Shown here piece by piece: positions 1 to 64,000 of a stretch of 64,000 nt of DNA. A model generated the notes under the pieces. That model worked only from the letters and a program-made list of their open reading frames with translations. It searched no databases and was not told where the DNA came from. Position 1 is the first letter of the stretch. The number at the start of each line of letters is the position of its first letter. The DNA lies in assembly GCF_000264945.2 (NCBI RefSeq), contig NZ_CP013070.1:806001-870000 (forward strand), given 5' to 3'. The translations under genes and the position numbers were made by a program. The DNA is from Sphingobium indicum B90A (GTDB lineage Bacteria > Pseudomonadota > Alphaproteobacteria > Sphingomonadales > Sphingomonadaceae).

Positions 1-54
1 ATCGCGCCGACCGAGCCATAATCCCGTGGGGTGGTTTCCCGCCATTCCCTACTT

Positions 55-146
55 CGTCACCCCGGGCTTGACCCGGGGTCTCGCTGCCTTGGGCTGGGCG
101 CGGACTCAGAAAGAAAGCGGGACCCCGGATCAAGTCCGGGGTGACG
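55..146. repeat. REP-like palindromic repeat, family i (copy 1)
   Basis: An interrupted inverted repeat whose two arms begin and end with CGTCACCCCGG and CCGGGGTGACG; each arm is itself a small hairpin. Related copies lie at 53840-53954 and 60901-60993. The flanking bases also resemble those of the copy near 60.9 kb, so the repeated unit may be slightly longer than the palindrome. It lies just downstream of the sppA stop and may help terminate or stabilise that transcript. The left 54 bases of the window show no gene. Confidence 0.8.
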
Positions 147-211
147 GAAAATTGATGTCAGCTCCTGACCAAAACCGGCCATCAGCTTCCATCACCAGCA
201 AGCAACACCCA

Positions 212-2110
212 TCACCGCCAAAGCCCCAGCAACAGCGCCGCCAATCCCCGCTCATCCGTTTTCGCCACTCGCGGCGCGCCATAGCCCCGGCATTCCAGGC
301 AATCGGCGCGCACGCCCGCGCCGCTCACCAGCGCGCGCACGTCGGCAACGGCCTGCAACGCCCAGTTCCGCTGCACGATCGCCTGCCGCCCGAGCAGGTC
401 GCGCCCCACCATGGCCTCCGGCGCACCGGCATCGTCCTCATCCTCCCGATCCATGATAGACTGGACGAACTCGGCGAACTTGTCGGGTTCCCTGGCAATG
501 CGATAGGGCCTGGCCTTGGCCGGATCGATCTTCGCCAGCTTCGCCGCCTCGGCAACCGCCTCTTCCAGCCCGCCGAAGCGATCGACCAGCCCGATCTGTC
601 GCGCCGTGCCGCCGTCCCAGACGCGCCCTTGCGCAATGGCGTCGATCTGCTGGGGCGTCTTGCGGCGCGATTGCGCGACCAGTCCGACGAAGCGGCCGTA
701 AATATCCTCGACCCCCATCTGCATGATCCGGTCGAATTCCGGCGTGGTGCCGCCGGCGATGTCCGGCTGGCCCGACAGCGGCGTCGTCTTCACGCCGTCG
801 GTGGTGACGCCGATCTTCGCCAAGGTGCCCTCGAAACTGGGCAATATGCCGAACACGCCGATGGAGCCGGTGATCGTATCCGGCTCCGCGAAGATCACAT
901 CGGCGGGCGTCGACACCCAATAGCCGCCGCTGGCCGCCACATTGCCCATGGACGCCACAATGGGCAGGCCTTCGGACTTTGCTTCCATGATGGCGCTGCG
1001 GATCTTCTCCGACGCCATCACCGATCCGCCCGGCGAATCCACCCGGACCACCAGCGCCTTCAAGTCCTTCTCCGCCAGCGCCTTGCGCAGCAGCGCCGCA
1101 ATCGTGTCTCCCGCCGCCGTGCCCGGTCCGGCCTCGCCATCGACGATGTCGCCTGCAATCGTCAGCACGCCGATCTCGCCGCCATTGGCGGGCTTGTGGG
1201 CCTTCATGTAGTTTTTGAGGTCGATGGCGGCGAAATCCCCGGCCTTGTCGTCCGGCGCATCGCCCGCAACCTCTGCCACCCGCGCGCCGAAGGCCGCTTC
1301 GTCGCCCATCCGGTCGACCAGTCCCGCGCTAACGGCCGCCTTCGCCAGATTGCCGCCAGCCGCCTCAGCGAGGCCCGCCGGATCGCGCACATAGGCCGCC
1401 AGCCGCGCCCTGGGCCGCGCCTTGGCCACTTCCTGTCGCCAATCCTCCCACAGGGCGTCGGCCAGGGCCTGATTGGCCTGACGGGCTTCGGGCGACTGCT
1501 CGGTCCGCGTGAAAGGCTCGACGAAGCTCTTGTAGGTGCCGACGCGATAGACATGGGTGTTGACGCCCAGCTTGTCGATCAGTCTCTTGTAATAAAGCCC
1601 CGATCCGCCGCGCCCGGTGATCGCCACGCCGCCCAGCGGGTTCACCCAGCTCTCGCTCGCATGGGCGGCCAGTTGGTAGCTGTCGTCGCTGTAGATGGTC
1701 GCATAGGCGAAGACCGGCTTCTTCGCCGCGCGCACCGCGTCCAGCGCCTTGCCCACCCGCGCCAGCGCCACCTGACCGCCGCCCATGAAACCATCCAGGT
1801 TCAGCACGACGGCCTTCACCTTCCTGTCGTCCCTGGCGGCATCCAGTGCGGCAACGATGTCGGCCAGCCCATATTCCTTCGCCCGGTCGCTCCCGCCCGA
1901 CAGCAGCGCCATCGGATCGATTTCCGACGGCTGTTCGACGATGGTCCCGTCCAGTTTCAGCAGCAGCGCGCCGCTGCCGACGCTCTGCGCTGGCTTGGGC
2001 GACCAGGACAGGGCGGCATAGAGCGCCCCGAAGAACATCAGCAGGAACAACAGCACCAGCCCGTCCTTGATGGCCACCAATATGCGCCACACGCCCTTCA
2101 CAAATGCCAA
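212..2110 (-). CDS. sppA: Signal peptide peptidase SppA, 67K type
   Basis: This is an inner-membrane serine protease that degrades signal peptides left after protein export. The 632-residue length fits the long, duplicated SppA family of E. coli (about 618). One N-terminal membrane helix lies at about residues 12-34. The dyad is visible: Lys194 in VGTYKSF and Ser394 in VAASGGYW, placed in the N- and C-terminal repeats as in E. coli. The start is TTG at 2110, chosen because AAGGAAGG lies about 10 bases upstream; a GTG three codons inside is the alternative. It diverges from gpmA, so the ~155 bases between them hold promoters for both. Confidence 0.93.
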
Positions 2111-2265
2111 GTTGCCGGTTCCTTCCTTCAGCTTCTGCGTGGGCTATCCCATCGACGGACCGACTGCAATGTGGGGGCAGGCCGGGGCCGCGCAAGCTTG
2201 CGTCGGATATTTCCCGCGCTATGGGAGGGCGCAATTCTTGGTTTCTCGTGCAGGAGACACGCTTC

Positions 2266-2952
2266 ATGCCCACGCTCGTCCTCATCCGCCACGGCCAGTC
2301 GGCCTGGAACCTCGAAAACCGCTTCACCGGCTGGTGGGACGTGGACGTGACCGAAAAGGGCGCGGAGGAAGCCCGCGCCGCCGGCCGCCTGCTCAGGGAA
2401 AAGGGGCTGGACTTCGACCAGTGCTACACCTCCGTCCAGACCCGCGCGATCAAGACGCTGAACCTGGTGCTGGAGGAAATGGGCCGCCTGTGGCTGCCGG
2501 TCGAAAAGGACTGGCGCCTCAACGAACGCCATTATGGCGGCCTTACCGGCCTCAACAAGGCGGAGACGGCGGCCAGGCATGGCGACGATCAGGTGAAGAT
2601 CTGGCGCCGCAGCTTCGACACGCCCCCGCCGCCGCTGGAGCCGGGCAGCGAGTTCGACCTGTCGAAGGACCGCCGTTACGCGGGCATCCCCATCCCCTCG
2701 ACGGAATCGCTGAAGGACACCATCGCCCGCGTCCTGCCCTATTGGGAGGAACGCATCGCCCCCGACCTGAAGGCGGACAAGCGCGTCGTCATCTCCGCCC
2801 ACGGCAACTCGCTCCGCGCGCTGGTGAAGCACCTCTCCAACATCCCCGATGACGAGATCACCGAACTGGAAATCCCCACCGGCCAGCCGATCGTCTATGA
2901 CCTTGCCGACGACCTGACGGCCAAGGACCGTTACTACCTGTCGGAACGCTGA
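2266..2952 (+). CDS. gpmA: 2,3-bisphosphoglycerate-dependent phosphoglycerate mutase
   Basis: It interconverts 3- and 2-phosphoglycerate in cytoplasmic glycolysis and gluconeogenesis. The 228-residue protein opens with [12 protein letters not shown], where His9 is the residue phosphorylated in the histidine phosphatase superfamily. It also has the [12 protein letters not shown] segment and the second catalytic histidine in SAHGNSLR. The ATG at 2266 is preceded by CAGGAG at a normal distance; the reading frame is open upstream but has no family homology there. A REP palindrome follows 8 bases after the stop and may act as its 3' end. Confidence 0.95.
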
Positions 2953-2960
2953 AATCCGAT

Positions 2961-3026
2961 GTGCTCCTGCGAAGGCAGGAGCCCAGTCCTTCCGTCCGAA
3001 CTGGGCTCCTGCCTTCGCAGGAGCAC
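2961..3026. repeat. REP-like palindromic repeat, family ii (copy 1)
   Basis: A 66-base interrupted palindrome with outer arms GTGCTCCTGCGAAGGCAGGA and its complement; each arm also folds on itself (CTCCTGC GAAG GCAGGAG). A second intact copy lies at 9402-9468, and a third, split by a mobile element, at 16467-16722. All copies are between genes. Confidence 0.85.
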
Positions 3027-3125
3027 GGAATAGAAACGGAAAGCCGCAATTCCCGCATTGCCCCTCCGCCAACCTCCCGCTAAGGGGCTTTGCTTTCCGC
3101 ATGATCAGGGAAAGTGCGCAGCGAA

Positions 3126-3620
<495 letters not shown>

Positions 3621-3621
3621 G

Positions 3622-4692
3622 ATGACGACGATCCCGCCCGGCTCCACCATCGGCATATTAGGCGGCGGTCAGCTCGGCCGCATGATCGCCATCGCCGCCG
3701 CGCAGCTTGGCTATCGCACCCACATCTACGCCCCGGAATCGAGCGGCCCCGCCGCCGATGTCTCCCCCCGCTGGACCCAAGGCGCTTATGAAGACGCCGA
3801 AGCCCTCGCGGCGTTCGCCGACAGCGTGGACGTCGTCACCTATGAATTCGAGAATATCGACCCTTCGGCGGTCGAAGTGCTCGCCACCCACGGCCTCGTC
3901 CGCCCCGGCGCGCAGGCCCTGCGCGTGGCGCAGGACCGCCTTGCCGAAAAGCGCTTCGTCTGCGACCTGGGCGGCCTGACCGCACCCTTCGCCCCGGTCG
4001 AAAGCCTGGACGATCTGGAAGAAGCCCTCGACCGGATCGGCAGCAGGGCGATCCTGAAAACCAACCGCATGGGCTATGACGGCAAGGGGCAGGCGCGCCT
4101 TTCCGATCCCGGCGACGCGGTCGGCGCATGGAACGCCATCGGCCGCCAGAGCGCCATCCTGGAAGGCTTCGTCACCTTCGCGCAGGAATTTTCCGTCATC
4201 CTCGTGCGCGGCGCGGACGGCCAGATCCGCTTCTGGGACTCCGCCGCCAATGTCCACACGGACGGCATCCTCGACACCTCCACCGTCCCCGCCGGATGGC
4301 TCGTCGAAAGCCAACTCCCCGAAGCCCGCGCCCTCGCGGCGAAGGTCGCCGACGCGCTCGACTATGTCGGCGTCCTGACGCTGGAATTCTTCGCCAGCGC
4401 CGACGGCCCGGTCTTCAACGAAATGGCTCCCCGCGTCCACAATAGCGGCCATTGGACCATCGAGGGTGCGCTCACCAGCCAGTTCGAAAACCATGTCCGC
4501 GCCATTTGCGGTCTGCCGCTGGGCGACACCGGCCTCGCCGCCGCGAAGGTGGAGATGCGCAACCTGATCGGCGAACAGGCCAATGACTGGCTGCAAATCC
4601 TGTCCGACCCGGCCAACCACCTCCACCTCTACGGCAAGCACGAAGCCCGCCCCGGCCGCAAGATGGGCCATGTGACGCGGCTGACTCTGTGA
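3622..4692 (+). CDS. purK: N5-carboxyaminoimidazole ribonucleotide synthase
   Basis: An ATP-grasp enzyme that carboxylates AIR to N5-CAIR with bicarbonate and ATP, feeding PurE. At 356 residues it has the normal length. The N-terminal GILGGGQLGRM motif is the nucleotide-like fold start, and EMAPRVHNSGHWTIEG is the conserved metal/ATP site near residue 275. Its ATG follows the purE stop by one base, giving a two-gene purEK operon. Confidence 0.95.
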   Translation: MTTIPPGSTIGILGGGQLGRMIAIAAAQLGYRTHIYAPESSGPAADVSPRWTQGAYEDAEALAAFADSVDVVTYEFENIDPSAVEVLATHGLVRPGAQALRVAQDRLAEKRFVCDLGGLTAPFAPVESLDDLEEALDRIGSRAILKTNRMGYDGKGQARLSDPGDAVGAWNAIGRQSAILEGFVTFAQEFSVILVRGADGQIRFWDSAANVHTDGILDTSTVPAGWLVESQLPEARALAAKVADALDYVGVLTLEFFASADGPVFNEMAPRVHNSGHWTIEGALTSQFENHVRAICGLPLGDTGLAAAKVEMRNLIGEQANDWLQILSDPANHLHLYGKHEARPGRKMGHVTRLTL

Positions 4693-4716
4693 TCGGAACA
4701 GGCCACCCCCTCACCT

Positions 4717-4763
4717 CCGTTCGGGCTGAGCCTGTCGAAGCCCTTTTCTTTCTTCAAAGGAAG
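4717..4763. repeat. Short palindromic repeat, family iii (half copy)
   Basis: Contains TTCGGGCTGAGCCTGTCGAA followed by a pyrimidine tract and AAAGGAAG, matching the left half of the longer copy at 6319-6400. It sits between purK and folA; nothing else is evident in this 130-base gap. Confidence 0.7.
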
Positions 4764-4806
4764 TAAATTCCCAGGGCGAGTGGAGGACAGGCGTCATGAA
4801 CGATAA

Positions 4807-5349
<543 letters not shown>

Positions 5350-5357
5350 CGCCCCTC

Positions 5358-6296
5358 ATGGAGCGGCTGCACAGCAGCGCCCCGATGCCCGCCCATCTGC
5401 GCGGCGGCATCATGGCGCTGGGGAATTTCGACGGATTTCACGCCGGGCACCAGGCCGTGGTTCGCCGCGCCGTCGCGCTTGCCCGCGCCCAGGGCCGCCC
5501 CGCCATCGTCGCAACTTTCGATCCGCACCCGATGCGGCTGTTCCGCCCGGACACGCCCTGGTTCCGCCTGACTACGCTCGACCAGCGCGAACGCCTGTTC
5601 GCCAGGGCGGGGGCCGACGCGATGCTGGTGTTCGACTTCACCCGCGAACTGGCCGCGCTCGACCCGCAGGCCTTTGTCGACCTGCTGGCGCAATGGGGCG
5701 TCGCCGGAGTCGTCACGGGGGAGGATTTCACCTTCGGCCGCGACCGCGCCGGTTCCATCGCCACCCTGGCGGAACTCGGCGCGCCCCTGGGCCTGACGGC
5801 GCAGGCCGTGGCCCCCATCACCGGACAGGATGGGGAAATCATCTCCTCCACCCGCATCCGCCAGGCGCTTAAATCCGGCGATTGCGAAACCGCCACTCGC
5901 CTGCTGACCCGCCCCTTCACCATAGAGGGGGTGGTTCAGCATGGCGACAAGCTGGGCCGCACCATCGGCTTCCCCACCGCCAATATCGACATGGGCCATT
6001 ATCTGCGCCCGGCCTACGGCATTTATGCCGTGCGCGCCCTGCTGCCCGACGGCCGGGTGCTGGACGGCGCCGCCAATCTGGGCATCCGCCCCAGCATCGA
6101 CCCGCCCAAGGAATTGCTGGAACCGCATTTCTTCGACTTTTCCGAAAGCCTCTACGACCAGCGGATAGAGGTGCAGTTGATCCACTATCTCCGCCCCGAA
6201 GCGAAGCTGGACGGCCTCGACGCCCTGATGGCCGCCATCGCCAGGGATTGCGACGATGCGCGGCAAATCCTTGCGGGAACGCCCCGCCTCGCGTAG
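5358..6296 (+). CDS. ribF: Bifunctional riboflavin kinase / FAD synthetase
   Basis: It phosphorylates riboflavin to FMN and adenylylates FMN to FAD. The 312-residue length is typical. The N-terminal nucleotidyltransferase half has GNFDGFHAGHQ (the HxGH-type site) and ISSTRIRQAL; the C-terminal flavokinase half begins near residue 185 with GRTIGFPTANI. The ATG at 5358 gives the expected N-terminus; the open frame upstream overlaps folA in another frame and has no homology. Confidence 0.95.
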   Translation: MERLHSSAPMPAHLRGGIMALGNFDGFHAGHQAVVRRAVALARAQGRPAIVATFDPHPMRLFRPDTPWFRLTTLDQRERLFARAGADAMLVFDFTRELAALDPQAFVDLLAQWGVAGVVTGEDFTFGRDRAGSIATLAELGAPLGLTAQAVAPITGQDGEIISSTRIRQALKSGDCETATRLLTRPFTIEGVVQHGDKLGRTIGFPTANIDMGHYLRPAYGIYAVRALLPDGRVLDGAANLGIRPSIDPPKELLEPHFFDFSESLYDQRIEVQLIHYLRPEAKLDGLDALMAAIARDCDDARQILAGTPRLA

Positions 6297-6318
6297 GGCA
6301 CCGGGCACGTTTTTCTCA

Positions 6319-6400
6319 CCCGTTCGGGCTGAGCCTGTCGAAGCCCCTTTCTTTTCTTTCGAAAGGAAGATCGGCCCTTTGACAAGCTCAGGGCGACGGA
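6319..6400. repeat. Palindromic repeat, family iii (full copy)
   Basis: An interrupted inverted repeat: CCGTTCGGGCTGAGCCTGTC at the left, a TTTCTTTCGAAAGGAA centre, and CCCTTTGACAAGCTCAGGGC at the right. It fills most of the ribF-ileS gap. A 22-base fragment of the same family has invaded the repeat at 53840-53954. Confidence 0.8.
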
Positions 6401-6422
6401 TTTTTGGTTGTTCTGGATACCC

Positions 6423-9383
6423 ATGACCGACGCACCCGACTATAAAGCCACCGTCTTCCTCCCCGTCACCGACTTCCCGATGAAGGCGGGCCTCGCGCAG
6501 AAGGAACCGGCGATCCTCGCGCAGTGGGAAGCGATGGACCTCTACGGCAAGCTGCGCGAACGGCGGAAGGGCCGGGAACGTTTCATCCTGCACGACGGCC
6601 CGCCCTACGCCAATGGCGACATCCATATGGGCCATGCGATGAACAAGGTGCTGAAGGACATCATCGTCCGCAGCCAGTCCCTGCTCGGCAAGGACGCGCC
6701 CTATGTCCCCGGCTGGGACTGCCACGGCCTCCCCATCGAATGGAAGATCGAGGAGGAATATCGCAAGAAGAAGCAGAATAAGGACGAGGTTCCGGCCCAG
6801 GAATTCCGCGCCGAATGCCGCGCCTATGCCGACAAGTGGGTCGGCGTGCAGAAGGAACAGTTCAAGCGCCTTGGCGTCATGGGCGACTGGGACGATCCCT
6901 ATCTCACCATGAAGTTCGACGCGGAGGCGACCATCGCCGGCGAACTGCTGAAATTCGCGGAAAGCGGCCAGCTCTATCGCGGCGCGAAGCCCGTCATGTG
7001 GTCCCCGGTCGAAAAGACCGCGCTGGCCGAGGCGGAGGTCGAATATGAGGACATCGTCTCGACCCAGATCGACGTGGCGTTCGAGATCGTCGAAGCGCCG
7101 AACGCGCCGGAACTGGTCGGCGCGCATGCGGTGATCTGGACGACGACCCCGTGGACGATCCCGGTCAATCAGGCTTTGGCTTATGGGCCTGAGGTTGAGT
7201 ATGCTCTGGTTGAAACTTATCGGGGTGATGCCGCTTGGTATGAGCCGGGCAAACCGACCCCGCTGGTTCAAAGCTATAAATATCTAATTGCCAAGGATTT
7301 GCTTGAGCAGTTCCATAAGCGCGTGGAGTATGGGTTGCCCAGCTTTCCGCCGGGCGAGGTTCTGAGGACGTTCAAAGGCTCCCAACTCGCCGGAGCCGTC
7401 GCCCGCCACCCGATGCACCATCTCGGTGGCTTCTTCGCCAAGCCCCGCCCGTTCCTCGCGGGCGATTTCGTCACCACCGACGCGGGCACCGGCCTCGTCC
7501 ACATGGCCCCCGACCATGGCGAGGACGACTTCGCGCTTTGCAAGGCGAACGGCATAAACCCCGTCTTCGCCGTCGAAAATGACGGCAAATATCGCGAGGA
7601 CTGGCTCTGGCTCGGCGGCCAGGGATCGGTCATCAACCCGAAATTCGTCGGCAAGGACGGCCCGATCTGCACCAACCTGCGCGAAGCGGGCGGGCTGCTG
7701 GCGGCCTCCGACGACTTCAGGCACAGCTACCCCCATAGCTGGCGCTCCAAGGCGAAGATCATCTTCCGCTGCACCCCCCAATGGTTCATCCCGATGGATC
7801 GCTCCGAATCCGTCATGCCAGCGCAGGCTGGCATCTCAGGCCTCAGTGCGCCAACGCCTGAGACCCCAGCCTTCGCTGGGGTGACGAATGTGGGGCAGGG
7901 CAACGCCGCCACCCTGCGCGACCTGGCCCTCAACTCCATCGAACACACAAGATGGGTGCCCGAACGCTCGATCAACCGCATCCGCTCGATGGTGGAAGGC
8001 CGCCCCGACTGGGTCATCTCCCGCCAGCGCGCTTGGGGCGTCCCCATTGCCCTCTATGTCCATCGCAAGACCGGCGAATATCTGGTTGATAAATCGGTCA
8101 ACGCCCGCATCATCGAAGCGTTCAAGGGCGCAGGCGCCGACGCATGGTTCGGCGCAGACCATCAGGCGCTGCTCGGCCCCGATTACGACCTTAACGACTA
8201 TGAGGTGGTGAACGACATTCTCGACGTCTGGTTCGACAGCGGCTCCACCCACAGCTTCGTGGTGGAAGGCCGTTACGGTCCCGACGCCCGCGCCGACCTC
8301 TATCTCGAAGGGTCCGACCAGCATCGCGGCTGGTTCCAGTCCTCCCTGCTCGAAAGCAGCGGCACTCGCGGCCGCGCGCCCTATGGCGCGGTCCTCACCC
8401 ACGGCTTCGCGCTGGACGGGCAGGGCCGGAAGATGTCCAAGAGCCTGGGCAATGTGGTCGATCCGCTGAAGGTCATCGCCGAAAGTGGCTCCGACATCTT
8501 GCGCGTCTGGGTCGCCAGCACCGATTATTTCGACGACGTCCGCATCGGCAAGGAAGTGCTGGCCGGTTCGTCCGACGCCTATCGCAAACTTCGCAACAGT
8601 TTCCGATACTTGCTTGGCGCTCTTTCCGACTTTTCCGAAGAAGAGAAGCTGCCCGTCGCGGAAATGCCGGAACTGGAGCGCTACATGCTCCACCTGCTCG
8701 CCAGGCTCGACGCCGACCTGCGCAGCGTGGTCGACAAGGCGGCGGGCAGCGAGAATTGGCTGGAATTCAGCCGCTACACCCGCGCCCTGTTCGACTTCGT
8801 CAACAGCGACCTGTCCGCCTTCTTCTTCGACATCCGCAAGGACTGCCTCTATTGCGACGCCAAGGCCGACCCCAAGCGCCGCGCCTATCGCACCGTGCTC
8901 GACACGCTGTTCCACGCGCTGGTCCGCTACGCCGCGCCGATCATCCCCTTCACCGCTGAGGAAGTGTGGCAAAGCCGCTATCCAAACCCCGAAGAAAGCG
9001 TCCATTTCCTGGAATGGCCGGAAGTTGATGCCGCTTGGCTGAGCCAAAGCCTCGACGGCAAATGGGCTGAAATTCGCAACCAGCGGAATCAGGTCAACGA
9101 GGCCATCGAACCCCTCCGCCGCGAAAAGATCATCCGTTCCAGTCTGGAAGCCGATGTCTGTATTTCCGATTTAGCAGCTATTTTGAACGACATTCGTAGT
9201 GTTTCTGAACAGGACTTGTCCGAATATTTCATCGTTGCGAACGTGGCGTTTGAGCAAGGCATTGAAGGCATCGTGGTCAAGCCCAGCGACTGGCACAAAT
9301 GCGGCCGCTGCTGGCGCCTGCTTCCCGAGGTCGAGGAAGACGGCGCCCTCTGCGACCGCTGCGAAGAGGTGCTGGGCGCATAA
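6423..9383 (+). CDS. ileS: Isoleucyl-tRNA synthetase
   Basis: It charges tRNA-Ile and edits misactivated valine. At 986 residues it is somewhat longer than usual. The class I motifs are visible: PYANGDIHMGHAMN (HIGH site, about residue 60) and GRKMSKSLGN, plus the C-terminal zinc ribbon with CGRC and CDRC. Residues 463-488 are encoded by a REP-like palindrome (7811-7886) inserted in frame just after the WFIPMD segment. Two stretches, about 7165-7370 and 9140-9290, look less GC-rich than the rest of the gene. ATG 6423 is chosen; an in-frame ATG at 6408 adds only five residues. Confidence 0.95.
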   Translation: MTDAPDYKATVFLPVTDFPMKAGLAQKEPAILAQWEAMDLYGKLRERRKGRERFILHDGPPYANGDIHMGHAMNKVLKDIIVRSQSLLGKDAPYVPGWDCHGLPIEWKIEEEYRKKKQNKDEVPAQEFRAECRAYADKWVGVQKEQFKRLGVMGDWDDPYLTMKFDAEATIAGELLKFAESGQLYRGAKPVMWSPVEKTALAEAEVEYEDIVSTQIDVAFEIVEAPNAPELVGAHAVIWTTTPWTIPVNQALAYGPEVEYALVETYRGDAAWYEPGKPTPLVQSYKYLIAKDLLEQFHKRVEYGLPSFPPGEVLRTFKGSQLAGAVARHPMHHLGGFFAKPRPFLAGDFVTTDAGTGLVHMAPDHGEDDFALCKANGINPVFAVENDGKYREDWLWLGGQGSVINPKFVGKDGPICTNLREAGGLLAASDDFRHSYPHSWRSKAKIIFRCTPQWFIPMDRSESVMPAQAGISGLSAPTPETPAFAGVTNVGQGNAATLRDLALNSIEHTRWVPERSINRIRSMVEGRPDWVISRQRAWGVPIALYVHRKTGEYLVDKSVNARIIEAFKGAGADAWFGADHQALLGPDYDLNDYEVVNDILDVWFDSGSTHSFVVEGRYGPDARADLYLEGSDQHRGWFQSSLLESSGTRGRAPYGAVLTHGFALDGQGRKMSKSLGNVVDPLKVIAESGSDILRVWVASTDYFDDVRIGKEVLAGSSDAYRKLRNSFRYLLGALSDFSEEEKLPVAEMPELERYMLHLLARLDADLRSVVDKAAGSENWLEFSRYTRALFDFVNSDLSAFFFDIRKDCLYCDAKADPKRRAYRTVLDTLFHALVRYAAPIIPFTAEEVWQSRYPNPEESVHFLEWPEVDAAWLSQSLDGKWAEIRNQRNQVNEAIEPLRREKIIRSSLEADVCISDLAAILNDIRSVSEQDLSEYFIVANVAFEQGIEGIVVKPSDWHKCGRCWRLLPEVEEDGALCDRCEEVLGA
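7811..7886. repeat. REP-like palindrome inserted in frame inside ileS
   Basis: Two tandem hairpins, TGCCAGC GCAG GCTGGCA and CCCCAGC CTTC GCTGGGG, are bounded by CGTCA and TGACG and joined by CTCAGG/CCTGAG arms. The two stems differ in sequence yet each is self-complementary, as expected of a REP pair. The layout resembles family i. The frame reads straight through, adding about 25 residues to IleRS (VMPAQAGIS ... TPAFAGVT). Confidence 0.85.
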
Positions 9384-9401
9384 ACTCTTGCCAAGCGGTA
9401 G

Positions 9402-9468
9402 GTGCTCCTGCGAAGGCAGGAGCCCAGTCCAGAGGTCCGAACTGGACTCCTGCCTTCGCAGGAGCACG
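9402..9468. repeat. REP-like palindromic repeat, family ii (copy 2)
   Basis: It has the same arms as the copy at 2961-3026 (GTGCTCCTGCGAAGGCAGGA and complement) with a slightly different centre. It lies between ileS and lspA. Confidence 0.85.
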
Positions 9469-9501
9469 GTGCGCTAAATTTCGCAGGTTGAGCAGTCATT
9501 G

Positions 9502-10017
9502 ATGCCAAATCCCGTCAACCACCGCCCCTTGGGCCTGATCGTCGCGACCGTCACGCTCGCGCTAGACCAGCTCGTCAAATATACCGTCACCTATCCGCTC
9601 GCGCTGAAAAGCCGGATGGACGACGGCATTGAAATCCTGCCGATCTTCCGCCTGCGCTGGCTGGAAAATCGCGGCGTCTCCATGGGTTTCTTCCACGCGG
9701 AAACCGACGTGATGCGCTGGCTGCTGGTCGGCATGACCATGGTGATCGCGGCCTTCGTGGGCGTCTGGATGTGGCGCGAAAAGGCGCGGCAGGACGTCGC
9801 GGCGCTCGGCCTGGTGCTGGGCGGCGCGGTCGGCAACATCATCGATCGCGTGCGGCTGGGCTATGTGGTCGACTATGCCGACCTGCATTTCGGCGAATGG
9901 CGGCCTTTCCTGATTTTCAACCTGGCCGATGCGGCCATCACTTTCGGCGTGCTGATCCTGCTTGCGCGGGCGCTTCTGCTGCGCGAGAAGGGCGCAAAGA
10001 CGGAGTCACTGAACTGA
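9502..10017 (+). CDS. lspA: Lipoprotein signal peptidase (signal peptidase II)
   Basis: An inner-membrane aspartyl protease that removes the signal peptide of prolipoproteins after lipid attachment. It has 171 residues and four predicted membrane helices. The catalytic aspartates are in GNIIDRVRLGYVVDY and FNLADAAI, and the conserved LENRGVSMGFF loop is present. The first ATG of an adjacent TTG-ATG pair is used as start. The next gene, a lipoprotein, begins inside its stop codon. Confidence 0.95.
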   Translation: MPNPVNHRPLGLIVATVTLALDQLVKYTVTYPLALKSRMDDGIEILPIFRLRWLENRGVSMGFFHAETDVMRWLLVGMTMVIAAFVGVWMWREKARQDVAALGLVLGGAVGNIIDRVRLGYVVDYADLHFGEWRPFLIFNLADAAITFGVLILLARALLLREKGAKTESLN

Positions 10018-10427
10018 TGCGTAAACTGATCCTCGCCGCTGGCCTGATTTCGATGCTGTCCGCCTGCGGCGGCGGCGGCGGCCTCTTCAACCGTTCGCGT
10101 CCCGACGAATTTGCCGTTTCGCGCCAGGCTCCGCTCGTGATCCCGCCCGACTTCGCGCTGGTCCCGCCCGCACCCGGCACGCCCGCCGCCGCGTCCGTCG
10201 ATTCGAGCAAGGCCGCGATGGAGGCCATGTTCGGCGGTCCCGCCGCCCGCAGCCCCGGCGAAAGCGCCACGCTGAGCGCCGCCGGCCGCGCCAATGCGGC
10301 CGCGGGCATCCGTTCCTCCGTCGGCGATCCGGCGACCGAAGTGGTCGACAAGGGCGACACCACCCGCGACATCATCGCCGCCCCGGAAGGCGACGGCCAG
10401 GACGCTCGCGCCGCCACCCCGCAATAA
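10017..10427 (+). CDS. Small outer-membrane-type lipoprotein, DUF3035 / BamF-like
   Basis: A 136-residue lipoprotein with signal peptide and lipobox LSACGG (Cys near residue 17), followed by a Gly/Ala/Pro-rich region containing the RPDEFAVSRQAPLVIPPDF segment typical of DUF3035. Members downstream of lspA in alphaproteobacteria have been linked to the BAM outer-membrane assembly complex; that function is carried over from family knowledge, not seen here. Its ATG overlaps the lspA stop by one base, so the two are co-translated. Confidence 0.8.
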   Translation: MRKLILAAGLISMLSACGGGGGLFNRSRPDEFAVSRQAPLVIPPDFALVPPAPGTPAAASVDSSKAAMEAMFGGPAARSPGESATLSAAGRANAAAGIRSSVGDPATEVVDKGDTTRDIIAAPEGDGQDARAATPQ

Positions 10428-10443
10428 TCGGAAAAACCGGAAC

Positions 10444-10773
10444 TCAGGGCTGGCTCTCGACGAAATCCCTGAGCCGGCCCAAAGTCCCGTCCCACTGGCC
10501 ATTCACCTTGGCAAGCCAGTCCCTGGCCTCAGCCACGCCCTCGGGACGCAGACGGAACAGCGCCTCCCGCCCAGACCTGGTCCGCGTGACCAGCCCGGCG
10601 CCCAGCAGCACGTCCAGATGCTTGGCCACCGCCTGGCGGCTGATCGGCAATCCGTCACCCAACTGACCGATCGATCGTTCACCGCCATCGGAAAGCCGCC
10701 CGATCATGCCCAGCCGCGTCGCGTCGCCCAGGGCCGCGAACAGGCGGGCAGGGGAAGGCTCAACGCTCGGCAT
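10444..10773 (-). CDS. ArsR-family winged-helix transcriptional regulator
   Basis: A 109-residue DNA-binding protein with a single ArsR-type helix-turn-helix: LFAALGDATRLGMIGRL, then PISRQAVAKHLDVLLGAGLV. No metal-binding cysteines are visible. It belongs to the group that pairs with SRPBCC (AHSA1-like) genes; its start overlaps the end of the frameshifted SRPBCC gene on the same strand, so they form an operon. The ligand is unknown. Confidence 0.85.
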   Translation of the reverse strand: MPSVEPSPARLFAALGDATRLGMIGRLSDGGERSIGQLGDGLPISRQAVAKHLDVLLGAGLVTRTRSGREALFRLRPEGVAEARDWLAKVNGQWDGTLGRLRDFVESQP

Positions 10774-11213
10774 AGTCGCGGATATTTTTCACCTGTTCGG
10801 CCCAGCCGCCGTCATTATCCCGCATGACGTTGCTCCGCCGGGGTTCCGGCACCTTGTCGAACCCGCTTTCCGTGACCGTCAGCCGCGTGCCGCTTTCCAC
10901 CGGCTCCAGCAGAAACTCCACCAGTCCATTCTGGCACGGCCACGCCGCTCTCCATCAACGCTTTGTCGCCCCCGGTCGCCGGCCATTCATAGGCGAAGCG
11001 CGTCATCGGCTCGATCGCCACGACCCGCGCTTCCCAGCGATAATCCTCGTAGCCCGGATAGGTCATATGCCCGGTCGAGGCCTGGCCCACGGCAAAGGGT
11101 TGATCCAGCGCCACGCGGAACCAGATCCCGAACTTCTCATGATCGATCAGGGCGTCCCAAACCTTCTCGACAGGTGCGGCGATCTCGATGGTCTTGATGA
11201 TGGAATCAGGCAT
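10760..11213 (-). pseudogene. SRPBCC (AHSA1-like) domain gene with a frameshift
   Basis: From ATG 11213 (GGAGG about 8 bases upstream) the frame reads a START/AHSA1-type domain: IIKTIEIAAPVEKVWDALID, then WEARVVAIEPMTRFAYEW. After about 10945 homology continues only in another frame (LVEFLLEPVESGTRLTVTES, ending GGWAEQVKNIRDYAER) to a stop at 10760. The span is 454 bases, one more than a multiple of three, so a single-base insertion or a sequencing error near 10921-10945 explains it. In the unshifted frame the ORF carries on with unrelated residues. Confidence 0.8.
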
Positions 11214-11277
11214 ATAGGCAACCTCCAGCTTGCCTATATCACCCATGACCCGTATCATACAACCTTTTGGTTGCTGA

Positions 11278-13212
11278 TCAGGCCCGCGCTTCGGTCCCAA
11301 TGCCGGCGCTGTTATGGCGGAGCGCCGTCAGCACCGTGTCGACAATGGCTCCCGCATCCAGACGGGCGTCGGCATATTGATTTTCCGGCTTGTCCTGATC
11401 CTGAAAGATGTCGGGCAGGCGCATGGTCCGCAGCTTCAGGCCATTGTCGATCAATCCCTGGTCGCTCGCCATCGTCAGCACATGCGCGCCAAGCCCGCCG
11501 ATGGATCCTTCCTCGATGGTGACGGCGACTTCATGGGTCGTCAGCAGCCTGCGGATCAGCGCTTCGTCCAGCGGCTTGGCAAAGCGCAGGTCCGCCACCG
11601 TCGTGGACAGCCCCTTCGCCTCCAGCGTCTCCGCGGCCTTCAGCGCCTCCTCCAGCCGGGTTCCGAGCGACAGGATCGCGACCTGCCGCCCCTCCCGCAC
11701 GATCCTGCCCTTGCCGATTTCCAGCCTTTCCGGCGTTGCGGGCAGGGCGATGCCCGTGCCGTTGCCGCGCGGGTAGCGCACCGCGATCGGCCCATCGTCA
11801 TGCACGGCGCAGGTGTGGACCATATGGACCAGTTCCGCCTCGTCCGCTGCCGCCATGACGACGAAATTCGGCAGGCTGGCAAGATAGGTCACGTCGAAGC
11901 TGCCCGCATGGGTCGAACCGTCCGCCCCCACCAGACCGGCGCGGTCGATGGCGAAGCGAACCGGCAGATTCTGGATCGCCACGTCATGCACGACCTGGTC
12001 GTAGGCGCGTTGCAGGAAGGTCGAATAGATGGCGCAGAATGGCCGCATCCCCTGCGCCGCCAGCCCCGCCGCGAAGGTCACGGCATGCTGCTCGGCAATG
12101 CCGACGTCGAAGGTCCGGTCGGGGAAGGCCGCGCCGAACTTGTCCAGTCCCGTCCCCGAAGGCATGGCGGCGGTGATCGCGCATATGGCGGGGTCGCGCT
12201 CCGCTTCCGCGATCAGCGCCTTGGCGAACACGCCGGTATAGCTGGGCGGCCCCGGAGGCGCCTTGGCCTGCGCGCCGGTGATGACGTCGAATTTCTGCAC
12301 GCCATGATATTTGTCCGCCGCCGCCTCGGCCGGGGCATAGCCCTTGCCCTTCTGCGTCACGACATGGACCAGGCATGGCCCCTCCGCCGCGTCGCGGACA
12401 TTTTCCAGCACCGGGATCAACTGGTCCAGATTATGCCCGTCGATCGGCCCGACATAATAGAAGCCCAGTTCCTCGAACAAAGTCCCGCCCATCGCCATGC
12501 CGCGGGCGAATTCGTCGGTCTTGCGCGCCGCATTGTGGAGCGGGCGGGGCAGCCGCCGCGCCAGCCGCTTGGCCAAATCACGCAGGCCGAGGAACTCCCG
12601 GCTCGACACCAGCCGCGCCAGATAGGCCGACAGCCCGCCGACCGGAGGAGCGATGGACATGTCATTGTCGTTCAGGATGACGATCAGCCGATTTCCGGCC
12701 TCTCGCGCATTGTTCATCGCCTCATAGGCCATGCCCGCCGACATGGAGCCGTCGCCGATGACGGCGATGCCCTTGCCGGGCTTGCCCTGCATCCTGTTCG
12801 CCACGGCAAAGCCCAGCGCCGCGCTGATCGAGGTCGAGCTATGCGCCGCGCCGAAGGGGTCGTACTCGCTCTCCGCCCGCTTGGTGAAGCCGCTGAGGCC
12901 GCCGCCTTGGCGCAAGGTGCGGATGCGGTCCCGCCGCCCGGTCAATATCTTGTGCGGATAGCATTGGTGGCCGACATCCCAGACCAGCTTGTCGTTGGGC
13001 GTGTCGAACACATAATGGATCGCCGTGGTCAGCTCCACCACGCCCAGCCCGGACCCCAGATGGCCGCCGGTCACGCCGACGGCGGAAATCACTTCCTGCC
13101 GCAGTTCGTCGGCCAGTTGCCGAAGCCGGTCGGGTTGCAGCTTGCGCAGGTCCGCGGGCCAGACGACCTGGTCGAGCAGCGGCGTGGAGGGGCGATCGTT
13201 CATCAAGGACAT
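11278..13212 (-). CDS. dxs: 1-deoxy-D-xylulose-5-phosphate synthase
   Basis: A thiamine-diphosphate enzyme that condenses pyruvate and glyceraldehyde-3-phosphate, the first step of the MEP isoprenoid pathway (carotenoids, quinones). The 644-residue length is normal. The TPP signature [16 protein letters not shown] ... NDNDMSI is near residues 155-187. The transketolase-like pyrimidine domain includes [15 protein letters not shown], and the C-terminal domain follows. ATG 13212 has GGGGAG just upstream; an ATG three codons in is possible. No operon partner is evident. Confidence 0.95.
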
Positions 13213-13258
13213 AGACTCCCCAGGGCGCTAGGCCGTTCCGGGCCGATGCGCAACTCCC

Positions 13259-13729
13259 TCACGCGGCGCACTTGGCGCAGATGCCCAATATCTCGATCAC
13301 GGGGCGATCCGGCTGAAAACCCTCGGCCCGCGCCACTGCGCGGACCTTGTCCGTCACCTTGTCGTCGTCGACATGCGTCGCCTGCTTGCAGTTCCTGCAC
13401 ACCAGGAAGATGCAGTCGTGATGACAGCCGGGATGGACATTGGCGATATAGGCGTTGGCGCTTTCCACCCGCATCGCGATGTTGTTGTTCACGAACAGGT
13501 CGAGGATGCGATAGACGCTGTTGGGCGCCACCCGCTTGCCGCGCGCCTTCGACACGCTGTCGGCGATGTCATAGGCCGATGCAGGGGTTGCCTCCGCCGC
13601 CAGGGCATCGAAAATGGCGGCGCGCATCGGCGTCCATTGTTCGTGGCTCGCCTCCAGCGTGGCGCGGGCGGCATCCGCGAGGCTGTCGCTCGACGGTTCG
13701 TAATGGTCGTGATGATGATGGTCGGCCAT
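13259..13729 (-). CDS. zur: Fur-family zinc-uptake type regulator (Zur-like)
   Basis: A 156-residue Fur-superfamily repressor. The winged helix contains SVYRILDLFVNNNIAMRVES; the metal sites include HPGCHHDCIFLVCRNC and a C-terminal CAKC, the two Cys pairs of the structural zinc site. An unusual His-rich head (HHHHDHYE) begins the protein and could bind metal. Zur rather than Fur is inferred from the overall motif pattern; no target operator was identified. Confidence 0.8.
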   Translation of the reverse strand: MADHHHHDHYEPSSDSLADAARATLEASHEQWTPMRAAIFDALAAEATPASAYDIADSVSKARGKRVAPNSVYRILDLFVNNNIAMRVESANAYIANVHPGCHHDCIFLVCRNCKQATHVDDDKVTDKVRAVARAEGFQPDRPVIEILGICAKCAA

Positions 13730-13781
13730 GGGTTCAATCTAAGCCTGGGTTGGTGCGGGGGCAAGTGGCGGTCGCGATCCG

Positions 13782-14108
13782 TCACCCCCTCCAGTAGATC
13801 CAGGCCGCCCATATCCAGCCCGCGATCATCAGCGTCCCGCCGACGGGCGTCACCGCGCCCAGCCATTTGGGCGCGCCCAGAGCCATGGCGTAAAGGGTGA
13901 AGGCGAAGATCGCCGCCCCGCCCAGGTGCAGCGCCGCCGGTCCCCGCGCCACCCCCATGATGGCCAGCGCGCCCACCGCATGGATAAGCTGATAAAGCCC
14001 GCCCGTGCGCAGCCATTCCGCCGCCTGGGGGCTGGCCGCGCCATGCGCGCCGAAGGCGCCCGCCGCAATAGCCAGAGCCGCCGACAATGCCGCCAGAACC
14101 GCGATCAT
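13782..14108 (-). CDS. DUF423 small membrane protein
   Basis: A 108-residue protein with four hydrophobic helices and the AAGAFGAHG motif near residue 16 characteristic of DUF423 (YgdD-like). Function is unknown. Its ATG overlaps the stop of the CPA2 antiporter gene by 4 bases (ATGA), so it is the last gene of a three-gene minus-strand operon with the antiporter and the IscU-like gene. Confidence 0.85.
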
Positions 14109-15940
14109 GCCTGATCCTCTCCTTCGCCCCTCGCCACCAGGCGCATGCGCCGGCCGGGCCGGTACATCAATTCCTTGGCCGCCATGAAATCGCCATGCTC
14201 GATTTGAAGGGCCATGCGCTGCTCGTCGTTGCGGCGATATTGGCGCTCGACCTCCTCGACCTCCTCCGGCGGGACGCCCAATGCCTCCATCGCCTGCACG
14301 CCCATGAGAATCGCGGATTCAAACACTTCGCGCACGATGCCCGCCAGGTCCATGTCCTTGAACGCCAGCAATTGCCGCCGGTCGAAGGCGCGCACCACCA
14401 GCGCCGCCTGCGGGAAGGCTTCGGCAATCGGCTCCAGCACCCGCGCGTCGAGCGAGGGATCGTCGAGGCAGAAGGCGATCAGCCGCGCCTCCTCCGCCCC
14501 CGAACGGCGCAGCAGGTCGATCCGCGTGCCGTCGCCATAATAGACTTTCATGTCGAACTGGCTGGAAACCTCGATCTGCGAAGGCTTCTTGTCGATCAGC
14601 ACGACGCCGAAGCCATGGCCCATCAGCATCTGCGCGACGGTCTGGCCGAACCGGCCATAGCCGACGATGATCGCCGTGCCGCGCGGCGCGTCTTCGGGTC
14701 GGGGCAAATCCAGTCCCGTCCTGGGCTTGGCGAATTCCAGCCTGCGGGCGAACAGCATCAGGAAGGGCGTCGTCGCCATGGAGAAGGTGACGATGGCGCT
14801 GAACAGGCTGGCCGCCTGGGGGGCGATCAGCAGGGCGTTCTGCGCTTGCGCGAACAGGACGAAGCCGAATTCGCCGCCTTGGCTCAGCAGCAGGCCGGAA
14901 CCGATGGCCTGGTTCCACTCCATGCCGAACAATCGGGCAAGGCCGGTGATGAGCGCCGCCTTTGTCAGCACCAATATCCCCGCCATGCCGATGACGAACA
15001 GGGGGTTGGCCGCCACCGCATGCAGGTCCAGCACCATACCGACCGCCAGGAAGAACAGGCCGAGCAAGATCGAGCGGAAGGGTTCGACATCCGCCTCTAT
15101 CTCATGCCGGTAAGGCGAATCGGCCAGCATCACGCCCGCGATGAAGGCGCCCAGCGCGGTCGACAGGTGCAGCGCATGCATCAACGCCGCCGCCGCCAGC
15201 ACGGTGAACAGCCCGACGACGACGAACAATTCCCGCTCGCCCAGCCGCCCGACCAGATGGAGCAGGGGCCGCAGCACGAAGCGGCCCGCCAGCACCAGCC
15301 CGGCGATGGCGGCCACCGTATAGCCCGCCATCAACCATCCCGGCGGCCCGCCCACATCGGCCGGGTTGCGGGAGAGGGCCGCGACGATGGTGATCAGCGG
15401 GACGATGGACAGATCCTGGAACAGCAGGATCGAGAACACCTTTTCGCCGAAGGGCGAATTGATCCGGCCGCTGCTCTTGAGGCCGGGCAGCACCTGAGCG
15501 GTGGAGGACAGCGCCAGGGGCAGCCCCAAGGCAATCGCCGCGCCCCAGGTGAAGCCGGTGGTGTAGAAGATGATCGCGGTAAGGGCGCATCCGCACAGCA
15601 CCACCTGCGCCATGCCGAGCGCGAAAATGTCGCGTTTCAGCCGCCACAGCCGTGCGGGATGCAGTTCGAGGCCCACCAGGAACAGCAGCAGGACGATGCC
15701 GATTTCGGCTATGGCGAGCTTCGATTCCGCCCCGCCGACCAGCCTCAACCCCTGCGGCCCGACCAGCGCGCCCGCGACCAGATAGCCCAGCACCGCGCCC
15801 AGCCCAAGGCGACGGAACAGCATGACGAACAGCACCGCCGCACCCAGCAGGACCACGCCTTCGGACAGCAGCATGTCGGTCGCGGAAACCGGCGAAGCGG
15901 CGACCTGCGCGGCCTGTCCCTGCATCGGTTGTCCCTGCAT
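14105..15940 (-). CDS. CPA2 cation:proton antiporter with TrkA-N domain (KefB/KefC type)
   Basis: A 611-residue inner-membrane antiporter. The first ~390 residues are the hydrophobic Na+/H+ exchanger domain ([36 protein letters not shown]). A RCK/TrkA-N nucleotide-binding domain follows ([16 protein letters not shown], about residue 430), and a basic tail ends it. This is the architecture of K+/H+ exporters gated by nucleotides or glutathione adducts; the substrate here is inferred. It starts at the end of the IscU-like gene and overlaps the DUF423 gene by 4 bases. Confidence 0.88.
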
Positions 15941-16362
15941 CAGGCGTCGGCCATGCGGGCAGCTTCGGCCACGGCCTCGAAGCCCAGCCTGATCGAGGCA
16001 TGGCGCGCCGGATAGCCCCGCGCCGGGGCCAGCACCGCCAGTCCGGGCCAGAAATCCAGATCGTCGCTTTCCCCCGCCAGATAGGCGGTCAGCCGGTCCC
16101 GCGCATCGGCCAGCTCATCGGCGGTCAGGCCGACGGCCCACGCCGCCATCAGCGAAGCCGAGGCCTGGCCCAGGGCGCAGGCCTTCACGTCCAGCCCGAT
16201 CTCAGCGACCCGCCCGGCGTCCATCCTGACGTCCGCCGTCACCCGCGACCCGCAGGTGGGCGAACGCTTCTCCACGCTCGCCTGCGGGTCCGACAGCCGC
16301 TTGTGATGGGGAATGTTCGCGGCCAGCCGCAAGATGTCCTTATTGTAGAGGGGGGCGCTCAT
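15940..16362 (-). CDS. IscU/NifU-like iron-sulfur scaffold protein
   Basis: A 140-residue protein beginning MSAPLYNKDILRLAANIP, typical of the alphaproteobacterial IscU-like group. Conserved Cys positions appear in SPTCGSR and KACALGQASASLM; the third Cys of classical IscU is not seen, so it may be a variant scaffold. ATG 16362 matches family starts; an ATG three codons upstream exists. It is the first gene of the antiporter/DUF423 operon; the functional link is unclear. Confidence 0.75.
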   Translation of the reverse strand: MSAPLYNKDILRLAANIPHHKRLSDPQASVEKRSPTCGSRVTADVRMDAGRVAEIGLDVKACALGQASASLMAAWAVGLTADELADARDRLTAYLAGESDDLDFWPGLAVLAPARGYPARHASIRLGFEAVAEAARMADA

Positions 16363-16466
16363 CCCGCCCATGTAGGGCAGTCCGCGACCATGAGAAAGGG
16401 CGGATGGATTTGCAGGCGCTTTTTTGAGGGGGGCTGAGGTTTATCCCGATCAGATTGAAGCGCGAT

Positions 16467-16722
16467 GTGCTCCTGCGAAGGCAGGAGCCCAGTTCCAACA
16501 CCTGAACTAGGGTGTGTGGGGATTCAGCCCATGGCGGGCTGCAAATAGCGGCTTTCTCCGCTTCCGGTGCTCACGTACTGAAGTACGCTGCGTCGAAACG
16601 AGTCACGCGCCTCGTTTCGAGGTTCTCGAAATCCACTATTTTCGCCGCGCCCTGAACTGAATCCCCACACACCCTAGGTTCTCCCGAGCCGCTTGTCTCG
16701 GTCGAATGCCTTCGCAGGAGCC
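16467..16722. repeat. REP-like repeat, family ii (copy 3), split by a MITE
   Basis: The left arm (GTGCTCCTGCGAAGGCAGGA) is at 16467 and the right arm (TGCCTTCGCAGGAGC) at 16708-16722. Between them a 171-base MITE-like element lies at 16507-16677. Without it, the left and right parts would be spaced roughly as in the intact copies. The rest of the 16378-16741 gap shows no gene. Confidence 0.8.
16507..16677. mobile_element. MITE-like element, copy A
   Basis: 171 bases bounded by CTAG on both sides and perfect terminal inverted repeats GGTGTGTGGGGATTCAG. It has no coding capacity. It contains a 28-nt hairpin at 16593-16620 (10-bp stem, loop TCACGCGC) and a smaller CGTAC...GTACG hairpin. Related copies are at 24908-25079 and 28016-28164. 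The 4-base CTAG target fits some IS5-group transposons, so mobilisation in trans by such an IS is likely, but no transposase is present here. Confidence 0.85.
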
Positions 16723-16741
16723 CGCAATCCCTCCACCGCCA

Positions 16742-18811
16742 TCAGGGCTTCTGATCCCCCGCCGCCGGATCGGCCGGTACGATGATGCGCGGCGGCGGCG
16801 CTGCCGGCTGCGGTCCGGGCGGAGGCCCTGGCGGCTGGTCGATGGGCAGGCGGATCTGGCCGCCCCCGATATTCACCGTCACGCCCTGCGTATCCAGGCC
16901 CACGCTCATATTGCCCAGGCCCGCCTCCGTCGCGACATTGGCGATGGCATTGACCAGGTCGCTGTCCTTCGTGTCCTCCGGCGCATCCTCGACCGGCTCG
17001 TTGATCGCGCCCGCCATGAAGTTGCGCCAGATCCGCGCAGGCACGCCGCCGCCCGCCGCGCCGCCGGGCAGGGGGCTGTTGTCGTCATTGCCGATCCACA
17101 CCGCCGTCACCAGCCCGCCCGCATAGCCGACGAAGATCGCATCCCGGCTGTCCTGCGTCGTGCCCGTCTTGCCGAAGGTGCTGGTGCGCAGCGCCGCCGC
17201 GCTGCCCGTGCCGCGATTGGCGGCGGAGGACAGCAGGTCGCGGATCATCTCCAGATGGTCGTCGCTGAAACGCTTTCGGCGGCTCATCAGCCGGTCGAAC
17301 CAGCCCTCTTCCTCCGGCGGCAGGCCATGGGCCAGCACCGGATAGGTGCCCGCCGCCACCGCAGCATAGGCCTCCGTCAACTCCACCAGCGGGATTTCCG
17401 ACGTGCCCAGCGCCAGGCTCAGATCCTCGGTCAGCGGCGCGGTGACCCCCAGGTCGCGGGCCACCTTGATCACATTGTCAACGCCCACCTTCTGCGTCAG
17501 CCGCACCGCCGCGACATTGCTCGACGCCGCGAAGGCCTGCCGCAGGGTGATCCTGCCGCGATATTTGCCGCCATGATTGGCCGGGCGGTAAGTGCCGGTG
17601 GTGATCGGCGTGTCCTCGACGAAATCGTCGGGCGTCATCCCGGCGCGGAAGGCGGCCAGATAGACGAACAGCTTGAAGGTCGATCCCGGCTGGCGCTTCG
17701 CCTGCACCGCCCGGTTGAAGGCGCTTTCGCGATAATTTTTGCCGCCGACCATGGCGACCACGCTGCCGTCGGGCTTCATCGCGACCAGCGCCGCCTGCGC
17801 CTTGCCCAGCGGAGCGCGGCGGATGGCCGCCTCCGCCAGCCGCTGGATGCGCCAGTCGAGCGTGGTCGTCACATTCTGCGCGCCATAGACCGCGCCCGCC
17901 CGGTCGCGGGCCTGCGGCAGCACCCAGTCGGCGAAATAGGTGCCGCTGGTCGGATCGGGCGCCTCCTGCACGTTGAGCCGGGCGGGGGACAGGGCGTTGC
18001 GCTGCGCCTTGCTGATATAGCCCGCCTCGACCATCGCCTGCGTCACCAGCGCGGCGCGTTCCTGCGCGCCCTTCAGATTGGCGGTCGGCGCCAGCCGCGA
18101 AGGCGCTTTCAGCAGCCCGGCCAGCATCGCCGCCTGCGGGATGGTCAGCCGCTCCGGCTGTCGGTTGAAATAATGGAGGGACGCTGCCCTCAGCCCATAG
18201 ACATTGTCGCCGAAATAGACGTTGGAGAGATATCTCTCCATGATCTGGTCCTTGGTCAGCCACGCCTCCAGCCAGAAGGCGATCAGCGCCTCCCGCGCCT
18301 TGCGGCCGAAGGTGCGGTCGGCGGACAGGAACACGCCCTTGGCAAGCTGCTGCGTGATCGTGCTGCCGCCCTGCGACGATCCGCTGGACCAGAGATTATG
18401 CCAGGCCGCCCGCGCTATGCCCCGCGGGTCGACGCCCCAATGGCTGCGGAACCGCCGGTCCTCTATCGCCATGAAGGCCTGCGGCACATGTTCGGGCAAC
18501 GCCGCGACGGTCACGGGCCGGTCGATGATCGCGCCGCGCCGGGCGATCAGATGGCTGTCCGCCGACATCAGGCTGATGCTGGGCGGCGCGATGGGCTTCA
18601 GGGATCGGGACAGCGGCGCCGTCACCGCCAGCCAGGCGATCAGGATCATCAACAGCGCCAGCAGCGCCGCGACCGCCCATCCGGCGATCTGCATCCGCCG
18701 CTTCCAGGGCCGGGGCGGCGCGAAGGCGCTAGGCGGACCGGCGCCGAAGGCGCGGGGCGGCAGGGTTTCAGGCTCCGGATTCGGCAGGGGATCGGTCATC
18801 GCTTCGGACAT
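16742..18811 (-). CDS. Class A penicillin-binding protein (PBP1A family)
   Basis: A bifunctional peptidoglycan glycosyltransferase/transpeptidase of 689 residues. A cytoplasmic Pro-rich tail and one membrane helix (about 42-64) precede the GT51 domain (AIEDRRFRSHWGVD with the catalytic Glu, GGSTITQQLAKG). The transpeptidase domain has STFK (about residue 377), SSN (about 430) and KTG (about 547). The tail is rich in Pro and Gln. The upstream gap is shared with a divergent small membrane protein. Confidence 0.93.
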   Translation of the reverse strand: MSEAMTDPLPNPEPETLPPRAFGAGPPSAFAPPRPWKRRMQIAGWAVAALLALLMILIAWLAVTAPLSRSLKPIAPPSISLMSADSHLIARRGAIIDRPVTVAALPEHVPQAFMAIEDRRFRSHWGVDPRGIARAAWHNLWSSGSSQGGSTITQQLAKGVFLSADRTFGRKAREALIAFWLEAWLTKDQIMERYLSNVYFGDNVYGLRAASLHYFNRQPERLTIPQAAMLAGLLKAPSRLAPTANLKGAQERAALVTQAMVEAGYISKAQRNALSPARLNVQEAPDPTSGTYFADWVLPQARDRAGAVYGAQNVTTTLDWRIQRLAEAAIRRAPLGKAQAALVAMKPDGSVVAMVGGKNYRESAFNRAVQAKRQPGSTFKLFVYLAAFRAGMTPDDFVEDTPITTGTYRPANHGGKYRGRITLRQAFAASSNVAAVRLTQKVGVDNVIKVARDLGVTAPLTEDLSLALGTSEIPLVELTEAYAAVAAGTYPVLAHGLPPEEEGWFDRLMSRRKRFSDDHLEMIRDLLSSAANRGTGSAAALRTSTFGKTGTTQDSRDAIFVGYAGGLVTAVWIGNDDNSPLPGGAAGGGVPARIWRNFMAGAINEPVEDAPEDTKDSDLVNAIANVATEAGLGNMSVGLDTQGVTVNIGGGQIRLPIDQPPGPPPGPQPAAPPPRIIVPADPAAGDQKP

Positions 18812-18920
18812 GCTGTGTTATTTGCCTGACACGGTCAAGCGTGTCCCGTCGCGGGACAATCGGGGGTTAACCGTAAACCGCGATATTCCAAAAGGTAAAG
18901 AATCTCTTAACCTATGCGTC

Positions 18921-19121
18921 ATGAGAAGCAGACCTCTAGTCCTGACGAGCGAGTCGGCGCGCCATCCGTTCCGCCAGCGGCTGCCGCGCCATGTCCTGCG
19001 CGGCGTCGAACCGGCCCCCGCCGCGCGCGAGCGTCCGCCGGTTTCCGACGACAATGACTGGAAACTCTTTATGCTGAGCTTCGGCGCCTTCTTCACGGCC
19101 TTCTACAGCTTTATCTTTTAA
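18921..19121 (+). CDS. Small predicted membrane protein (66 residues)
   Basis: A basic, Arg-rich N-terminal half is followed by DDNDWKLFMLSFGAFFTAFYSFIF, with one hydrophobic segment ending exactly at the C-terminus. No known family was recognised. No strong ribosome site precedes ATG 18921. The upstream gap holds a GTCCCG/CGGGAC hairpin (18842-18856) and a GGTTAACC element (18865-18872). It is supported mainly by its composition and the plausible tail-anchored design, so it is only moderately certain. Confidence 0.5.
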   Translation: MRSRPLVLTSESARHPFRQRLPRHVLRGVEPAPAARERPPVSDDNDWKLFMLSFGAFFTAFYSFIF

Positions 19122-19145
19122 TCGCTTCTTATCAGCCACGCACCG

Positions 19146-20441
19146 TCAATCGCAGGCCTTGTGCAGCGTCCAGGCGATCCACGCGCAGGGCAGGCACAGC
19201 GCCGCCACCAGCAGCAACTGGTTCACCACCGAAAGCCCCGCGATGCTGAGGCTGATGGTCAGCAGCGATCCCAGCACCATGGCTCCTGAATTGACGATAT
19301 TGTTCGCCGCGACGGTCCGCGCCGCCTCGCATTTCTCGACCGTCGTGGTGAGGAAGGCGTAGAGCGGCACCACGAACATCCCCCCGAAGGTCGCCACGCA
19401 CAGCAGGCAGAGCGAAAGCGGGATCGCCAGCGGGTGGTAGAGGAATCCCGCCAGCGAGAGCATCTTCCCGTCCGACCCGGCCATCCAGAGGTCGCACACG
19501 ATATGGAAGGCGACGATGCTGATCCCCATGCCGATCACGGACGCGGGCGCGTATCGGGCCGACACATGACCGCACAGCAGCCGGTTGATCGCGATCGATC
19601 CGATGGCGATGCCGATGGAAAAAATGCCCAGGAACAGGCTGGCGACCGACTTGTCGGCGCTCAGCACATTCTTGACCAGCGGCGGGAACTGGATGAACAG
19701 CACCGTGCCCACCGCCCAGAAGAAGCTGATCGCCATGATGGCGAGGTAGAGCCGCCGGATATGCATCGTTCCCCGCACCAGCGCGATCGAGGAGCGGATG
19801 ATGTGGAAATCGATCGGTTGCCGCTCCAGCAGCGAAGGCGCGGCGGGCACGTTGCGTCCCGCCAGCCAGCCGACCACGGCGGTCAGGATGATGCAGACCG
19901 CCGCCGCCTGCACGGGGATGATCCCGGCCAATATGGTCCCTGCGAGGATGGCGATATAGGTTCCGGCCTCGACCAGTCCGGTTCCGCCCAGCACTTCCTC
20001 GTCATGCAGATGCTGGGGCAGGATCGCATATTTGATCGGCCCGAAGAATGTCGAATGCACCCCCATGGCGAACAGCGCGACCAGCAGCAGCGGAATGGCA
20101 AGGACATGGACGGCAATGCCGCTCCAGATCAGCGCCAGCCCGATGGCGCCCACGGCCATGATGATGATTTCGGCCGCCTTGACGATGCGGATGATGGCCG
20201 CCTTGTCGCGCTGATCGGCCAATTGCCCCGACAGGGCGGACATCAGGAAGAAGGGCAGGATGAAGATGCCGGTCGCCAGCGCGCTGAACCAGGTTTCCGA
20301 TTTCTCGTCATTATAGACGGTATAGACGACGAACAGCACCATCGCGTTCTTGAACAGATTGTCGTTGAAGGCGCCGAGGAGCTGAGTGATGAAAAGCGGC
20401 AGAAAACGTCGCTTGTTGAGGAGCCTTAGAGAGGCTTGCAT
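19146..20441 (-). CDS. MFS transporter, LplT-like (lysophospholipid flippase family)
   Basis: A 431-residue inner-membrane permease with about 12 helices. The N-terminal LPLFITQLLGAFNDNLFKNA and the STFFGPIKYAILPQHL loop are hallmarks of the LplT family, which moves lysophospholipids inward for re-acylation. In many relatives this module is fused to acyltransferase and ligase domains; here it stands alone. The gene converges with the 66-residue ORF and diverges from pgsA, another phospholipid gene. Confidence 0.82.
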   Translation of the reverse strand: MQASLRLLNKRRFLPLFITQLLGAFNDNLFKNAMVLFVVYTVYNDEKSETWFSALATGIFILPFFLMSALSGQLADQRDKAAIIRIVKAAEIIIMAVGAIGLALIWSGIAVHVLAIPLLLVALFAMGVHSTFFGPIKYAILPQHLHDEEVLGGTGLVEAGTYIAILAGTILAGIIPVQAAAVCIILTAVVGWLAGRNVPAAPSLLERQPIDFHIIRSSIALVRGTMHIRRLYLAIMAISFFWAVGTVLFIQFPPLVKNVLSADKSVASLFLGIFSIGIAIGSIAINRLLCGHVSARYAPASVIGMGISIVAFHIVCDLWMAGSDGKMLSLAGFLYHPLAIPLSLCLLCVATFGGMFVVPLYAFLTTTVEKCEAARTVAANNIVNSGAMVLGSLLTISLSIAGLSVVNQLLLVAALCLPCAWIAWTLHKACD

Positions 20442-20597
20442 GGGCGAGGGGGTCTTCTTCGCTGTGGATGAGCGTGGCGGGGTCTAGCCACAGAAGACGG
20501 GTCAGCACAACCCCTCTGCGTGAAACCGTGCCGGCCCCTTCCTTTCCATATCGCGCATCCGCTTGTGCGCCGGCCCCGACTGTGGCAGTCCGCCGCC

Positions 20598-21161
20598 ATG
20601 CTGACGCTGCCCAATTTGCTGACGCTTTCGCGCATATTGACCGTTCCGCTGCTGGTGGCGCTGCTGTGGCCGGCGGAGATCGGCGCGCGCTGGACCACCG
20701 GCTATATGCTGGCCTTCGGGCTTTATTGCCTGATGGGCATCACCGACTATTTCGACGGCTATCTGGCGCGGGCGCAGGGCGCGGTGTCCAGGCTGGGCAT
20801 CTTCCTCGATCCCATCGCCGACAAGATCATGGTCGGCGCGGTGATCCTGATGCTGGCGGCGACCCGCGACATTTCGGGCATTCATATCGCCGCCGCAATG
20901 ATCATCCTGCTGCGCGAGATCGCGGTGTCGGGCCTGCGCGAATTCCTGGCGGGGTTGCAGGTGTCGGTGCCGGTATCCCGCCTCGCCAAATGGAAGACGG
21001 CCTTTCAGTTGATCGCCCTTGGCGCGCTGATCCTCGCAGGCGCTGTTCCGCAATTCCCCTTCGTGCAACTGGTCGGCATCGCCACGCTGTGGGCCGCCGC
21101 GATCCTCACCTTGGTCACGGGCTGGGATTATCTGCGCGTCGGCATCAGGCATATGGACTGA
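20598..21161 (+). CDS. pgsA: CDP-diacylglycerol--glycerol-3-phosphate 3-phosphatidyltransferase
   Basis: A membrane enzyme making phosphatidylglycerol phosphate, the precursor of PG and cardiolipin. Its 187 residues include the CDP-alcohol transferase motif DYFDGYLARAQGAVSRLG followed by FLDPIADK, with all the expected Asp and Gly residues. ATG 20598 gives the standard MLTLPNLLTLSRI start; the frame is open upstream without homology. moaD follows 3 bases after the stop. Confidence 0.95.
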   Translation: MLTLPNLLTLSRILTVPLLVALLWPAEIGARWTTGYMLAFGLYCLMGITDYFDGYLARAQGAVSRLGIFLDPIADKIMVGAVILMLAATRDISGIHIAAAMIILLREIAVSGLREFLAGLQVSVPVSRLAKWKTAFQLIALGALILAGAVPQFPFVQLVGIATLWAAAILTLVTGWDYLRVGIRHMD

Positions 21162-21164
21162 GCG

Positions 21165-21419
21165 ATGCTGAGCCTCGTTTATTTCGCCTGGGTTCGCGAA
21201 GCCGTCGGCCGCGACGAGGAACGGATCGAACGGCCCGCCCCCGGCACCACCGTCGCCGCGCTGATCGCCGCGCTGGCGGCGCGGGGCGGCGGCTATGCGC
21301 AGGCTTTCGCCCGACCGGACAAGCTGCGCGCCGCGCTCGACCAGCGCTTCGTGCCGCTGGACAGCCCCATCGGGGAAGCGCGGGAACTGGCGATCTTCCC
21401 CCCGGTCACGGGCGGATGA
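21165..21419 (+). CDS. moaD: Molybdopterin synthase small subunit
   Basis: An 84-residue ubiquitin-fold sulfur carrier ending in Gly-Gly (FPPVTGG), the residue pair that becomes the thiocarboxylate. It works with MoaE to convert cPMP to molybdopterin. It overlaps moaE by 4 bases (ATGA), and follows pgsA in one transcript. Confidence 0.93.
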   Translation: MLSLVYFAWVREAVGRDEERIERPAPGTTVAALIAALAARGGGYAQAFARPDKLRAALDQRFVPLDSPIGEARELAIFPPVTGG

Positions 21420-21856
21420 GCCGCGTCTCCATCCAGGCGGAGGATTTCGATCCGGCAGCCGAACTCGCCGCGCTGGAGGCCAGCGGCGGCGGCGGCGTCG
21501 CCAGCTTCACCGGCATCGTCCGGGGGGATGGAGGGTTGATCGCGCTCGAACTGGAACATTATCCGGCGATGACGACGGCGCAGGTGGACCGCATCGTGGC
21601 GGAGGCATGCGAGCGCTGGCCCCTGCTTGGGATAAGGGTGATCCATCGCTTCGGTCGGCTGGAACCGGGCGAGCGGATCGTCTTCGTCGGCACCGCCTCG
21701 CGCCACCGCGCGGCGGCGCTGGAGGCCTGCGCCTTCCTCATCGACTGGCTGAAATCGCAGGCGCCCTTCTGGAAGAAGGAGCATTTTGCGGATCGCACTG
21801 CCTGGGTCGAGGCCCGCGCCGAGGATGACGCGAAAGCCGACAGCTGGAAGCGCTAA
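21416..21856 (+). CDS. moaE: Molybdopterin synthase large subunit
   Basis: A 146-residue catalytic subunit. Visible family features are FTGIVRGDGG, LELEHYPAMT and ASRHRAAALEACAFLIDWLK, and the lysines of QAPFWKKEHF that act in sulfur transfer. It overlaps moaD by 4 bases. No other molybdenum-cofactor genes are in the window. Confidence 0.94.
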   Translation: MSRVSIQAEDFDPAAELAALEASGGGGVASFTGIVRGDGGLIALELEHYPAMTTAQVDRIVAEACERWPLLGIRVIHRFGRLEPGERIVFVGTASRHRAAALEACAFLIDWLKSQAPFWKKEHFADRTAWVEARAEDDAKADSWKR

Positions 21857-21872
21857 TTTTCAACTCACGCCC

Positions 21873-22799
21873 CTAAGCCGCGACACCGACCTCCGGCAAA
21901 TCCGCCGCATCGCGCAGCAGCTCCGCCAATAGCCGGAATTCCTTTTCCCGCGGACTGTTCTTGCGCCACACCAGCGCGATGTCGCGATGCGCCCGTTCCG
22001 ACCGCAGCGGCCGCGCCGTGATGTCCGTATGCTCCAGCAGGCCGCTGGCAATCGCCATTTCCGGCATGATCGTCATGCCCAGCCCATTATCCACCATCTG
22101 CACCAGCGTATGCAGCGACGTCCCCATCATCATCGCGCTCGCCCGGATTTCCGGCCGGTTGCATGCCGCCAGCGCATGGTCCTTCAGGCAATGCCCGTCC
22201 TCCAGCAGCAGCAGCTTGGTCTCGTCGATCATCTCCGGCGCGATCCATTCGGGCGGATCGCGGGGATCGTCGCGGGGAAAGGCGACATAGAGCCGGTCCT
22301 GGAACAGCAATTCGCTGTCCAGTTCCCCGGTCGGAAAGGGCAGGGCGAGCAGCACGCAATCGACATTGCCGTGCCGCAGGGATTCGATCGCAGCCTGCGT
22401 CGTCTCCTCCCGCAGATAGAGCTTGAGTTCCGGCCGCTCGCCCCGCAACCGGGGCAGCAGGCGCGGCAACAGGAAGGGAGCGATGGTGGGAATGACGCTC
22501 ATCCGCAATTCGCCGGTCAGCGGCTTGCCCGAAGCCTCCGCGATGGCGGCCAGTTCTTCGGCTTCGCGCAGCACCCGATGCGCCTTTTCCACGATGCGGT
22601 CGCCCAGCGCCGTGAAGCGCACCACCCGCCGCGTCCGCTCCACCAGCGTGATGCCGATCAGCGATTCCAGTTCGCGAATGCCCGCCGACAGGGTCGACTG
22701 GGTCACGAAGCAGCTATCTGCCGCCTTGCCGAAATGGCCATGCTCCTTCAGCGCCACAAGATATTGTAGCTGCTTGAGCGTGGGCATGTAACTCGACAT
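21873..22799 (-). CDS. oxyR: LysR-type hydrogen peroxide regulator OxyR
   Basis: A 308-residue LysR-type regulator. The N-terminal winged HTH includes FGKAADSCFVTQSTLSAGIR. The redox cysteines are present: Cys204 and Cys213 in EDGHCLKDHALAAC, with the same spacing as E. coli Cys199/Cys208, so peroxide sensing is well supported. An inverted repeat GCCTTCC/GGAAGGC lies just upstream of its start (about 22803-22824) and could be an operator or a terminator of the upstream permease gene. No catalase or peroxiredoxin gene is nearby. Confidence 0.92.
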   Translation of the reverse strand: MSSYMPTLKQLQYLVALKEHGHFGKAADSCFVTQSTLSAGIRELESLIGITLVERTRRVVRFTALGDRIVEKAHRVLREAEELAAIAEASGKPLTGELRMSVIPTIAPFLLPRLLPRLRGERPELKLYLREETTQAAIESLRHGNVDCVLLALPFPTGELDSELLFQDRLYVAFPRDDPRDPPEWIAPEMIDETKLLLLEDGHCLKDHALAACNRPEIRASAMMMGTSLHTLVQMVDNGLGMTIMPEMAIASGLLEHTDITARPLRSERAHRDIALVWRKNSPREKEFRLLAELLRDAADLPEVGVAA

Positions 22800-22838
22800 T
22801 GATCGCCTTCCTCGATTGGAAGGCGCAATATAATCGTG

Positions 22839-23612
22839 CTAGCCGATATATCCAAGCCATTTGGCCACGCCGAACAGCGAAGTCAGCGTCAGGATCGATC
22901 CCACGGCGATAAACAGCGTCCGGGGCGAGACATGCCGGGCCAGCATCGCGCCGAACGGCGCCGCGATCACTCCGCCGATCAGCAGCCCGACCGTATAGGT
23001 GGTGAAGGTTTCCCACCCCAGATGCAGCAGGAAGGTGATGCTGATGGAGGTGGTCAGGATGAATTCGACGCTGTTGACCGTGCCGATGGTGTGCCGGGGG
23101 CTGGACCCCTGGATCAGCAGGTTGGACGTCACCACCGGCCCCCAGCCGCCGCCGCCGGTCGCATCCATGAAGCCGCCGACCAGGCCCAGCGGGCCGACCC
23201 ATTTGGGATTGCGCGCCTGGGGCGGATAATGGAAGCCCCGCCAGACCAGATAGACGCCGATCGCCGTCAGATAGGCCTGAACGAAGGGCTTGATCATCGC
23301 CCCGTCGACGTTGGACAGCAGATAGGCGCCCGCGACCCCGCCGATCACGCCCGGAATGATGAGGCGCGCGAACAGGCGCCAATCGACGTTGCGATGGATG
23401 ATATGGCTGATCGCCGACACGCCGGTGGTGAAGGTTTCCGCCGCATGGACGCTGGCCGACGCCCTGCTGGGCGGCACGCCGAGCGCCAGGAGCAGCGTGC
23501 TGGAGATGACGCCATAGGCCATGCCAAGGGCGCCGTCGATCATCTGGGCGCCGAAACCGATGAGAATGAAAGGCAGGATTTCGCCGAAATGGGCGATAAA
23601 GATGTCGATCAT
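22839..23612 (-). CDS. TauE/SafE family sulfite exporter-like permease
   Basis: A 257-residue membrane protein with about eight helices and the internal repeat of the TSUP family (GFGAQMIDGALGMAYG near residue 19; GLVGGFMDATGGGGWGPV near residue 148). Members move sulfite, sulfoacetate or other small anions. It lies upstream of oxyR on the same strand and divergent to serine acetyltransferase, so a role in sulfur or cysteine metabolism is a reasonable inference. Confidence 0.87.
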   Translation of the reverse strand: MIDIFIAHFGEILPFILIGFGAQMIDGALGMAYGVISSTLLLALGVPPSRASASVHAAETFTTGVSAISHIIHRNVDWRLFARLIIPGVIGGVAGAYLLSNVDGAMIKPFVQAYLTAIGVYLVWRGFHYPPQARNPKWVGPLGLVGGFMDATGGGGWGPVVTSNLLIQGSSPRHTIGTVNSVEFILTTSISITFLLHLGWETFTTYTVGLLIGGVIAAPFGAMLARHVSPRTLFIAVGSILTLTSLFGVAKWLGYIG

Positions 23613-23772
23613 TCATTGGTCCCTGCTATGATTGTCTACCGCCTTGATTGGTATATCACGGGCCGCCAAGAAACTTTCTGTTTTATCGGGCGAAGCCGAA
23701 ATAGCCCGCCATCTGGAAAATTCATCCTTTTGCGCTTATGTACCGTCTGGTCGGTTTCATCAGGGGCGCCCC

Positions 23773-24483
23773 ATGCTGCGCAATCTCATCGCCTATCTGG
23801 ATTCGGTCAAAGCCCGCGACCCTGCTCCGCGTTCGCGTGCCGAAATCCTGCTCTATCCGGGCCTGTGGTCGCTTGCCTTCCATCGGGTGGCGCACCGCCT
23901 CTATCGGGCGCGGCTTTATTTCCTGGCCCGCGCCGTGAACCATTTTTCGCGTTTCCTGACCGGCAACGACATTCATCCGGGCGCCCGCATCGGCAAGCGT
24001 TTCTTCATCGACCATGGCTTCACCGTGATCGGGGAGACGGCGGAGATCGGGGATGACGTCACCCTCTACCAGAATGTGACGCTGGGCGGCACCGATCCTG
24101 CGAACGGCATCGCCGGCAAGCGCCATCCGACGCTGGAGGACGGCGTGATCGTCGGTTCCGGCGCCCAGGTTCTGGGTCCGGTCCGCGTCGGCGCCCGCGC
24201 CCGCGTCGGCGCCAATGCCGTCGTGACCAAGGATGTGAAGGAAGGGGCGACCATGGTCGGCATTCCGGCGCGGCCCATGCTGGTCGACGTGACCGCCTAT
24301 CAGCGGGAATTCCTGCCCTATGGCACGCCATGCTCCGACTGCGTCGACCCGGAAAGGCAGAAGCTGGAACTGCTCCAGCTTGAAATCGACCAGTTGCAGA
24401 AGCGCCTGGCCGAACTGGTTGCGGAACGGGGCGGCGCGCCGGCGCAGGACATCCCCCTGGTCAAGGAGCGTGGCCGCGCCTGA
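23773..24483 (+). CDS. epsC: Serine O-acetyltransferase (EpsC-type)
   Basis: It makes O-acetylserine from serine and acetyl-CoA, the committed step of cysteine synthesis. It is 236 residues long with left-handed beta-helix hexapeptide repeats (GNDIHPGARIGKRFFIDHG, GDDVTLYQNVTLGG, GSGAQVLGPVRVGARARVGA, GIPARPM). The catalytic histidines are in the first block and in KRHPTLEDGV. A predicted coiled coil ends the protein. ATG 23773 is preceded by CAGGGG; the frame is open further upstream without homology. Confidence 0.92.
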   Translation: MLRNLIAYLDSVKARDPAPRSRAEILLYPGLWSLAFHRVAHRLYRARLYFLARAVNHFSRFLTGNDIHPGARIGKRFFIDHGFTVIGETAEIGDDVTLYQNVTLGGTDPANGIAGKRHPTLEDGVIVGSGAQVLGPVRVGARARVGANAVVTKDVKEGATMVGIPARPMLVDVTAYQREFLPYGTPCSDCVDPERQKLELLQLEIDQLQKRLAELVAERGGAPAQDIPLVKERGRA

Positions 24484-24842
24484 TGAGCAATGTGACCCCG
24501 TTCCCGTCGCAATCGGCCCAGGGTGCGAAGGGGCCGGTCGGCCAGACCGGGTTCGATCGTCTCGAACTTCAGCGGATCATGGATCTTTACGGCCGCATGG
24601 TCGCGGCAGGTCATTGGCGCGACTATGCCATCGACCTGGGCCGCGAAGCCGCGATCTTCTCCGCCTTCCGCCGATCAGCCGAACGACCGGAATTTCGCAT
24701 CGAAAAGCGGCCTTCCCTACGTCACCGCCAGGGCATGTGGGCATTGATCGGGGAGGCGGGACATGTGTTGAAGCGGGGCGCCGAGCTACAGGGCATACTC
24801 GCGCCGGTGGAACGGCGGCTGCTCAAGATCGTGGGTGATTGA
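24483..24842 (+). CDS. DUF2794 protein
   Basis: A 119-residue soluble protein with FDRLELQRIMDLYGRMVAAG and DYAIDLGREAAIFSAFRR, the DUF2794 pattern found in alphaproteobacteria. Function is unknown. Its ATG shares one base with the epsC stop, so it is co-translated with serine acetyltransferase. Confidence 0.85.
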   Translation: MSNVTPFPSQSAQGAKGPVGQTGFDRLELQRIMDLYGRMVAAGHWRDYAIDLGREAAIFSAFRRSAERPEFRIEKRPSLRHRQGMWALIGEAGHVLKRGAELQGILAPVERRLLKIVGD

Positions 24843-24907
24843 GACCCGTGTCGTCCGGATGGGCGCCGGCGGAAAGGGGGGCAGGACATTCCCGACCCTT
24901 CCCATTC

Positions 24908-25079
24908 TTAGGCTGTATCGACATTCAGCCCTGACGGCCTGCAAATGGTTGAAGCGAGTCACGTGCCTCGCTTCAATTTCCGTGCTTCCGGTGCTCACCT
25001 ACTTTGAGTAGGCTGCGCGCCGGGTCACGGAAAATCACCATTTTCGGCTCGCCATCTTCTGAATGCCGATACACCCTAG
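24908..25079. mobile_element. MITE-like element, copy B
   Basis: 172 bases with imperfect terminal inverted repeats GCTGTATCGACATTCAG / GGTGTATCGGCATTCAG, flanked by TTAG and CTAG. A 28-nt hairpin lies at 24949-24976 (stem TTGAAGCGAG/CTCGCTTCAA, loop TCACGTGC), at a different internal position from the one in copy A. It fills the gap between DUF2794 and the convergent sensor kinase gene, ending 12 bases beyond the kinase stop. Confidence 0.8.
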
Positions 25080-25091
25080 GGATAGCCGCCT

Positions 25092-26669
25092 TCACAGATC
25101 GTCCGAATGGGCGGCCAGCCTGATGAGTTTCTGACCGCCCCGCGTCGCCGCCGTGACGATGCGCGCCAGTTCCGCCTGCTTGAACGGCTTGTCCAGCCGT
25201 GGCCGCCGGGTCACGTTCGGCGGCAGTTCGGCAAAGCCCGTTATGATGACAACCGGCAGTCCCGGGGTCCTCATGTCGATTTCGTCGGCAAGCTGCGTGC
25301 CGGTCATGCCCGGCATGGCATAGTCGGTGATCACCAGGTCGACGCTGCCCTGCTCCAGAACGCGCAGCGCGTCCGCGCCCGACGTCGCCTGGAACACTGT
25401 GTGCCCCAGCTCTTCCAGCATGCCGGCGGTGTTGGTCAGCACCAGATCGTCATCGTCGACGGCCAGGATCACCAGCGGCTCCGTCACCACCGATGCCAGG
25501 GCGTTCGGAATGTCGGCGACAGCCTCCTCCACCCGGCCGGCGGGCGCCATCGGCAGCCATAGCGACACCGTGGTGCCCCGGCCCTGTTCGCTGACGATGG
25601 TCATCGAACCGCCGCATTGTTCGGCAAAGCCGTGCACCATCGACAGGCCCAGGCCCGTGCCCTTGCCGACGCCCTTTGTCGTGAAAAAGGGTTCGCGCGC
25701 CCTTTCCAGCGTGGCGGCGTCCATGCCCTCCCCCTCGTCGATGACGGACAGGCGCACATAATGGCCGCCCTCCAGATCGGTGCGCTGCGCCTTCGACACG
25801 ATGGCCTCCGCCCCCTCTATGATGATCCGTCCGCCGCCGGGCATGGCGTCGCGGGCGTTCATCGCCAGATTGAGCAGCGCCAGTTCCAACTGCGCCGGAT
25901 CGGCGTGGGCGGCGCTGAGGTGCAGGGGAAAGCGGGTTTCGATGGCGATCCCGCTGCCCAGCGTCGTCTTCATCAGATCGGCCATGTCCCGCACCAGCGC
26001 CACGCAGTCGACGCTTTGCGGCTTCAGTTCCTGCTTGCGCGCAAAGGCCAGCATCCGCTGCGTCAGCGTCGCCCCGCGCTCCGCGGCGGTCATCGCATTG
26101 TCGATATAGCGGGACACGTCCGCCCCGGTCGCCAGCCTATGCCGCGCCAGGTCCAGGCTGCCGACGATGACGGCGAGCAGATTGTTGAAGTCGTGGGCCA
26201 CGCCGCCGGTCAGCTTGCCGATGGCGTCCATCTTCTGCGCCTGGAGCACGGCCTCCCGCGCCTCTTCCAGCGCGAGTTGCATTTCCTGCCTTTCTGTAAG
26301 GTCGCGGCTTATCTTGGCGAAGCCGATCAGTTCGCCGGCCGCGTTGCGGATCGCGTCGATGACGACATGCGCCCAGAAACGGGTTCCGTCCCTGCGCACG
26401 CGCCATCCTTCCGCCTCGAACCGGCCGGCCTGGCCAGCGGTTTCCAGGGCAAGGGCTGGCATGCCGGCCGCCTGATCCTCCGGCGTGTAGAAGCGGGAGA
26501 AATGTTCGCCGATGATCTCTTCGGCCTCATATCCCTTGAAGCGGCGCGCCCCGGCATTCCAACTGATGACGATGCCGTCGGCCGACAGCATGTAGATGGC
26601 ATAGTCGGTGACGTTCTGGACCAGCAGTTCGAAGCAGTTTCCAGACCCTTCCGGTGCCGCCATAGTCAT
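25092..26669 (-). CDS. PAS-domain hybrid sensor histidine kinase with receiver
   Basis: A 525-residue soluble hybrid kinase. Order: PAS domain (about 10-130; DYAIYMLSADGIVISWNAGA), HisKA with GVAHDFNNLLAV (His near residue 158), HATPase with LNLAMNARDAMP and GKGTGLGLSMVHG, and a C-terminal receiver with DYAMPG (Asp near 447) and the DKPF lysine. No transmembrane segment is seen, so it senses a cytoplasmic signal; flavin or haem binding is not provable here. ATG 26669 follows GAGGGG at 9 bases; the open frame extends upstream without homology. No separate regulator adjoins. Confidence 0.88.
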   Translation of the reverse strand: MTMAAPEGSGNCFELLVQNVTDYAIYMLSADGIVISWNAGARRFKGYEAEEIIGEHFSRFYTPEDQAAGMPALALETAGQAGRFEAEGWRVRRDGTRFWAHVVIDAIRNAAGELIGFAKISRDLTERQEMQLALEEAREAVLQAQKMDAIGKLTGGVAHDFNNLLAVIVGSLDLARHRLATGADVSRYIDNAMTAAERGATLTQRMLAFARKQELKPQSVDCVALVRDMADLMKTTLGSGIAIETRFPLHLSAAHADPAQLELALLNLAMNARDAMPGGGRIIIEGAEAIVSKAQRTDLEGGHYVRLSVIDEGEGMDAATLERAREPFFTTKGVGKGTGLGLSMVHGFAEQCGGSMTIVSEQGRGTTVSLWLPMAPAGRVEEAVADIPNALASVVTEPLVILAVDDDDLVLTNTAGMLEELGHTVFQATSGADALRVLEQGSVDLVITDYAMPGMTGTQLADEIDMRTPGLPVVIITGFAELPPNVTRRPRLDKPFKQAELARIVTAATRGGQKLIRLAAHSDDL

Positions 26670-26842
26670 TTGGGGATTCCCCTCGAATAGCATGCCCGTC
26701 ATGGACATATGGACAACGCGCAGAGGTTCCGGACGTTCCGCTTGCGAAAGCGATTGTCGGCGCCCGCCGGGCACGCCGCGGCATTGACTTGGCCGTGCCC
26801 TCCGCGCCAAGGAGGCGCCCTCGGCAGCAGGATGGAACGGAC

Positions 26843-27775
26843 ATGGGCAGGACCGCAGGGATAACCGTCGTCGGCGAAGCGATGCTGGAACTCAGCCGCG
26901 CTTCGGGCGAAGGCGTTTCGGGCGGGGGTTGGAACCTGCGTTATGGCGGCGATGTCATCAACACGGCGATCCATCTCGCCCGCTGCGGCGACCAGGTCCG
27001 CTTCGCGAGCGCGATCGGCGCCGATCCGATGAGCGCGGACCTGCGCGCCGCCTGGGAAGGAGAGGGGATCGACACCTCCCTGCTGCTCGCCGTCGAGGGA
27101 AGGCTGCCCGGCCTTTACGCCATAGAGACCGATGCCCAGGGCGAGCGCAGCTTCCATTATTGGCGTGGGGAGGCCGCCGCCAGGCGCATGTTCGACCTGC
27201 CCGAAAGCGCCGCCATGGTGGAGCGGGCCGCAGGATCGGACCTGCTCTACTTCTCGCTGATCACGCTTGCCATCCTGTCCGGGGAGGCGCGGGAAAAGCT
27301 GCTCGCCCTGTGCGGTGCGGTTCGGGCAAATGGGGGCCGAGTGGCGTTCGACGGCAATTATCGCGCCAGGCTCTGGCCCGACGCCGCGACCGCCCGCCAC
27401 TGGCGCGACCGTGCCGTTGCGCTCAGCGACATCGGCCTGCCCACCCTGGCCGATGAGGTGGAGATGGGCGAGGCCGACGATGCCCTGGATGCGGCCCGAC
27501 GCTGGGGCGCCGGCGACGGGCGCGAGGTGGTGGTGAAACTGGGCGCGGAAGGCTGTCTGGTGGATGGGGCCATCGTCGCTCCGCCCGCCAGGCTTTCCGT
27601 CGTCGATTCGAGCGGCGCGGGCGACGCGTTCAACGGCGGCTATCTCCATGCCCGCCTGGCCGGCTCCCCGCCGCGCCAGGCCGCGCTTTCGGGCCATCGC
27701 CTGGCGGGCTGGAACATCGGTCGCCGCGGCGCCATACCGGCCCGCGATGCGGATGCGCCCTATGCCGACCTCTGA
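26843..27775 (+). CDS. kdgK: PfkB-family sugar kinase, probable 2-keto-3-deoxygluconate kinase
   Basis: A 310-residue ribokinase-fold kinase. The substrate glycine motif GGDVINTAIHLARCG is near residue 35, and the C-terminal catalytic signature SSGAGDAFNGGYLHARL supplies the base Asp. The pattern best fits KDG kinase feeding the Entner-Doudoroff pathway, but no pathway partner lies beside it, so specificity is inferred. It diverges from the sensor kinase gene. Confidence 0.78.
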   Translation: MGRTAGITVVGEAMLELSRASGEGVSGGGWNLRYGGDVINTAIHLARCGDQVRFASAIGADPMSADLRAAWEGEGIDTSLLLAVEGRLPGLYAIETDAQGERSFHYWRGEAAARRMFDLPESAAMVERAAGSDLLYFSLITLAILSGEAREKLLALCGAVRANGGRVAFDGNYRARLWPDAATARHWRDRAVALSDIGLPTLADEVEMGEADDALDAARRWGAGDGREVVVKLGAEGCLVDGAIVAPPARLSVVDSSGAGDAFNGGYLHARLAGSPPRQAALSGHRLAGWNIGRRGAIPARDADAPYADL

Positions 27776-27795
27776 AATTCTCCGCCGCGGCCGCG

Positions 27796-27824
27796 TTGAC
27801 GCCAACGGGATCAAAGGCTAAGCC
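27796..27824 (+). promoter_or_regulatory. Putative promoter of tRNA-Gly
   Basis: TTGACG, 17 bases, TAAGCC. The -10 box ends 12 bases before the mature tRNA start. The consensus match at -35 and the spacing are good; the -10 is weak, as in many alphaproteobacterial promoters. Confidence 0.55.
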
Positions 27825-27836
27825 GCTTTCGCCCGG

Positions 27837-27910
27837 GCGGGTGTAGCTCAATGGTAGAGCAGAAGCTTCCCAAGCTTACGACGAGGGTTCGATTCCCTTC
27901 ACCCGCTCCA
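27837..27910 (+). tRNA. tRNA-Gly (anticodon CCC)
   Basis: A 74-nt cloverleaf: acceptor GCGGGTG/CACCCGC, D arm GCTC...GAGC, anticodon loop TTCCCAA, T arm with GTTCGATTC and encoded CCA at 27908-27910. The outermost anticodon-stem pair is G-A, otherwise all arms pair. It is a stand-alone gene with its own promoter and terminator. Confidence 0.97.
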
Positions 27911-27940
27911 GATTTTCCCGATCTTCAAAGACTTGCCTTT

Positions 27941-27960
27941 GCCGCCGGCGCGGCTTTTTT
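27941..27960 (+). terminator. Intrinsic terminator after tRNA-Gly
   Basis: GCCGC CGGC GCGGC stem-loop followed directly by TTTTTT, 30 bases after the tRNA. Confidence 0.8.
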
Positions 27961-28015
27961 GCTTTGCGCGATTTCAACCGTCGATTGCTTGAAAATCGCT
28001 CCGACGCAGCGCGTC

Positions 28016-28164
28016 CTAGGCTGTATCGACATTCAGGTGATGGCGAGCCGAAAATGGTGGTTTTTCGCGACCCGGAGCGCAGCGTACTAAAGGTACGTGA
28101 GCACCGGAAGCGCGGAAAGCCGCCATTTGCAGCCCGCCATGGGCTGAATCCCCACACACCCTAG
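28016..28164. mobile_element. MITE-like element, copy C, abutting radC
   Basis: 149 bases in inverse orientation to copy A, bounded by CTAG at 28016-28019 and 28161-28164. The terminal repeats are GCTGTATCGACATTCAG and GGTGTGTGGGGATTCAG. It lacks the 28-nt hairpin carried by copies A and B but keeps the CGTAC...GTACG hairpin. Its right-hand CTAG supplies the TAG stop codon of radC. Confidence 0.85.
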
Positions 28165-28898
28165 ATCAATCCTTTCGCGCGCAGGCTGCTATGCCCCTGC
28201 GTCCCGATTATGATGTGGTCGTGCACCGCGATGTTGAGCCGCTTGCCCGCTTCGGCGATCTGCCGGGTGATCTCTATGTCCTGGCGGCTGGGTTCGGGCG
28301 ATCCGCTCGGATGGTTGTGGACCAGGATCAGCGCCGCCGAGCCCAGGTCGATCGCCCGTCGGATCACCTCCCGCGCGTAGATCGCCGCCTGGTCGATCGA
28401 ACCGTCGCCCATATGCTCGTCGCGGATCAGCATGTTGCGGCTGTTGAGGTGCAGCACCCGCACCCGCTCCACCGTCAGAAAGGCCATGTCGGCGCGCAGA
28501 TAGTCGAGCAGCGCCTGCCAGCTTGCCAGCACCGGCTTTTCCGCCACCTCGTTGCGCAGCATCCGCAGCATCGTCGCCTGCACGATCTTGATCGCCGCGA
28601 TGCTGGTGTCGCCCATGCCGGGCACGCGGGCGATGGCCTGCCAGTCGGCCGCCATCAACCCCCCAATGCCGTCGAATTCCCGCAGCAGCGCCTTGGCCAG
28701 CGGCTTGGTGTCGCGCCGGGGTATGGCCAGCGCCAGCAGATATTCGACCAGTTCATGGTCGTGCAGCGCTTCGCCGCCATTTTCCGCCAATTTCTGGCGC
28801 AGCCGGGCGCGATGCCCGATACCGTCGTGCGTGGCCTTCAAATTCCGGTCCGCCAAAATCCTACCTGTCCCCCATGTGCCGATGCGGACGCTATTCAT
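28161..28898 (-). CDS. radC: RadC-family JAB/MPN domain protein
   Basis: A 245-residue protein with an N-terminal helix-hairpin-helix-like region (GHRARLRQK, ALAIPRRDTKPLAKALLREF) and a C-terminal JAMM metalloprotease-like domain with HNHPSGSPEPSRQD. RadC was linked to DNA repair but its true role is unresolved. ATG 28898 is used; a TTG at 28916 is in frame, and neither has a clear ribosome site. The stop codon lies within the CTAG target of MITE copy C, so the element begins exactly where the gene ends. Confidence 0.9.
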   Translation of the reverse strand: MNSVRIGTWGTGRILADRNLKATHDGIGHRARLRQKLAENGGEALHDHELVEYLLALAIPRRDTKPLAKALLREFDGIGGLMAADWQAIARVPGMGDTSIAAIKIVQATMLRMLRNEVAEKPVLASWQALLDYLRADMAFLTVERVRVLHLNSRNMLIRDEHMGDGSIDQAAIYAREVIRRAIDLGSAALILVHNHPSGSPEPSRQDIEITRQIAEAGKRLNIAVHDHIIIGTQGHSSLRAKGLI

Positions 28899-28984
28899 TG
28901 CGGATTTATCGGGCAAGGATATTTAGGAGTGATCGGACGTTATGCAGGCGTTACGGACTTGAGCACGCGGGTTTGACCATAAGC

Positions 28985-31900
28985 ATGGAAGATGAAGACG
29001 GCGAAAAGGAGATTCGCCGGGGCTGGCTCCGCTGGCTTGGCGTCGGCACGGGGTCGCTGGCGCTGGTCCTTGCCGCGCTGTGGACGCAACGCGCGCCCAT
29101 CGCCGAAAATTTCATCAGCCGCGAACTCAACCGTCGGGGCGTGCAGGGCAGCTACGACCTGGCGGACATCGGCCTGCGCACCCAGCGGATCGAGAATATC
29201 GTGCTGGGCGATCCCGCCCGTCCCGACCTGACGGCGCGCTGGGTGGAGGTGGACATCGCCTTCACCGGGCTGGCCCCGCAAGTGGCGGCGGTGCGGGCCG
29301 GCGGCGTCAGGATGCGGGGATCGCTGCGCAACGGCGTGCTGAACCTGGGGGAGGTCGACAAGTTCCGCGATCCGAAGTCCGCCGCGCCTTTCAGCTTGCC
29401 CGACATTCTGCTGGCGCTGAGCGATGCGCGGCTGCGGCTGGATACAGATGCCGGGGCTATCGGCATGCAGATTGACGGGCAGGGGAACCTGCGGTCGGGC
29501 TTCCGGGGCAGGCTGGCGGCGGCGATGCCCAATGCGGGCGGCAAGGGATGCGGCCTGGCAAATTTGCGGGCGATGCTGGACATCGCGATGCAGGATGGAC
29601 GCCCGCATCTCTCCGGCCCGCTGCGCGGCGAAGCGCTGGCCTGCCGCGATGCCGGCATCGCCATCGCGAAACCGGCCGCGGATGTGGATGTCCGACTCGG
29701 CAAGGCGCTGGATCGCTGGACCGGACGGGTCGACCTTATGGGCGAGGCGCTCAGGTCCGGCGGCATGGTTCTGGCGCGGCCTGCCGGGCGGATCGATTTC
29801 GACGGGACGGCCGATGCGACGGCCGGGCGAGCGCGAATCGGGGCGGCCGCCCTGTCGGCCGGCGGCGCGCTGGCCGGCCCCGCCGACTTTCGGGGGGCCT
29901 GGCATGCCGGCAGGGGCGATATGGGCCTGAAGGGTCGCCTGTCCGTCCGGCAATTGCGCTTCGCCGGGCGCGACCCCCTGGCCGCTGCGCGCGCATCGAC
30001 TGCCGGGACGCCCGTCGGCCCCTTGGCGGCGCGCCTCGCCGATGCGGTGCGGCGGGCGGGCGAGGACAATGTCCTGCAAACCGGCCTCGCCTTTGCGCAG
30101 CGGGGAAAGGGAGGCAGCCTGGCCCTGACCGATGCCCGATTTTCGGCGCGCAGCGGTGCGCGGATCGCCATTCCGGGAGGCGGCCGCGTGACGGTCGGCT
30201 GGCCGGGCAAGGGCGGACAGCCGGTCGACTGGGCGCTTGACGGGGCGATCACGACGGAGGGCGGCGGATTTCCCAGGGCGGCGCTGCGGCTGGCGCGTCG
30301 GCCGGGCGGAGGCCTGGGCGGACAATTGTTCGTTGAACCCTATGCGGCGGGCGATGCCAGGCTGTCGCTGGAGCCGGTGCGGTTCGTCGCGGGGCCGAAG
30401 GGCGATACGCGCTTTTCGACGCAGCTGCGGCTCGACGGGCCGCTTCCCGGCGGAAGGCTGCGCGGGCTGGCGGCGCCGGTCGAAGGGCAGATGAGCGCCG
30501 ACGGCGCATTGGCGATCAACTCGCGCTGCGTGCCGATCTCGCTGATCGAGGCGCGCTATGGCAATTTCTCGCTTGGGCGGACCCGGCAGACGCTGTGCCC
30601 CGTCGGGCGGTCGCTGCTGGCGGTCGGGCCGGGCGGCGTGCGCGGCGGCGCCGAAATCCGCAAGCTAGCACTGGCCGGGAAAAGCGGGGATAGCCCGATG
30701 CGCCTTTCCGCCGACAGCGCCCGCCTTGCCATGGGGCGGCAGGGCTTCGCGCTCGCCAATGCCGAACTGGCGATCGGGCCGCAGGATTCGCCGGTTCGGC
30801 TGAGCGCGGCGACGCTGACCGGAAAGGCGACGGCCAAGGGGCTGGGCGGCCGATTGACTGGCGCGGGCGGACGGATCGGGTCCGTGCCGCTGATCGTCGA
30901 AAATGGCGCGGGCGACTGGAGCTTCGCCGACGGCGCGCTGAAGCTGGCCGCCGAGATGACGGTGCGCGATGCGCAGGCGCCGGGCCGGTTCGAACCGCTG
31001 AACGTCCCCGACTTCGCGCTGACGCTGAAGGATTCGAGGATCGCCGCGACCGGATCGCTGCGGGCGCCGCGCAACGACGCGCTGGTCGCCCGTGCCGTGA
31101 TCGCGCACGATTTGGGCAGCGGGCGCGGCAAGGCGGATCTGGCGGTTCCGGGATTGTCCTTTGGTCCGGGTCTGCAGCCGGAGGATGTGACCCGCCTCGC
31201 CCTTGGCGTGGTGGCCAATGTGACCGCGCAGGTCAGCGGGGAAGGGCATATCCGCTGGAACGGAACGCATGTGACCAGCGACGGCCTGTTCCGGACCGAC
31301 AATGCCGCCCTGGCGGCGGCTTTCGGCCCGGTGGAGGGGCTGTCGGGCGAACTGCGCTTCACCGACCTGCTCGGCCTGGTCAGCGCGCCGGGGCAGGAAG
31401 TGCGGATGAGGTCGGTCAATCCGGGCGTGGAGGTTCGCGACGGCCATGTGCGCTATCGGCTGGAAGCGGGGCAGAAGGTGCGGATCGAAGGGGGCGGATG
31501 GCCCTTTTCCGGGGGGCAACTGGTCCTGCTGCCGACGACCATGGATTTCAGCGCCGATGTCGACCGATACATGACCTTCCGCGTCATCGGCCTGGACGCG
31601 GGCGCCTTCATCCAGGCGATGGACCTTAAGAATATTTCCGCCACGGGGACGTTCGACGGCATCATGCCTCTGATCTTTAACGCGCAGGGCGGGCGCGTGG
31701 CGGGCGGCGTGCTGACCGCGCGGCAGCAGGGCATGCCGCCGCTGATGATGCCGGAGGGCGTTCTGCCCACCATCCCCTGCGATCCGACGCGCCAGTCGGG
31801 GACGCTGTCCTATGTGGGGCCGGTGTCCAACGAGCAACTGGGCGCGATGGGCCGGCTGGCCTTCGATGCGCTCAAGAATCTCCAATATAAATGCCTTACC

Positions 31901-32218
31901 ATCCTGATGGACGGCGCGCTGGACGGCGAAATGGTGACGAACGTCGTCTTCAACGGCGTCAATCGAGGGCAGATCGGCGGGGCGCCGGCGGGGCTGGCGC
32001 GGAATTTCACCGGCCTTCCCTTCATCTTCAACGTGCGGATCGCCGCGCCTTTCCGGGGCCTCCTGGGAACGGCGCAATCCTTCATCGACCCATCGACCCT
32101 CATACAGAACAGCATAGGCGACCAGATGCAGGAGGCTATGCGGTCCAGGATGGGCCAACAGGGGGTTGCAGTTCAGCCTGCCGAAAGCGAAACTATGCGA
32201 AACGGGGAGCAGAAATGA
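28985..32218 (+). CDS. ydbH: YdbH-family AsmA-like intermembrane lipid transport protein
   Basis: A 1077-residue protein with one N-terminal membrane anchor (about 17-37) and a long periplasmic region rich in beta-strand repeats, as in AsmA-like proteins that bridge the periplasm and carry phospholipids. The C-terminal part (GVEVRDGHVRYRLEAGQ, GTFDGIMPLIF) is the conserved YdbH section. The next two genes are ynbE and ydbL, each overlapping by 4 bases, which is the E. coli partnership and makes the call firm. Residues between are poorly conserved and Gly/Ala-rich. Confidence 0.88.
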   Translation: MEDEDGEKEIRRGWLRWLGVGTGSLALVLAALWTQRAPIAENFISRELNRRGVQGSYDLADIGLRTQRIENIVLGDPARPDLTARWVEVDIAFTGLAPQVAAVRAGGVRMRGSLRNGVLNLGEVDKFRDPKSAAPFSLPDILLALSDARLRLDTDAGAIGMQIDGQGNLRSGFRGRLAAAMPNAGGKGCGLANLRAMLDIAMQDGRPHLSGPLRGEALACRDAGIAIAKPAADVDVRLGKALDRWTGRVDLMGEALRSGGMVLARPAGRIDFDGTADATAGRARIGAAALSAGGALAGPADFRGAWHAGRGDMGLKGRLSVRQLRFAGRDPLAAARASTAGTPVGPLAARLADAVRRAGEDNVLQTGLAFAQRGKGGSLALTDARFSARSGARIAIPGGGRVTVGWPGKGGQPVDWALDGAITTEGGGFPRAALRLARRPGGGLGGQLFVEPYAAGDARLSLEPVRFVAGPKGDTRFSTQLRLDGPLPGGRLRGLAAPVEGQMSADGALAINSRCVPISLIEARYGNFSLGRTRQTLCPVGRSLLAVGPGGVRGGAEIRKLALAGKSGDSPMRLSADSARLAMGRQGFALANAELAIGPQDSPVRLSAATLTGKATAKGLGGRLTGAGGRIGSVPLIVENGAGDWSFADGALKLAAEMTVRDAQAPGRFEPLNVPDFALTLKDSRIAATGSLRAPRNDALVARAVIAHDLGSGRGKADLAVPGLSFGPGLQPEDVTRLALGVVANVTAQVSGEGHIRWNGTHVTSDGLFRTDNAALAAAFGPVEGLSGELRFTDLLGLVSAPGQEVRMRSVNPGVEVRDGHVRYRLEAGQKVRIEGGGWPFSGGQLVLLPTTMDFSADVDRYMTFRVIGLDAGAFIQAMDLKNISATGTFDGIMPLIFNAQGGRVAGGVLTARQQGMPPLMMPEGVLPTIPCDPTRQSGTLSYVGPVSNEQLGAMGRLAFDALKNLQYKCLTILMDGALDGEMVTNVVFNGVNRGQIGGAPAGLARNFTGLPFIFNVRIAAPFRGLLGTAQSFIDPSTLIQNSIGDQMQEAMRSRMGQQGVAVQPAESETMRNGEQK

Positions 32219-32403
32219 AGAAGCGAACGATCATCGCGGCGGGCTTCGCCGGTTTGGCCCTGGGGGGCTGCATCCAGGTGAAGGCGCCCGACAAGCCCAT
32301 AGAGATCAACCTCAATGTGAAGGTGCAGCAGGAAGTCGTCGTCCGCCTGCAACGCGACGCGCAGGATTTGATCCAGAATAATCCGGAGTTGTTCCCGCAA
32401 TGA
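32215..32403 (+). CDS. ynbE: YnbE-like lipoprotein
   Basis: A 62-residue lipoprotein with lipobox ALGGC, then IQVKAPDKPIEINLNVKVQQEVVVRL, the YnbE signature. In E. coli YnbE forms an outer-membrane multimer that joins YdbH to complete the intermembrane bridge. It overlaps ydbH and ydbL by 4 bases each. Confidence 0.88.
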   Translation: MKKRTIIAAGFAGLALGGCIQVKAPDKPIEINLNVKVQQEVVVRLQRDAQDLIQNNPELFPQ

Positions 32404-32801
32404 CACGCAAATTCTTGATGATCGCCGCGTCGGCCGCGGTGGCGCTGGCGACCGGCCTGGTCATGACCTCCCCCGCGCGGGCGCAGTCCGGCGCCGTCGC
32501 CGCCGCCATGAGCGCGGGGACGGTGGGCGAGCAGGCCGACGGCTATCTCGGCATTGCCGGATCGGTCAGCGACGCGGTGCGGCAGGAGGTCGAGTCGATC
32601 AACATCAAGCGCAGGGCCGCCTATACCGACCTTGCCGGCAAGCGCGGCGTGACGGTGCAGGATGTCGCGGCGGCGACGGGATGCCAGACGCTCAGCAGCC
32701 GGGTGAAGCCCGGCCAGGTCTATCGCATCGGCGCCGGCGCGTGGCAGACCAAGGGCGCCGGCCCCATCGCGCTGCCGGGCTATTGCGCCACGGCCGGCTG
32801 A
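32400..32801 (+). CDS. ydbL: YdbL-like periplasmic protein (DUF1318)
   Basis: A 133-residue secreted protein with a signal peptide (cleavage after ARA near residue 29) and the DUF1318 pattern VRQEVESINIKRRAAYTDLAGKRG and VAAATGCQTL. In E. coli YdbL modulates YdbH-YnbE assembly. It is the last gene of the operon. Confidence 0.87.
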   Translation: MTRKFLMIAASAAVALATGLVMTSPARAQSGAVAAAMSAGTVGEQADGYLGIAGSVSDAVRQEVESINIKRRAAYTDLAGKRGVTVQDVAAATGCQTLSSRVKPGQVYRIGAGAWQTKGAGPIALPGYCATAG

Positions 32802-32882
32802 TTTGCCAAGGGTCGCCCGGCCGCGCTAGTGGACTTTGGACCCAGCTTCGTTCGGGCGGGAAAATCTCCTGCCCAACGACGG

Positions 32883-32911
32883 TTGACACTCCCCAAAGCC
32901 CTTTCTAAACG
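32883..32911 (+). promoter_or_regulatory. Putative promoter of the F0 ATP synthase operon
   Basis: TTGACA, 17 bases, TAAACG, about 80 bases before the atpI start, in the 189-base gap after ydbL. The -35 box is a perfect consensus. Confidence 0.6.
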
Positions 32912-32990
32912 GGCCGCGCCTTGACGGGTGCAGCCGTAACCGCCATGCCGCCTGACGTTGGCTTCTAAAGCCTGGACGGAGGGATGCGGC

Positions 32991-33311
32991 ATGGCAGCGG
33001 ATGCACCGGGGCAGGACCCGGCGGGGGAGGATGCGCGGATCGCTTCTTTGGAGGAGCGGATCGCACAGGCCGAACAAGCCGAAAAGGTCAGACAGGGGAC
33101 ACAGGTGCAGCAGGCGGACGATGGGTCGCGCCTGGGCAACAGGGTTCTCGCGGAGCTGATCGGCGGTCTTGCCGGCGGTGCCGTGGTTGGTGGGACTTTG
33201 GACTACTTCCTGCGGACATCCCCTTGGCTCCTGTTGGCATTCCTCGGTCTTGGGATCGTGGCGGCGTTCAGGAACATCATCAGATTGACGACGACGAAGC
33301 GTCCCGACTGA
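32991..33311 (+). CDS. atpI: F0F1 ATP synthase assembly protein, AtpI/AtpZ family
   Basis: A 106-residue membrane protein with a charged N-terminal coiled segment and two helices (ELIGGLAGGAVVGGTLDYFL; PWLLLAFLGLGIVAAFRNI). Family members assist c-ring assembly. The ATG at 32991 is used, with GGAGGG upstream. It heads the atpI-B-E-F'-F operon. Confidence 0.88.
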   Translation: MAADAPGQDPAGEDARIASLEERIAQAEQAEKVRQGTQVQQADDGSRLGNRVLAELIGGLAGGAVVGGTLDYFLRTSPWLLLAFLGLGIVAAFRNIIRLTTTKRPD

Positions 33312-33362
33312 CAGGGACGCTTTTATCTTGGTCCGAAGGTTTAGGCGTTACAGGGGTCCAGC

Positions 33363-34148
33363 GTGGCAGAATCCGGCAAAATCGATCCGATGCACCAGTT
33401 TGCGATCGAACCGCTGTTCGGTACGGACCATCTGTCGATCGGCGGCTTCAACATCGCCTTCACCAACAGCGCCCTCTATATGGTGGCCGCCGCTGTCGTG
33501 CTGTGGATCTTCGTCGTCGGCGGCATGAAGCGGGAACTGGTCCCCGGCCGCTGGCAGATGGCGGTCGAATATATGACCGGCTTCATCAAGAGCCTGCTGA
33601 TCGCCAATGTGGGCGAAGGCGGCAAGAAGTATATTCCCTATGTCTTCTCGCTGTTCATGTTCATCCTGCTGGCGAACCTGCTCGGCCTGCTGCCGCTGGG
33701 CCTGGTCGGCCTGCACCCCTTCACCTTCACCAGCCATTTCACGGCGACCGGCGTGCTCGCGATCATGAGCTTCGCGATCGTGCTGGCGGTGGGCTTCTAC
33801 AAGCATGGCCTGCACTTCTTCTCGCTGTTCGTGCCGCACGGCACTCCGTTGCCGATGATCCCGGTCATTTTCCCGATCGAGCTGATCTCCTTCATGGTGC
33901 GCCCGTTCAGCCTGGGGCTGCGACTGTTCGTCGCGATGACCGCCGGCCACGTGCTGCTGAAGGTGCTGGCGGGCTTCGTCATCAACGCATCGAATGCGGG
34001 CGTCGGTTACGGCCTGACCGTCGGCAGCGCCAGCTTCATCCTGATGATCGGCATCAGCGCCCTGGAAGTGCTGGTCGCGGTGATCCAGGCCTATGTGTTC
34101 GCGCTGCTGACCTCGGTCTACATCAACGATGCCGAGAACTTGCACTGA
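33363..34148 (+). CDS. atpB: ATP synthase F0 subunit a
   Basis: A 261-residue membrane subunit forming the proton half-channels. It has six or so helices and the essential Arg in PFSLGLRLFVAMTAGH, with the C-terminal QAYVFALLTSVYINDA. GTG at 33363 with GGGG upstream is preferred; an ATG nine codons in is the alternative. Confidence 0.95.
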   Translation: MAESGKIDPMHQFAIEPLFGTDHLSIGGFNIAFTNSALYMVAAAVVLWIFVVGGMKRELVPGRWQMAVEYMTGFIKSLLIANVGEGGKKYIPYVFSLFMFILLANLLGLLPLGLVGLHPFTFTSHFTATGVLAIMSFAIVLAVGFYKHGLHFFSLFVPHGTPLPMIPVIFPIELISFMVRPFSLGLRLFVAMTAGHVLLKVLAGFVINASNAGVGYGLTVGSASFILMIGISALEVLVAVIQAYVFALLTSVYINDAENLH

Positions 34149-34201
34149 TTTTCCGTCATTACCTCAACGTTCGAATAGAATTTAGAAAAGGAGTTTAGAA
34201 C

Positions 34202-34429
34202 ATGGACGCAGAAGCCGCAAAGCTGCTCGGTGCTGGCCTGGCCGCCATCGGTGCGGGCATCGCCGCCCTCGGTGTGGGCAACGTCTTCAGCTCGTTCCTC
34301 GAAGGCGCGCTGCGCAACCCCGGCGCCGCCGACGGTCAGCAGGGCCGCCTGTTCATCGGTTTCGCCGCCGCGGAACTTCTGGGTCTGCTGGCGTTCGTCA
34401 TCGCCATGATCCTGGTGTTCGTGGCCTGA
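34202..34429 (+). CDS. atpE: ATP synthase F0 subunit c
   Basis: A 75-residue hairpin of two helices. The ion-binding carboxylate is Glu58 (GFAAAELLGLLAF), and the loop is RNPGAADGQ. The residues around Glu58 fit H+ rather than Na+ coupling. GGAG lies 8 bases before ATG. It is followed by a strong hairpin (34446-34476). Confidence 0.96.
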   Translation: MDAEAAKLLGAGLAAIGAGIAALGVGNVFSSFLEGALRNPGAADGQQGRLFIGFAAAELLGLLAFVIAMILVFVA

Positions 34430-34445
34430 ACAGCCGCTTTGGGGC

Positions 34446-34476
34446 GGGCATGGATGACTCCATGTCATCCATGCCC
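34446..34476 (+). promoter_or_regulatory. Intercistronic hairpin after atpE
   Basis: A perfect 13-bp stem, GGGCATGGATGAC with GTCATCCATGCCC, and a 5-base loop TCCAT. No U-run follows, so it is not a classic terminator; it more likely protects or defines the 3' end of atpE mRNA and so sets the high c-subunit ratio. Confidence 0.75.
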
Positions 34477-34517
34477 GTTCCCTGATTGACCGCGCCCCGA
34501 TCGGACGGACCCGAAAA

Positions 34518-35012
34518 ATGCCTCAAATCGCGCAAATTGCCGAAACCTATTCATCGCAGATCTTCTGGCTGCTGCTGACCTTCGGTTTCGTTTTCTTCGT
34601 CATCGGCCTCGGCATGGTGCCGAAGGTTCAGGCGACGGCCGATGCGCGCGACGCGAAGATCACCGGCGATCTGGATGCCGCCAAGGCGGCTTTCGCCCGC
34701 GCTGACGAGGCGGAGGCCGACTATCGCGCCCGCGATGCCGAAAGCCGCGCCGTCGCCCAGGCAAGCCTGGCCAAGGCGAAGGCAGAGGCGGCCAAGGCTT
34801 CCGAAGCCCGGCTGGCAGCCGCCGATGCGGACATCGCAAGCCGGATCGCCGCGGCCGAAGCCCGCATCAAGGCTGCAACCGACGCAGCCATGGCAGAGAT
34901 TGAAACCGTTGCCGCTGACGCAGCGCGCGACATGGTGGCTCGCATTTCCGGCGTCAACGCCTCGGAAGATGCAGCCCGCAACGCAGTAAAGGCGGCACTG
35001 GCCCATGGCTGA
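34518..35012 (+). CDS. atpF': ATP synthase F0 subunit b' (first b-type gene)
   Basis: A 164-residue stalk subunit: one N-terminal helix (IFWLLLTFGFVFFVIGL) followed by a long Ala-rich helix that forms the peripheral stalk. The short head and its place directly after atpE match b' of alphaproteobacteria. It overlaps the next gene by 8 bases. Confidence 0.9.
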   Translation: MPQIAQIAETYSSQIFWLLLTFGFVFFVIGLGMVPKVQATADARDAKITGDLDAAKAAFARADEAEADYRARDAESRAVAQASLAKAKAEAAKASEARLAAADADIASRIAAAEARIKAATDAAMAEIETVAADAARDMVARISGVNASEDAARNAVKAALAHG

Positions 35013-35631
35013 GGCAGCACAGCATAAAGCTGGAGAGCAGGGTGGGGCGGAAGCCCCGCACCTAAACGAGGCGATCCATGCCGAGGGGATGGAGCCGGTC
35101 GGCACCGTCGCCCATGAAGGCGTGGCTCCGCATACCGACCCGAAGGCCGTCGGCATGGACGCCACGGCCTGGGTCAGCCTGGCGATGGCGGTGTTCATCC
35201 TGATCCTGCTGGTCAAGAAGGTGCCCGGCCTGATCGGCGGCGCGCTGGACGGCCGGATCGCCCAGATCAAGGCGCAGTTGGAGGAAGCCTCCAAGCTGCG
35301 CGCCGAAGCCGAAGCGCTCAAGGCCGAATATGAAGCCAGGCTGGCCGCCGCCGCCGGCGAGGCTGAGACGATGCGCAAGTCGGCCGAGCATGAGGCGGCC
35401 ACGCTGCTGGAGGATGCGAAGGCCAATGCGGCCGCTCTCGTCTCGCGCCGTCAGAAGATGGCGGAGGACAAGATTGGCGCGGCCGAGCGCGCGGCCATCG
35501 CCGACATCCGGACGAAAGCCGTGCGCGCCGCCACCGGCGCCGCCGCGTCGCTGATCGCGCAGGGGCATGACGCCAAGGCCGATAAGCTGCTGGTCGACGA
35601 CGCGATCAAGGGGCTTGGCCCCAGCGTCTGA
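35005..35631 (+). CDS. atpF: ATP synthase F0 subunit b (second b-type gene)
   Basis: A 208-residue stalk subunit with an extended ~50-residue N-terminal tail, a membrane helix (WVSLAMAVFILILLVKKVPG) and a long charged Ala-rich helix. With b' it forms a heterodimeric stalk. A strong terminator follows, so this operon ends here; F1 genes are elsewhere. Confidence 0.92.
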   Translation: MAEAAQHKAGEQGGAEAPHLNEAIHAEGMEPVGTVAHEGVAPHTDPKAVGMDATAWVSLAMAVFILILLVKKVPGLIGGALDGRIAQIKAQLEEASKLRAEAEALKAEYEARLAAAAGEAETMRKSAEHEAATLLEDAKANAAALVSRRQKMAEDKIGAAERAAIADIRTKAVRAATGAAASLIAQGHDAKADKLLVDDAIKGLGPSV

Positions 35632-35654
35632 GCCTGTTCCAGGGGTGGAAAAAA

Positions 35655-35687
35655 GGGCCGGTGCGGATCGTCGCGCCGGCCTTTTTG
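35655..35687 (+). terminator. Intrinsic terminator of the atp operon
   Basis: GGCCGGTGCG...CGCGCCGGCC stem (one G-U pair) followed by TTTTTG, 25 bases after the atpF stop. Confidence 0.85.
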
Positions 35688-35736
35688 TTTGTCTGGTCGT
35701 GTGGGCGTTTGTGGTTTGGGTGGGCCATTAGCGGCC

Positions 35737-35878
35737 CCTAAATCCTCCCTACGCGAAGCGTGGGGAGGGGGACCATGCGAAGCATGGTGGAGGGGAAATT
35801 CGGAGGTCGTGCCCCATCCCCTCCACCACCGCTTTCAGCGGCGGTCCCCCTCCCCATCAAAGATGGGGAGGGATAGGA
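35737..35878. repeat. Large compound palindrome, family iv
   Basis: About 142 bases forming a long inverted repeat: TCCTCCC and GGGGACC blocks on one side and their complements on the other, with four small internal hairpins (ACGC/GCGT, ATGC/GCAT, CCGC/GCGG, ATC/GAT). It lies between atpF and uvrC. The rest of the 35632-35966 gap shows the atp terminator and no gene. It has no second copy in this window. Confidence 0.75.
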
Positions 35879-35966
35879 GAGGTCCGCTCTCCACCCGACC
35901 CCCCTATTTTGCCATGCCGTCCGCCGGCGCCATTGCGATCCTCGCCGGGCCCGCTATTTCTGCCGC

Positions 35967-37880
35967 ATGTCCGGCCCGCAATCTCCCGATCGTTTCCATG
36001 AAGACAAGGCGGCCTTCACCGTCACCGGCAGCCAGCCCGACATGGAGGCGGGCGTGGAGGCGATCCGCACCACGCTCAAGGCCCTGCCGACGCGCCCCGG
36101 CGTCTATCGCATGCAGGATGCGCGAGGGGACGTGCTCTATGTCGGCAAGGCGCGGGCGCTGCGCAACCGCGTGACCAGCTATACCCAGGTCGACCGCCTG
36201 CCCAAGCGGCTCCAGCGCATGGTCGCCCAGACCCGTTCCATGACGATCGTCACCACCAACAGCGAGGCGGAGGCGCTGTTGCTGGAGGCGCAGCTCATCA
36301 AGCGTTTCCGCCCGCCCTATAATGTCCTGCTGCGCGACGACAAGAGCTTCCCCTTCATCCTGCTGCGCGAGGATCATGACTTTCCCCGCGTCCAGAAGCA
36401 TCGCGGCGCGCGCAAATATAAGGGTCGCTATTACGGCCCCTTCGCCAGCGCCGGATCGGTGACGCGGACCATCAACGCGCTGCAAAAGCTGTTCCTGCTC
36501 AGAAGCTGCACCGACAGTTTCTTCGCCAATCGCTCGCGGCCCTGCCTGCTCTATCAGATCCGCCGCTGTTCCGCGCCTTGCGTGGGCAGGATCGACGACG
36601 CCGCCTATGGCGAACTGGTGAAGGATGCGCAGGATTTCCTGGGCGGCAAGTCGACCGCCGTGCAGAAGAAACTGGGGGAGGCGATGCAGGCGGCATCCGA
36701 CGCCATGGATTTCGAGCAGGCGGCTGTGCTGCGAGACCGGCTGAAGGCGCTGACCTTCATCCAGGGCAGCCAGGCGATCAATGCCGAAGGGCTGGGCGAT
36801 GCGGACATCTTCGCGCTCGCGGCCAGGGGCGGTGCGATGTGCATCCAGGCCTTCTTCATCCGGGGGGGGCAGAATTGGGGCCATCGCAGCTTCTTCCCCG
36901 TCCACACCGCCGAAGTGGCGGAGGATGAGGTGCTGGCCAGCTTCATGGCGCAATTCTACGAGGAGGTGCCGCCGCCCAAGCTGATCCTTGCCGATCGCGC
37001 GCCGGCGGAATGCGAACTGATGGCGCAGGCGCTCACCGAACGCATCGGCTCCAGGGTCCGGATAGAGGTGCCGCAGCGCGGCGAGCGCACCCGCCTGATC
37101 AAACAGGCGCAGCGCAATGCCGTGGAGGCGCTCGACCGCCGCCTCGCTGAAACCACCACCCAGGCCAAGGTGCTGGAGGAGATGGTGGAGGCGTTCGGCC
37201 TGGAGGGCGTGCCCGACCGGATAGAGATATACGACAACAGCCATATCCAGGGCAGCCATGCGCTGGGCGCCATGGTGGTCGCGGGGCCGGAGGGTTTCCG
37301 CAAGAACGCCTATCGCAAGTTCAACATGAAGAACCCCGCAACCTCCCAGGACGATTTCGCGATGATGCGCGAGATGTTCGAGCGACGCTTCGGCAGGGCG
37401 GCGCGGGAGGACCCGGATCGCGACAGCGGCGAATGGCCGGACCTGGTGCTGATCGACGGCGGCAAGGGGCAATTGTCCGCCGCCCGCGCCATATTGGAAG
37501 ATATGGGCATAGAGGATGTCTGCATGATCGGCATCGCCAAGGGGCCGCACCATGGGCGCGAAGGGCGGGAGGTCTTCCACATGCCTGACGGGCGGGAGAT
37601 CAGTTTCCCGCTCAACCATCCCGTGCTCTTCTACCTCCAGCGCCTGCGGGACGAGGCGCACCGCTTTGCCATCGGCGCGCACCGGCAGAAGCGCAGCAAG
37701 GCGATCACCGTCAGTTCGCTCGACGAGGTGCCGGGCATCGGCCCGTCCCGCAAGAAGGCGCTGCTGATGCACTTCGGAACCGCCAAGGCGGTGAAAAGCG
37801 CGGCGCTGGAAGACCTGCTGAAGGCGCCGGGCGTTTCCAAGGCTGTGGCGCAGCAGGTCTATGACTATTTCCACGGCTGA
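35967..37880 (+). CDS. uvrC: UvrABC excinuclease subunit C
   Basis: It makes both incisions around a bulky lesion in nucleotide excision repair. It is 637 residues. Order: GIY-YIG nuclease (PGVYRMQDARGDVLYVGKA, about 44-62), a Cys-rich segment (CLLYQIRRCSAPC), UVR domain (AMDFEQAAVLRDRLKAL, about 245), RNase H-like C-terminal nuclease (DNSHIQGSHALGAMVV) and tandem helix-hairpin-helix (VPGIGPSRKKALL) at the end. Confidence 0.96.
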   Translation: MSGPQSPDRFHEDKAAFTVTGSQPDMEAGVEAIRTTLKALPTRPGVYRMQDARGDVLYVGKARALRNRVTSYTQVDRLPKRLQRMVAQTRSMTIVTTNSEAEALLLEAQLIKRFRPPYNVLLRDDKSFPFILLREDHDFPRVQKHRGARKYKGRYYGPFASAGSVTRTINALQKLFLLRSCTDSFFANRSRPCLLYQIRRCSAPCVGRIDDAAYGELVKDAQDFLGGKSTAVQKKLGEAMQAASDAMDFEQAAVLRDRLKALTFIQGSQAINAEGLGDADIFALAARGGAMCIQAFFIRGGQNWGHRSFFPVHTAEVAEDEVLASFMAQFYEEVPPPKLILADRAPAECELMAQALTERIGSRVRIEVPQRGERTRLIKQAQRNAVEALDRRLAETTTQAKVLEEMVEAFGLEGVPDRIEIYDNSHIQGSHALGAMVVAGPEGFRKNAYRKFNMKNPATSQDDFAMMREMFERRFGRAAREDPDRDSGEWPDLVLIDGGKGQLSAARAILEDMGIEDVCMIGIAKGPHHGREGREVFHMPDGREISFPLNHPVLFYLQRLRDEAHRFAIGAHRQKRSKAITVSSLDEVPGIGPSRKKALLMHFGTAKAVKSAALEDLLKAPGVSKAVAQQVYDYFHG

Positions 37881-38000
37881 TCGGTCTCAGGGCATTCCCT
37901 GCGACGAACGGAGCCATCCCCGTTTGACCATCGCCATTTGACCGGGGCATGATTTCCTTTCCATAAGGAGCGGCCCGCCAGACAATATGCATCGGGCCGG

Positions 38001-39677
38001 ATGAAGGATGTGCGTCACGCGATGAATGGGCCGGGCGAAATCGCGATGCGCTTGAGCTGGTGGGACGCGCGGACGCTGTCGGCCCTGCGCCCCTGGCAGA
38101 CGCTCAATTTCACCCGGCTGTTGCTGGCCGTCATCTATGCCGTGGTGAGCTTCGGCTTCTCCAGCGCCCGCTACTGGGCGGAGATCGCGGAGCATGCGCT
38201 GATCCTGCTCATGCTGTTGCTGGCGCTGGCCGCGGTGTTCCTGTCGTCGCGTTCCTGGGTGACGGACATGCGGATCAGGCGGCCGGTCATCTATCTGGAC
38301 ACGCTGCTGTTCCTGGCGCTGCTGGTCGTCACCAACCCGTCCAACAGCCCCTATTTTTCCGGCAGCTTCTTCGTGGCCATCGAAGTGGCGTTGATCGTGC
38401 GGCGGCGGCTGCACCTGCTGGTCGCCCTGATGGCCGGGTTGGTGGCGGTCGGCACCACATGGGCCGACCAGATCATTTCCCTGCCTTCGGAACCCGAAGC
38501 GGAGCGGATCGTGCTTCGCGCCTGCTTTCTGGCGGTGGCGATCCTGGTGACCGGCGTGTTGCTGGGACCGCGCCGGGAAACGCTGCTGGAATTCGAACGG
38601 GACCGGCGCTTGCTGGAGGGCGAGCTGCCGCCCGCCGGCGGGGATCACGGCCCGTTCCTGCTCCATGCCCTGCGGCTTGCGACCGGCGGGCAGGGGGTTG
38701 CGGTGCTGTTCCGCCTTGCCAGCCATGAACCCCCGCGCTTCGCCAGCAGCGCGGCGCAGGAAATGCCGTCAGTGGGTTTCGGCAACCTGCTGACGGCGGA
38801 GACCGGCTGGCATGACCGGACGAGACATGCGTCGATTTCCCTGTCGGCCGATGGAATAGCCGTGCTGCGGCCATTGTCCGCGGGCGGCCGGGCATGGACG
38901 TCGCTGCTGGACGCCGAAACGCTGCTGACCGTCAGGGTGACCATCGGGACTTTCGAGGCGGTGGGAGCGGCCCGCCTGGGCGATCCCTGCCATGAGGACC
39001 GCGTCGCCATCGCCCAGCGGGTCTTCGAAAGCGCGTGCGAGGAACTTACCGTCCGCAACAGCCTGGACCTTGCCCATGTCATCGCCGGCGCGCGGGAGCG
39101 GGAACGGTTGCAGCGCGAACTGCACGACAGCGTCCTGCAGGCGCTGGCCAGCATCCGTTTCCAGATCGCGCCGCTGCTGGGCGGGCGGCAGGTTGAGCCG
39201 CGCGCCGTGATCCAGAATGTCGACCGCATCGCAAAGGACCAGATCGCCACGATCCGCTGGATCATCAATCCGGAAGCCGATGAGGAGGATTTCGCCTATC
39301 TGCCCGAAACGCTGGCGATGGTGGTGCGCTCCCTGGGGGAGCAATGGGGCATAGGCTGCGAGTTGAAGGTGGAGGACGGCAATTGCGCGACCAGCGCGCT
39401 GATCGGCCGGGAACTGAGCTTCGCCGTGCGGGAGATCGTCGCCAATGCGGTGCGCCATGCGGGGGCGACCATGGTGAATTTCGCGCTGGAGCCGGACGGC
39501 AACCGCATCGCCCTCCAGGTCAGCGACGACGGCGTCCCCAACATGGCGCGGCTGGGGTCGAGCGGGGCGGTGCCTTCGCGGTCGCTGATGCGGCGGATAC
39601 AGATGTTGGGCGGGGAGGTGTTCCTCCAGAATATCGGCGGGCGCACGACCATCCGCATCACCGTTCCGCGCAAGTGA
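38001..39677 (+). CDS. Membrane sensor histidine kinase (HisKA_3 type), orphan
   Basis: A 558-residue kinase with about five N-terminal helices (residues ~35-195), a GAF-like central part and a NarL/DegS-type core: RELHDSVLQALASIRFQ (His near 375), REIVANAVRHAGA and a degenerate C-terminal ATP lid (SDDGVPNM). No response regulator adjoins. The H-box resembles that of the kinase at 54655-56373 on the other side of the tad locus. The start is uncertain: ATGs at 38001, 38022 and 38046 are all possible. Confidence 0.82.
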   Translation: MKDVRHAMNGPGEIAMRLSWWDARTLSALRPWQTLNFTRLLLAVIYAVVSFGFSSARYWAEIAEHALILLMLLLALAAVFLSSRSWVTDMRIRRPVIYLDTLLFLALLVVTNPSNSPYFSGSFFVAIEVALIVRRRLHLLVALMAGLVAVGTTWADQIISLPSEPEAERIVLRACFLAVAILVTGVLLGPRRETLLEFERDRRLLEGELPPAGGDHGPFLLHALRLATGGQGVAVLFRLASHEPPRFASSAAQEMPSVGFGNLLTAETGWHDRTRHASISLSADGIAVLRPLSAGGRAWTSLLDAETLLTVRVTIGTFEAVGAARLGDPCHEDRVAIAQRVFESACEELTVRNSLDLAHVIAGARERERLQRELHDSVLQALASIRFQIAPLLGGRQVEPRAVIQNVDRIAKDQIATIRWIINPEADEEDFAYLPETLAMVVRSLGEQWGIGCELKVEDGNCATSALIGRELSFAVREIVANAVRHAGATMVNFALEPDGNRIALQVSDDGVPNMARLGSSGAVPSRSLMRRIQMLGGEVFLQNIGGRTTIRITVPRK

Positions 39678-39823
39678 GGGGCGGCCGGACTTTATCTTTT
39701 CCGATGGCTCGCCATATCCCTTCGGCGCCGTAGAACTTTTCCCCAGGCCGCGCATTTACCTGGCGTTTACCAACATCGCGGATAGTCGCGGAGAGGTTCG
39801 GCGTTCGGAGGAGGTCCGGTTCC

Positions 39824-40609
39824 ATGGTGCGAATGGTGAGGGACCGTCTCTACCGCAAGAGCGTGGCCGTCGTGCTGTCGATGCAGGTCAATCTGGAGCG
39901 GATCGTCGCCATCTGGATCATGGCCGCCGCCTTCGCCTGCGGCCTTCGCTTGGCCTTTCCCGCGACGCCCTACAGCGGAACGCCCTGGGGAAGCGGGATG
40001 GGCCTGCTGCCCTATCTGCTGGTCGTCGGCGCGCCCGTCGGGTCGCTGCTGCTGGGATTGAAGCTGTTTCCGGCCGGGCGCATCCATGCCCAGCCTGCCT
40101 TTCGGCTGGCGCAGGTCGGGCGCTGGCGCAAGGTGGACTGCCTGAAGGCGCGGGAGATGTCGCAATTCGGCCTCTATGGCGTGATGGCGTCGCTGCTGGT
40201 GGGGATCGCGCTGAACGTGCCGGTGCGCACGCTGGAATTTCTCGGCTCCATTCCCGCTCTGGGCAGCTACTCGCCGCCGTGGTTCGTCGGTCTGTACAGC
40301 GTGATGCTGGCGGACGTGGTGATCCTGTCCAGCCTCTACATGTTCGCCTTCGCCATGGCGCTGCGACTGGCGCCGCTCTTTCCGCGCTTCCTGGTAATGG
40401 TATGGGGCATCGATCTGCTGGCGCAGATCAGCATCGCGCATCTGGTCGCCGGGATCGACAATGTGCCCCATGGCGTGGATGCCGCGTTGCTGAACATGCT
40501 GACGGGCAATGTGAAGAAGGTGCTGATCAGCGCCGCCATCTGGCTGCCCTATCTGCTGCTGTCGGAACGGGTGAACGTCACCTTCCGCCAGCGCGTCAGT
40601 GCGCATTAA
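39824..40609 (+). CDS. DUF2569-like membrane protein
   Basis: A 261-residue protein with a charged N-terminus and about five helices. The C-terminal WLPYLLLSERVNVTF matches the ending typical of DUF2569 proteins; the remainder is less typical and the family call is tentative. Function is unknown. It stands between the orphan kinase and the AT-rich leader of the tad locus, with no operon link to either. Confidence 0.7.
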   Translation: MVRMVRDRLYRKSVAVVLSMQVNLERIVAIWIMAAAFACGLRLAFPATPYSGTPWGSGMGLLPYLLVVGAPVGSLLLGLKLFPAGRIHAQPAFRLAQVGRWRKVDCLKAREMSQFGLYGVMASLLVGIALNVPVRTLEFLGSIPALGSYSPPWFVGLYSVMLADVVILSSLYMFAFAMALRLAPLFPRFLVMVWGIDLLAQISIAHLVAGIDNVPHGVDAALLNMLTGNVKKVLISAAIWLPYLLLSERVNVTFRQRVSAH

Positions 40610-41263
40610 AGCGGGCTTGCGTTTTTCCCGAAATGGGACATTTGTAAGCGGCTGAATTGCGCCGAGCTTCTGTCGATGATTCGCACCTGATTCGCGGCGA
40701 ACCGTGCCGCCAGCGGTTTTTCCGGCTCAAGTCGTCCGTTTTCCGCGATCCGAACAGTCTAGTACGAAGGTGTTAGCCATTCAGGCAATTCCCCTTCCGC
40801 TTTCCAATCATTCGTCCAAACAGACGTGGGATTATTCTATGAAGGCTCTTCGTTTGATTGAAATAAAAACCCAGAATTATTCATGTTACTGGGAATTTTA
40901 TTTTGAAACGAAAATGTAGATGAAAATCAGAATCGGAGTAAAATATAATATAAGTTGTTATTTTCTAAAGTCATATATCCAAAGATATACTTAAAATCAA
41001 TGTCGTTTACTTATGGTAACAATATTGGTTTCCGGAAAAGGTTAACAAAAAATAGCCATAAGTCACTGGAAAATATACGTATTTTTTACCATGTTGACTT
41101 GCATCGGCTTTGCTTCAATTTGACCCCAAGTTCTACGGGAACTGCCAACTACCTGGCGATCGGAACGATAACCGCCGCCGGGGTCGCGAGGTGGACAGGC
41201 CCCTACCGTAGAGCTGAGCAAGAGCGGCCGGCAATGGTTACCGGCGAAATAGGGGTGAAAGAC
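40610..41263. other. AT-rich leader upstream of the flp pilin
   Basis: A 654-base gap. From about 40790 to 41110 the sequence is strikingly AT-rich against the GC-rich chromosome. Open frames here (40704-40919 and the upstream part of the pilin frame) lack coding character. An 8-bp inverted repeat ACTTATGG (41009-41016) / CCATAAGT (41056-41063) and GGTTAAC (41040-41046) are present. It probably holds the pilin promoter and regulator sites, or a foreign remnant. Confidence 0.6.
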
Positions 41264-41479
41264 ATGACTTTTTTCAAGAAGCTGTGGAATGACCAGAGCG
41301 GCGCTTCGGCTGCTGAATATGCGCTGATCCTGGCGATTGTTGGCACCGGTATTGCGGTCGCTGCATGGAATTTGGGTGGTGCGATCAGCGGTTCGATGAA
41401 CAAGGCCAAAGATTGCATTGCAGCAAATAGTTCGAGCGCGGCAAGCACCGCGTGTGGAGTTGCGGCTGCTACTCCTTAA
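41264..41479 (+). CDS. flp: Flp-type major pilin
   Basis: A 71-residue type IVb prepilin. After a short basic leader the cleavage site is Gly before ASAAEYALILAIVG, with Glu at +5, which CpaA (53278-53808) would cut. The rest is one helix and a short Ser/Ala tail with two Cys. ATG 41264 follows AGGGGTG; the frame is open upstream but has no homology. It heads the tad locus and is followed by an attenuator-like hairpin. Confidence 0.93.
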   Translation: MTFFKKLWNDQSGASAAEYALILAIVGTGIAVAAWNLGGAISGSMNKAKDCIAANSSSAASTACGVAAATP

Positions 41480-41493
41480 ATAATGGATTAGAT

Positions 41494-41523
41494 ACTGGCC
41501 AGCATATATGCTGGCCAGTTTTC
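41494..41523 (+). terminator. Attenuator-like terminator after flp
   Basis: A perfect 26-base palindrome whose arms begin ACTGGCCAGCAT, followed by only four T. It lies between the pilin and cpaB. Partial termination here would give excess pilin mRNA over the assembly genes. Confidence 0.8.
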
Positions 41524-41554
41524 ATCGATTAAAACAATTCCGGGGGGAGTTGTC

Positions 41555-42484
41555 GTGGGGCAGCGCAGATCTCTTATAGTCCTTGGCCTCGCAATATTGC
41601 TGGGCCTTGCAGCAGTTTTCGTCGCCAACTCCTATCTGAGCCGTGCTGAAAAGGTGCCGCCACCGGAAGGCGGAATGGCAAAGGTCGTAGTGGCGACCGT
41701 CCCGCTGCCCTTCGGATCGGCGGTCACGGCCGAGAAAATCCGCGTGGTCGACTGGCCCGCCAATTCCGTGCCGCCCGGCGCTTTCCGTGATCCCATCCAA
41801 CTGACCTCGCTCGGCAAGGGCCGCGTGGTTCTCCGACAGATCGAGCCGGGCGAGCCGATCCTGGCCTCCAAGCTCTCCGGAGAAGGAGGGCGCGCCACCA
41901 TGTCGGCGGTGCTCGCCCCGGAAATGCGCGCCGTCGCCGTCCGCGTCAGCGATGTGGCCGCCGCGGGCGGCTTCGTGCTTCCCGGCGATACGGTCGACGT
42001 CTTCGTGACGCGCACGCTTCAGGACCCGATGGGCGGCGCCAGCCAGCAGATTACCGATGTTCTGTTGCAAGGCACCCGCGTCATAGCCATCGACCAGAAC
42101 GCCAACGACACGTCGAAAGACCCGGCCGTCGGCAAGACCGCCACGCTGGAGGTCAACCAGGTCGACGCGCAGAAGCTGGTCCTGGCCCAGCAGGTGGGGC
42201 AACTCACGCTGGTCCTGCGCAACCTGACCGACAAGCCCAATCCGGCGGTGCAGACCGTGGGGATAGAGGATCTGCGCGACGGCGCCTATGTTGGCGGCTA
42301 TGCCGGCCCCCGCGCCCGTTTCGCCGACATGGCCTATCTGCCGCCGCGTCCCGCCTCCGCCTTCCGCCCTGCGCGCCGCGCCGTGCCGAAGAACATGAAC
42401 GCCCTGCCGTCAACCGCATCGGTCGAAATCGTGCGCGGCACGACCGGCACCAGCTATGAGGTGAAGCGCTATGGTTCCCGCTAA
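41555..42484 (+). CDS. cpaB: Flp pilus assembly protein CpaB (RcpC)
   Basis: A 309-residue periplasmic component of the Tad secretion apparatus with an N-terminal anchor (LIVLGLAILLGLAAVFVA) and an SAF domain (VATVPLPFGSAVTAEKIRVV, about 48-110). GTG at 41555 is preceded by GGGGGGAG. It overlaps cpaC by 14 bases. Confidence 0.92.
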   Translation: MGQRRSLIVLGLAILLGLAAVFVANSYLSRAEKVPPPEGGMAKVVVATVPLPFGSAVTAEKIRVVDWPANSVPPGAFRDPIQLTSLGKGRVVLRQIEPGEPILASKLSGEGGRATMSAVLAPEMRAVAVRVSDVAAAGGFVLPGDTVDVFVTRTLQDPMGGASQQITDVLLQGTRVIAIDQNANDTSKDPAVGKTATLEVNQVDAQKLVLAQQVGQLTLVLRNLTDKPNPAVQTVGIEDLRDGAYVGGYAGPRARFADMAYLPPRPASAFRPARRAVPKNMNALPSTASVEIVRGTTGTSYEVKRYGSR

Positions 42485-43979
42485 GTCCTTGCCCATGCTG
42501 GCGTCCCTGCTGGCGCTTGGCGCCGGGGCGTCGCTGCTGCCGATGCAGGCGCAGGCGCAGGTCGCCTCCCTCAATGTCAGCAACGCCAATCATGCCGGTC
42601 AACTCGACGTGCCGCTCAACAAGAGCCAGGTGCTGACGGTCGACCGGCCCTTCGCCAAAGCGCTGGTCGGCAATGCGGAAATCGCCGATGTCCTGCCCAT
42701 GACCAACCGTTCGGTCTATGTGCTGGGCAAGAAGATGGGCACGACCAGCCTGACCCTCTACGACAGCCGCAACATGATGATCGCGGTGGTCGACGTGGCT
42801 GTCGGGCCGGACGTCGTGACGCTGAAGCGGCAATTGTCCGACCTGCTGCCCGGTCAGCCCATTGGCGCCCGCATATCCAATGACGCGGTGGTGCTGACCG
42901 GCACCGTGTCCAGCGCGGCGGCGGTCGACCGGGCGGTGCAGATCGCCAAGACCTATGCCGGGGACAAGGTCGTCAACATGATGTCGGTCGGCGCGGCGCA
43001 GCAGGTGATGCTGGAGGTGCGCTTCTCCGAAATGACACGCAGCGCCGCCAAGCAGTTGAATATCAATCACAGCTTCGTGAATGATAGCGGTAAATTCGTT
43101 GGCGGTATCGGCGATGTGGGATCAAAAGGGGCTGCCGCTATAGTTTCAGGGGGTACAGTAGATCTTGCGCCCCTGACCAATGGTGCGGGCGTTCTTGGCC
43201 GTCTTACGGAATTTGCCGGTCTGAATATTGCGTCCGCGCTCGATGCGCTGGAACGCAAAGGGTTGGCCACCACATTGGCGGAGCCGACGCTGATCGCGCT
43301 TTCGGGCGAGACGGCTTCCTTCCTGGCGGGTGGCGAATTTCCCATCCCAGTCGCTCAGAGCAATAGCGGTGGTGGCGGCGGTGGCGGTGGCGGTGGCGGT
43401 ACAAATGCCATCACTGTCGAGTTCAAGCCTTTCGGTGTCAGCCTGGGCTTTACGCCGACAGTGCTGGAAGACGGCATCATCAACCTGGTGGTGGAACCGG
43501 AGGTCAGTTCCATCGACCCTTCGGCGTCGGTGACGATCAACGGCCTCACCATTCCGGGGCTGCAAACGCGTCGGGCCAGTTCGACGCTGGAATTGCGTGA
43601 TGGGCAATCCTTTGCTCTGGCGGGACTGCTGCGCAAGGATTTTCAGGACACGGTGCGGCAATTCCCGATTTTGGGTTCCATCCCGATCATTGGCGCGCTG
43701 TTCCGTTCGAGCGGTTTCCAGAAGAGCGAGACCGAACTGGTCATCATCGTGACCCCGCGTCTGGTGAAGCCGATGCGGGCGGAGGATGTTGCCTTGCCCA
43801 CCGACCGGGTGAAGCCGCCGCATGAGCTTGACCTGTTCCTGATGGGACGGACCGACAAGGCGGTGGGCATCAACCCGCTGAACCCCGATGCGATGCCGCC
43901 CGAAGCGCCGAAAAAAGCGCCCGCTCCGGCGAAGGAAGCGCCCGCTTCGGGCAAGACGCCCAGCGGATATGAATTGTGA
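42471..43979 (+). CDS. cpaC: Flp pilus outer-membrane secretin CpaC (RcpA)
   Basis: A 502-residue secretin with signal peptide, N-terminal BON/pilus-type domain (QVLTVDRPFAKALVGNAEIADVLP) and the C-terminal secretin core (LELRDGQSFALAGLL, FPILGSIPIIGALFRS). An 11-Gly run lies near residue 300. The stretch about 43060-43420, covering the variable middle and the Gly run, looks less GC-rich than the rest. A Pro/Ala/Lys tail follows the core. Confidence 0.93.
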   Translation: MVPAKSLPMLASLLALGAGASLLPMQAQAQVASLNVSNANHAGQLDVPLNKSQVLTVDRPFAKALVGNAEIADVLPMTNRSVYVLGKKMGTTSLTLYDSRNMMIAVVDVAVGPDVVTLKRQLSDLLPGQPIGARISNDAVVLTGTVSSAAAVDRAVQIAKTYAGDKVVNMMSVGAAQQVMLEVRFSEMTRSAAKQLNINHSFVNDSGKFVGGIGDVGSKGAAAIVSGGTVDLAPLTNGAGVLGRLTEFAGLNIASALDALERKGLATTLAEPTLIALSGETASFLAGGEFPIPVAQSNSGGGGGGGGGGGTNAITVEFKPFGVSLGFTPTVLEDGIINLVVEPEVSSIDPSASVTINGLTIPGLQTRRASSTLELRDGQSFALAGLLRKDFQDTVRQFPILGSIPIIGALFRSSGFQKSETELVIIVTPRLVKPMRAEDVALPTDRVKPPHELDLFLMGRTDKAVGINPLNPDAMPPEAPKKAPAPAKEAPASGKTPSGYEL

Positions 43980-43993
43980 GCAGGAGGCTGACG

Positions 43994-44263
43994 ATGCGCG
44001 TTGCTTATATTGGAAGCGCCCTGATGTTGCCGCTGCTGGCGGGCTGCACGGCGAACGACCCGACTTTCGGCGGCGCGGTGCGCAGCAATTACGCGATGCA
44101 GGTGATCAATCCTGATCCGCAATATGAAGGCGCGTTGGTCGAGGGCGGTGATGGCCAGCGCTCGGCCGCGGCTGTGGAACGCTATCGCACCGACAAGGTG
44201 AAGAAACCGCAGTCGATCCGCACGACGAGCGGCTCCAGCGGTGGCGGCAGCGGCGGCAATTGA
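43994..44263 (+). CDS. Small lipoprotein in the CpaD position of the tad locus
   Basis: An 89-residue lipoprotein with lipobox LLAGC, then NDPTFGGAVRSNYAMQVINPDP and a Gly/Ser tail. It sits where cpaD/rcpB normally lies after the secretin. It is much shorter than usual CpaD (about 200+), so it may be a truncated or analogous secretin pilotin. AGGAGG lies 7 bases before ATG 43994. Confidence 0.75.
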   Translation: MRVAYIGSALMLPLLAGCTANDPTFGGAVRSNYAMQVINPDPQYEGALVEGGDGQRSAAAVERYRTDKVKKPQSIRTTSGSSGGGSGGN

Positions 44264-44285
44264 TCGAAGGAGGCGAAGTGATCCC

Positions 44286-45956
44286 ATGCCCCGCATTCGG
44301 AAAGGCCTGTTGCAGTCGACCGGCGGTGCGGTGGCGCCCACGGTTGCGCTGTCGCTTTTCGGATTGATCGCCGTGGGGGGTATCGCTTTCGACTATGCGC
44401 GGATGGCGAGTCTGGATTCCGAGTTGCAGAATGCGGCGGATCAGGCTGCGCTTGCGGCGGCGACGCAGCTTGACGGTAAAACGGGCGCCTGCAGCCGCGC
44501 CGCGAACGCGGCGAGCGCCCTGATACGAAATGATGCCCGTTTTGCCAATGATGGCAATGCCAGCGGTCTCGCAATCACGGTAGCGAATGAGGCCACATGC
44601 GACCGGACGGGCTTCATCAAATTCTACAAGAATAAGGATCGGAGTGATACTGGAACGCTCGCCGATGCGGATGTCAATTTCGTAGAGGTTACGGTCAATT
44701 CTCGCACGGCTCGTTTTGCGTTGACGCCTGTCGTCGCGATGTTTTCCTCCGGTCCTTTATCGGCCACGGCTTATGCCGGATTGGGGGAAGCCATTTGCAA
44801 GGTGCCGCCGGTGATGATTTGCAACCCGGATGAGCCGATTGGCAACACCGATGTGGATTATGATTTCGTAGTTGCCAACCGGATAGGCAAAGGGCTCAAA
44901 CTGGTCGCGGTCGGCAATGGTAACAGCGCCTGGGCGCCGGGCAATTTTGGCTATCTCGATACTGGTTCATCGACCTCGAACCCCAATGTGGAATTGCGCG
45001 AAGCGCTCGGTTGGATTTCTGTGCCTGGCGACTGTTCCAGCTTGGAAGGCGTTAAAACGCGTACTGGTGCAGGTACGACTGTGACGCAGGCGATTAATAC
45101 CCGGTTCGACATTTATGAACGGGCCAACAATAATGCGGAGAGCGGCACCGGAAATAACGGGAATGGCAATAACGCTTCCTGTCCCAGCGGCGGTCTTTGC
45201 CCTCCTTCCATCAATACGGTGAAGGATGTCGTTCGCAAAAATGCTCCCGGTAGCGCGAACAAATGCGGGTTCGCCAACAATGAATGGGAATTGCCTTCCC
45301 CGGAATATTCGCCATCATCCCCCACAGCTGATCTTGCTTTGGCAAATATGCCGCAGGCCATGGGCTATCCACGGGATAAATGTCATGCCGTCTCCACAGC
45401 GGGGTCTTGTAGCGCGGGCAAAGTCGGTGATGGGAATTGGGATAGAAACGCGTATTTTTACGTGAATTATAATTGGGGCAGTGCCGATTGGCCTGTTTAC
45501 ACAAGTACAGCTACCAATCCTCTCCCATCCAATCCTACGCGCTATCAGGTGTATAATTGGGAAATACAGCATCGCGGCGAAACCATTGGCGGCAAAGTCA
45601 TTTTGTCGACGCGCACGACCAGTTCCTCGCCGTCATCGGAAGATTATGATGCCCCCATCTGCTCCCCTCTTCAGGGATATGGATCGGGACTGGTGCCCGG
45701 TGGCAGTACGGTAGATCGTCGCAGAATTTCTGCGGCCGTGATCAACTGCAATGCCTATAATGTGCATGGTGGCGGTGGAACCGTTTACCCGGTCAAGAAG
45801 TGGATCGAACTTTTCCTGGTCGAGCCATCTCTCAATCGTGCAAGGACAGATGCAAACGATGTCTATGCCGAAGTCATTGGCGAAACGACTTTGGGTGGAG
45901 GAGGTGCGACAGCCAGTCAGGTTACGCAGCGCGCTGTCCCCTATTTGATCGAGTGA
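44286..45956 (+). CDS. tadG: TadG-like pilus assembly protein
   Basis: A 556-residue protein with a short basic head, one N-terminal helix (VALSLFGLIAVGGIAFDYARM) and the DSELQNAADQAALAAATQL signature of TadG/Tad-like proteins. The rest is a long extracytoplasmic region with many Cys, Asn and Gly and no vWA motif recognised. It appears less GC-rich than neighbouring genes. A ribosome site AAGGAGG lies 13 bases upstream, slightly far. Confidence 0.8.
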   Translation: MPRIRKGLLQSTGGAVAPTVALSLFGLIAVGGIAFDYARMASLDSELQNAADQAALAAATQLDGKTGACSRAANAASALIRNDARFANDGNASGLAITVANEATCDRTGFIKFYKNKDRSDTGTLADADVNFVEVTVNSRTARFALTPVVAMFSSGPLSATAYAGLGEAICKVPPVMICNPDEPIGNTDVDYDFVVANRIGKGLKLVAVGNGNSAWAPGNFGYLDTGSSTSNPNVELREALGWISVPGDCSSLEGVKTRTGAGTTVTQAINTRFDIYERANNNAESGTGNNGNGNNASCPSGGLCPPSINTVKDVVRKNAPGSANKCGFANNEWELPSPEYSPSSPTADLALANMPQAMGYPRDKCHAVSTAGSCSAGKVGDGNWDRNAYFYVNYNWGSADWPVYTSTATNPLPSNPTRYQVYNWEIQHRGETIGGKVILSTRTTSSSPSSEDYDAPICSPLQGYGSGLVPGGSTVDRRRISAAVINCNAYNVHGGGGTVYPVKKWIELFLVEPSLNRARTDANDVYAEVIGETTLGGGGATASQVTQRAVPYLIE

Positions 45957-45961
45957 CAGCC

Positions 45962-46471
45962 ATGATTATCGCCTTGCTCTCTCGCCTTCTTGCAACCAAC
46001 AGGGCCGCCGCTGCCGCTGAAATGGCGCTGATAATGCCGTTCCTGATCATATTGATGTTCGGTTCTTTCGAGCTGGGCAATTATTTTTTGAGCGAGCATG
46101 TCGTCGCGAAGGCGGTGCGCGATGGTGCGCGATACGCAGCGCGTCGAGCGTTCACGGACTTTTCCTGCCCGAATAGCGTAGCCAGCGACGTAGTGGACAA
46201 AACGCGCAATATCACCCGTACCGGACAGATTGCGAATGGAGGCACGGCGCGACTGACTAATTGGACCGCTGCCACGACTGTAACCGTGACGCTTAACTGC
46301 ACGGCGATCAGCGGAGGAAATTATTCAGGTATCTACAAGGGGATGTCGAACGTTCCCAGAATAAAGGTATCCGCCGTCGTTCCTTATAGGTCTTTGTTCA
46401 ACAACCTTGGTTTTACCAGTTCCACCCTGAACTTGGTCTCCGAGTCCGAAGCAACGGTGCAAGGAATATGA
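45962..46471 (+). CDS. tadE: TadE-like minor pseudopilin (first)
   Basis: A 169-residue protein with the TadE pattern AAAAAEMALIMPFLIILMFGSFELGNYF: a prepilin-like helix with Glu, then a periplasmic domain with paired Cys. It overlaps the next gene by 4 bases. Composition, like tadG, seems lower in GC. Confidence 0.85.
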   Translation: MIIALLSRLLATNRAAAAAEMALIMPFLIILMFGSFELGNYFLSEHVVAKAVRDGARYAARRAFTDFSCPNSVASDVVDKTRNITRTGQIANGGTARLTNWTAATTVTVTLNCTAISGGNYSGIYKGMSNVPRIKVSAVVPYRSLFNNLGFTSSTLNLVSESEATVQGI

Positions 46472-47115
46472 AGCGCTGGCTCGCCTCCCTTGTTCGGAAT
46501 ACGCGTGCGTCCTCGGCTGCCGAATTCGCGCTTGTGCTGCCGTTGCTGCTCATTTTTCTGTTGGGGATCATTGACGTCGGTCGGTTGATGTGGACATGGA
46601 ATCGCGCAGAAAAGGCGACGCAGATGGGTGTGCGCTATGCGATAGCAGCCGACATGGTTCCCAATGGGCTCTACTCCTACAGCTTCGTCAACGGCAGCAC
46701 GATCACGCAGGGCGACCCCGTCCCGGAAAGTGCCTTTGGCGGCGCATCCTGCTTGATCAACGCCGGCGCGGTAAGTTGTTCCTGTAAGACTGGCGCGACT
46801 TGTCCCGCCAATTTGGTCGGCACTAGCAATAGCGACCAAGCCAGCGCGCTGACGGCGTTCAACAATATCGTTAATCGAATGCGGCTGTTCATGCCGGAAA
46901 TCGGTTCCGCCAATGTCACCATCGATTATGACTATTCGGGATTGGGCTATGCCGGCGATCCTAACGGATCGGACGTTTCGCCGCTGGTGAAGGTTTCGTT
47001 GAAACAGCTTACCTTCCGGCCGCTGCTTTTAATGCTTTTCAGAGGCTCCATCACCCTACCCGGTTTCAGCGCCGCTCTCACCATGGAAGACGGCCAGGGT
47101 ACGGTGGCAAATTGA
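46468..47115 (+). CDS. TadE-like minor pseudopilin (second, TadF position)
   Basis: A 215-residue protein with ASSAAEFALVLPLLLIFLLG then DVGRLMWTWN, the TadE/F pattern, and a Cys-containing periplasmic domain. It is likely the TadF-type partner. cpaE starts close to its stop. Confidence 0.83.
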   Translation: MKRWLASLVRNTRASSAAEFALVLPLLLIFLLGIIDVGRLMWTWNRAEKATQMGVRYAIAADMVPNGLYSYSFVNGSTITQGDPVPESAFGGASCLINAGAVSCSCKTGATCPANLVGTSNSDQASALTAFNNIVNRMRLFMPEIGSANVTIDYDYSGLGYAGDPNGSDVSPLVKVSLKQLTFRPLLLMLFRGSITLPGFSAALTMEDGQGTVAN

Positions 47116-47126
47116 GGGACAAGATC

Positions 47127-48347
47127 GTGGGCATCGTGACGAACGCAGCGGAACCCGCCGAGAGCTGGACCCTCAATATCGGGGATGAGGGCCTTCATCT
47201 CATCCTGTCGGAGCAGGAGGTGCAGGCGTCCGACATATTGGGGGACCGCCTGACCGGCCAGTCGCTCACCCTCTCCATGCTCGCCGCCGGCGCGCCCGTG
47301 CCGCCGCAACTGGCCGCCGATGCCAAAGCGATCATCATAGAGGTTCAGCCCGACAATGACGCGTCCATGGCGCGGCTCGCCGGGTTGCGCGCCGCCAATC
47401 CGAAGCTGATGCTGGTGGCGGCGGTGCGCGATGCGCAGATCGCGGTCGTGCGCGCCCTGCTGCGCAGCGGGATCAACGACGTCATCGAACTGCCGCTGCG
47501 CGCCCATGACCTTGCGGCGATATTGGACGATCTGCGCAGCCGCATCGCGGCCAGCCGCCAGGACGACGTCAGGACCGGCCAGATCGTTTCCATCATTAAA
47601 AGCGTCGGCGGCGTCGGCGCGACGACCATCGCGACGCAGGCGGCGAGTCTTCACGCCCGCTCAAAAAAGCAGGGCGGCGGCGAAGTCTGCCTGTTCGACT
47701 TCGACATACAGTTCGGCAATGCCGGCACCTTCCTGGGGATTTCCTCGCCCCTGACATTGGCGGACCTGCTCAACGCGGGCAGCCGCGTCGACAATGAGCT
47801 GTTGCGGACCGTCACCGTGGAAACCTCCACCGGCCTCAGGGTCGTGACCGCGCCGGCGGAGATCATGCCGATCGAGGCGGTGAACGCCGACCAGGTCTTC
47901 CGCATCGTCGAACTGGCGCAGCGCGGTTTCGATACGATCTATCTGGACCTGCCGGGCAACTGGACCAACTGGTCGATGTCTCTGGTGGCGCGTTCCCAGG
48001 TCATTTTCCTGGTGTGCGAACTCACCATCGCCAGCCTGCGCCAGGCGCGGCGCCAGATTTCGCTGCTGCGCGACCAGGACATCGATCCTGCGCGCATTCA
48101 TGTCGTCGCCAATCGCGTGGAAAAGAAATTTTTTCGCGCCATCGGCCTGGAGGATGCGGCGGCGGCGCTGGACCACCCTGTGAAGCTCAGCATCGCCAAC
48201 GACTTCCCGCTGGTCAGTTCCGCGCTGGACCAGGGCGTGCTGATCCAGGAACTGAAGGCGCGCAGCCGCATCTGCAAGGACATGCAGGACATCGTCGATT
48301 GCTGCACCCAGGCGGCCGAGGCCGAACGTCAGGCGGAGAAGGGCTGA
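47127..48347 (+). CDS. cpaE: Pilus assembly ATPase-like localisation protein CpaE (TadZ)
   Basis: A 406-residue protein: an N-terminal receiver-like domain (no clear phospho-Asp) and a ParA/MinD-like ATPase with a deviant Walker A, KSVGGVGATTIATQAA, near residue 158. CpaE places the apparatus at the pole. GTG 47127 is chosen since AGGG lies 8 bases upstream; a TTG at 47112 is in frame. Confidence 0.9.
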   Translation: MGIVTNAAEPAESWTLNIGDEGLHLILSEQEVQASDILGDRLTGQSLTLSMLAAGAPVPPQLAADAKAIIIEVQPDNDASMARLAGLRAANPKLMLVAAVRDAQIAVVRALLRSGINDVIELPLRAHDLAAILDDLRSRIAASRQDDVRTGQIVSIIKSVGGVGATTIATQAASLHARSKKQGGGEVCLFDFDIQFGNAGTFLGISSPLTLADLLNAGSRVDNELLRTVTVETSTGLRVVTAPAEIMPIEAVNADQVFRIVELAQRGFDTIYLDLPGNWTNWSMSLVARSQVIFLVCELTIASLRQARRQISLLRDQDIDPARIHVVANRVEKKFFRAIGLEDAAAALDHPVKLSIANDFPLVSSALDQGVLIQELKARSRICKDMQDIVDCCTQAAEAERQAEKG

Positions 48348-49702
48348 TGTGGCAGATCCGAAAAGGCGAACGAGGCGACCCCCGCGACGAAGTGGGGCCG
48401 ATCGAGACCCAAGCCGCGCTTCTGGAGGAGGACCGGCACACCGAACTCAAGGTCGCGCTGCACCAGAAGCTGATCGACATCATCAATCTTTCCGCGCTGG
48501 AAAGCATGTCGCGGGCGCAGGTGGAGGCCGAAGTGGGCGAGATCGTCCACGAACAGCTCGCGCTTCAGAAGCATGCCCTCAATCTGGAGGAGCGCCGCCG
48601 GCTGGTGTCCGACATATTGGACGAACTGCTGGGCCTGGGTCCGCTGGAGCCGTTGCTGAAGGACCACAGCATCACCGACATATTGGTGAACGGGCACAAG
48701 GTCGTGTTCGTGGAGCGCAATGGACGGCTGGTCGAAACGGCGACCCGCTTCAAGGATGAAAAGCACCTGCTGCGCATCATCCAGAAGATCGTCGCGGCGG
48801 TGGGACGGCGGATCGATGAATCCTCGCCCTTCGTCGACGCGCGCCTGGCCGACGGCTCCCGCGTCAACGCGGTGGTGCCGCCGCTGGCCATCGACGGCTC
48901 GCTGCTTTCCATCCGCAAGTTCGCCAAGGTGCCGATCAGCATGGCGCGCCTCACCGAACTGGGCAGCGTGCCCGCGCCGATGGCGCAGGTTCTCTCCGCG
49001 GTGGTGGCGGCGCGGCGCAACGTGCTGATTTCCGGCGGCACGGGTTCGGGCAAGACGACCCTGCTCAACGCCATGTCCGCCGCCATCGACGAGCATGAGC
49101 GCATCGTCACCATCGAGGATTCGGCCGAACTGCAATTGCAGCAGCGCCACGTCGCGCGGCTGGAAACCCGTCCCCCCAATATCGAGGGCAAGGGAGAAGT
49201 CACGCAGCGCGACCTGGTGAAGAATGCGCTGCGCATGCGGCCCGACCGCATCATCGTCGGCGAAGTCCGCGCCGGGGAGGCGTTCGACATGCTCCAGGCG
49301 ATGAACACCGGCCATGACGGATCGATGACGACCGTGCACGCCAACACGCCGCGCGACGCGCTGTCCCGCGTGGAGCAGATGATCGGCATGAGCGGCATCG
49401 ACATTTCGCCGCGTTCCGCCCGCGCCCAGATCGCTTCGGCGCTGAACGTGATCGTGCAGGTGGGGCGCCTTGCCGACGGGCGCCGCCGCCTGCTCAGCCT
49501 GTCGGAAATCACCGGCATGGAGGGGGAGGTCATCACCATGCAGGAAATCTTCCGCTTCAAGATGACCGGCCGCGATGAGAACAACATGGTGCGCGGCCAT
49601 TTCGAGGCGACCGGCATCCGGCCCAAATTCATGGGGGAACTGGCCGACCGGGGCATCGCCCTGCCGGCCGAACTGTTCCGTCCCGATGCGGTGATCCACT
49701 GA
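48347..49702 (+). CDS. cpaF: Tad secretion ATPase CpaF (TadA)
   Basis: A 451-residue hexameric type II/IV secretion ATPase that drives pilus extension and retraction. It has an N-terminal helical domain, Walker A GGTGSGKTTLL (about residue 229), an acidic box (VTIEDSAELQLQ), Walker B (RIIVGEVRAGEAFDML) and the His box SMTTVHAN. It overlaps cpaE and tadB by 1 base each. Confidence 0.95.
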   Translation: MWQIRKGERGDPRDEVGPIETQAALLEEDRHTELKVALHQKLIDIINLSALESMSRAQVEAEVGEIVHEQLALQKHALNLEERRRLVSDILDELLGLGPLEPLLKDHSITDILVNGHKVVFVERNGRLVETATRFKDEKHLLRIIQKIVAAVGRRIDESSPFVDARLADGSRVNAVVPPLAIDGSLLSIRKFAKVPISMARLTELGSVPAPMAQVLSAVVAARRNVLISGGTGSGKTTLLNAMSAAIDEHERIVTIEDSAELQLQQRHVARLETRPPNIEGKGEVTQRDLVKNALRMRPDRIIVGEVRAGEAFDMLQAMNTGHDGSMTTVHANTPRDALSRVEQMIGMSGIDISPRSARAQIASALNVIVQVGRLADGRRRLLSLSEITGMEGEVITMQEIFRFKMTGRDENNMVRGHFEATGIRPKFMGELADRGIALPAELFRPDAVIH

Positions 49703-50703
49703 TGAACCCGCTCTACATCCGCGTCTTCGTCCTCGTCCTGCTGTTCGCGGCGGTGATCCTGACGATCGAGGGCATTGCAGGCTGGCTTCGCGCCCGCGCC
49801 ACGACCGATCGCGTGGTGAACCGACGGTTGAAGATGATCGCCGCGGGTTTCGAGCGCAGCACGGTCCTTTCCAAGCTGCGGCGGAGCGACGAGGCGGTGA
49901 GCTTCGACCGTTCCTCCCTGTTCGGGCGGGCGGGGCTGGGGGTGATGCGGGTGCTGCACGGCGCCGGGCTGACCTTCCCGGCGCGCACGGTGCTGACGCT
50001 GATGCTGATCGCGACGAGCGCGCTGTTCCTGCTGGTGATGGTGGGCGGCATGGCGGCGGGCTATGCCCTGACGGCGGGGATGTTCGTGATGGCGCTGGCC
50101 TTTGCGGGCGCGCTGGGCATTGCGTTGCCGATGATGGTGCTGACGCGCCTCGCCCAGCGGCGGCGCAAGAAGATGGAGGAGCAGTTTCCCGTGGCGCTGG
50201 ACACCTTCGTCCGCGGCCTGCGCGCCGGGCATCCCATTGCCGCCGCGCTGGACCTTTTGACCAAGGAGATGCGCGATCCGATCGGCAGCGAATTCGGCAT
50301 CGTCGTCGATGAAGTCACCTATGGCGCCGACCTGCGCGACGCGTTGCAGCGCATGGCCGAACGATGGGACATGAACGAGATGCACATGTTCGTCATCTCC
50401 CTGTCGGTGCAGAGCGAGACGGGGGGCAATCTTGCGGAGATCCTCGAAAATCTTTCGACCGTGATCCGCGAGCGGGCGAGCCTGTTCATGAAGGTCCGGG
50501 CGCTCAGTTCCGAAGGGCGGATGACGGCGGTGATGCTAACCGCCTTGCCGATCCTGGCCTTTGTCGGCCTGTTCCTGGTCAATCCGGCCTTTTATCTGGA
50601 CGTCGCGCAGGACAGCATGTTCATCATCGGCTTTGTCGGCTTGATCGTCCTCTACCTGATCGGCTTCTTCACGATACGCCGCATGGTCGACCTGAAGGTA
50701 TGA
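49702..50703 (+). CDS. tadB: Tad inner-membrane platform protein TadB
   Basis: A 333-residue T2SSF-domain protein: N-terminal helices, the cytoplasmic T2SF domain (EEQFPVALDTFVRGLRAG ... SVQSETGGNLAEILENLS) and two C-terminal helices. It forms the platform with TadC. Confidence 0.93.
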   Translation: MNPLYIRVFVLVLLFAAVILTIEGIAGWLRARATTDRVVNRRLKMIAAGFERSTVLSKLRRSDEAVSFDRSSLFGRAGLGVMRVLHGAGLTFPARTVLTLMLIATSALFLLVMVGGMAAGYALTAGMFVMALAFAGALGIALPMMVLTRLAQRRRKKMEEQFPVALDTFVRGLRAGHPIAAALDLLTKEMRDPIGSEFGIVVDEVTYGADLRDALQRMAERWDMNEMHMFVISLSVQSETGGNLAEILENLSTVIRERASLFMKVRALSSEGRMTAVMLTALPILAFVGLFLVNPAFYLDVAQDSMFIIGFVGLIVLYLIGFFTIRRMVDLKV

Positions 50704-50707
50704 TGCG

Positions 50708-51676
50708 ATGCTGAATTCCGCGTTCTTGATCCAGTTGCGGCCGTTCATTCTCGGCTTTCTGTTCATCGCCATCGTCGCGCTGGTCTTCGGCCTGTCGGAA
50801 GTCGTGATGCGCAACGCGCGGGTGCGCAGCCGGCTCGACCTGGTGGGAGAAAGCGGGGCGTCCCAGAATGGCAGCCAGACGCTGCGCGGCGAACGCAACA
50901 GCAGCGAGTGGAAGAAGCTGGTCGACCGCATCGAGAAGATGGGGGTTTCGCTGGTCGACACGAACAATGTGGACCTGCGCCGGCGCCTGATCGCGGCCGG
51001 CTACATGTCGCCGGAAGCGCCAAAGCTGTTCACTCTCTTTCGCCTTGTGCTGACCTTTGCCCTGCCCGCGATATTCGTGATCACATCGCTCGGCAATCCG
51101 GAACCGCCCACTGCGCTCACCCTCTATATGGTCGCATCGCTGCTGGCGGTCCTGGGGCTTTACATGCCCAACCTCTTTATTTCGGCCAAGGCTTCGCGGC
51201 GGCAGGAAGAAATCGTCCACGGCTTTCCCGATGCGCTGGACCTGATGCTGGTCTGCGTCGAGGCGGGCCTGGGCCTGGAGGCTGCGATGGATCGCGTCGG
51301 CCGGGAACTGGCGCTGTCCCATCCGCTGGTGTCGGCGGCGCTGGGCAAGGTCGTTCTGGAACTGCGCGCGGGGCGCAGCCGGCAGGACGCCTTGCGGCGC
51401 ATGGCCGACGATGTCGACGTGGATGAGATACGCTCCTTCGCGACGCTGCTGATCCAGTCCGATCAACTGGGATCGAGCGTCGGGCAGACCCTGCGCGTCT
51501 ACGCCTCGGAAATGCGGGAGAAGCGGCGGATGCGCGCCGAGGAGAAGGCGCATCGCCTGCCGGTGCTGCTGTCGGTGCCGCTGGTCGCCTGCATGCTGCC
51601 GGTGATGATCGGCGTGCTGATGCTGCCGGCGGTGGTGCGGGTGGTGCGCGACATCCTGCCGGTCATGACTCGTTAG
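50708..51676 (+). CDS. tadC: Tad inner-membrane platform protein TadC
   Basis: A 322-residue T2SSF-domain protein with the pattern HGFPDALDLMLVCVEAGLGLEAAM and LIQSDQLGSSVGQTLRVYA and C-terminal helices. It starts 4 bases after tadB. Confidence 0.93.
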   Translation: MLNSAFLIQLRPFILGFLFIAIVALVFGLSEVVMRNARVRSRLDLVGESGASQNGSQTLRGERNSSEWKKLVDRIEKMGVSLVDTNNVDLRRRLIAAGYMSPEAPKLFTLFRLVLTFALPAIFVITSLGNPEPPTALTLYMVASLLAVLGLYMPNLFISAKASRRQEEIVHGFPDALDLMLVCVEAGLGLEAAMDRVGRELALSHPLVSAALGKVVLELRAGRSRQDALRRMADDVDVDEIRSFATLLIQSDQLGSSVGQTLRVYASEMREKRRMRAEEKAHRLPVLLSVPLVACMLPVMIGVLMLPAVVRVVRDILPVMTR

Positions 51677-51695
51677 GAAAAGGGGGAGGGGGACC

Positions 51696-52472
51696 ATGAA
51701 CAAAGGGGCAGTGGCAGTCGCTCTCATCATTGCGACGACCGCGTGCAGCGGGCCGCAAAAGGGCGTGCTTTCGATCAGGCCGGTCGATCGGCAGCCCGCC
51801 GCGCCGGCGCAGGATGCGCTGGTGCGGGGCGACCTCTTGTTTTCGCGGGGGGAATATGCGCTGGCGCTGGACGCCTTCCGCCGCGCCGTGCGCAACGATC
51901 CGACCGACGCGCATGGCCTGAACGGCGTCGCGATCAGCTATGCGGCCATGGGGCGGCACGATCTGGCGCGGGAGTTTTTCGAACTGGCGCTGTCGCGCGC
52001 GCCGGAGGATGCGCGCATCGCCCGCAACTTCGCGCGGAGCCTGTCGGCGCAAGGCCTGAAGGGCGAAGCCGACGCGCTGCTCGCCCAGTCGGGCGGAGCG
52101 TCGGCGGGCGCGCCCGTCACCGCTCGCCCGACCTTGGCGCAACTGGCGTCGGCCGTTCCGGCCGGGCGCCCGGCGCCGATGGCCGGGATGGAACTGGAGC
52201 GCGTTTCGCTGGGCGAGGTGCGGTTGCGGACGATGGAGGCGGGGGCGTCCGCGCCCCGCGCCAATCCGCAACTGACAACCCGGATCGTCACCGTGGCCGA
52301 AACGCAGGCCCGGCCCGAACTGATGGCGCCGATCATCACCGTCGGCACGCCGGATGCGAAGGCTCCGCCGGAATTTGCGGCGGGCGAAGAAACAAGGCCC
52401 GCTCATGACGGGCTGTTCGAACGGCTGTGGAAAAGCATGGCGCGGCCCGCCCGGAAGGGGACGCGGGGATGA
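51696..52472 (+). CDS. tadD: TadD-like TPR lipoprotein
   Basis: A 258-residue lipoprotein with lipobox TTACSG, then TPR repeats (ALVRGDLLFSRGEYALALDA; GVAISYAAMGRHDLAREFFEL) over the first half and a Pro/Ala-rich second half. TadD proteins act as pilotins or scaffold in Tad assembly. It overlaps the next gene by 4 bases. Confidence 0.85.
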   Translation: MNKGAVAVALIIATTACSGPQKGVLSIRPVDRQPAAPAQDALVRGDLLFSRGEYALALDAFRRAVRNDPTDAHGLNGVAISYAAMGRHDLAREFFELALSRAPEDARIARNFARSLSAQGLKGEADALLAQSGGASAGAPVTARPTLAQLASAVPAGRPAPMAGMELERVSLGEVRLRTMEAGASAPRANPQLTTRIVTVAETQARPELMAPIITVGTPDAKAPPEFAAGEETRPAHDGLFERLWKSMARPARKGTRG

Positions 52473-53281
52473 TCTGGGCGCTGCTTCTGGCGACCGCCGC
52501 GCCGACCGCCGGGGCGATGCCGTCTTCGCTGGATTATGCGCGGCTGGTGGAAGAGGCCATGGACGGCGGGCGGATCATCCAGGCGCAAGCGATGCTGGGC
52601 CAGTGGCGCGCCGCCGCGCAACCGGACGACCGGCAGGCGATGGAAATGGCGGATGCGCGCATGGCGCTGGAAAAGCGGCGCGATGAGGAAGCGCTGGCGC
52701 GTTTCGCCGCGCTGGAGCAAGGCGGCCTCAGGGACTGCCGCGTCGGGGAGGGCAGGGGGATCGCGCTGCTGCGCCTCGGCCGCGCGCAGGAGGCGCTGGA
52801 GCCGCTGCGCCGGGCCGTGGCCGATTGCGCGGGGCGCTGGCGCTCGTGGAACGCGCTCGGCGTGGCCTATGACCAGGCGGAGTCCTGGGCGCTCAGCAGC
52901 GCCGCTTATGAGCGGGCGTTCCAGCTCACCGACAAGCCTTCCCAGGTTCTCAACAATTACGGACTGTCGCTGCTCAAGCAGGGCAAGGCCGGCAAGGCCG
53001 CGACGATCTTCGACAAGGCGCGCGAAAGCGCCCCGGACGATGCGCGGATCATCGCCAACGGCGACACGGCCTATGTCATGGCGGGACGGGACATCAGCCG
53101 CCGGCCCGCCGACACCGCCGACGAATGGGCGCGCCGGCTCAGCAATGCCGGACAGGCGGCGATGCGGATGGGCGATCTGCCGAAGGCGCAGGCCTATCTC
53201 AGCCGCGCCGTGAGCGAGGCCGACAGCTTCGTGCCCGAAGCCGCGGCCGCGCTGGACAGCATGAAGGCTGCGGGGAAATGA
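52469..53281 (+). CDS. TPR-repeat protein of the tad locus
   Basis: A 270-residue secreted protein with a signal-like N-terminus and TPR motifs (SWNALGVAYDQAESWALSSAAYERAF; NYGLSLLKQGKAGKAATIFDKA). It is a second TadD-like protein. ATG 52469 matches the 4-base overlap with tadD. Confidence 0.85.
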   Translation: MIWALLLATAAPTAGAMPSSLDYARLVEEAMDGGRIIQAQAMLGQWRAAAQPDDRQAMEMADARMALEKRRDEEALARFAALEQGGLRDCRVGEGRGIALLRLGRAQEALEPLRRAVADCAGRWRSWNALGVAYDQAESWALSSAAYERAFQLTDKPSQVLNNYGLSLLKQGKAGKAATIFDKARESAPDDARIIANGDTAYVMAGRDISRRPADTADEWARRLSNAGQAAMRMGDLPKAQAYLSRAVSEADSFVPEAAAALDSMKAAGK

Positions 53282-53808
53282 TGAAGGATCTGGTTCTGCT
53301 TGCCGTTTCGCTTGTCCTAGTCGCGGCGGCGGTGGAGGATATGGCCCGGCTGCGCATATCCAATATCTTCCCCCTGTTGGTCATCGGGCTTTATGCGGCC
53401 TGGGTCGCTGTGGTGGGGTGGGAAAATGACATCTGGCGTAACGGCACCGTTTTCCTGGGCATGTTTGCACTTGGATGCGGCCTGTTCGCCATGCGCGCCA
53501 TGGGCGGCGGCGACGTCAAGCTGATGAGCGCCTGCGCGCTGTGGTTCGACTGGGCGGGCGCGGTTCCGTGGCTGGTCTATGTCACGGTCGGCGGCGGCGT
53601 GCTGGCGCTGGTGCTGATGGCCGGCCGGCGGCTGGTGCCGCAAAGCGTGCGGGAAGGCTCGTCCATCGCGCTGTTCGACAAGAAGGGGCCGATCCCCTAC
53701 GGCGTTGCGATCGCGCTGGGGACGATCATGGCGCTCTATATGGCCGGGCCGAATCCCAGCGGAATCGCCCATATGCCCGATTTCGTCCAAGGCCTGCGCC
53801 AGAGATAA
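53278..53808 (+). CDS. cpaA: Prepilin peptidase CpaA (TadV)
   Basis: A 176-residue membrane aspartyl peptidase that cleaves Flp and the TadE-like pseudopilins. The two catalytic aspartates are in VEDMARLRISN and MGGGDVKL. Adjacent ATG codons (53278 and 53281) are both possible; the first overlaps the TPR stop. It ends the locus. Confidence 0.92.
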   Translation: MMKDLVLLAVSLVLVAAAVEDMARLRISNIFPLLVIGLYAAWVAVVGWENDIWRNGTVFLGMFALGCGLFAMRAMGGGDVKLMSACALWFDWAGAVPWLVYVTVGGGVLALVLMAGRRLVPQSVREGSSIALFDKKGPIPYGVAIALGTIMALYMAGPNPSGIAHMPDFVQGLRQR

Positions 53809-53839
53809 GGCTGTCTTGATTTCGGCCAGTTTGCCCCAC

Positions 53840-53954
53840 CGTCACGCCGGGCTTGACCCGGGGTCCCGCTGCCTTGGACGAGGTGCAGTGTAGAGGGAAA
53901 AGCGGAACCCCCGATCAAGCCTGTCCTGAGCTTGTCGAAGGGTCCGGGGTGACG
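53840..53954. repeat. REP family i copy 2, invaded by a family iii fragment
   Basis: It has the family i arms (CGTCACGCCGGG ... CCGGGGTGACG). The right arm is split: about 22 bases, CCTGTCCTGAGCTTGTCGAA and following G residues (53920-53941), which belong to family iii, sit in its loop. It lies between cpaA and the convergent response regulator gene. Confidence 0.8.
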
Positions 53955-53998
53955 AACAGGGGAACGTCCGCTTCCAACCATCATCCACCACAGCCCCT

Positions 53999-54658
53999 TT
54001 AATGCTCCACCCCCATGGCGGGCATTTCGCTGTCCATCGACATCATCATGATGATCAGTTCGGAGCGCGACTTGATGTTGAGCTTCTGGAAGATGCTGTG
54101 CAGGTGCACCTTCACCGTGCCTTCTGTCAGCCCGCACCGGCTCGCTATCTCCCGGTTGCGAAGGCCTGCGCGGATCAGACCGGCGATCTCCAATTCCCGT
54201 TCCGTCAGCGCCGCAAGCGCATTGGCCTCGCTGGCGGGCGCGGAAATGCTGTGCACCAGCGCCTGTTCCATGACGAAGGGGGCGATGCTCTTGTTGCCGC
54301 TCATGACCTGCTGGATGCAGCTCAGCAGTTCGTTGGGGTCGCTGTCCTTCAGCACGACGCCGTCGACGCCCAGCTTGATCGCTTCCAGCGTCTGTTCCGG
54401 GCGGATATGCACGGTCATGAAGATGACCGGCACCGTGCTGCCGCTGCCCCTTATGGCTGACAGGATCGCCAGGCCGCCGCCGCTTTTCATGCTGACGTCC
54501 AGGATCAGCAGGTCCGGTTCCTCCGCCTGCATCCGTTCCAGCGCCTCTTCTACCGACCGGGCGCAAAATAATATGTCATGGCCGTGGGAGGTCAGGAACT
54601 GGGCCATGCCGTCCAGGAAGATCGGATGATCGTCGACTATCGCTATCTGGGCCATCAT
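53999..54658 (-). CDS. LuxR-type (NarL family) response regulator
   Basis: A 219-residue regulator. Receiver: acidic DDH near residue 10, phospho-Asp in LLILDVSMKSGG (about 54), Lys in GVVLKDSD. The C-terminal LuxR HTH is ALTERELEIAGLIRAGLRNREIASRCGLTEGTVKVHLHSIFQKL. It overlaps the sensor kinase gene by 4 bases and is its cognate partner. The position against the tad locus suggests a role in pilus or adhesion control, an inference. Confidence 0.9.
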   Translation of the reverse strand: MMAQIAIVDDHPIFLDGMAQFLTSHGHDILFCARSVEEALERMQAEEPDLLILDVSMKSGGGLAILSAIRGSGSTVPVIFMTVHIRPEQTLEAIKLGVDGVVLKDSDPNELLSCIQQVMSGNKSIAPFVMEQALVHSISAPASEANALAALTERELEIAGLIRAGLRNREIASRCGLTEGTVKVHLHSIFQKLNIKSRSELIIMMMSMDSEMPAMGVEH

Positions 54659-56373
54659 ATGGGAGACCTTGGTAGAGAGGAGGGTAATCTGATCGAAATC
54701 AGCGAGTTCATGCTGAGATTGTGAAAATACGCCGTTCCGCCGATCTTGCCCAGTCGCTTCATGATCGATTGCGACTGGAGTTCGAAGTCGCCGGTATAGT
54801 TTTCGCGGGCGACCGCCTGCGGTCCGGGATTGTCCTTCAACGCGATCAATATTTCATCGTCGACCTGCGCGATGGATACGGTGATGTGGCGCGCATTGGC
54901 GTGCTTGACCGCATTGGCGGCGGCTTCGCGGATCAGATATTCGATCTCCGCCGCGGTTTCCGCCGATACTGTCATGGGGCGTTCGACCAGGTGCAGGCGG
55001 CAATCGATCGCCCATTGCAGCGCGATGAAGCGGCAGCAGCGTTCGACTTCGCGGCCCAGGTCGACGTCGGTCTCGGCCGACACCGGGCTTTGCTGGCTGA
55101 GCAGCCGGCGCAGATGCGCCTGTTCCGCCGTCACCAGTTCCTCCATCGACTTGAGTTCCGTCAACTGGTCCGGAACGGCGGCGTCCGACAGGCCGTGGAT
55201 CGTGGTCGCCAGCCGGACGCGCAGCGCCGCCAGCGTCTGGAGCACGCTGTCGTGCAGGTCGCGGCTCAGCGCCTGGCGCGCCTCGGCGAAGGTGCGCTGG
55301 CGCCAGGCGAGGAAGAAGAAATGCCGCTCCAGGAAAAGGTCGATCCCCTCCTGTATGCGCAGGCATCGCAACAGCACGGCAGGCGACCAGCCATGGCTGG
55401 TTCCGATGAACAGCCGCCCGCGCAGTTCCCCCGCCTGGATGTGGATGCTGGCGCCCTGGCCGGGGCCGAACACGTCCGATATGCTGTCGGTCAGGTCCGC
55501 CGCGCGCTCGTTCCGCAATATGCCCAGGCGGCTGCGCAGCAACAGCCGCGGCGACTGGGTCGAATAGAGGAAGGGCGCCTCACGCGGCGTCACGTTCGAC
55601 AGGCCGTCGATCTGCTTCTGCGGCAGGATGACATGCCGCACGCCATCGGCGTCGCACAGTTCGCAATGGACGTCGGTGTCGTCCATCATCTCCCACACGA
55701 ACGCGCAATAGCGGGAGTTCATCAATTGGGAGACCTGCTCGACCAGGAATTGCGCCAGCGACTTCTGGAAGGACAGGCCGACGCCCTGCAACCGTTCCGA
55801 CCAGCTTATCAGTCGCCGTTCCAGGATGTTCATGCTCAACATCGACGCCGCGATGACGCAGCCGATGACGATGGTCAGGCTGTCAGTGGCGCGGTCCACC
55901 GCCGGCACATGGCGGACCGAAGCCCAGCTTTCATAATAGCCGCGCGCGATGAAGGCGAAGATCAGGCACACCCCCAGGATGAGGACGGCCCCGCGCCCGA
56001 ACCGATCGGACGCCGACCATGCGACGAAGAACAGGCATCCCAGCGCCGCGATCTGCAACGGTTCGCACAGCACGATGACCGTCAGGAAGGCGATCAGGTC
56101 GAATATCAGGAAAATCGGGCGAAGCAGCAGGCCGAGCGGAGGCGTCAGCGAATTCTGCGCGATGCTGATCGCCGTCCACGTCCACACGGCAGCCTTCAGC
56201 AGCAAGGCCGTATGGGCGAAATCCGGTTCGTTGCTGAACATCGCGTCGACCTGCCAGGTCGCGGCAGCCGAAAAGGCGACGCGGGATATGGCAAAACCCA
56301 GCGTCGGCGAACGTCCCAGCCAAAGCACCAGGCGATCCATCGCGGAAGATGACGCCAAGGGCATGTGATACAT
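54655..56373 (-). CDS. Membrane sensor histidine kinase (HisKA_3 type)
   Basis: A 572-residue kinase with about five N-terminal helices, a GAF-like region and DegS/NarX-type core [18 protein letters not shown] (His near 374) and [13 protein letters not shown]. The frame is open upstream; ATG 56373 is favoured because GGGGGA lies ~11 bases upstream, and no homology precedes it. It is transcribed divergently from recO. Its His lies at nearly the same position as in the orphan kinase at 38001-39677, suggesting paralogy. Confidence 0.85.
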
Positions 56374-56551
56374 GGCGAAATTTGTCCCCCGACAAGTCCC
56401 CATCGATAATTGTGCGCATGACCTGATGGAAAAGCAACCTATATCGAAAGGGCCGCAGGGCCTTGCGCGGCGATTTTGCGCGATTTCGGGACAGTCCGGC
56501 CGCGAGCGGACATGGATGGCGCGCCGGGCCGTTGGCCGATATGAAAGGGGC

Positions 56552-57286
56552 ATGGCGACGCTGATCACCCCGGCCCTGGTCTGCGCGCTGCGCCCACATG
56601 GCGAACATGGGGCGATCGCGCGTCTTCTGACTCCTGGCCATGGCCTGCTCGCCGGCTATGTGCGGGGCGGGCGCTCGCGTCGGTTGCGCCCCGTGCTGTT
56701 GCCGGGCAATGCCGTGAAGGCCGAGTTCCGCGCCCGGACGGAGGAGCAATTGGCCGGACTGACCGTCGAACTGGAGCACAGCCGCGCCCCGCTCCTGGCG
56801 GAGCCGTTGCCGGCGGCGGCGATCGATTGGGCCTGCGCGCTCACCGCGGTCGCCTTGCCGGAAGGGACGCCCTATCCCGCGCTCCATCAGGCGCTGGACG
56901 GCGTGCTGGGCGCGGTGGAGGCGGCGCCGGCGGCGCGGGGCTGGGCCACGGCGCTGATCCGTTACGAATTGCTGCTGCTGGCGGAACTGGGCTTCGGGCT
57001 GGACCTCGGCCGTTGCGCGGCGACCGGCGGGAATGACGATCTGGCCTATGTCTCCCCGCGCAGCGCGGCGGCGGTCAGCCGGGCGGGCGCCGTCGGCTAT
57101 GAGGACCGGCTGCTGCCCTTGCCCGCTTTCCTGCTGGAGGGCGGGGCAGGAGAATGGCCCGCCATATTGGACGGCTTGCGGTTGACCGGCTTCTTCCTCG
57201 AACGCTCCGTCCTCACCGATTGGCGCGCCGATGTGTTGGCGGCGCGGGAGCGCTTGGTGGACAGGCTGAAAAGAGCGGTCGCCTAA
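56552..57286 (+). CDS. recO: DNA repair protein RecO
   Basis: A 244-residue recombination mediator with an N-terminal OB fold ([21 protein letters not shown]) and a C-terminal helical domain. The single cysteine segment [25 protein letters not shown] fits alphaproteobacterial RecO without a full zinc site. ATG 56552 has AAAGGGG just upstream. Confidence 0.92.
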
Positions 57287-57347
57287 ACGCTTGCGCTGGC
57301 GGCGGCGGCTTCATAAGGGGCGGCGACGCGTTTGAAGGAGTTGCCCC

Positions 57348-58394
57348 ATGTTGATCGCCCTGTTTCCCGGAGACGGTATCGGTCCAGAGATCGTCGCCCA
57401 GGCGAAGCGCGTGCTGGACGCGCTGGCGATCCCCGGCATCCGCTATGAGGAAGGGCTGGTCGGCGGCGCGGCCTACAAGGCGGTGGGCCATCCGCTGCCG
57501 CCCGAAACGCTGGAACTGGCGAAGCGCGCCGACGCGATCCTGTTCGGCGCGGTGGGCGATCCGGATTGCGACTCGCTGGAACGGCACCTGCGCCCTGAAC
57601 AGGCGATCCTGGGCCTGCGCAAGGAATTGGGCCTCTTCTCCAACCTCCGTCCGGCCAAGGTCTTCCCCGAACTGGCCGACGCCTCCGCGCTCAAGCAGGA
57701 GGTGGCGAGCGCCATCGACCTGCTGATCGTGCGCGAGACCAATGGCGACGTCTATTTCGGCGAAAAGGGCATGCGCAAGACGCCTGAAGGGCTGCGCGAA
57801 GGCTATGACATCATGTCCTATAATGAGGAGCAGGTGCGCAGGATCGCGCATCAGGGCTTCCAGGCCGCGCGCGCCCGCCGGGGCAAGCTCTGCTCGGTGG
57901 ACAAGGCCAATGTGCTGGAGACGAGCCAGCTCTGGCGCGACGTCGTGATCGAAGTGTCGGCGGACTATCCCGACGTCGCATTGAGCCACATGTATGTCGA
58001 CAATGCCGCGATGCAGCTGGTGCGCAATCCCGGCCAGTTCGACGTCATCGTCACCGGCAACATGTTCGGCGACATCCTGTCCGACCAGGCGAGCATGTGC
58101 GTCGGTTCCATCGGCATGCTGGCGTCGGCCACGCTCAACGACAGCAACCAGGGCCTGTACGAGCCGATCCACGGCTCCGCGCCGGACATCGCCGGGCAGG
58201 GCAAGGCCAATCCGCTGGCAACGGTCCTGTCGGCGGGCATGATGCTGCGCTACTCGCTGAACCTGCCGGAACAGGCCGACCGTATCGAGGCCGCCGTCGC
58301 CAAGGCGCTGGCCGATGGGGCGCGCAGCTTCGACCTGGGCGGGACGATGAACACGGTCGAAATGGGCGACGCCGTGCTGGCCGCGCTCAACTGA
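57348..58394 (+). CDS. leuB: 3-isopropylmalate dehydrogenase
   Basis: It oxidises 3-isopropylmalate in leucine synthesis with NAD+. The 348-residue protein shows [33 protein letters not shown] and the metal-binding [22 protein letters not shown] lies before the ATG. metZ follows 10 bases after the stop. Confidence 0.95.
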
Positions 58395-58404
58395 GGGTAG
58401 GAAT

Positions 58405-59613
58405 ATGAAGCGCAAGAGCGGGCAGAACCCCGAAATCACCCGGAACTGGCGTCCCGCGACGCTTGCCGTGCGCGGCGGCAGCGCCCGCACCGAATATGGC
58501 GAGACGTCCGAGGCGCTGTTCCTGACCAGCGGCTACAGCTACGACCGGGCGGAGGACGCCGCGGCGCGCTTCGCGGGCGAGCAGCAGGGCATGACCTATT
58601 CGCGCCTCCAGAACCCCACGGTGGAGATGCTGGAACAGCGCATCGCCCTGCTGGAGGGCGCGGAGGCCTGCCGCGCCACCGCGACCGGCATGGCGGCGAT
58701 GACGGCGGCGCTGCTGTGCCAGTTGTCGGCGGGCGACCATGTGGTGGCGGGCAAGGCGCTGTTCGGCTCCTGCCGCTGGCTGACCGACACTCTGCTGCCC
58801 AAATTCGGGATCGAGACGACCACGGTCGACGCGACGGACAATGCCGCCTGGGAAGCGGCGATCCGTCCCAACACCAAGGTCTTCTTCTTCGAAACCCCGG
58901 CCAATCCGACCATGGACGTGGCCGACCTTGCTACCATCTGCGGCATTGCGAAGGCGCATGGCATCGTCAGCGTCGTCGACAACGCCTTCGCCACGCCCGC
59001 GCTCCAGCGGCCGATGGAGTTCGGCGCGGACGTGGTGGCCTATAGCGCGACCAAGATGATGGATGGGCAGGGCCGCGTCCTCGCAGGCGCGATCTGCGGC
59101 ACGGAGGATTTCATCATCAACACGCTGCTGCCCTTCCACCGCAATACCGGGCCGACGCTCAGCGCGTTCAACGCCTGGGTGGTGCTGAAGGGGCTGGAGA
59201 CGCTGGACCTGCGCATCCGCCGCCAGAGCGAGAATGCGCTGAAGGTCGCGAAATTCCTGGAAGGCCGGGTGGCGAAGGTGCTCTATCCGGGCCTGGAAAG
59301 CCACCCGCAGCACGCCCTTGCCGCCAGGCAGATGGAGATGGCCGGTCCCATCTTCTCCCTCTATGTCGGCGGCGGCCGGGCGGAGGCGCATGGCCTGCTC
59401 AACGGCCTGGAACTGGTCGACATCAGCAACAATATCGGCGATTCGCGCTCGCTGATGACGCACCCCGCCTCCACCACCCATTATGGCATGGCGGAAGCGG
59501 CGCGGCTTGAGGTCGGCATAACGGAGGATATGCTGCGCCTCAATGTCGGCCTGGAAGATCCGGACGACGTGATCGAGGATCTGGATCGCGCCCTCAAGTC
59601 GATAGGCCGTTGA
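58405..59613 (+). CDS. metZ: O-succinylhomoserine sulfhydrylase (MetZ)
   Basis: A 402-residue PLP enzyme of the Cys/Met metabolism family that makes homocysteine directly from O-succinylhomoserine and sulfide. The PLP lysine is in YSATKMMDGQGR, and TYSRLQNPTVEMLEQRIALLEG is the N-terminal signature. The MetZ call rather than MetB or MetY follows overall similarity. It is linked to leuB. Confidence 0.9.
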   Translation: MKRKSGQNPEITRNWRPATLAVRGGSARTEYGETSEALFLTSGYSYDRAEDAAARFAGEQQGMTYSRLQNPTVEMLEQRIALLEGAEACRATATGMAAMTAALLCQLSAGDHVVAGKALFGSCRWLTDTLLPKFGIETTTVDATDNAAWEAAIRPNTKVFFFETPANPTMDVADLATICGIAKAHGIVSVVDNAFATPALQRPMEFGADVVAYSATKMMDGQGRVLAGAICGTEDFIINTLLPFHRNTGPTLSAFNAWVVLKGLETLDLRIRRQSENALKVAKFLEGRVAKVLYPGLESHPQHALAARQMEMAGPIFSLYVGGGRAEAHGLLNGLELVDISNNIGDSRSLMTHPASTTHYGMAEAARLEVGITEDMLRLNVGLEDPDDVIEDLDRALKSIGR

Positions 59614-59646
59614 CGGGGCAGGGGTGAAAGGCGCATTTCTTAAGCC

Positions 59647-60045
59647 GTGAACGCACTTTTCCCCTTCCACGCGACGACGCGCGACATCAACGTGCACGTC
59701 GCCGTCACCTTCCTGCCCGAACAGTCGGAACCGGACCGGGGCCGATGGTTCTGGGCCTATCATATCCGCATAGAGAATGACGGGGATCAGCCGGTGCAAC
59801 TTCTCACCCGGCACTGGATCATCACCGACGGGCGGGGCGCGCAGCATCGGGTCGACGGAGACGGGGTCGTGGGGGAACAGCCGGTGGTGCAGCCGGGCAA
59901 GAGCTATGACTATGTGTCCGGCTGCCCGCTCAACACGCCGACCGGCTCCATGAAGGGCCATTATCACATGATCGGCGCCAGCGGCGAGACGTTCGACATC
60001 GCCATCCCCCACTTCGCGCTGATCGCGCCCGCGGTGGCCGAATGA
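59647..60045 (+). CDS. apaG: ApaG (Co2+/Mg2+ efflux-associated domain protein)
   Basis: A 132-residue FnIII-like protein with WAYHIRIENDGDQPVQLLTRHW and the PTGSMKGHY end, the ApaG pattern. Function is not well settled. GTG 59647 is the start with a weak ribosome site. It overlaps the LysR gene by 4 bases. Confidence 0.92.
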   Translation: MNALFPFHATTRDINVHVAVTFLPEQSEPDRGRWFWAYHIRIENDGDQPVQLLTRHWIITDGRGAQHRVDGDGVVGEQPVVQPGKSYDYVSGCPLNTPTGSMKGHYHMIGASGETFDIAIPHFALIAPAVAE

Positions 60046-60833
60046 AGCGTACCCATTTGCCGCTCAACGGCCTGCGCGTGCTGGATGCGGCGGCGCGGCA
60101 CCTGTCCTTCACCCGCGCCGCGGACGAGCTGGCGGTGACGCCCGCCGCCGTCGGCCAGCAGATACGCGCGCTGGAGGATCTGCTGGGCGTCGTCCTCTTC
60201 CGCCGCACGCCCAAGGGTCTGGAACTGACGCCGGAGACGGAGGCGGGCCTTGCCGCCCTGCGCGCCGGTTTCCTGGAGTTCGAGGAAGCGGTGCGCGCCA
60301 TGCAGGCGGGCCAGTCCAGCAGCTCGCTCACCATCGCCGCGCCCCGCGACATCACCGCCAAATGGCTCCAGCCGCGCCTGGCGGGCTATGCCGCCAGCCA
60401 GCCCGACCTGAAGTTCGCGCTGGTCGCGGCGGACGAGACGCTGGACTTCACCGAGGCCAATCTGGATATAGCCCTGCGCCTTGCCGAAGGGCCGGGCGAG
60501 AATGAGGGCATCAGGCTGGGCGAAGCCTCCTTCGTCACCGTCGAAGCGGCCGAAGGCGGCCCCGACCACCGCATCGAATGGCCCGGCTGCCCCAAGGGAG
60601 ACGCGCCCGCGACGATCCGCGTGGCCGACGCGGGGCTGGCGATCGAGGCGGCGGCCAACGGCTTCGGCCATGCCTGCGTGCCCTTCCTGCTGGCGCAGGC
60701 GGACATGGCGGCGGGACGGGTCCGGCAAGTGGGCGACGCGGCCCCTTCGCCGCTGGCCTATTGGCTGATCGCCCCTTTGCCGCAATGGCGGCAGAAGAAG
60801 GTCAAGGCGCTGGTCGAGGCGCTGACGGGATAG
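60042..60833 (+). CDS. LysR-type regulator, GcvA-like
   Basis: A 263-residue LysR regulator, rather short. HTH: LRVLDAAARHLSFTRAADELAVTPAAVGQQIRALE. The effector domain is complete but short. The N-terminal PLNGLRVLDAAARHLSF is the GcvA-like subgroup. The target genes are unknown; it follows apaG with a 4-base overlap. Confidence 0.85.
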   Translation: MKRTHLPLNGLRVLDAAARHLSFTRAADELAVTPAAVGQQIRALEDLLGVVLFRRTPKGLELTPETEAGLAALRAGFLEFEEAVRAMQAGQSSSSLTIAAPRDITAKWLQPRLAGYAASQPDLKFALVAADETLDFTEANLDIALRLAEGPGENEGIRLGEASFVTVEAAEGGPDHRIEWPGCPKGDAPATIRVADAGLAIEAAANGFGHACVPFLLAQADMAAGRVRQVGDAAPSPLAYWLIAPLPQWRQKKVKALVEALTG

Positions 60834-60900
60834 GGTTCCGCCATGGCTTGCGGGTCCGCCAGACCGGCCGATCGGGGTGGAGAGCTGTCATTCCCCTATT

Positions 60901-60993
60901 CGTCACCCCGGACTTGATCCGGGGTCCCGCTGCCTTGGACGGGGCGGGCACTCAGAAAGGAAAGCGGGACCCCGGATCAAGTCCGGGGTGACG
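60901..60993. repeat. REP-like palindromic repeat, family i (copy 3)
   Basis: 93 bases with arms CGTCACCCCGGACTTGATCC and the exact complement at the other end. It lies after the LysR gene; the remaining ~130 bases before the next gene hold only its promoter region. Confidence 0.88.
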
Positions 60994-61124
60994 GGAAACT
61001 GATGACGGGAATTGGCCAAAACTTCCCCCCATTCCACATCTACCCACCCCCACGCCACTTGCACTTTCTTAATCCTCTCGCGCATAGCCTGTGCCGATAG
61101 GGCTTAACGCGGAGAGGATGGGCC

Positions 61125-61766
61125 ATGACCGGCGGCAGGACGGGCTGGATATTGCGGAGCGCCCTGCTGCTCTGCCTGACGCCGCCCTTGCATGCCCAGG
61201 CGCCCTATGTGCCCGACGTCACCGAGGCGCGGGAAAAGGAATGGCGCAAGCTGGTGGCGGCGTCCCAGGCGGCCTATGCATCGGGCAAGCCGGCGGACGG
61301 CATCGATCCGGCGCGCAAGGGACTGACGCTGGCGGACGATCTGTTCGGCCCGGACGATCCCCGCACGCTGATTTCCGCCAACGACCTGGCGCTGCATCTG
61401 GAATCGACCGGCCATTACCGGGAGGCGGAAGGGCTGTACCGGCGCGTCTTCGACAGCTATTTGCGGACGCGGGGGGAGGATGATCCCAATAGCCAGCTTG
61501 CCCTGGAAAATCTGGTCGATTTCTATGTGGCGCGCAATCGCCCTGACGCGGCGGGGCCGCTCGCCGACTATGCGCTGCGCAGCTTCCGGCGGACCACCGG
61601 CGCGGGCAGCGCGCGCAGCCAGCGCATGGAACGGATCGTCGCCGCCATGCCGAAACCGGCTCCAGCCGTGCCGCCGCCGTCCCCTCCCGAAGCGGTGCGG
61701 CAAGAGGATGATGTGGAAAAAATGCCGCCTCCTGCAATGGAGTCGACAGACGAAAACCGTCCTTGA
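61125..61766 (+). CDS. Secreted TPR-repeat protein next to the giant adhesin
   Basis: A 213-residue protein with a signal peptide (cleavage after LHA near residue 24) and TPR-type helices (YASGKPADGIDPARKGLTLADDL; LESTGHYREAEGLYRRVF), ending in a Pro-rich tail. GGAGAGG precedes ATG 61125 by 7 bases. No family beyond TPR is recognised. It is codirectional with the VCBS adhesin but 735 bases away. Confidence 0.82.
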   Translation: MTGGRTGWILRSALLLCLTPPLHAQAPYVPDVTEAREKEWRKLVAASQAAYASGKPADGIDPARKGLTLADDLFGPDDPRTLISANDLALHLESTGHYREAEGLYRRVFDSYLRTRGEDDPNSQLALENLVDFYVARNRPDAAGPLADYALRSFRRTTGAGSARSQRMERIVAAMPKPAPAVPPPSPPEAVRQEDDVEKMPPPAMESTDENRP

Positions 61767-62501
61767 TCGCGGATATCCTTGCTTTTTCTTGCCCGGTCTC
61801 GAAAAATTAACCTTGGATATAAGTCGTCGGGACAATTGATTAAAATAATGTGTCGGTTATTCCTGATTCTCGTCGGAGGGGGTTGATTTTCCATAGCTTA
61901 TCGCCGGTCGCAGGCTGGCCGGACGAAGCCGGGGAAAGGAAAGCACGGCTCCGCACGATAAGCCTATGGGTCGCAATTCGGACGGGCGGCTGGCTGAACA
62001 AGCCGGTCGCCCGTTTCCTCATGCCTCTTGTCGCATTTCATTTCCATCGACGCGGTTCGGATGAACCGGGCAGGCAGTCGACTCGTCCGAGTCGCATATG
62101 CCGTAAGCCTTGTTTGTTAACCAAATCCCAATTGAGCATAGGTGCAAGGATATATCGAAATTTCAGAAACTATATCCTTCGTAATAATCCTTAAGTTATT
62201 TTTTCGGCCCTATCGCGTTAAAATGGTTAACAAAACTTGATTCTGCGTGACTCATTTATCCGGGCGGCGAATAAGATCAGCCATCGGGTCAGTAAAAAAC
62301 ACAAAAGCAGATGGTTAATCCGGGGCGGCAGTCGATCTTGGCAAAAAAGATCCTGCCGGCGGGAGAACGTGACTAGGGGCAATAGCTGATCCGCTGATTG
62401 CCGCAATGTCGGTGAAGGCACAGGTCCGCGTGCACATGCATTCGGGGCAAGGCCTTTTGCGCGCTCCTTCCATGCCCCCATGGCGACAGGTGGGATGGAC
62501 A
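61767..62501. other. AT-rich non-coding leader of the adhesin gene
   Basis: A 735-base gap with no convincing gene; the open frame at 61850-62194 lacks coding character. About 61790-61860 and 62100-62330 are AT-rich. GTTAACC (62116-62122) and GGTTAAC (62225-62231) resemble CtrA half-sites. The gap probably holds the adhesin promoter and its regulators. Confidence 0.6.
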
Positions 62502-64000
62502 ATGGATTTCGAGCGCGATTGGGATAGCAAAGGCACCGTCGACCATCAGCAGGCCCTTCATCCGGAAGCGGCCGCCCTGGCGGCGAAGGGCAAGGCGGTC
62601 CATCCCGGCAAGATGCATCATGCGGACGTCGTGCGGACGGTCGCGCCCAATCCCGACGGCACCGTCGTGCTGCCCGCCGGAACCGACATCAACCAGATCG
62701 AGGTTTCGGGACGCAATCTGATCGTCCATCTGCCCGACGGCACCGACATGGTGATCCTGGACGGCGCGGTGGTCATGCCGCGCCTGGTCGTGGGCGATGT
62801 CGAAATTCCTTCGGTCAACCTGGCCGCGTTGCTGATCGGCGAAGAGCCCCAGCCCGCCGCCGGTCCGCCGCGCAGCTCCGGCGGCAATTTCATTGGTCCG
62901 GACGGCAATGTGGGCGATCCCCATGGCCTGGGCGACCTGCTGCCGCCCACCGAATTGCTGTTCACCCAGCCCGAAACGCGGGAAGTCCTGCCGATCGCGC
63001 CGCAGGATGATGAAGAGCCGGCAGTTACCATCGTCACCCCCAACCAGCCGGCCGGCGCCACTGCCGCCACCGCCGGGGTGAGCGAAGCTGGCCTTCCCGC
63101 GCGCGGCAGCGAGCCTGCCGGTTCGGCGGCCGCCAGCGATAGCGAGCGCACCACGGGCACCATCGCCATCACCGCCACCGACGGGCTGGCGGGCGTCACC
63201 ATCAACGGCGTTGCGATCGCCACGGTCGGTCAGACGGTCACGACGCCGCTTGGCGTCCTCACCATCACCTCGATCACGCCGTCCGCCATCGGCTACAGCT
63301 ATGTGCTGAGCGACAATGTGGTGGGCGCGCCGCCCGCCGAAGTTTTCACCGTCGTCGTCACCGACAGCGATGGCGATCAGGCGAGCGCCACCCTGACCAT
63401 CTCCATCGCGGATGACGCGCCCACCGCCGTCAACGACGCCGACAGCGTGACCGAGGATGGCCCGCTGGTCGCCGACGGCAATGTCCGGACCGGCAGCGGC
63501 GGCAGCGACGCGAACGCGACCGACGGCGTCGCCGACATCCAGGGCGCGGACGGCGCGGTGGTGTCGACCACCGGCAGCTTCCAGGGCAGCTACGGCACGC
63601 TGACGCTGGCCGCGTCGGGCGCCTACAGCTACGCGCTGGCCAACGGCAATGCGGCGGTGCAGTTCCTGGTGCCGGGCCAGACGCTGACCGACAGCTTCAG
63701 CTACACGATCACCGATGCCGATGGCGACACCTCCACGGCGACGCTGACCATCACCATCAACGGCGCGGACGACGGCGTCACCATCACCGGCCTGAACGGC
63801 GCGCCGGGGATCGAGGGCGCTGAAGTCGTGCTGCTGGAAAACGACCTGTCCGACGGCAGCTCGCCCGATGCGGCGGGGCTGACCAAGACCGGCTCCTTCG
63901 GCGTCAATGGCCCTGACGGCCTGTCGAGCGTCACCGTCGGCGGCGTGTCGGTGCTGGCGAACGGCGCTTTCGTCACGGGGCAGGTGGTGACGACGCCGGT
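62502..64000 (+). CDS. Giant VCBS-repeat adhesin, N-terminal part (runs off the window)
   Basis: An open frame without stop to the window end (about 500 residues visible). The N-terminal ~110 residues form a BapA-prefix-like domain (PDGTVVLPAGTDINQIEV; DGTDMVILDGAVVMPRLVVGDVEIP), with no Sec signal, as in type I-secreted adhesins. Ig-like repeats rich in Asp, Gly and Thr follow, including a VCBS repeat (YGTLTLAASGAYSYAL; DSFSYTITDADGDTSTATL). It is likely a calcium-binding, type I-secreted biofilm adhesin. The gene extends beyond the window. Confidence 0.85.
   Translation, partial: MDFERDWDSKGTVDHQQALHPEAAALAAKGKAVHPGKMHHADVVRTVAPNPDGTVVLPAGTDINQIEVSGRNLIVHLPDGTDMVILDGAVVMPRLVVGDVEIPSVNLAALLIGEEPQPAAGPPRSSGGNFIGPDGNVGDPHGLGDLLPPTELLFTQPETREVLPIAPQDDEEPAVTIVTPNQPAGATAATAGVSEAGLPARGSEPAGSAAASDSERTTGTIAITATDGLAGVTINGVAIATVGQTVTTPLGVLTITSITPSAIGYSYVLSDNVVGAPPAEVFTVVVTDSDGDQASATLTISIADDAPTAVNDADSVTEDGPLVADGNVRTGSGGSDANATDGVADIQGADGAVVSTTGSFQGSYGTLTLAASGAYSYALANGNAAVQFLVPGQTLTDSFSYTITDADGDTSTATLTITINGADDGVTITGLNGAPGIEGAEVVLLENDLSDGSSPDAAGLTKTGSFGVNGPDGLSSVTVGGVSVLANGAFVTGQVVTTP

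What the first reader, a model, noticed from the sequence alone, without database searches (positions are those of the whole stretch)
7811..7886. REP-like palindrome inserted in frame within the essential gene ileS
The 76-base element has two self-complementary hairpins and the outer CGTCA/TGACG ends of the intergenic family i REPs, yet it sits inside isoleucyl-tRNA synthetase just after WFIPMD. It keeps the frame open and adds about 25 residues (VMPAQAGIS...TPAFAGVT). This recalls Rickettsia palindromic elements that create new peptide segments in existing proteins. It suggests that REPs in sphingomonads can survive in a protein loop.
Basis: partly seen in the sequence, partly recalled or inferred. 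Interest (0 to 1): 0.7.

Follow-up and report, generated by a model that had tools for sequence, protein, structure and literature searches.

The report
Palindromic repeats colonising a synthetase loop
A short repeated DNA palindrome sits inside an essential bacterial gene and reads on as an extra protein loop, and in related bacteria the same loop is often filled by quite different repeats, so a few loops in core enzymes seem to act as recurring parking places for selfish DNA.

Summary
Window 7811-7886 is a 76-nt pair of CGTC-type REP hairpins in frame in ileS (residues 464-488). In the genus (Sphingobium) 84 of 90 loops read have no REP. REPs inside genes, including tRNA synthetase genes of sphingomonads, are in print (PMC3733652), and Rickettsia has coding palindromes, one in ileS (PMC3767692), so the basic phenomenon is known.

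What I did not find in print (searches listed under Tried and rejected) is the pattern around it. The loop after WFIPMD shrinks to 2-7 residues in 11 of 162 IleRS compared; in 47 of 162 it holds one of four unlike classes of palindromic repeat. Three of the four classes were tested and are dispersed in the genomes tried. The two closest relatives of the window carry other repeats at this site. GlyRS-beta has two such sites and ValRS at least one; RpoB, the control, has no internal insert.

Best explanation: non-autonomous repeats insert, and selection keeps only in-frame, stop-free copies in a few tolerant loops, which are refilled over time. For the REP class alone, one old insertion with many losses is not excluded. 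How the repeats move is unknown; the genome has no Y1 transposase match.

The parts
6423..9383 (+). ileS, isoleucyl-tRNA synthetase, 986 aa, host gene of the element
   Evidence: open frame; solved IleRS chains match; relatives named isoleucine--tRNA ligase
7800..7910 (+). variable loop, residues 460-496, between WFIPMD and TLR
   Evidence: 2-69 residues long in relatives; pLDDT under 50 over residues 463-494
7811..7886 (+). 76-nt REP dimer, read as residues 464-488
7811..7837 (+). left REP hairpin (CGTC head, 8-bp stem, 4-nt loop)
7860..7886 (-). right REP hairpin, opposite orientation

Best explanation
The element is a non-autonomous CGTC-type REP dimer living in a protein loop. Shown by sequence: it lies in frame in an intact ileS; the loop is dispensable in length; the same loop in other species holds unlike palindromic repeats, and those tested are dispersed in their own genomes; glyS has two such sites and valS at least one. 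Inferred: several repeat families insert at many places; hits in essential genes mostly kill; the survivors are in frame, free of stops and in an exposed turn; so the same few loops are filled again and again, with decay, deletion and replacement between. The added peptide is a tolerated, disordered segment without a needed function. How the repeats move is unknown.
For: 47 of 162 loops carry a recognised repeat and 11 are short. 40 of these 47, but 3 of 104 unlabelled long loops and 0 of 11 short ones, fold at z <= -3 against mononucleotide shuffles (short loops were not folded). Fills of three other species gave 43, 5 and 29 hits in their own genomes, self and both strands counted. The five-state label needs at least 36 changes on a FastTree tree without the loop. 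P0002 and P0003, the closest proteins, hold other repeats. glyS: site A filled in 25 of 30 loci, site B in 17 of 28 bounded, by my reading. valS: repeats in 5 of 20. rpoB: 4068 nt in 33 of 33 full-length same-genus matches.
Against: No exact filled/empty pair with a defined target was found for the window's REP. In pairs of ileS REP carriers the REP is as alike as, or more alike than, the flanks, which also fits one old REP insertion with many losses. The tree count cannot tell gain from loss, and support is FastTree's local value. 104 of 162 loops are long without a recognised repeat, so much of the length variation is not shown to be repeat-derived. The SAN class was not tested for dispersal. 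Translation was not measured.
Confidence: 0.8

Rival explanations
1. One ancient insertion diverged into the different fills now seen, the common-origin reading that the R. japonica authors lean to for RPE-4, -6 and -7.
For: For the REP class: ileS REPs of L001, L008, L029, L030 and L034 are 82-97% alike, and in the four pairs L001/L008, L001/L029, L008/L029 and L029/L030 the REP (0.93, 0.87, 0.91, 0.97) is as alike as or more alike than the 300-nt flanks (0.82-0.93).
Against: Across classes the fills are unlike in sequence, and fills of L038, L004 and L062 match dispersed repeats of their own genomes; divergence from one insert would not give that.
Confidence: 0.07
2. The fills spread between species by recombination of ileS pieces and not by movement of the repeats.
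For: The window's REP is nearer to the ileS REP of L008 (0.93) than to full copies of its own genome (78-80%). REP and VEG labels scatter on the tree nearly as shuffled labels do (52 and 87 of 500 shuffles as low).
Against: The 300 nt on either side of the window's REP are nearest to species without a REP; unlike classes still need separate arrivals. A short exchange is not excluded.
Confidence: 0.08
3. The insert has a useful role, for example as an mRNA hairpin that tunes translation or as a binding loop.
For: The whole element is a strong hairpin (-51.2 kcal/mol).
Against: Unlike sequences and short loops occur at the same place in related species.
Confidence: 0.05
4. The insert is not translated but skipped, as reported for palindromic elements in a yeast mitochondrion (passage in PMC6649704).
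For: Only the precedent.
Against: The loops were read from open frames (frames were picked as open, so this is no independent count), and complete REP translations are 25 residues in 11 of 11 ileS proteins among the 120 listed, the length at which both arms share an open frame.
Confidence: 0.03

Closest known systems
CGTC-tagged REPs, intragenic copies (PMC3733652; outline, sections 6, 14, 15, part 1 of 17 and passages seen)
   Same: CGTC head, 8-bp stem, 4-nt loop, dimers, alphaproteobacteria including sphingomonads, copies inside genes including tRNA synthetases of E. litoralis and S. alaskensis
   Different: The paper reports REPs in genes of one category mostly at different sites (Xanthomonas recB excepted); here one site is filled by unlike repeat classes in many species. 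Which synthetases it lists was not seen (Additional file 3 not held).
Rickettsia palindromic elements RPE-4, -6, -7 (PMC3767692; passages and section 12 read)
   Same: In-frame palindromic inserts in solvent-exposed parts of housekeeping proteins, RPE-7 in ileS, different groups near the same site
   Different: There the groups share a motif and a common origin was favoured; here the fills are unlike and those tested are dispersed in their genomes. The position of the Rickettsia ileS insert was not compared.
REP/RAYT system (GTAG REPs; abstract of PMC3733652)
   Same: Short hairpin repeats, non-autonomous, often paired
   Different: CGTC and not GTAG; no Y1 transposase match in the window's genome
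Coding palindromes of nematomorph mitochondria (PMC6649704; abstract and passages seen)
   Same: Inverted repeats inside protein-coding genes
   Different: Those are perfect, up to 284 bp and mitochondrial

Membership tests
CGTC-1 REP (PMC3733652) | unpaired CGTC head | tested here: met
   both halves begin CGTC on their own strand
CGTC-1 REP (PMC3733652) | 8-bp stem and 4-nt loop | tested here: met
CGTC-1 REP (PMC3733652) | A-T pairs in first and second stem positions (almost invariable) | tested here: inconclusive
   met in the left hairpin (AT...); in the right one the second pair is C-G (sequence)
CGTC-1 REP (PMC3733652) | short tail, mostly CCA | tested here: inconclusive
   the tail reads CTC here; the paper says most, not all, fit CCA
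CGTC-1 REP (PMC3733652) | several copies per genome | tested here: met
   14 hits in the own genome, self and both strands counted
CGTC-1 REP (PMC3733652) | head-to-head dimers predominate | tested here: inconclusive
   a dimer with CGTC ends outward; the figure that defines head and tail was not seen
Rickettsia palindromic element | member of the repeat families defined in Rickettsia | not tested
   no RPE sequence was compared; filed as works-like only
REP/RAYT | GTAG head | tested here: not met
   heads are CGTC
REP/RAYT | Y1 (PF01797) transposase in the genome | tested here: not met
   0 matches in G000; the same search rang in 5 of 14 control genomes

The most novel reading that the evidence does not exclude
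A lineage of REP has become adapted to life inside proteins. Complete REP translations are 25 residues (76 nt) in 11 of 11 ileS proteins and in 12 of 14 readings in glyS loci; at that length both arms share one open frame on either strand. Two of eleven non-coding dimers sampled have that length. Such an element would spread from loop to loop of core enzymes and compete there with other repeat families. Against it: non-coding copies in other genomes are about as alike to the window's copy (0.88-0.90) as glyS copies are (0.88), two dimers in the UPF0004/Radical_SAM gene are 80 nt, and a plain filter on length and frame would give the same.
Probability: 0.2. Interest if true: 0.8.

Novelty: new variant of a known kind. 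Interest (0 to 1): 0.6.

Why it matters
[quoted passage not shown] In sphingomonads unlike repeat classes, dispersed where tested, fill one turn of an essential enzyme, so the question can be settled there by comparing strains. It also shows a route by which selfish DNA lengthens core enzymes, and it gives a natural series of inserts for testing how much a synthetase loop can bear.

Tried and rejected
Chance palindrome: rejected. Native loop: rejected. RAYT-driven REP: no Y1 match in the genome. Recent jump from a listed copy of the own genome: unlikely. Exact empty site or target duplication: 13 pairs printed, none defined. A loose motif screen of the variable CP1 part of ileS gave mostly false matches (YGEG); of its 27 rows only L003 and L036 read clearly as repeats to me. 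The coding test by codon-position GC missed a known ileS case, L185, so its negatives are soft. Five large window ORFs were meant as control genes; four had no Pfam match, so valS and rpoB were used. An ungapped flank comparison is void for L034 upstream (0.44-0.48, an indel shift).

Paper searches. Only open-licence papers are held, and for all but four I saw listings only. Besides PMC3733652 and PMC3767692 I saw nothing on repeats filling a synthetase loop in sphingomonads. Species names behind E. litoralis and S. alaskensis are recalled, as is the essential role of ileS.

Rows dropped before the count of 162: L105-L108, L132, L184 (duplicates), L129 and L138 (loop not bounded). L052 was counted as REP by hand; L146 was 'other' in the tree count and VEG later. 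The class names REP, GEG, VEG and SAN are mine, set by motifs in translations; GEG probably pools several families.

Full report
What is there. ileS runs from 6423 to 9383 (986 aa). Inside it, 7811-7886 is a 76-nt inverted pair of hairpins with CGTCA/TGACG ends, 8-bp stems and 4-nt loops. Both halves and the whole fold better than every one of 200 shuffles, and a degenerate REP pattern finds only these two halves in the window, with none expected. It is read in frame as residues 464-488. The own genome gave 14 hits at E <= 0.01, self included and some places counted on both strands; five other full dimers are 80-82 nt.

Who has it. IleRS was found in 150 of 150 genomes searched. I read the loop between WFIPMD and TLR in 90 loci of the genus (90 of 91 genus genomes of that search; G026, incomplete, was left out). 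Six hold a REP reading: L001 (window), L008, L029, L030, L034, and a short one in L052. The two closest proteins, P0002 (Sphingobium, 89%) and P0003 (S. indicum IP26, 91%), carry two other fills.

The loop as a hotspot. I added 80 named loci. After six duplicates and two rows whose loop was not bounded were dropped, 162 loops remained, from 2 to 69 residues. Eleven are short (2-7), 104 are longer without a recognised repeat, and 47 carry the translation of a palindromic repeat class: REP 8, GEG 23, VEG 11, SAN 1, mixed 4. The class names are mine. As a check that does not use the peptide motifs, 40 of the 47 fold at z <= -3 against 100 mononucleotide shuffles, but only 3 of the 104; two of these three, L137 and L166, may be further repeats. 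The 11 short loops were too short to fold. Within the 90 genus loci 21 are labelled, of which 17 reach z <= -3; 1 of the other 69 does. Three fills were taken back to their own genomes: two of the GEG class (L038, L004) gave 43 and 5 hits and one of the VEG class (L062) gave 29, self and both strands counted. With the REP itself, three of four classes are shown to be dispersed; SAN was not tested.

History. On a FastTree tree of the 162 proteins without the loop and the CP1 variable part, the five-state label needs at least 36 changes; taken singly REP needs 7, GEG 21, VEG 10, SAN 5. The count cannot tell gain from loss. REP and VEG labels scatter nearly as shuffled labels do (52 and 87 of 500 shuffles as low). 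Neighbours differ: L167 is short and L183 filled, L141/L178/L180 are short and L146 filled, L128 has a plain loop and L175 a longer filled one. For the REP class an old insertion with many losses stays possible: in the pairs L001/L008, L001/L029, L008/L029 and L029/L030 the REP (0.93, 0.87, 0.91, 0.97) is as alike as or more alike than the 300-nt flanks (0.82-0.93). The flanks of the window's REP are nearest to species without a REP, so recent transfer of a long ileS stretch from a REP carrier is not supported; a short exchange is not excluded.

Other genes. The best relative of the S. fontiphilum ileS REP within that genome lies in the gene for the GlyRS beta subunit, and so do the two best in G001; in G004 and G074 the best is again ileS. 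GlyRS-beta has two such loops. Site A is filled in 25 of the 30 best-scoring loci and nearly empty in five (my reading). These loci were ranked by a query that itself holds a REP, so the share is biased upwards; many further genomes have matches split at this point. Site B is filled in 17 of the 28 loci that the pattern bounded (my reading). The window's own glyS holds at both sites translations of the palindrome class that also lies just after ileS in the window, 9402-9467. ValRS has repeats in 5 of 20 genes fetched, four at one site and of three kinds; the 20 were chosen partly for length. A gene with UPF0004 and Radical_SAM domains carries a REP between the two domains in the window's genome and in S. 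fontiphilum. As a control, RpoB matches are 4068 nt in 33 of 33 full-length same-genus rows, and 12 aligned RpoB of the genus show gaps only in the first 131 and the last 11 of 1513 columns. Of 60 loci from two other repeat families in the own genome only one place, listed twice, looked intragenic (an aminotransferase gene). That count is a floor: only 40 of 123 first-look candidates were scored for one family, the glyS copies were not among the 60, and the test misses known cases.

Length and frame. Complete REP translations are 25 residues (76 nt) in 11 of 11 ileS proteins found among the 120 listed, and in 12 of 14 readings in 30 glyS loci; the two others are 24 and 28 residues, and a disrupted copy lies in glyS of G004. 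Of eleven non-coding dimers sampled two are 76 nt (L247, L250) and nine are 78-82; two in the UPF0004/Radical_SAM gene are 80 nt. At 76 nt one frame on each strand is open through both arms. This may be a plain filter or a lineage adapted to coding sequence. Non-coding copies of other genomes (L251 0.90, L247 0.88) are as alike to the window's copy as glyS copies are (0.88), which speaks for the filter. The sample is small and was ranked by similarity to a coding copy.

Structure. An AlphaFold2 model of the window's IleRS (mean pLDDT 75.2, pTM 0.65) gives pLDDT under 50 over residues 463-494 and finds bacterial IleRS as best folds, 8c9f first. Several other stretches are also under 50, so low confidence is not special to the loop. 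In S. aureus IleRS (1ffy) residue 417 matches D459 and residue 419 matches L498, so the loop replaces a tight turn. Exposure is inferred; no contact to tRNA was measured.

What is known. Di Nocera et al. (PMC3733652) describe CGTC REPs, say that these apparently lack a dedicated transposase, and report REPs inside genes, including tRNA synthetases of E. litoralis and S. alaskensis (outline, sections 6, 14, 15, part 1 of 17 and passages seen). The R. japonica paper (PMC3767692; passages and section 12) lists RPE-7 in ileS and weighs hotspots against one diverged insertion, leaning to a common origin while not excluding hotspots. PMC6649704 (passages) and PMC12306157 (passages) gave context only.

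Verdict. The kind is known; the new part is the repeated filling of one loop, and of loops in other synthetases, by unlike repeat classes. How the repeats move is open: no Y1 transposase match in the genome.

Noticed in passing
window 7150-7374 and 9025-9324: Two stretches inside ileS are poorer in G+C (0.49-0.55) than most of the gene. Both fall in parts that vary between species (CP1 and near the C terminus), which hints at a mosaic gene.
   Followed up: no
L003 and L036, ileS CP1 part (also P0003): The CP1 variable part reads RHSREGGNPSP..., a translation that looks like another palindromic repeat, so ileS may have a second site.
   Followed up: partly
window 6318-6402 and 9402-9474: Two other palindromic repeats flank ileS in the intergenic stretches; they gave 45 and 80 hits in the own genome, both strands counted.
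   Followed up: partly
valS loci L420-L433: Apart from the repeat site, ValRS has two further loops after SRQLWWG that are short in some species and filled with unlike sequence in others.
   Followed up: no
L092 and L256: A REP lies between the UPF0004 and Radical_SAM domains of one protein in two species.
   Followed up: partly
L344: An aminotransferase class V gene of the own genome carries a repeat of the class found at window 6318-6402.
   Followed up: partly
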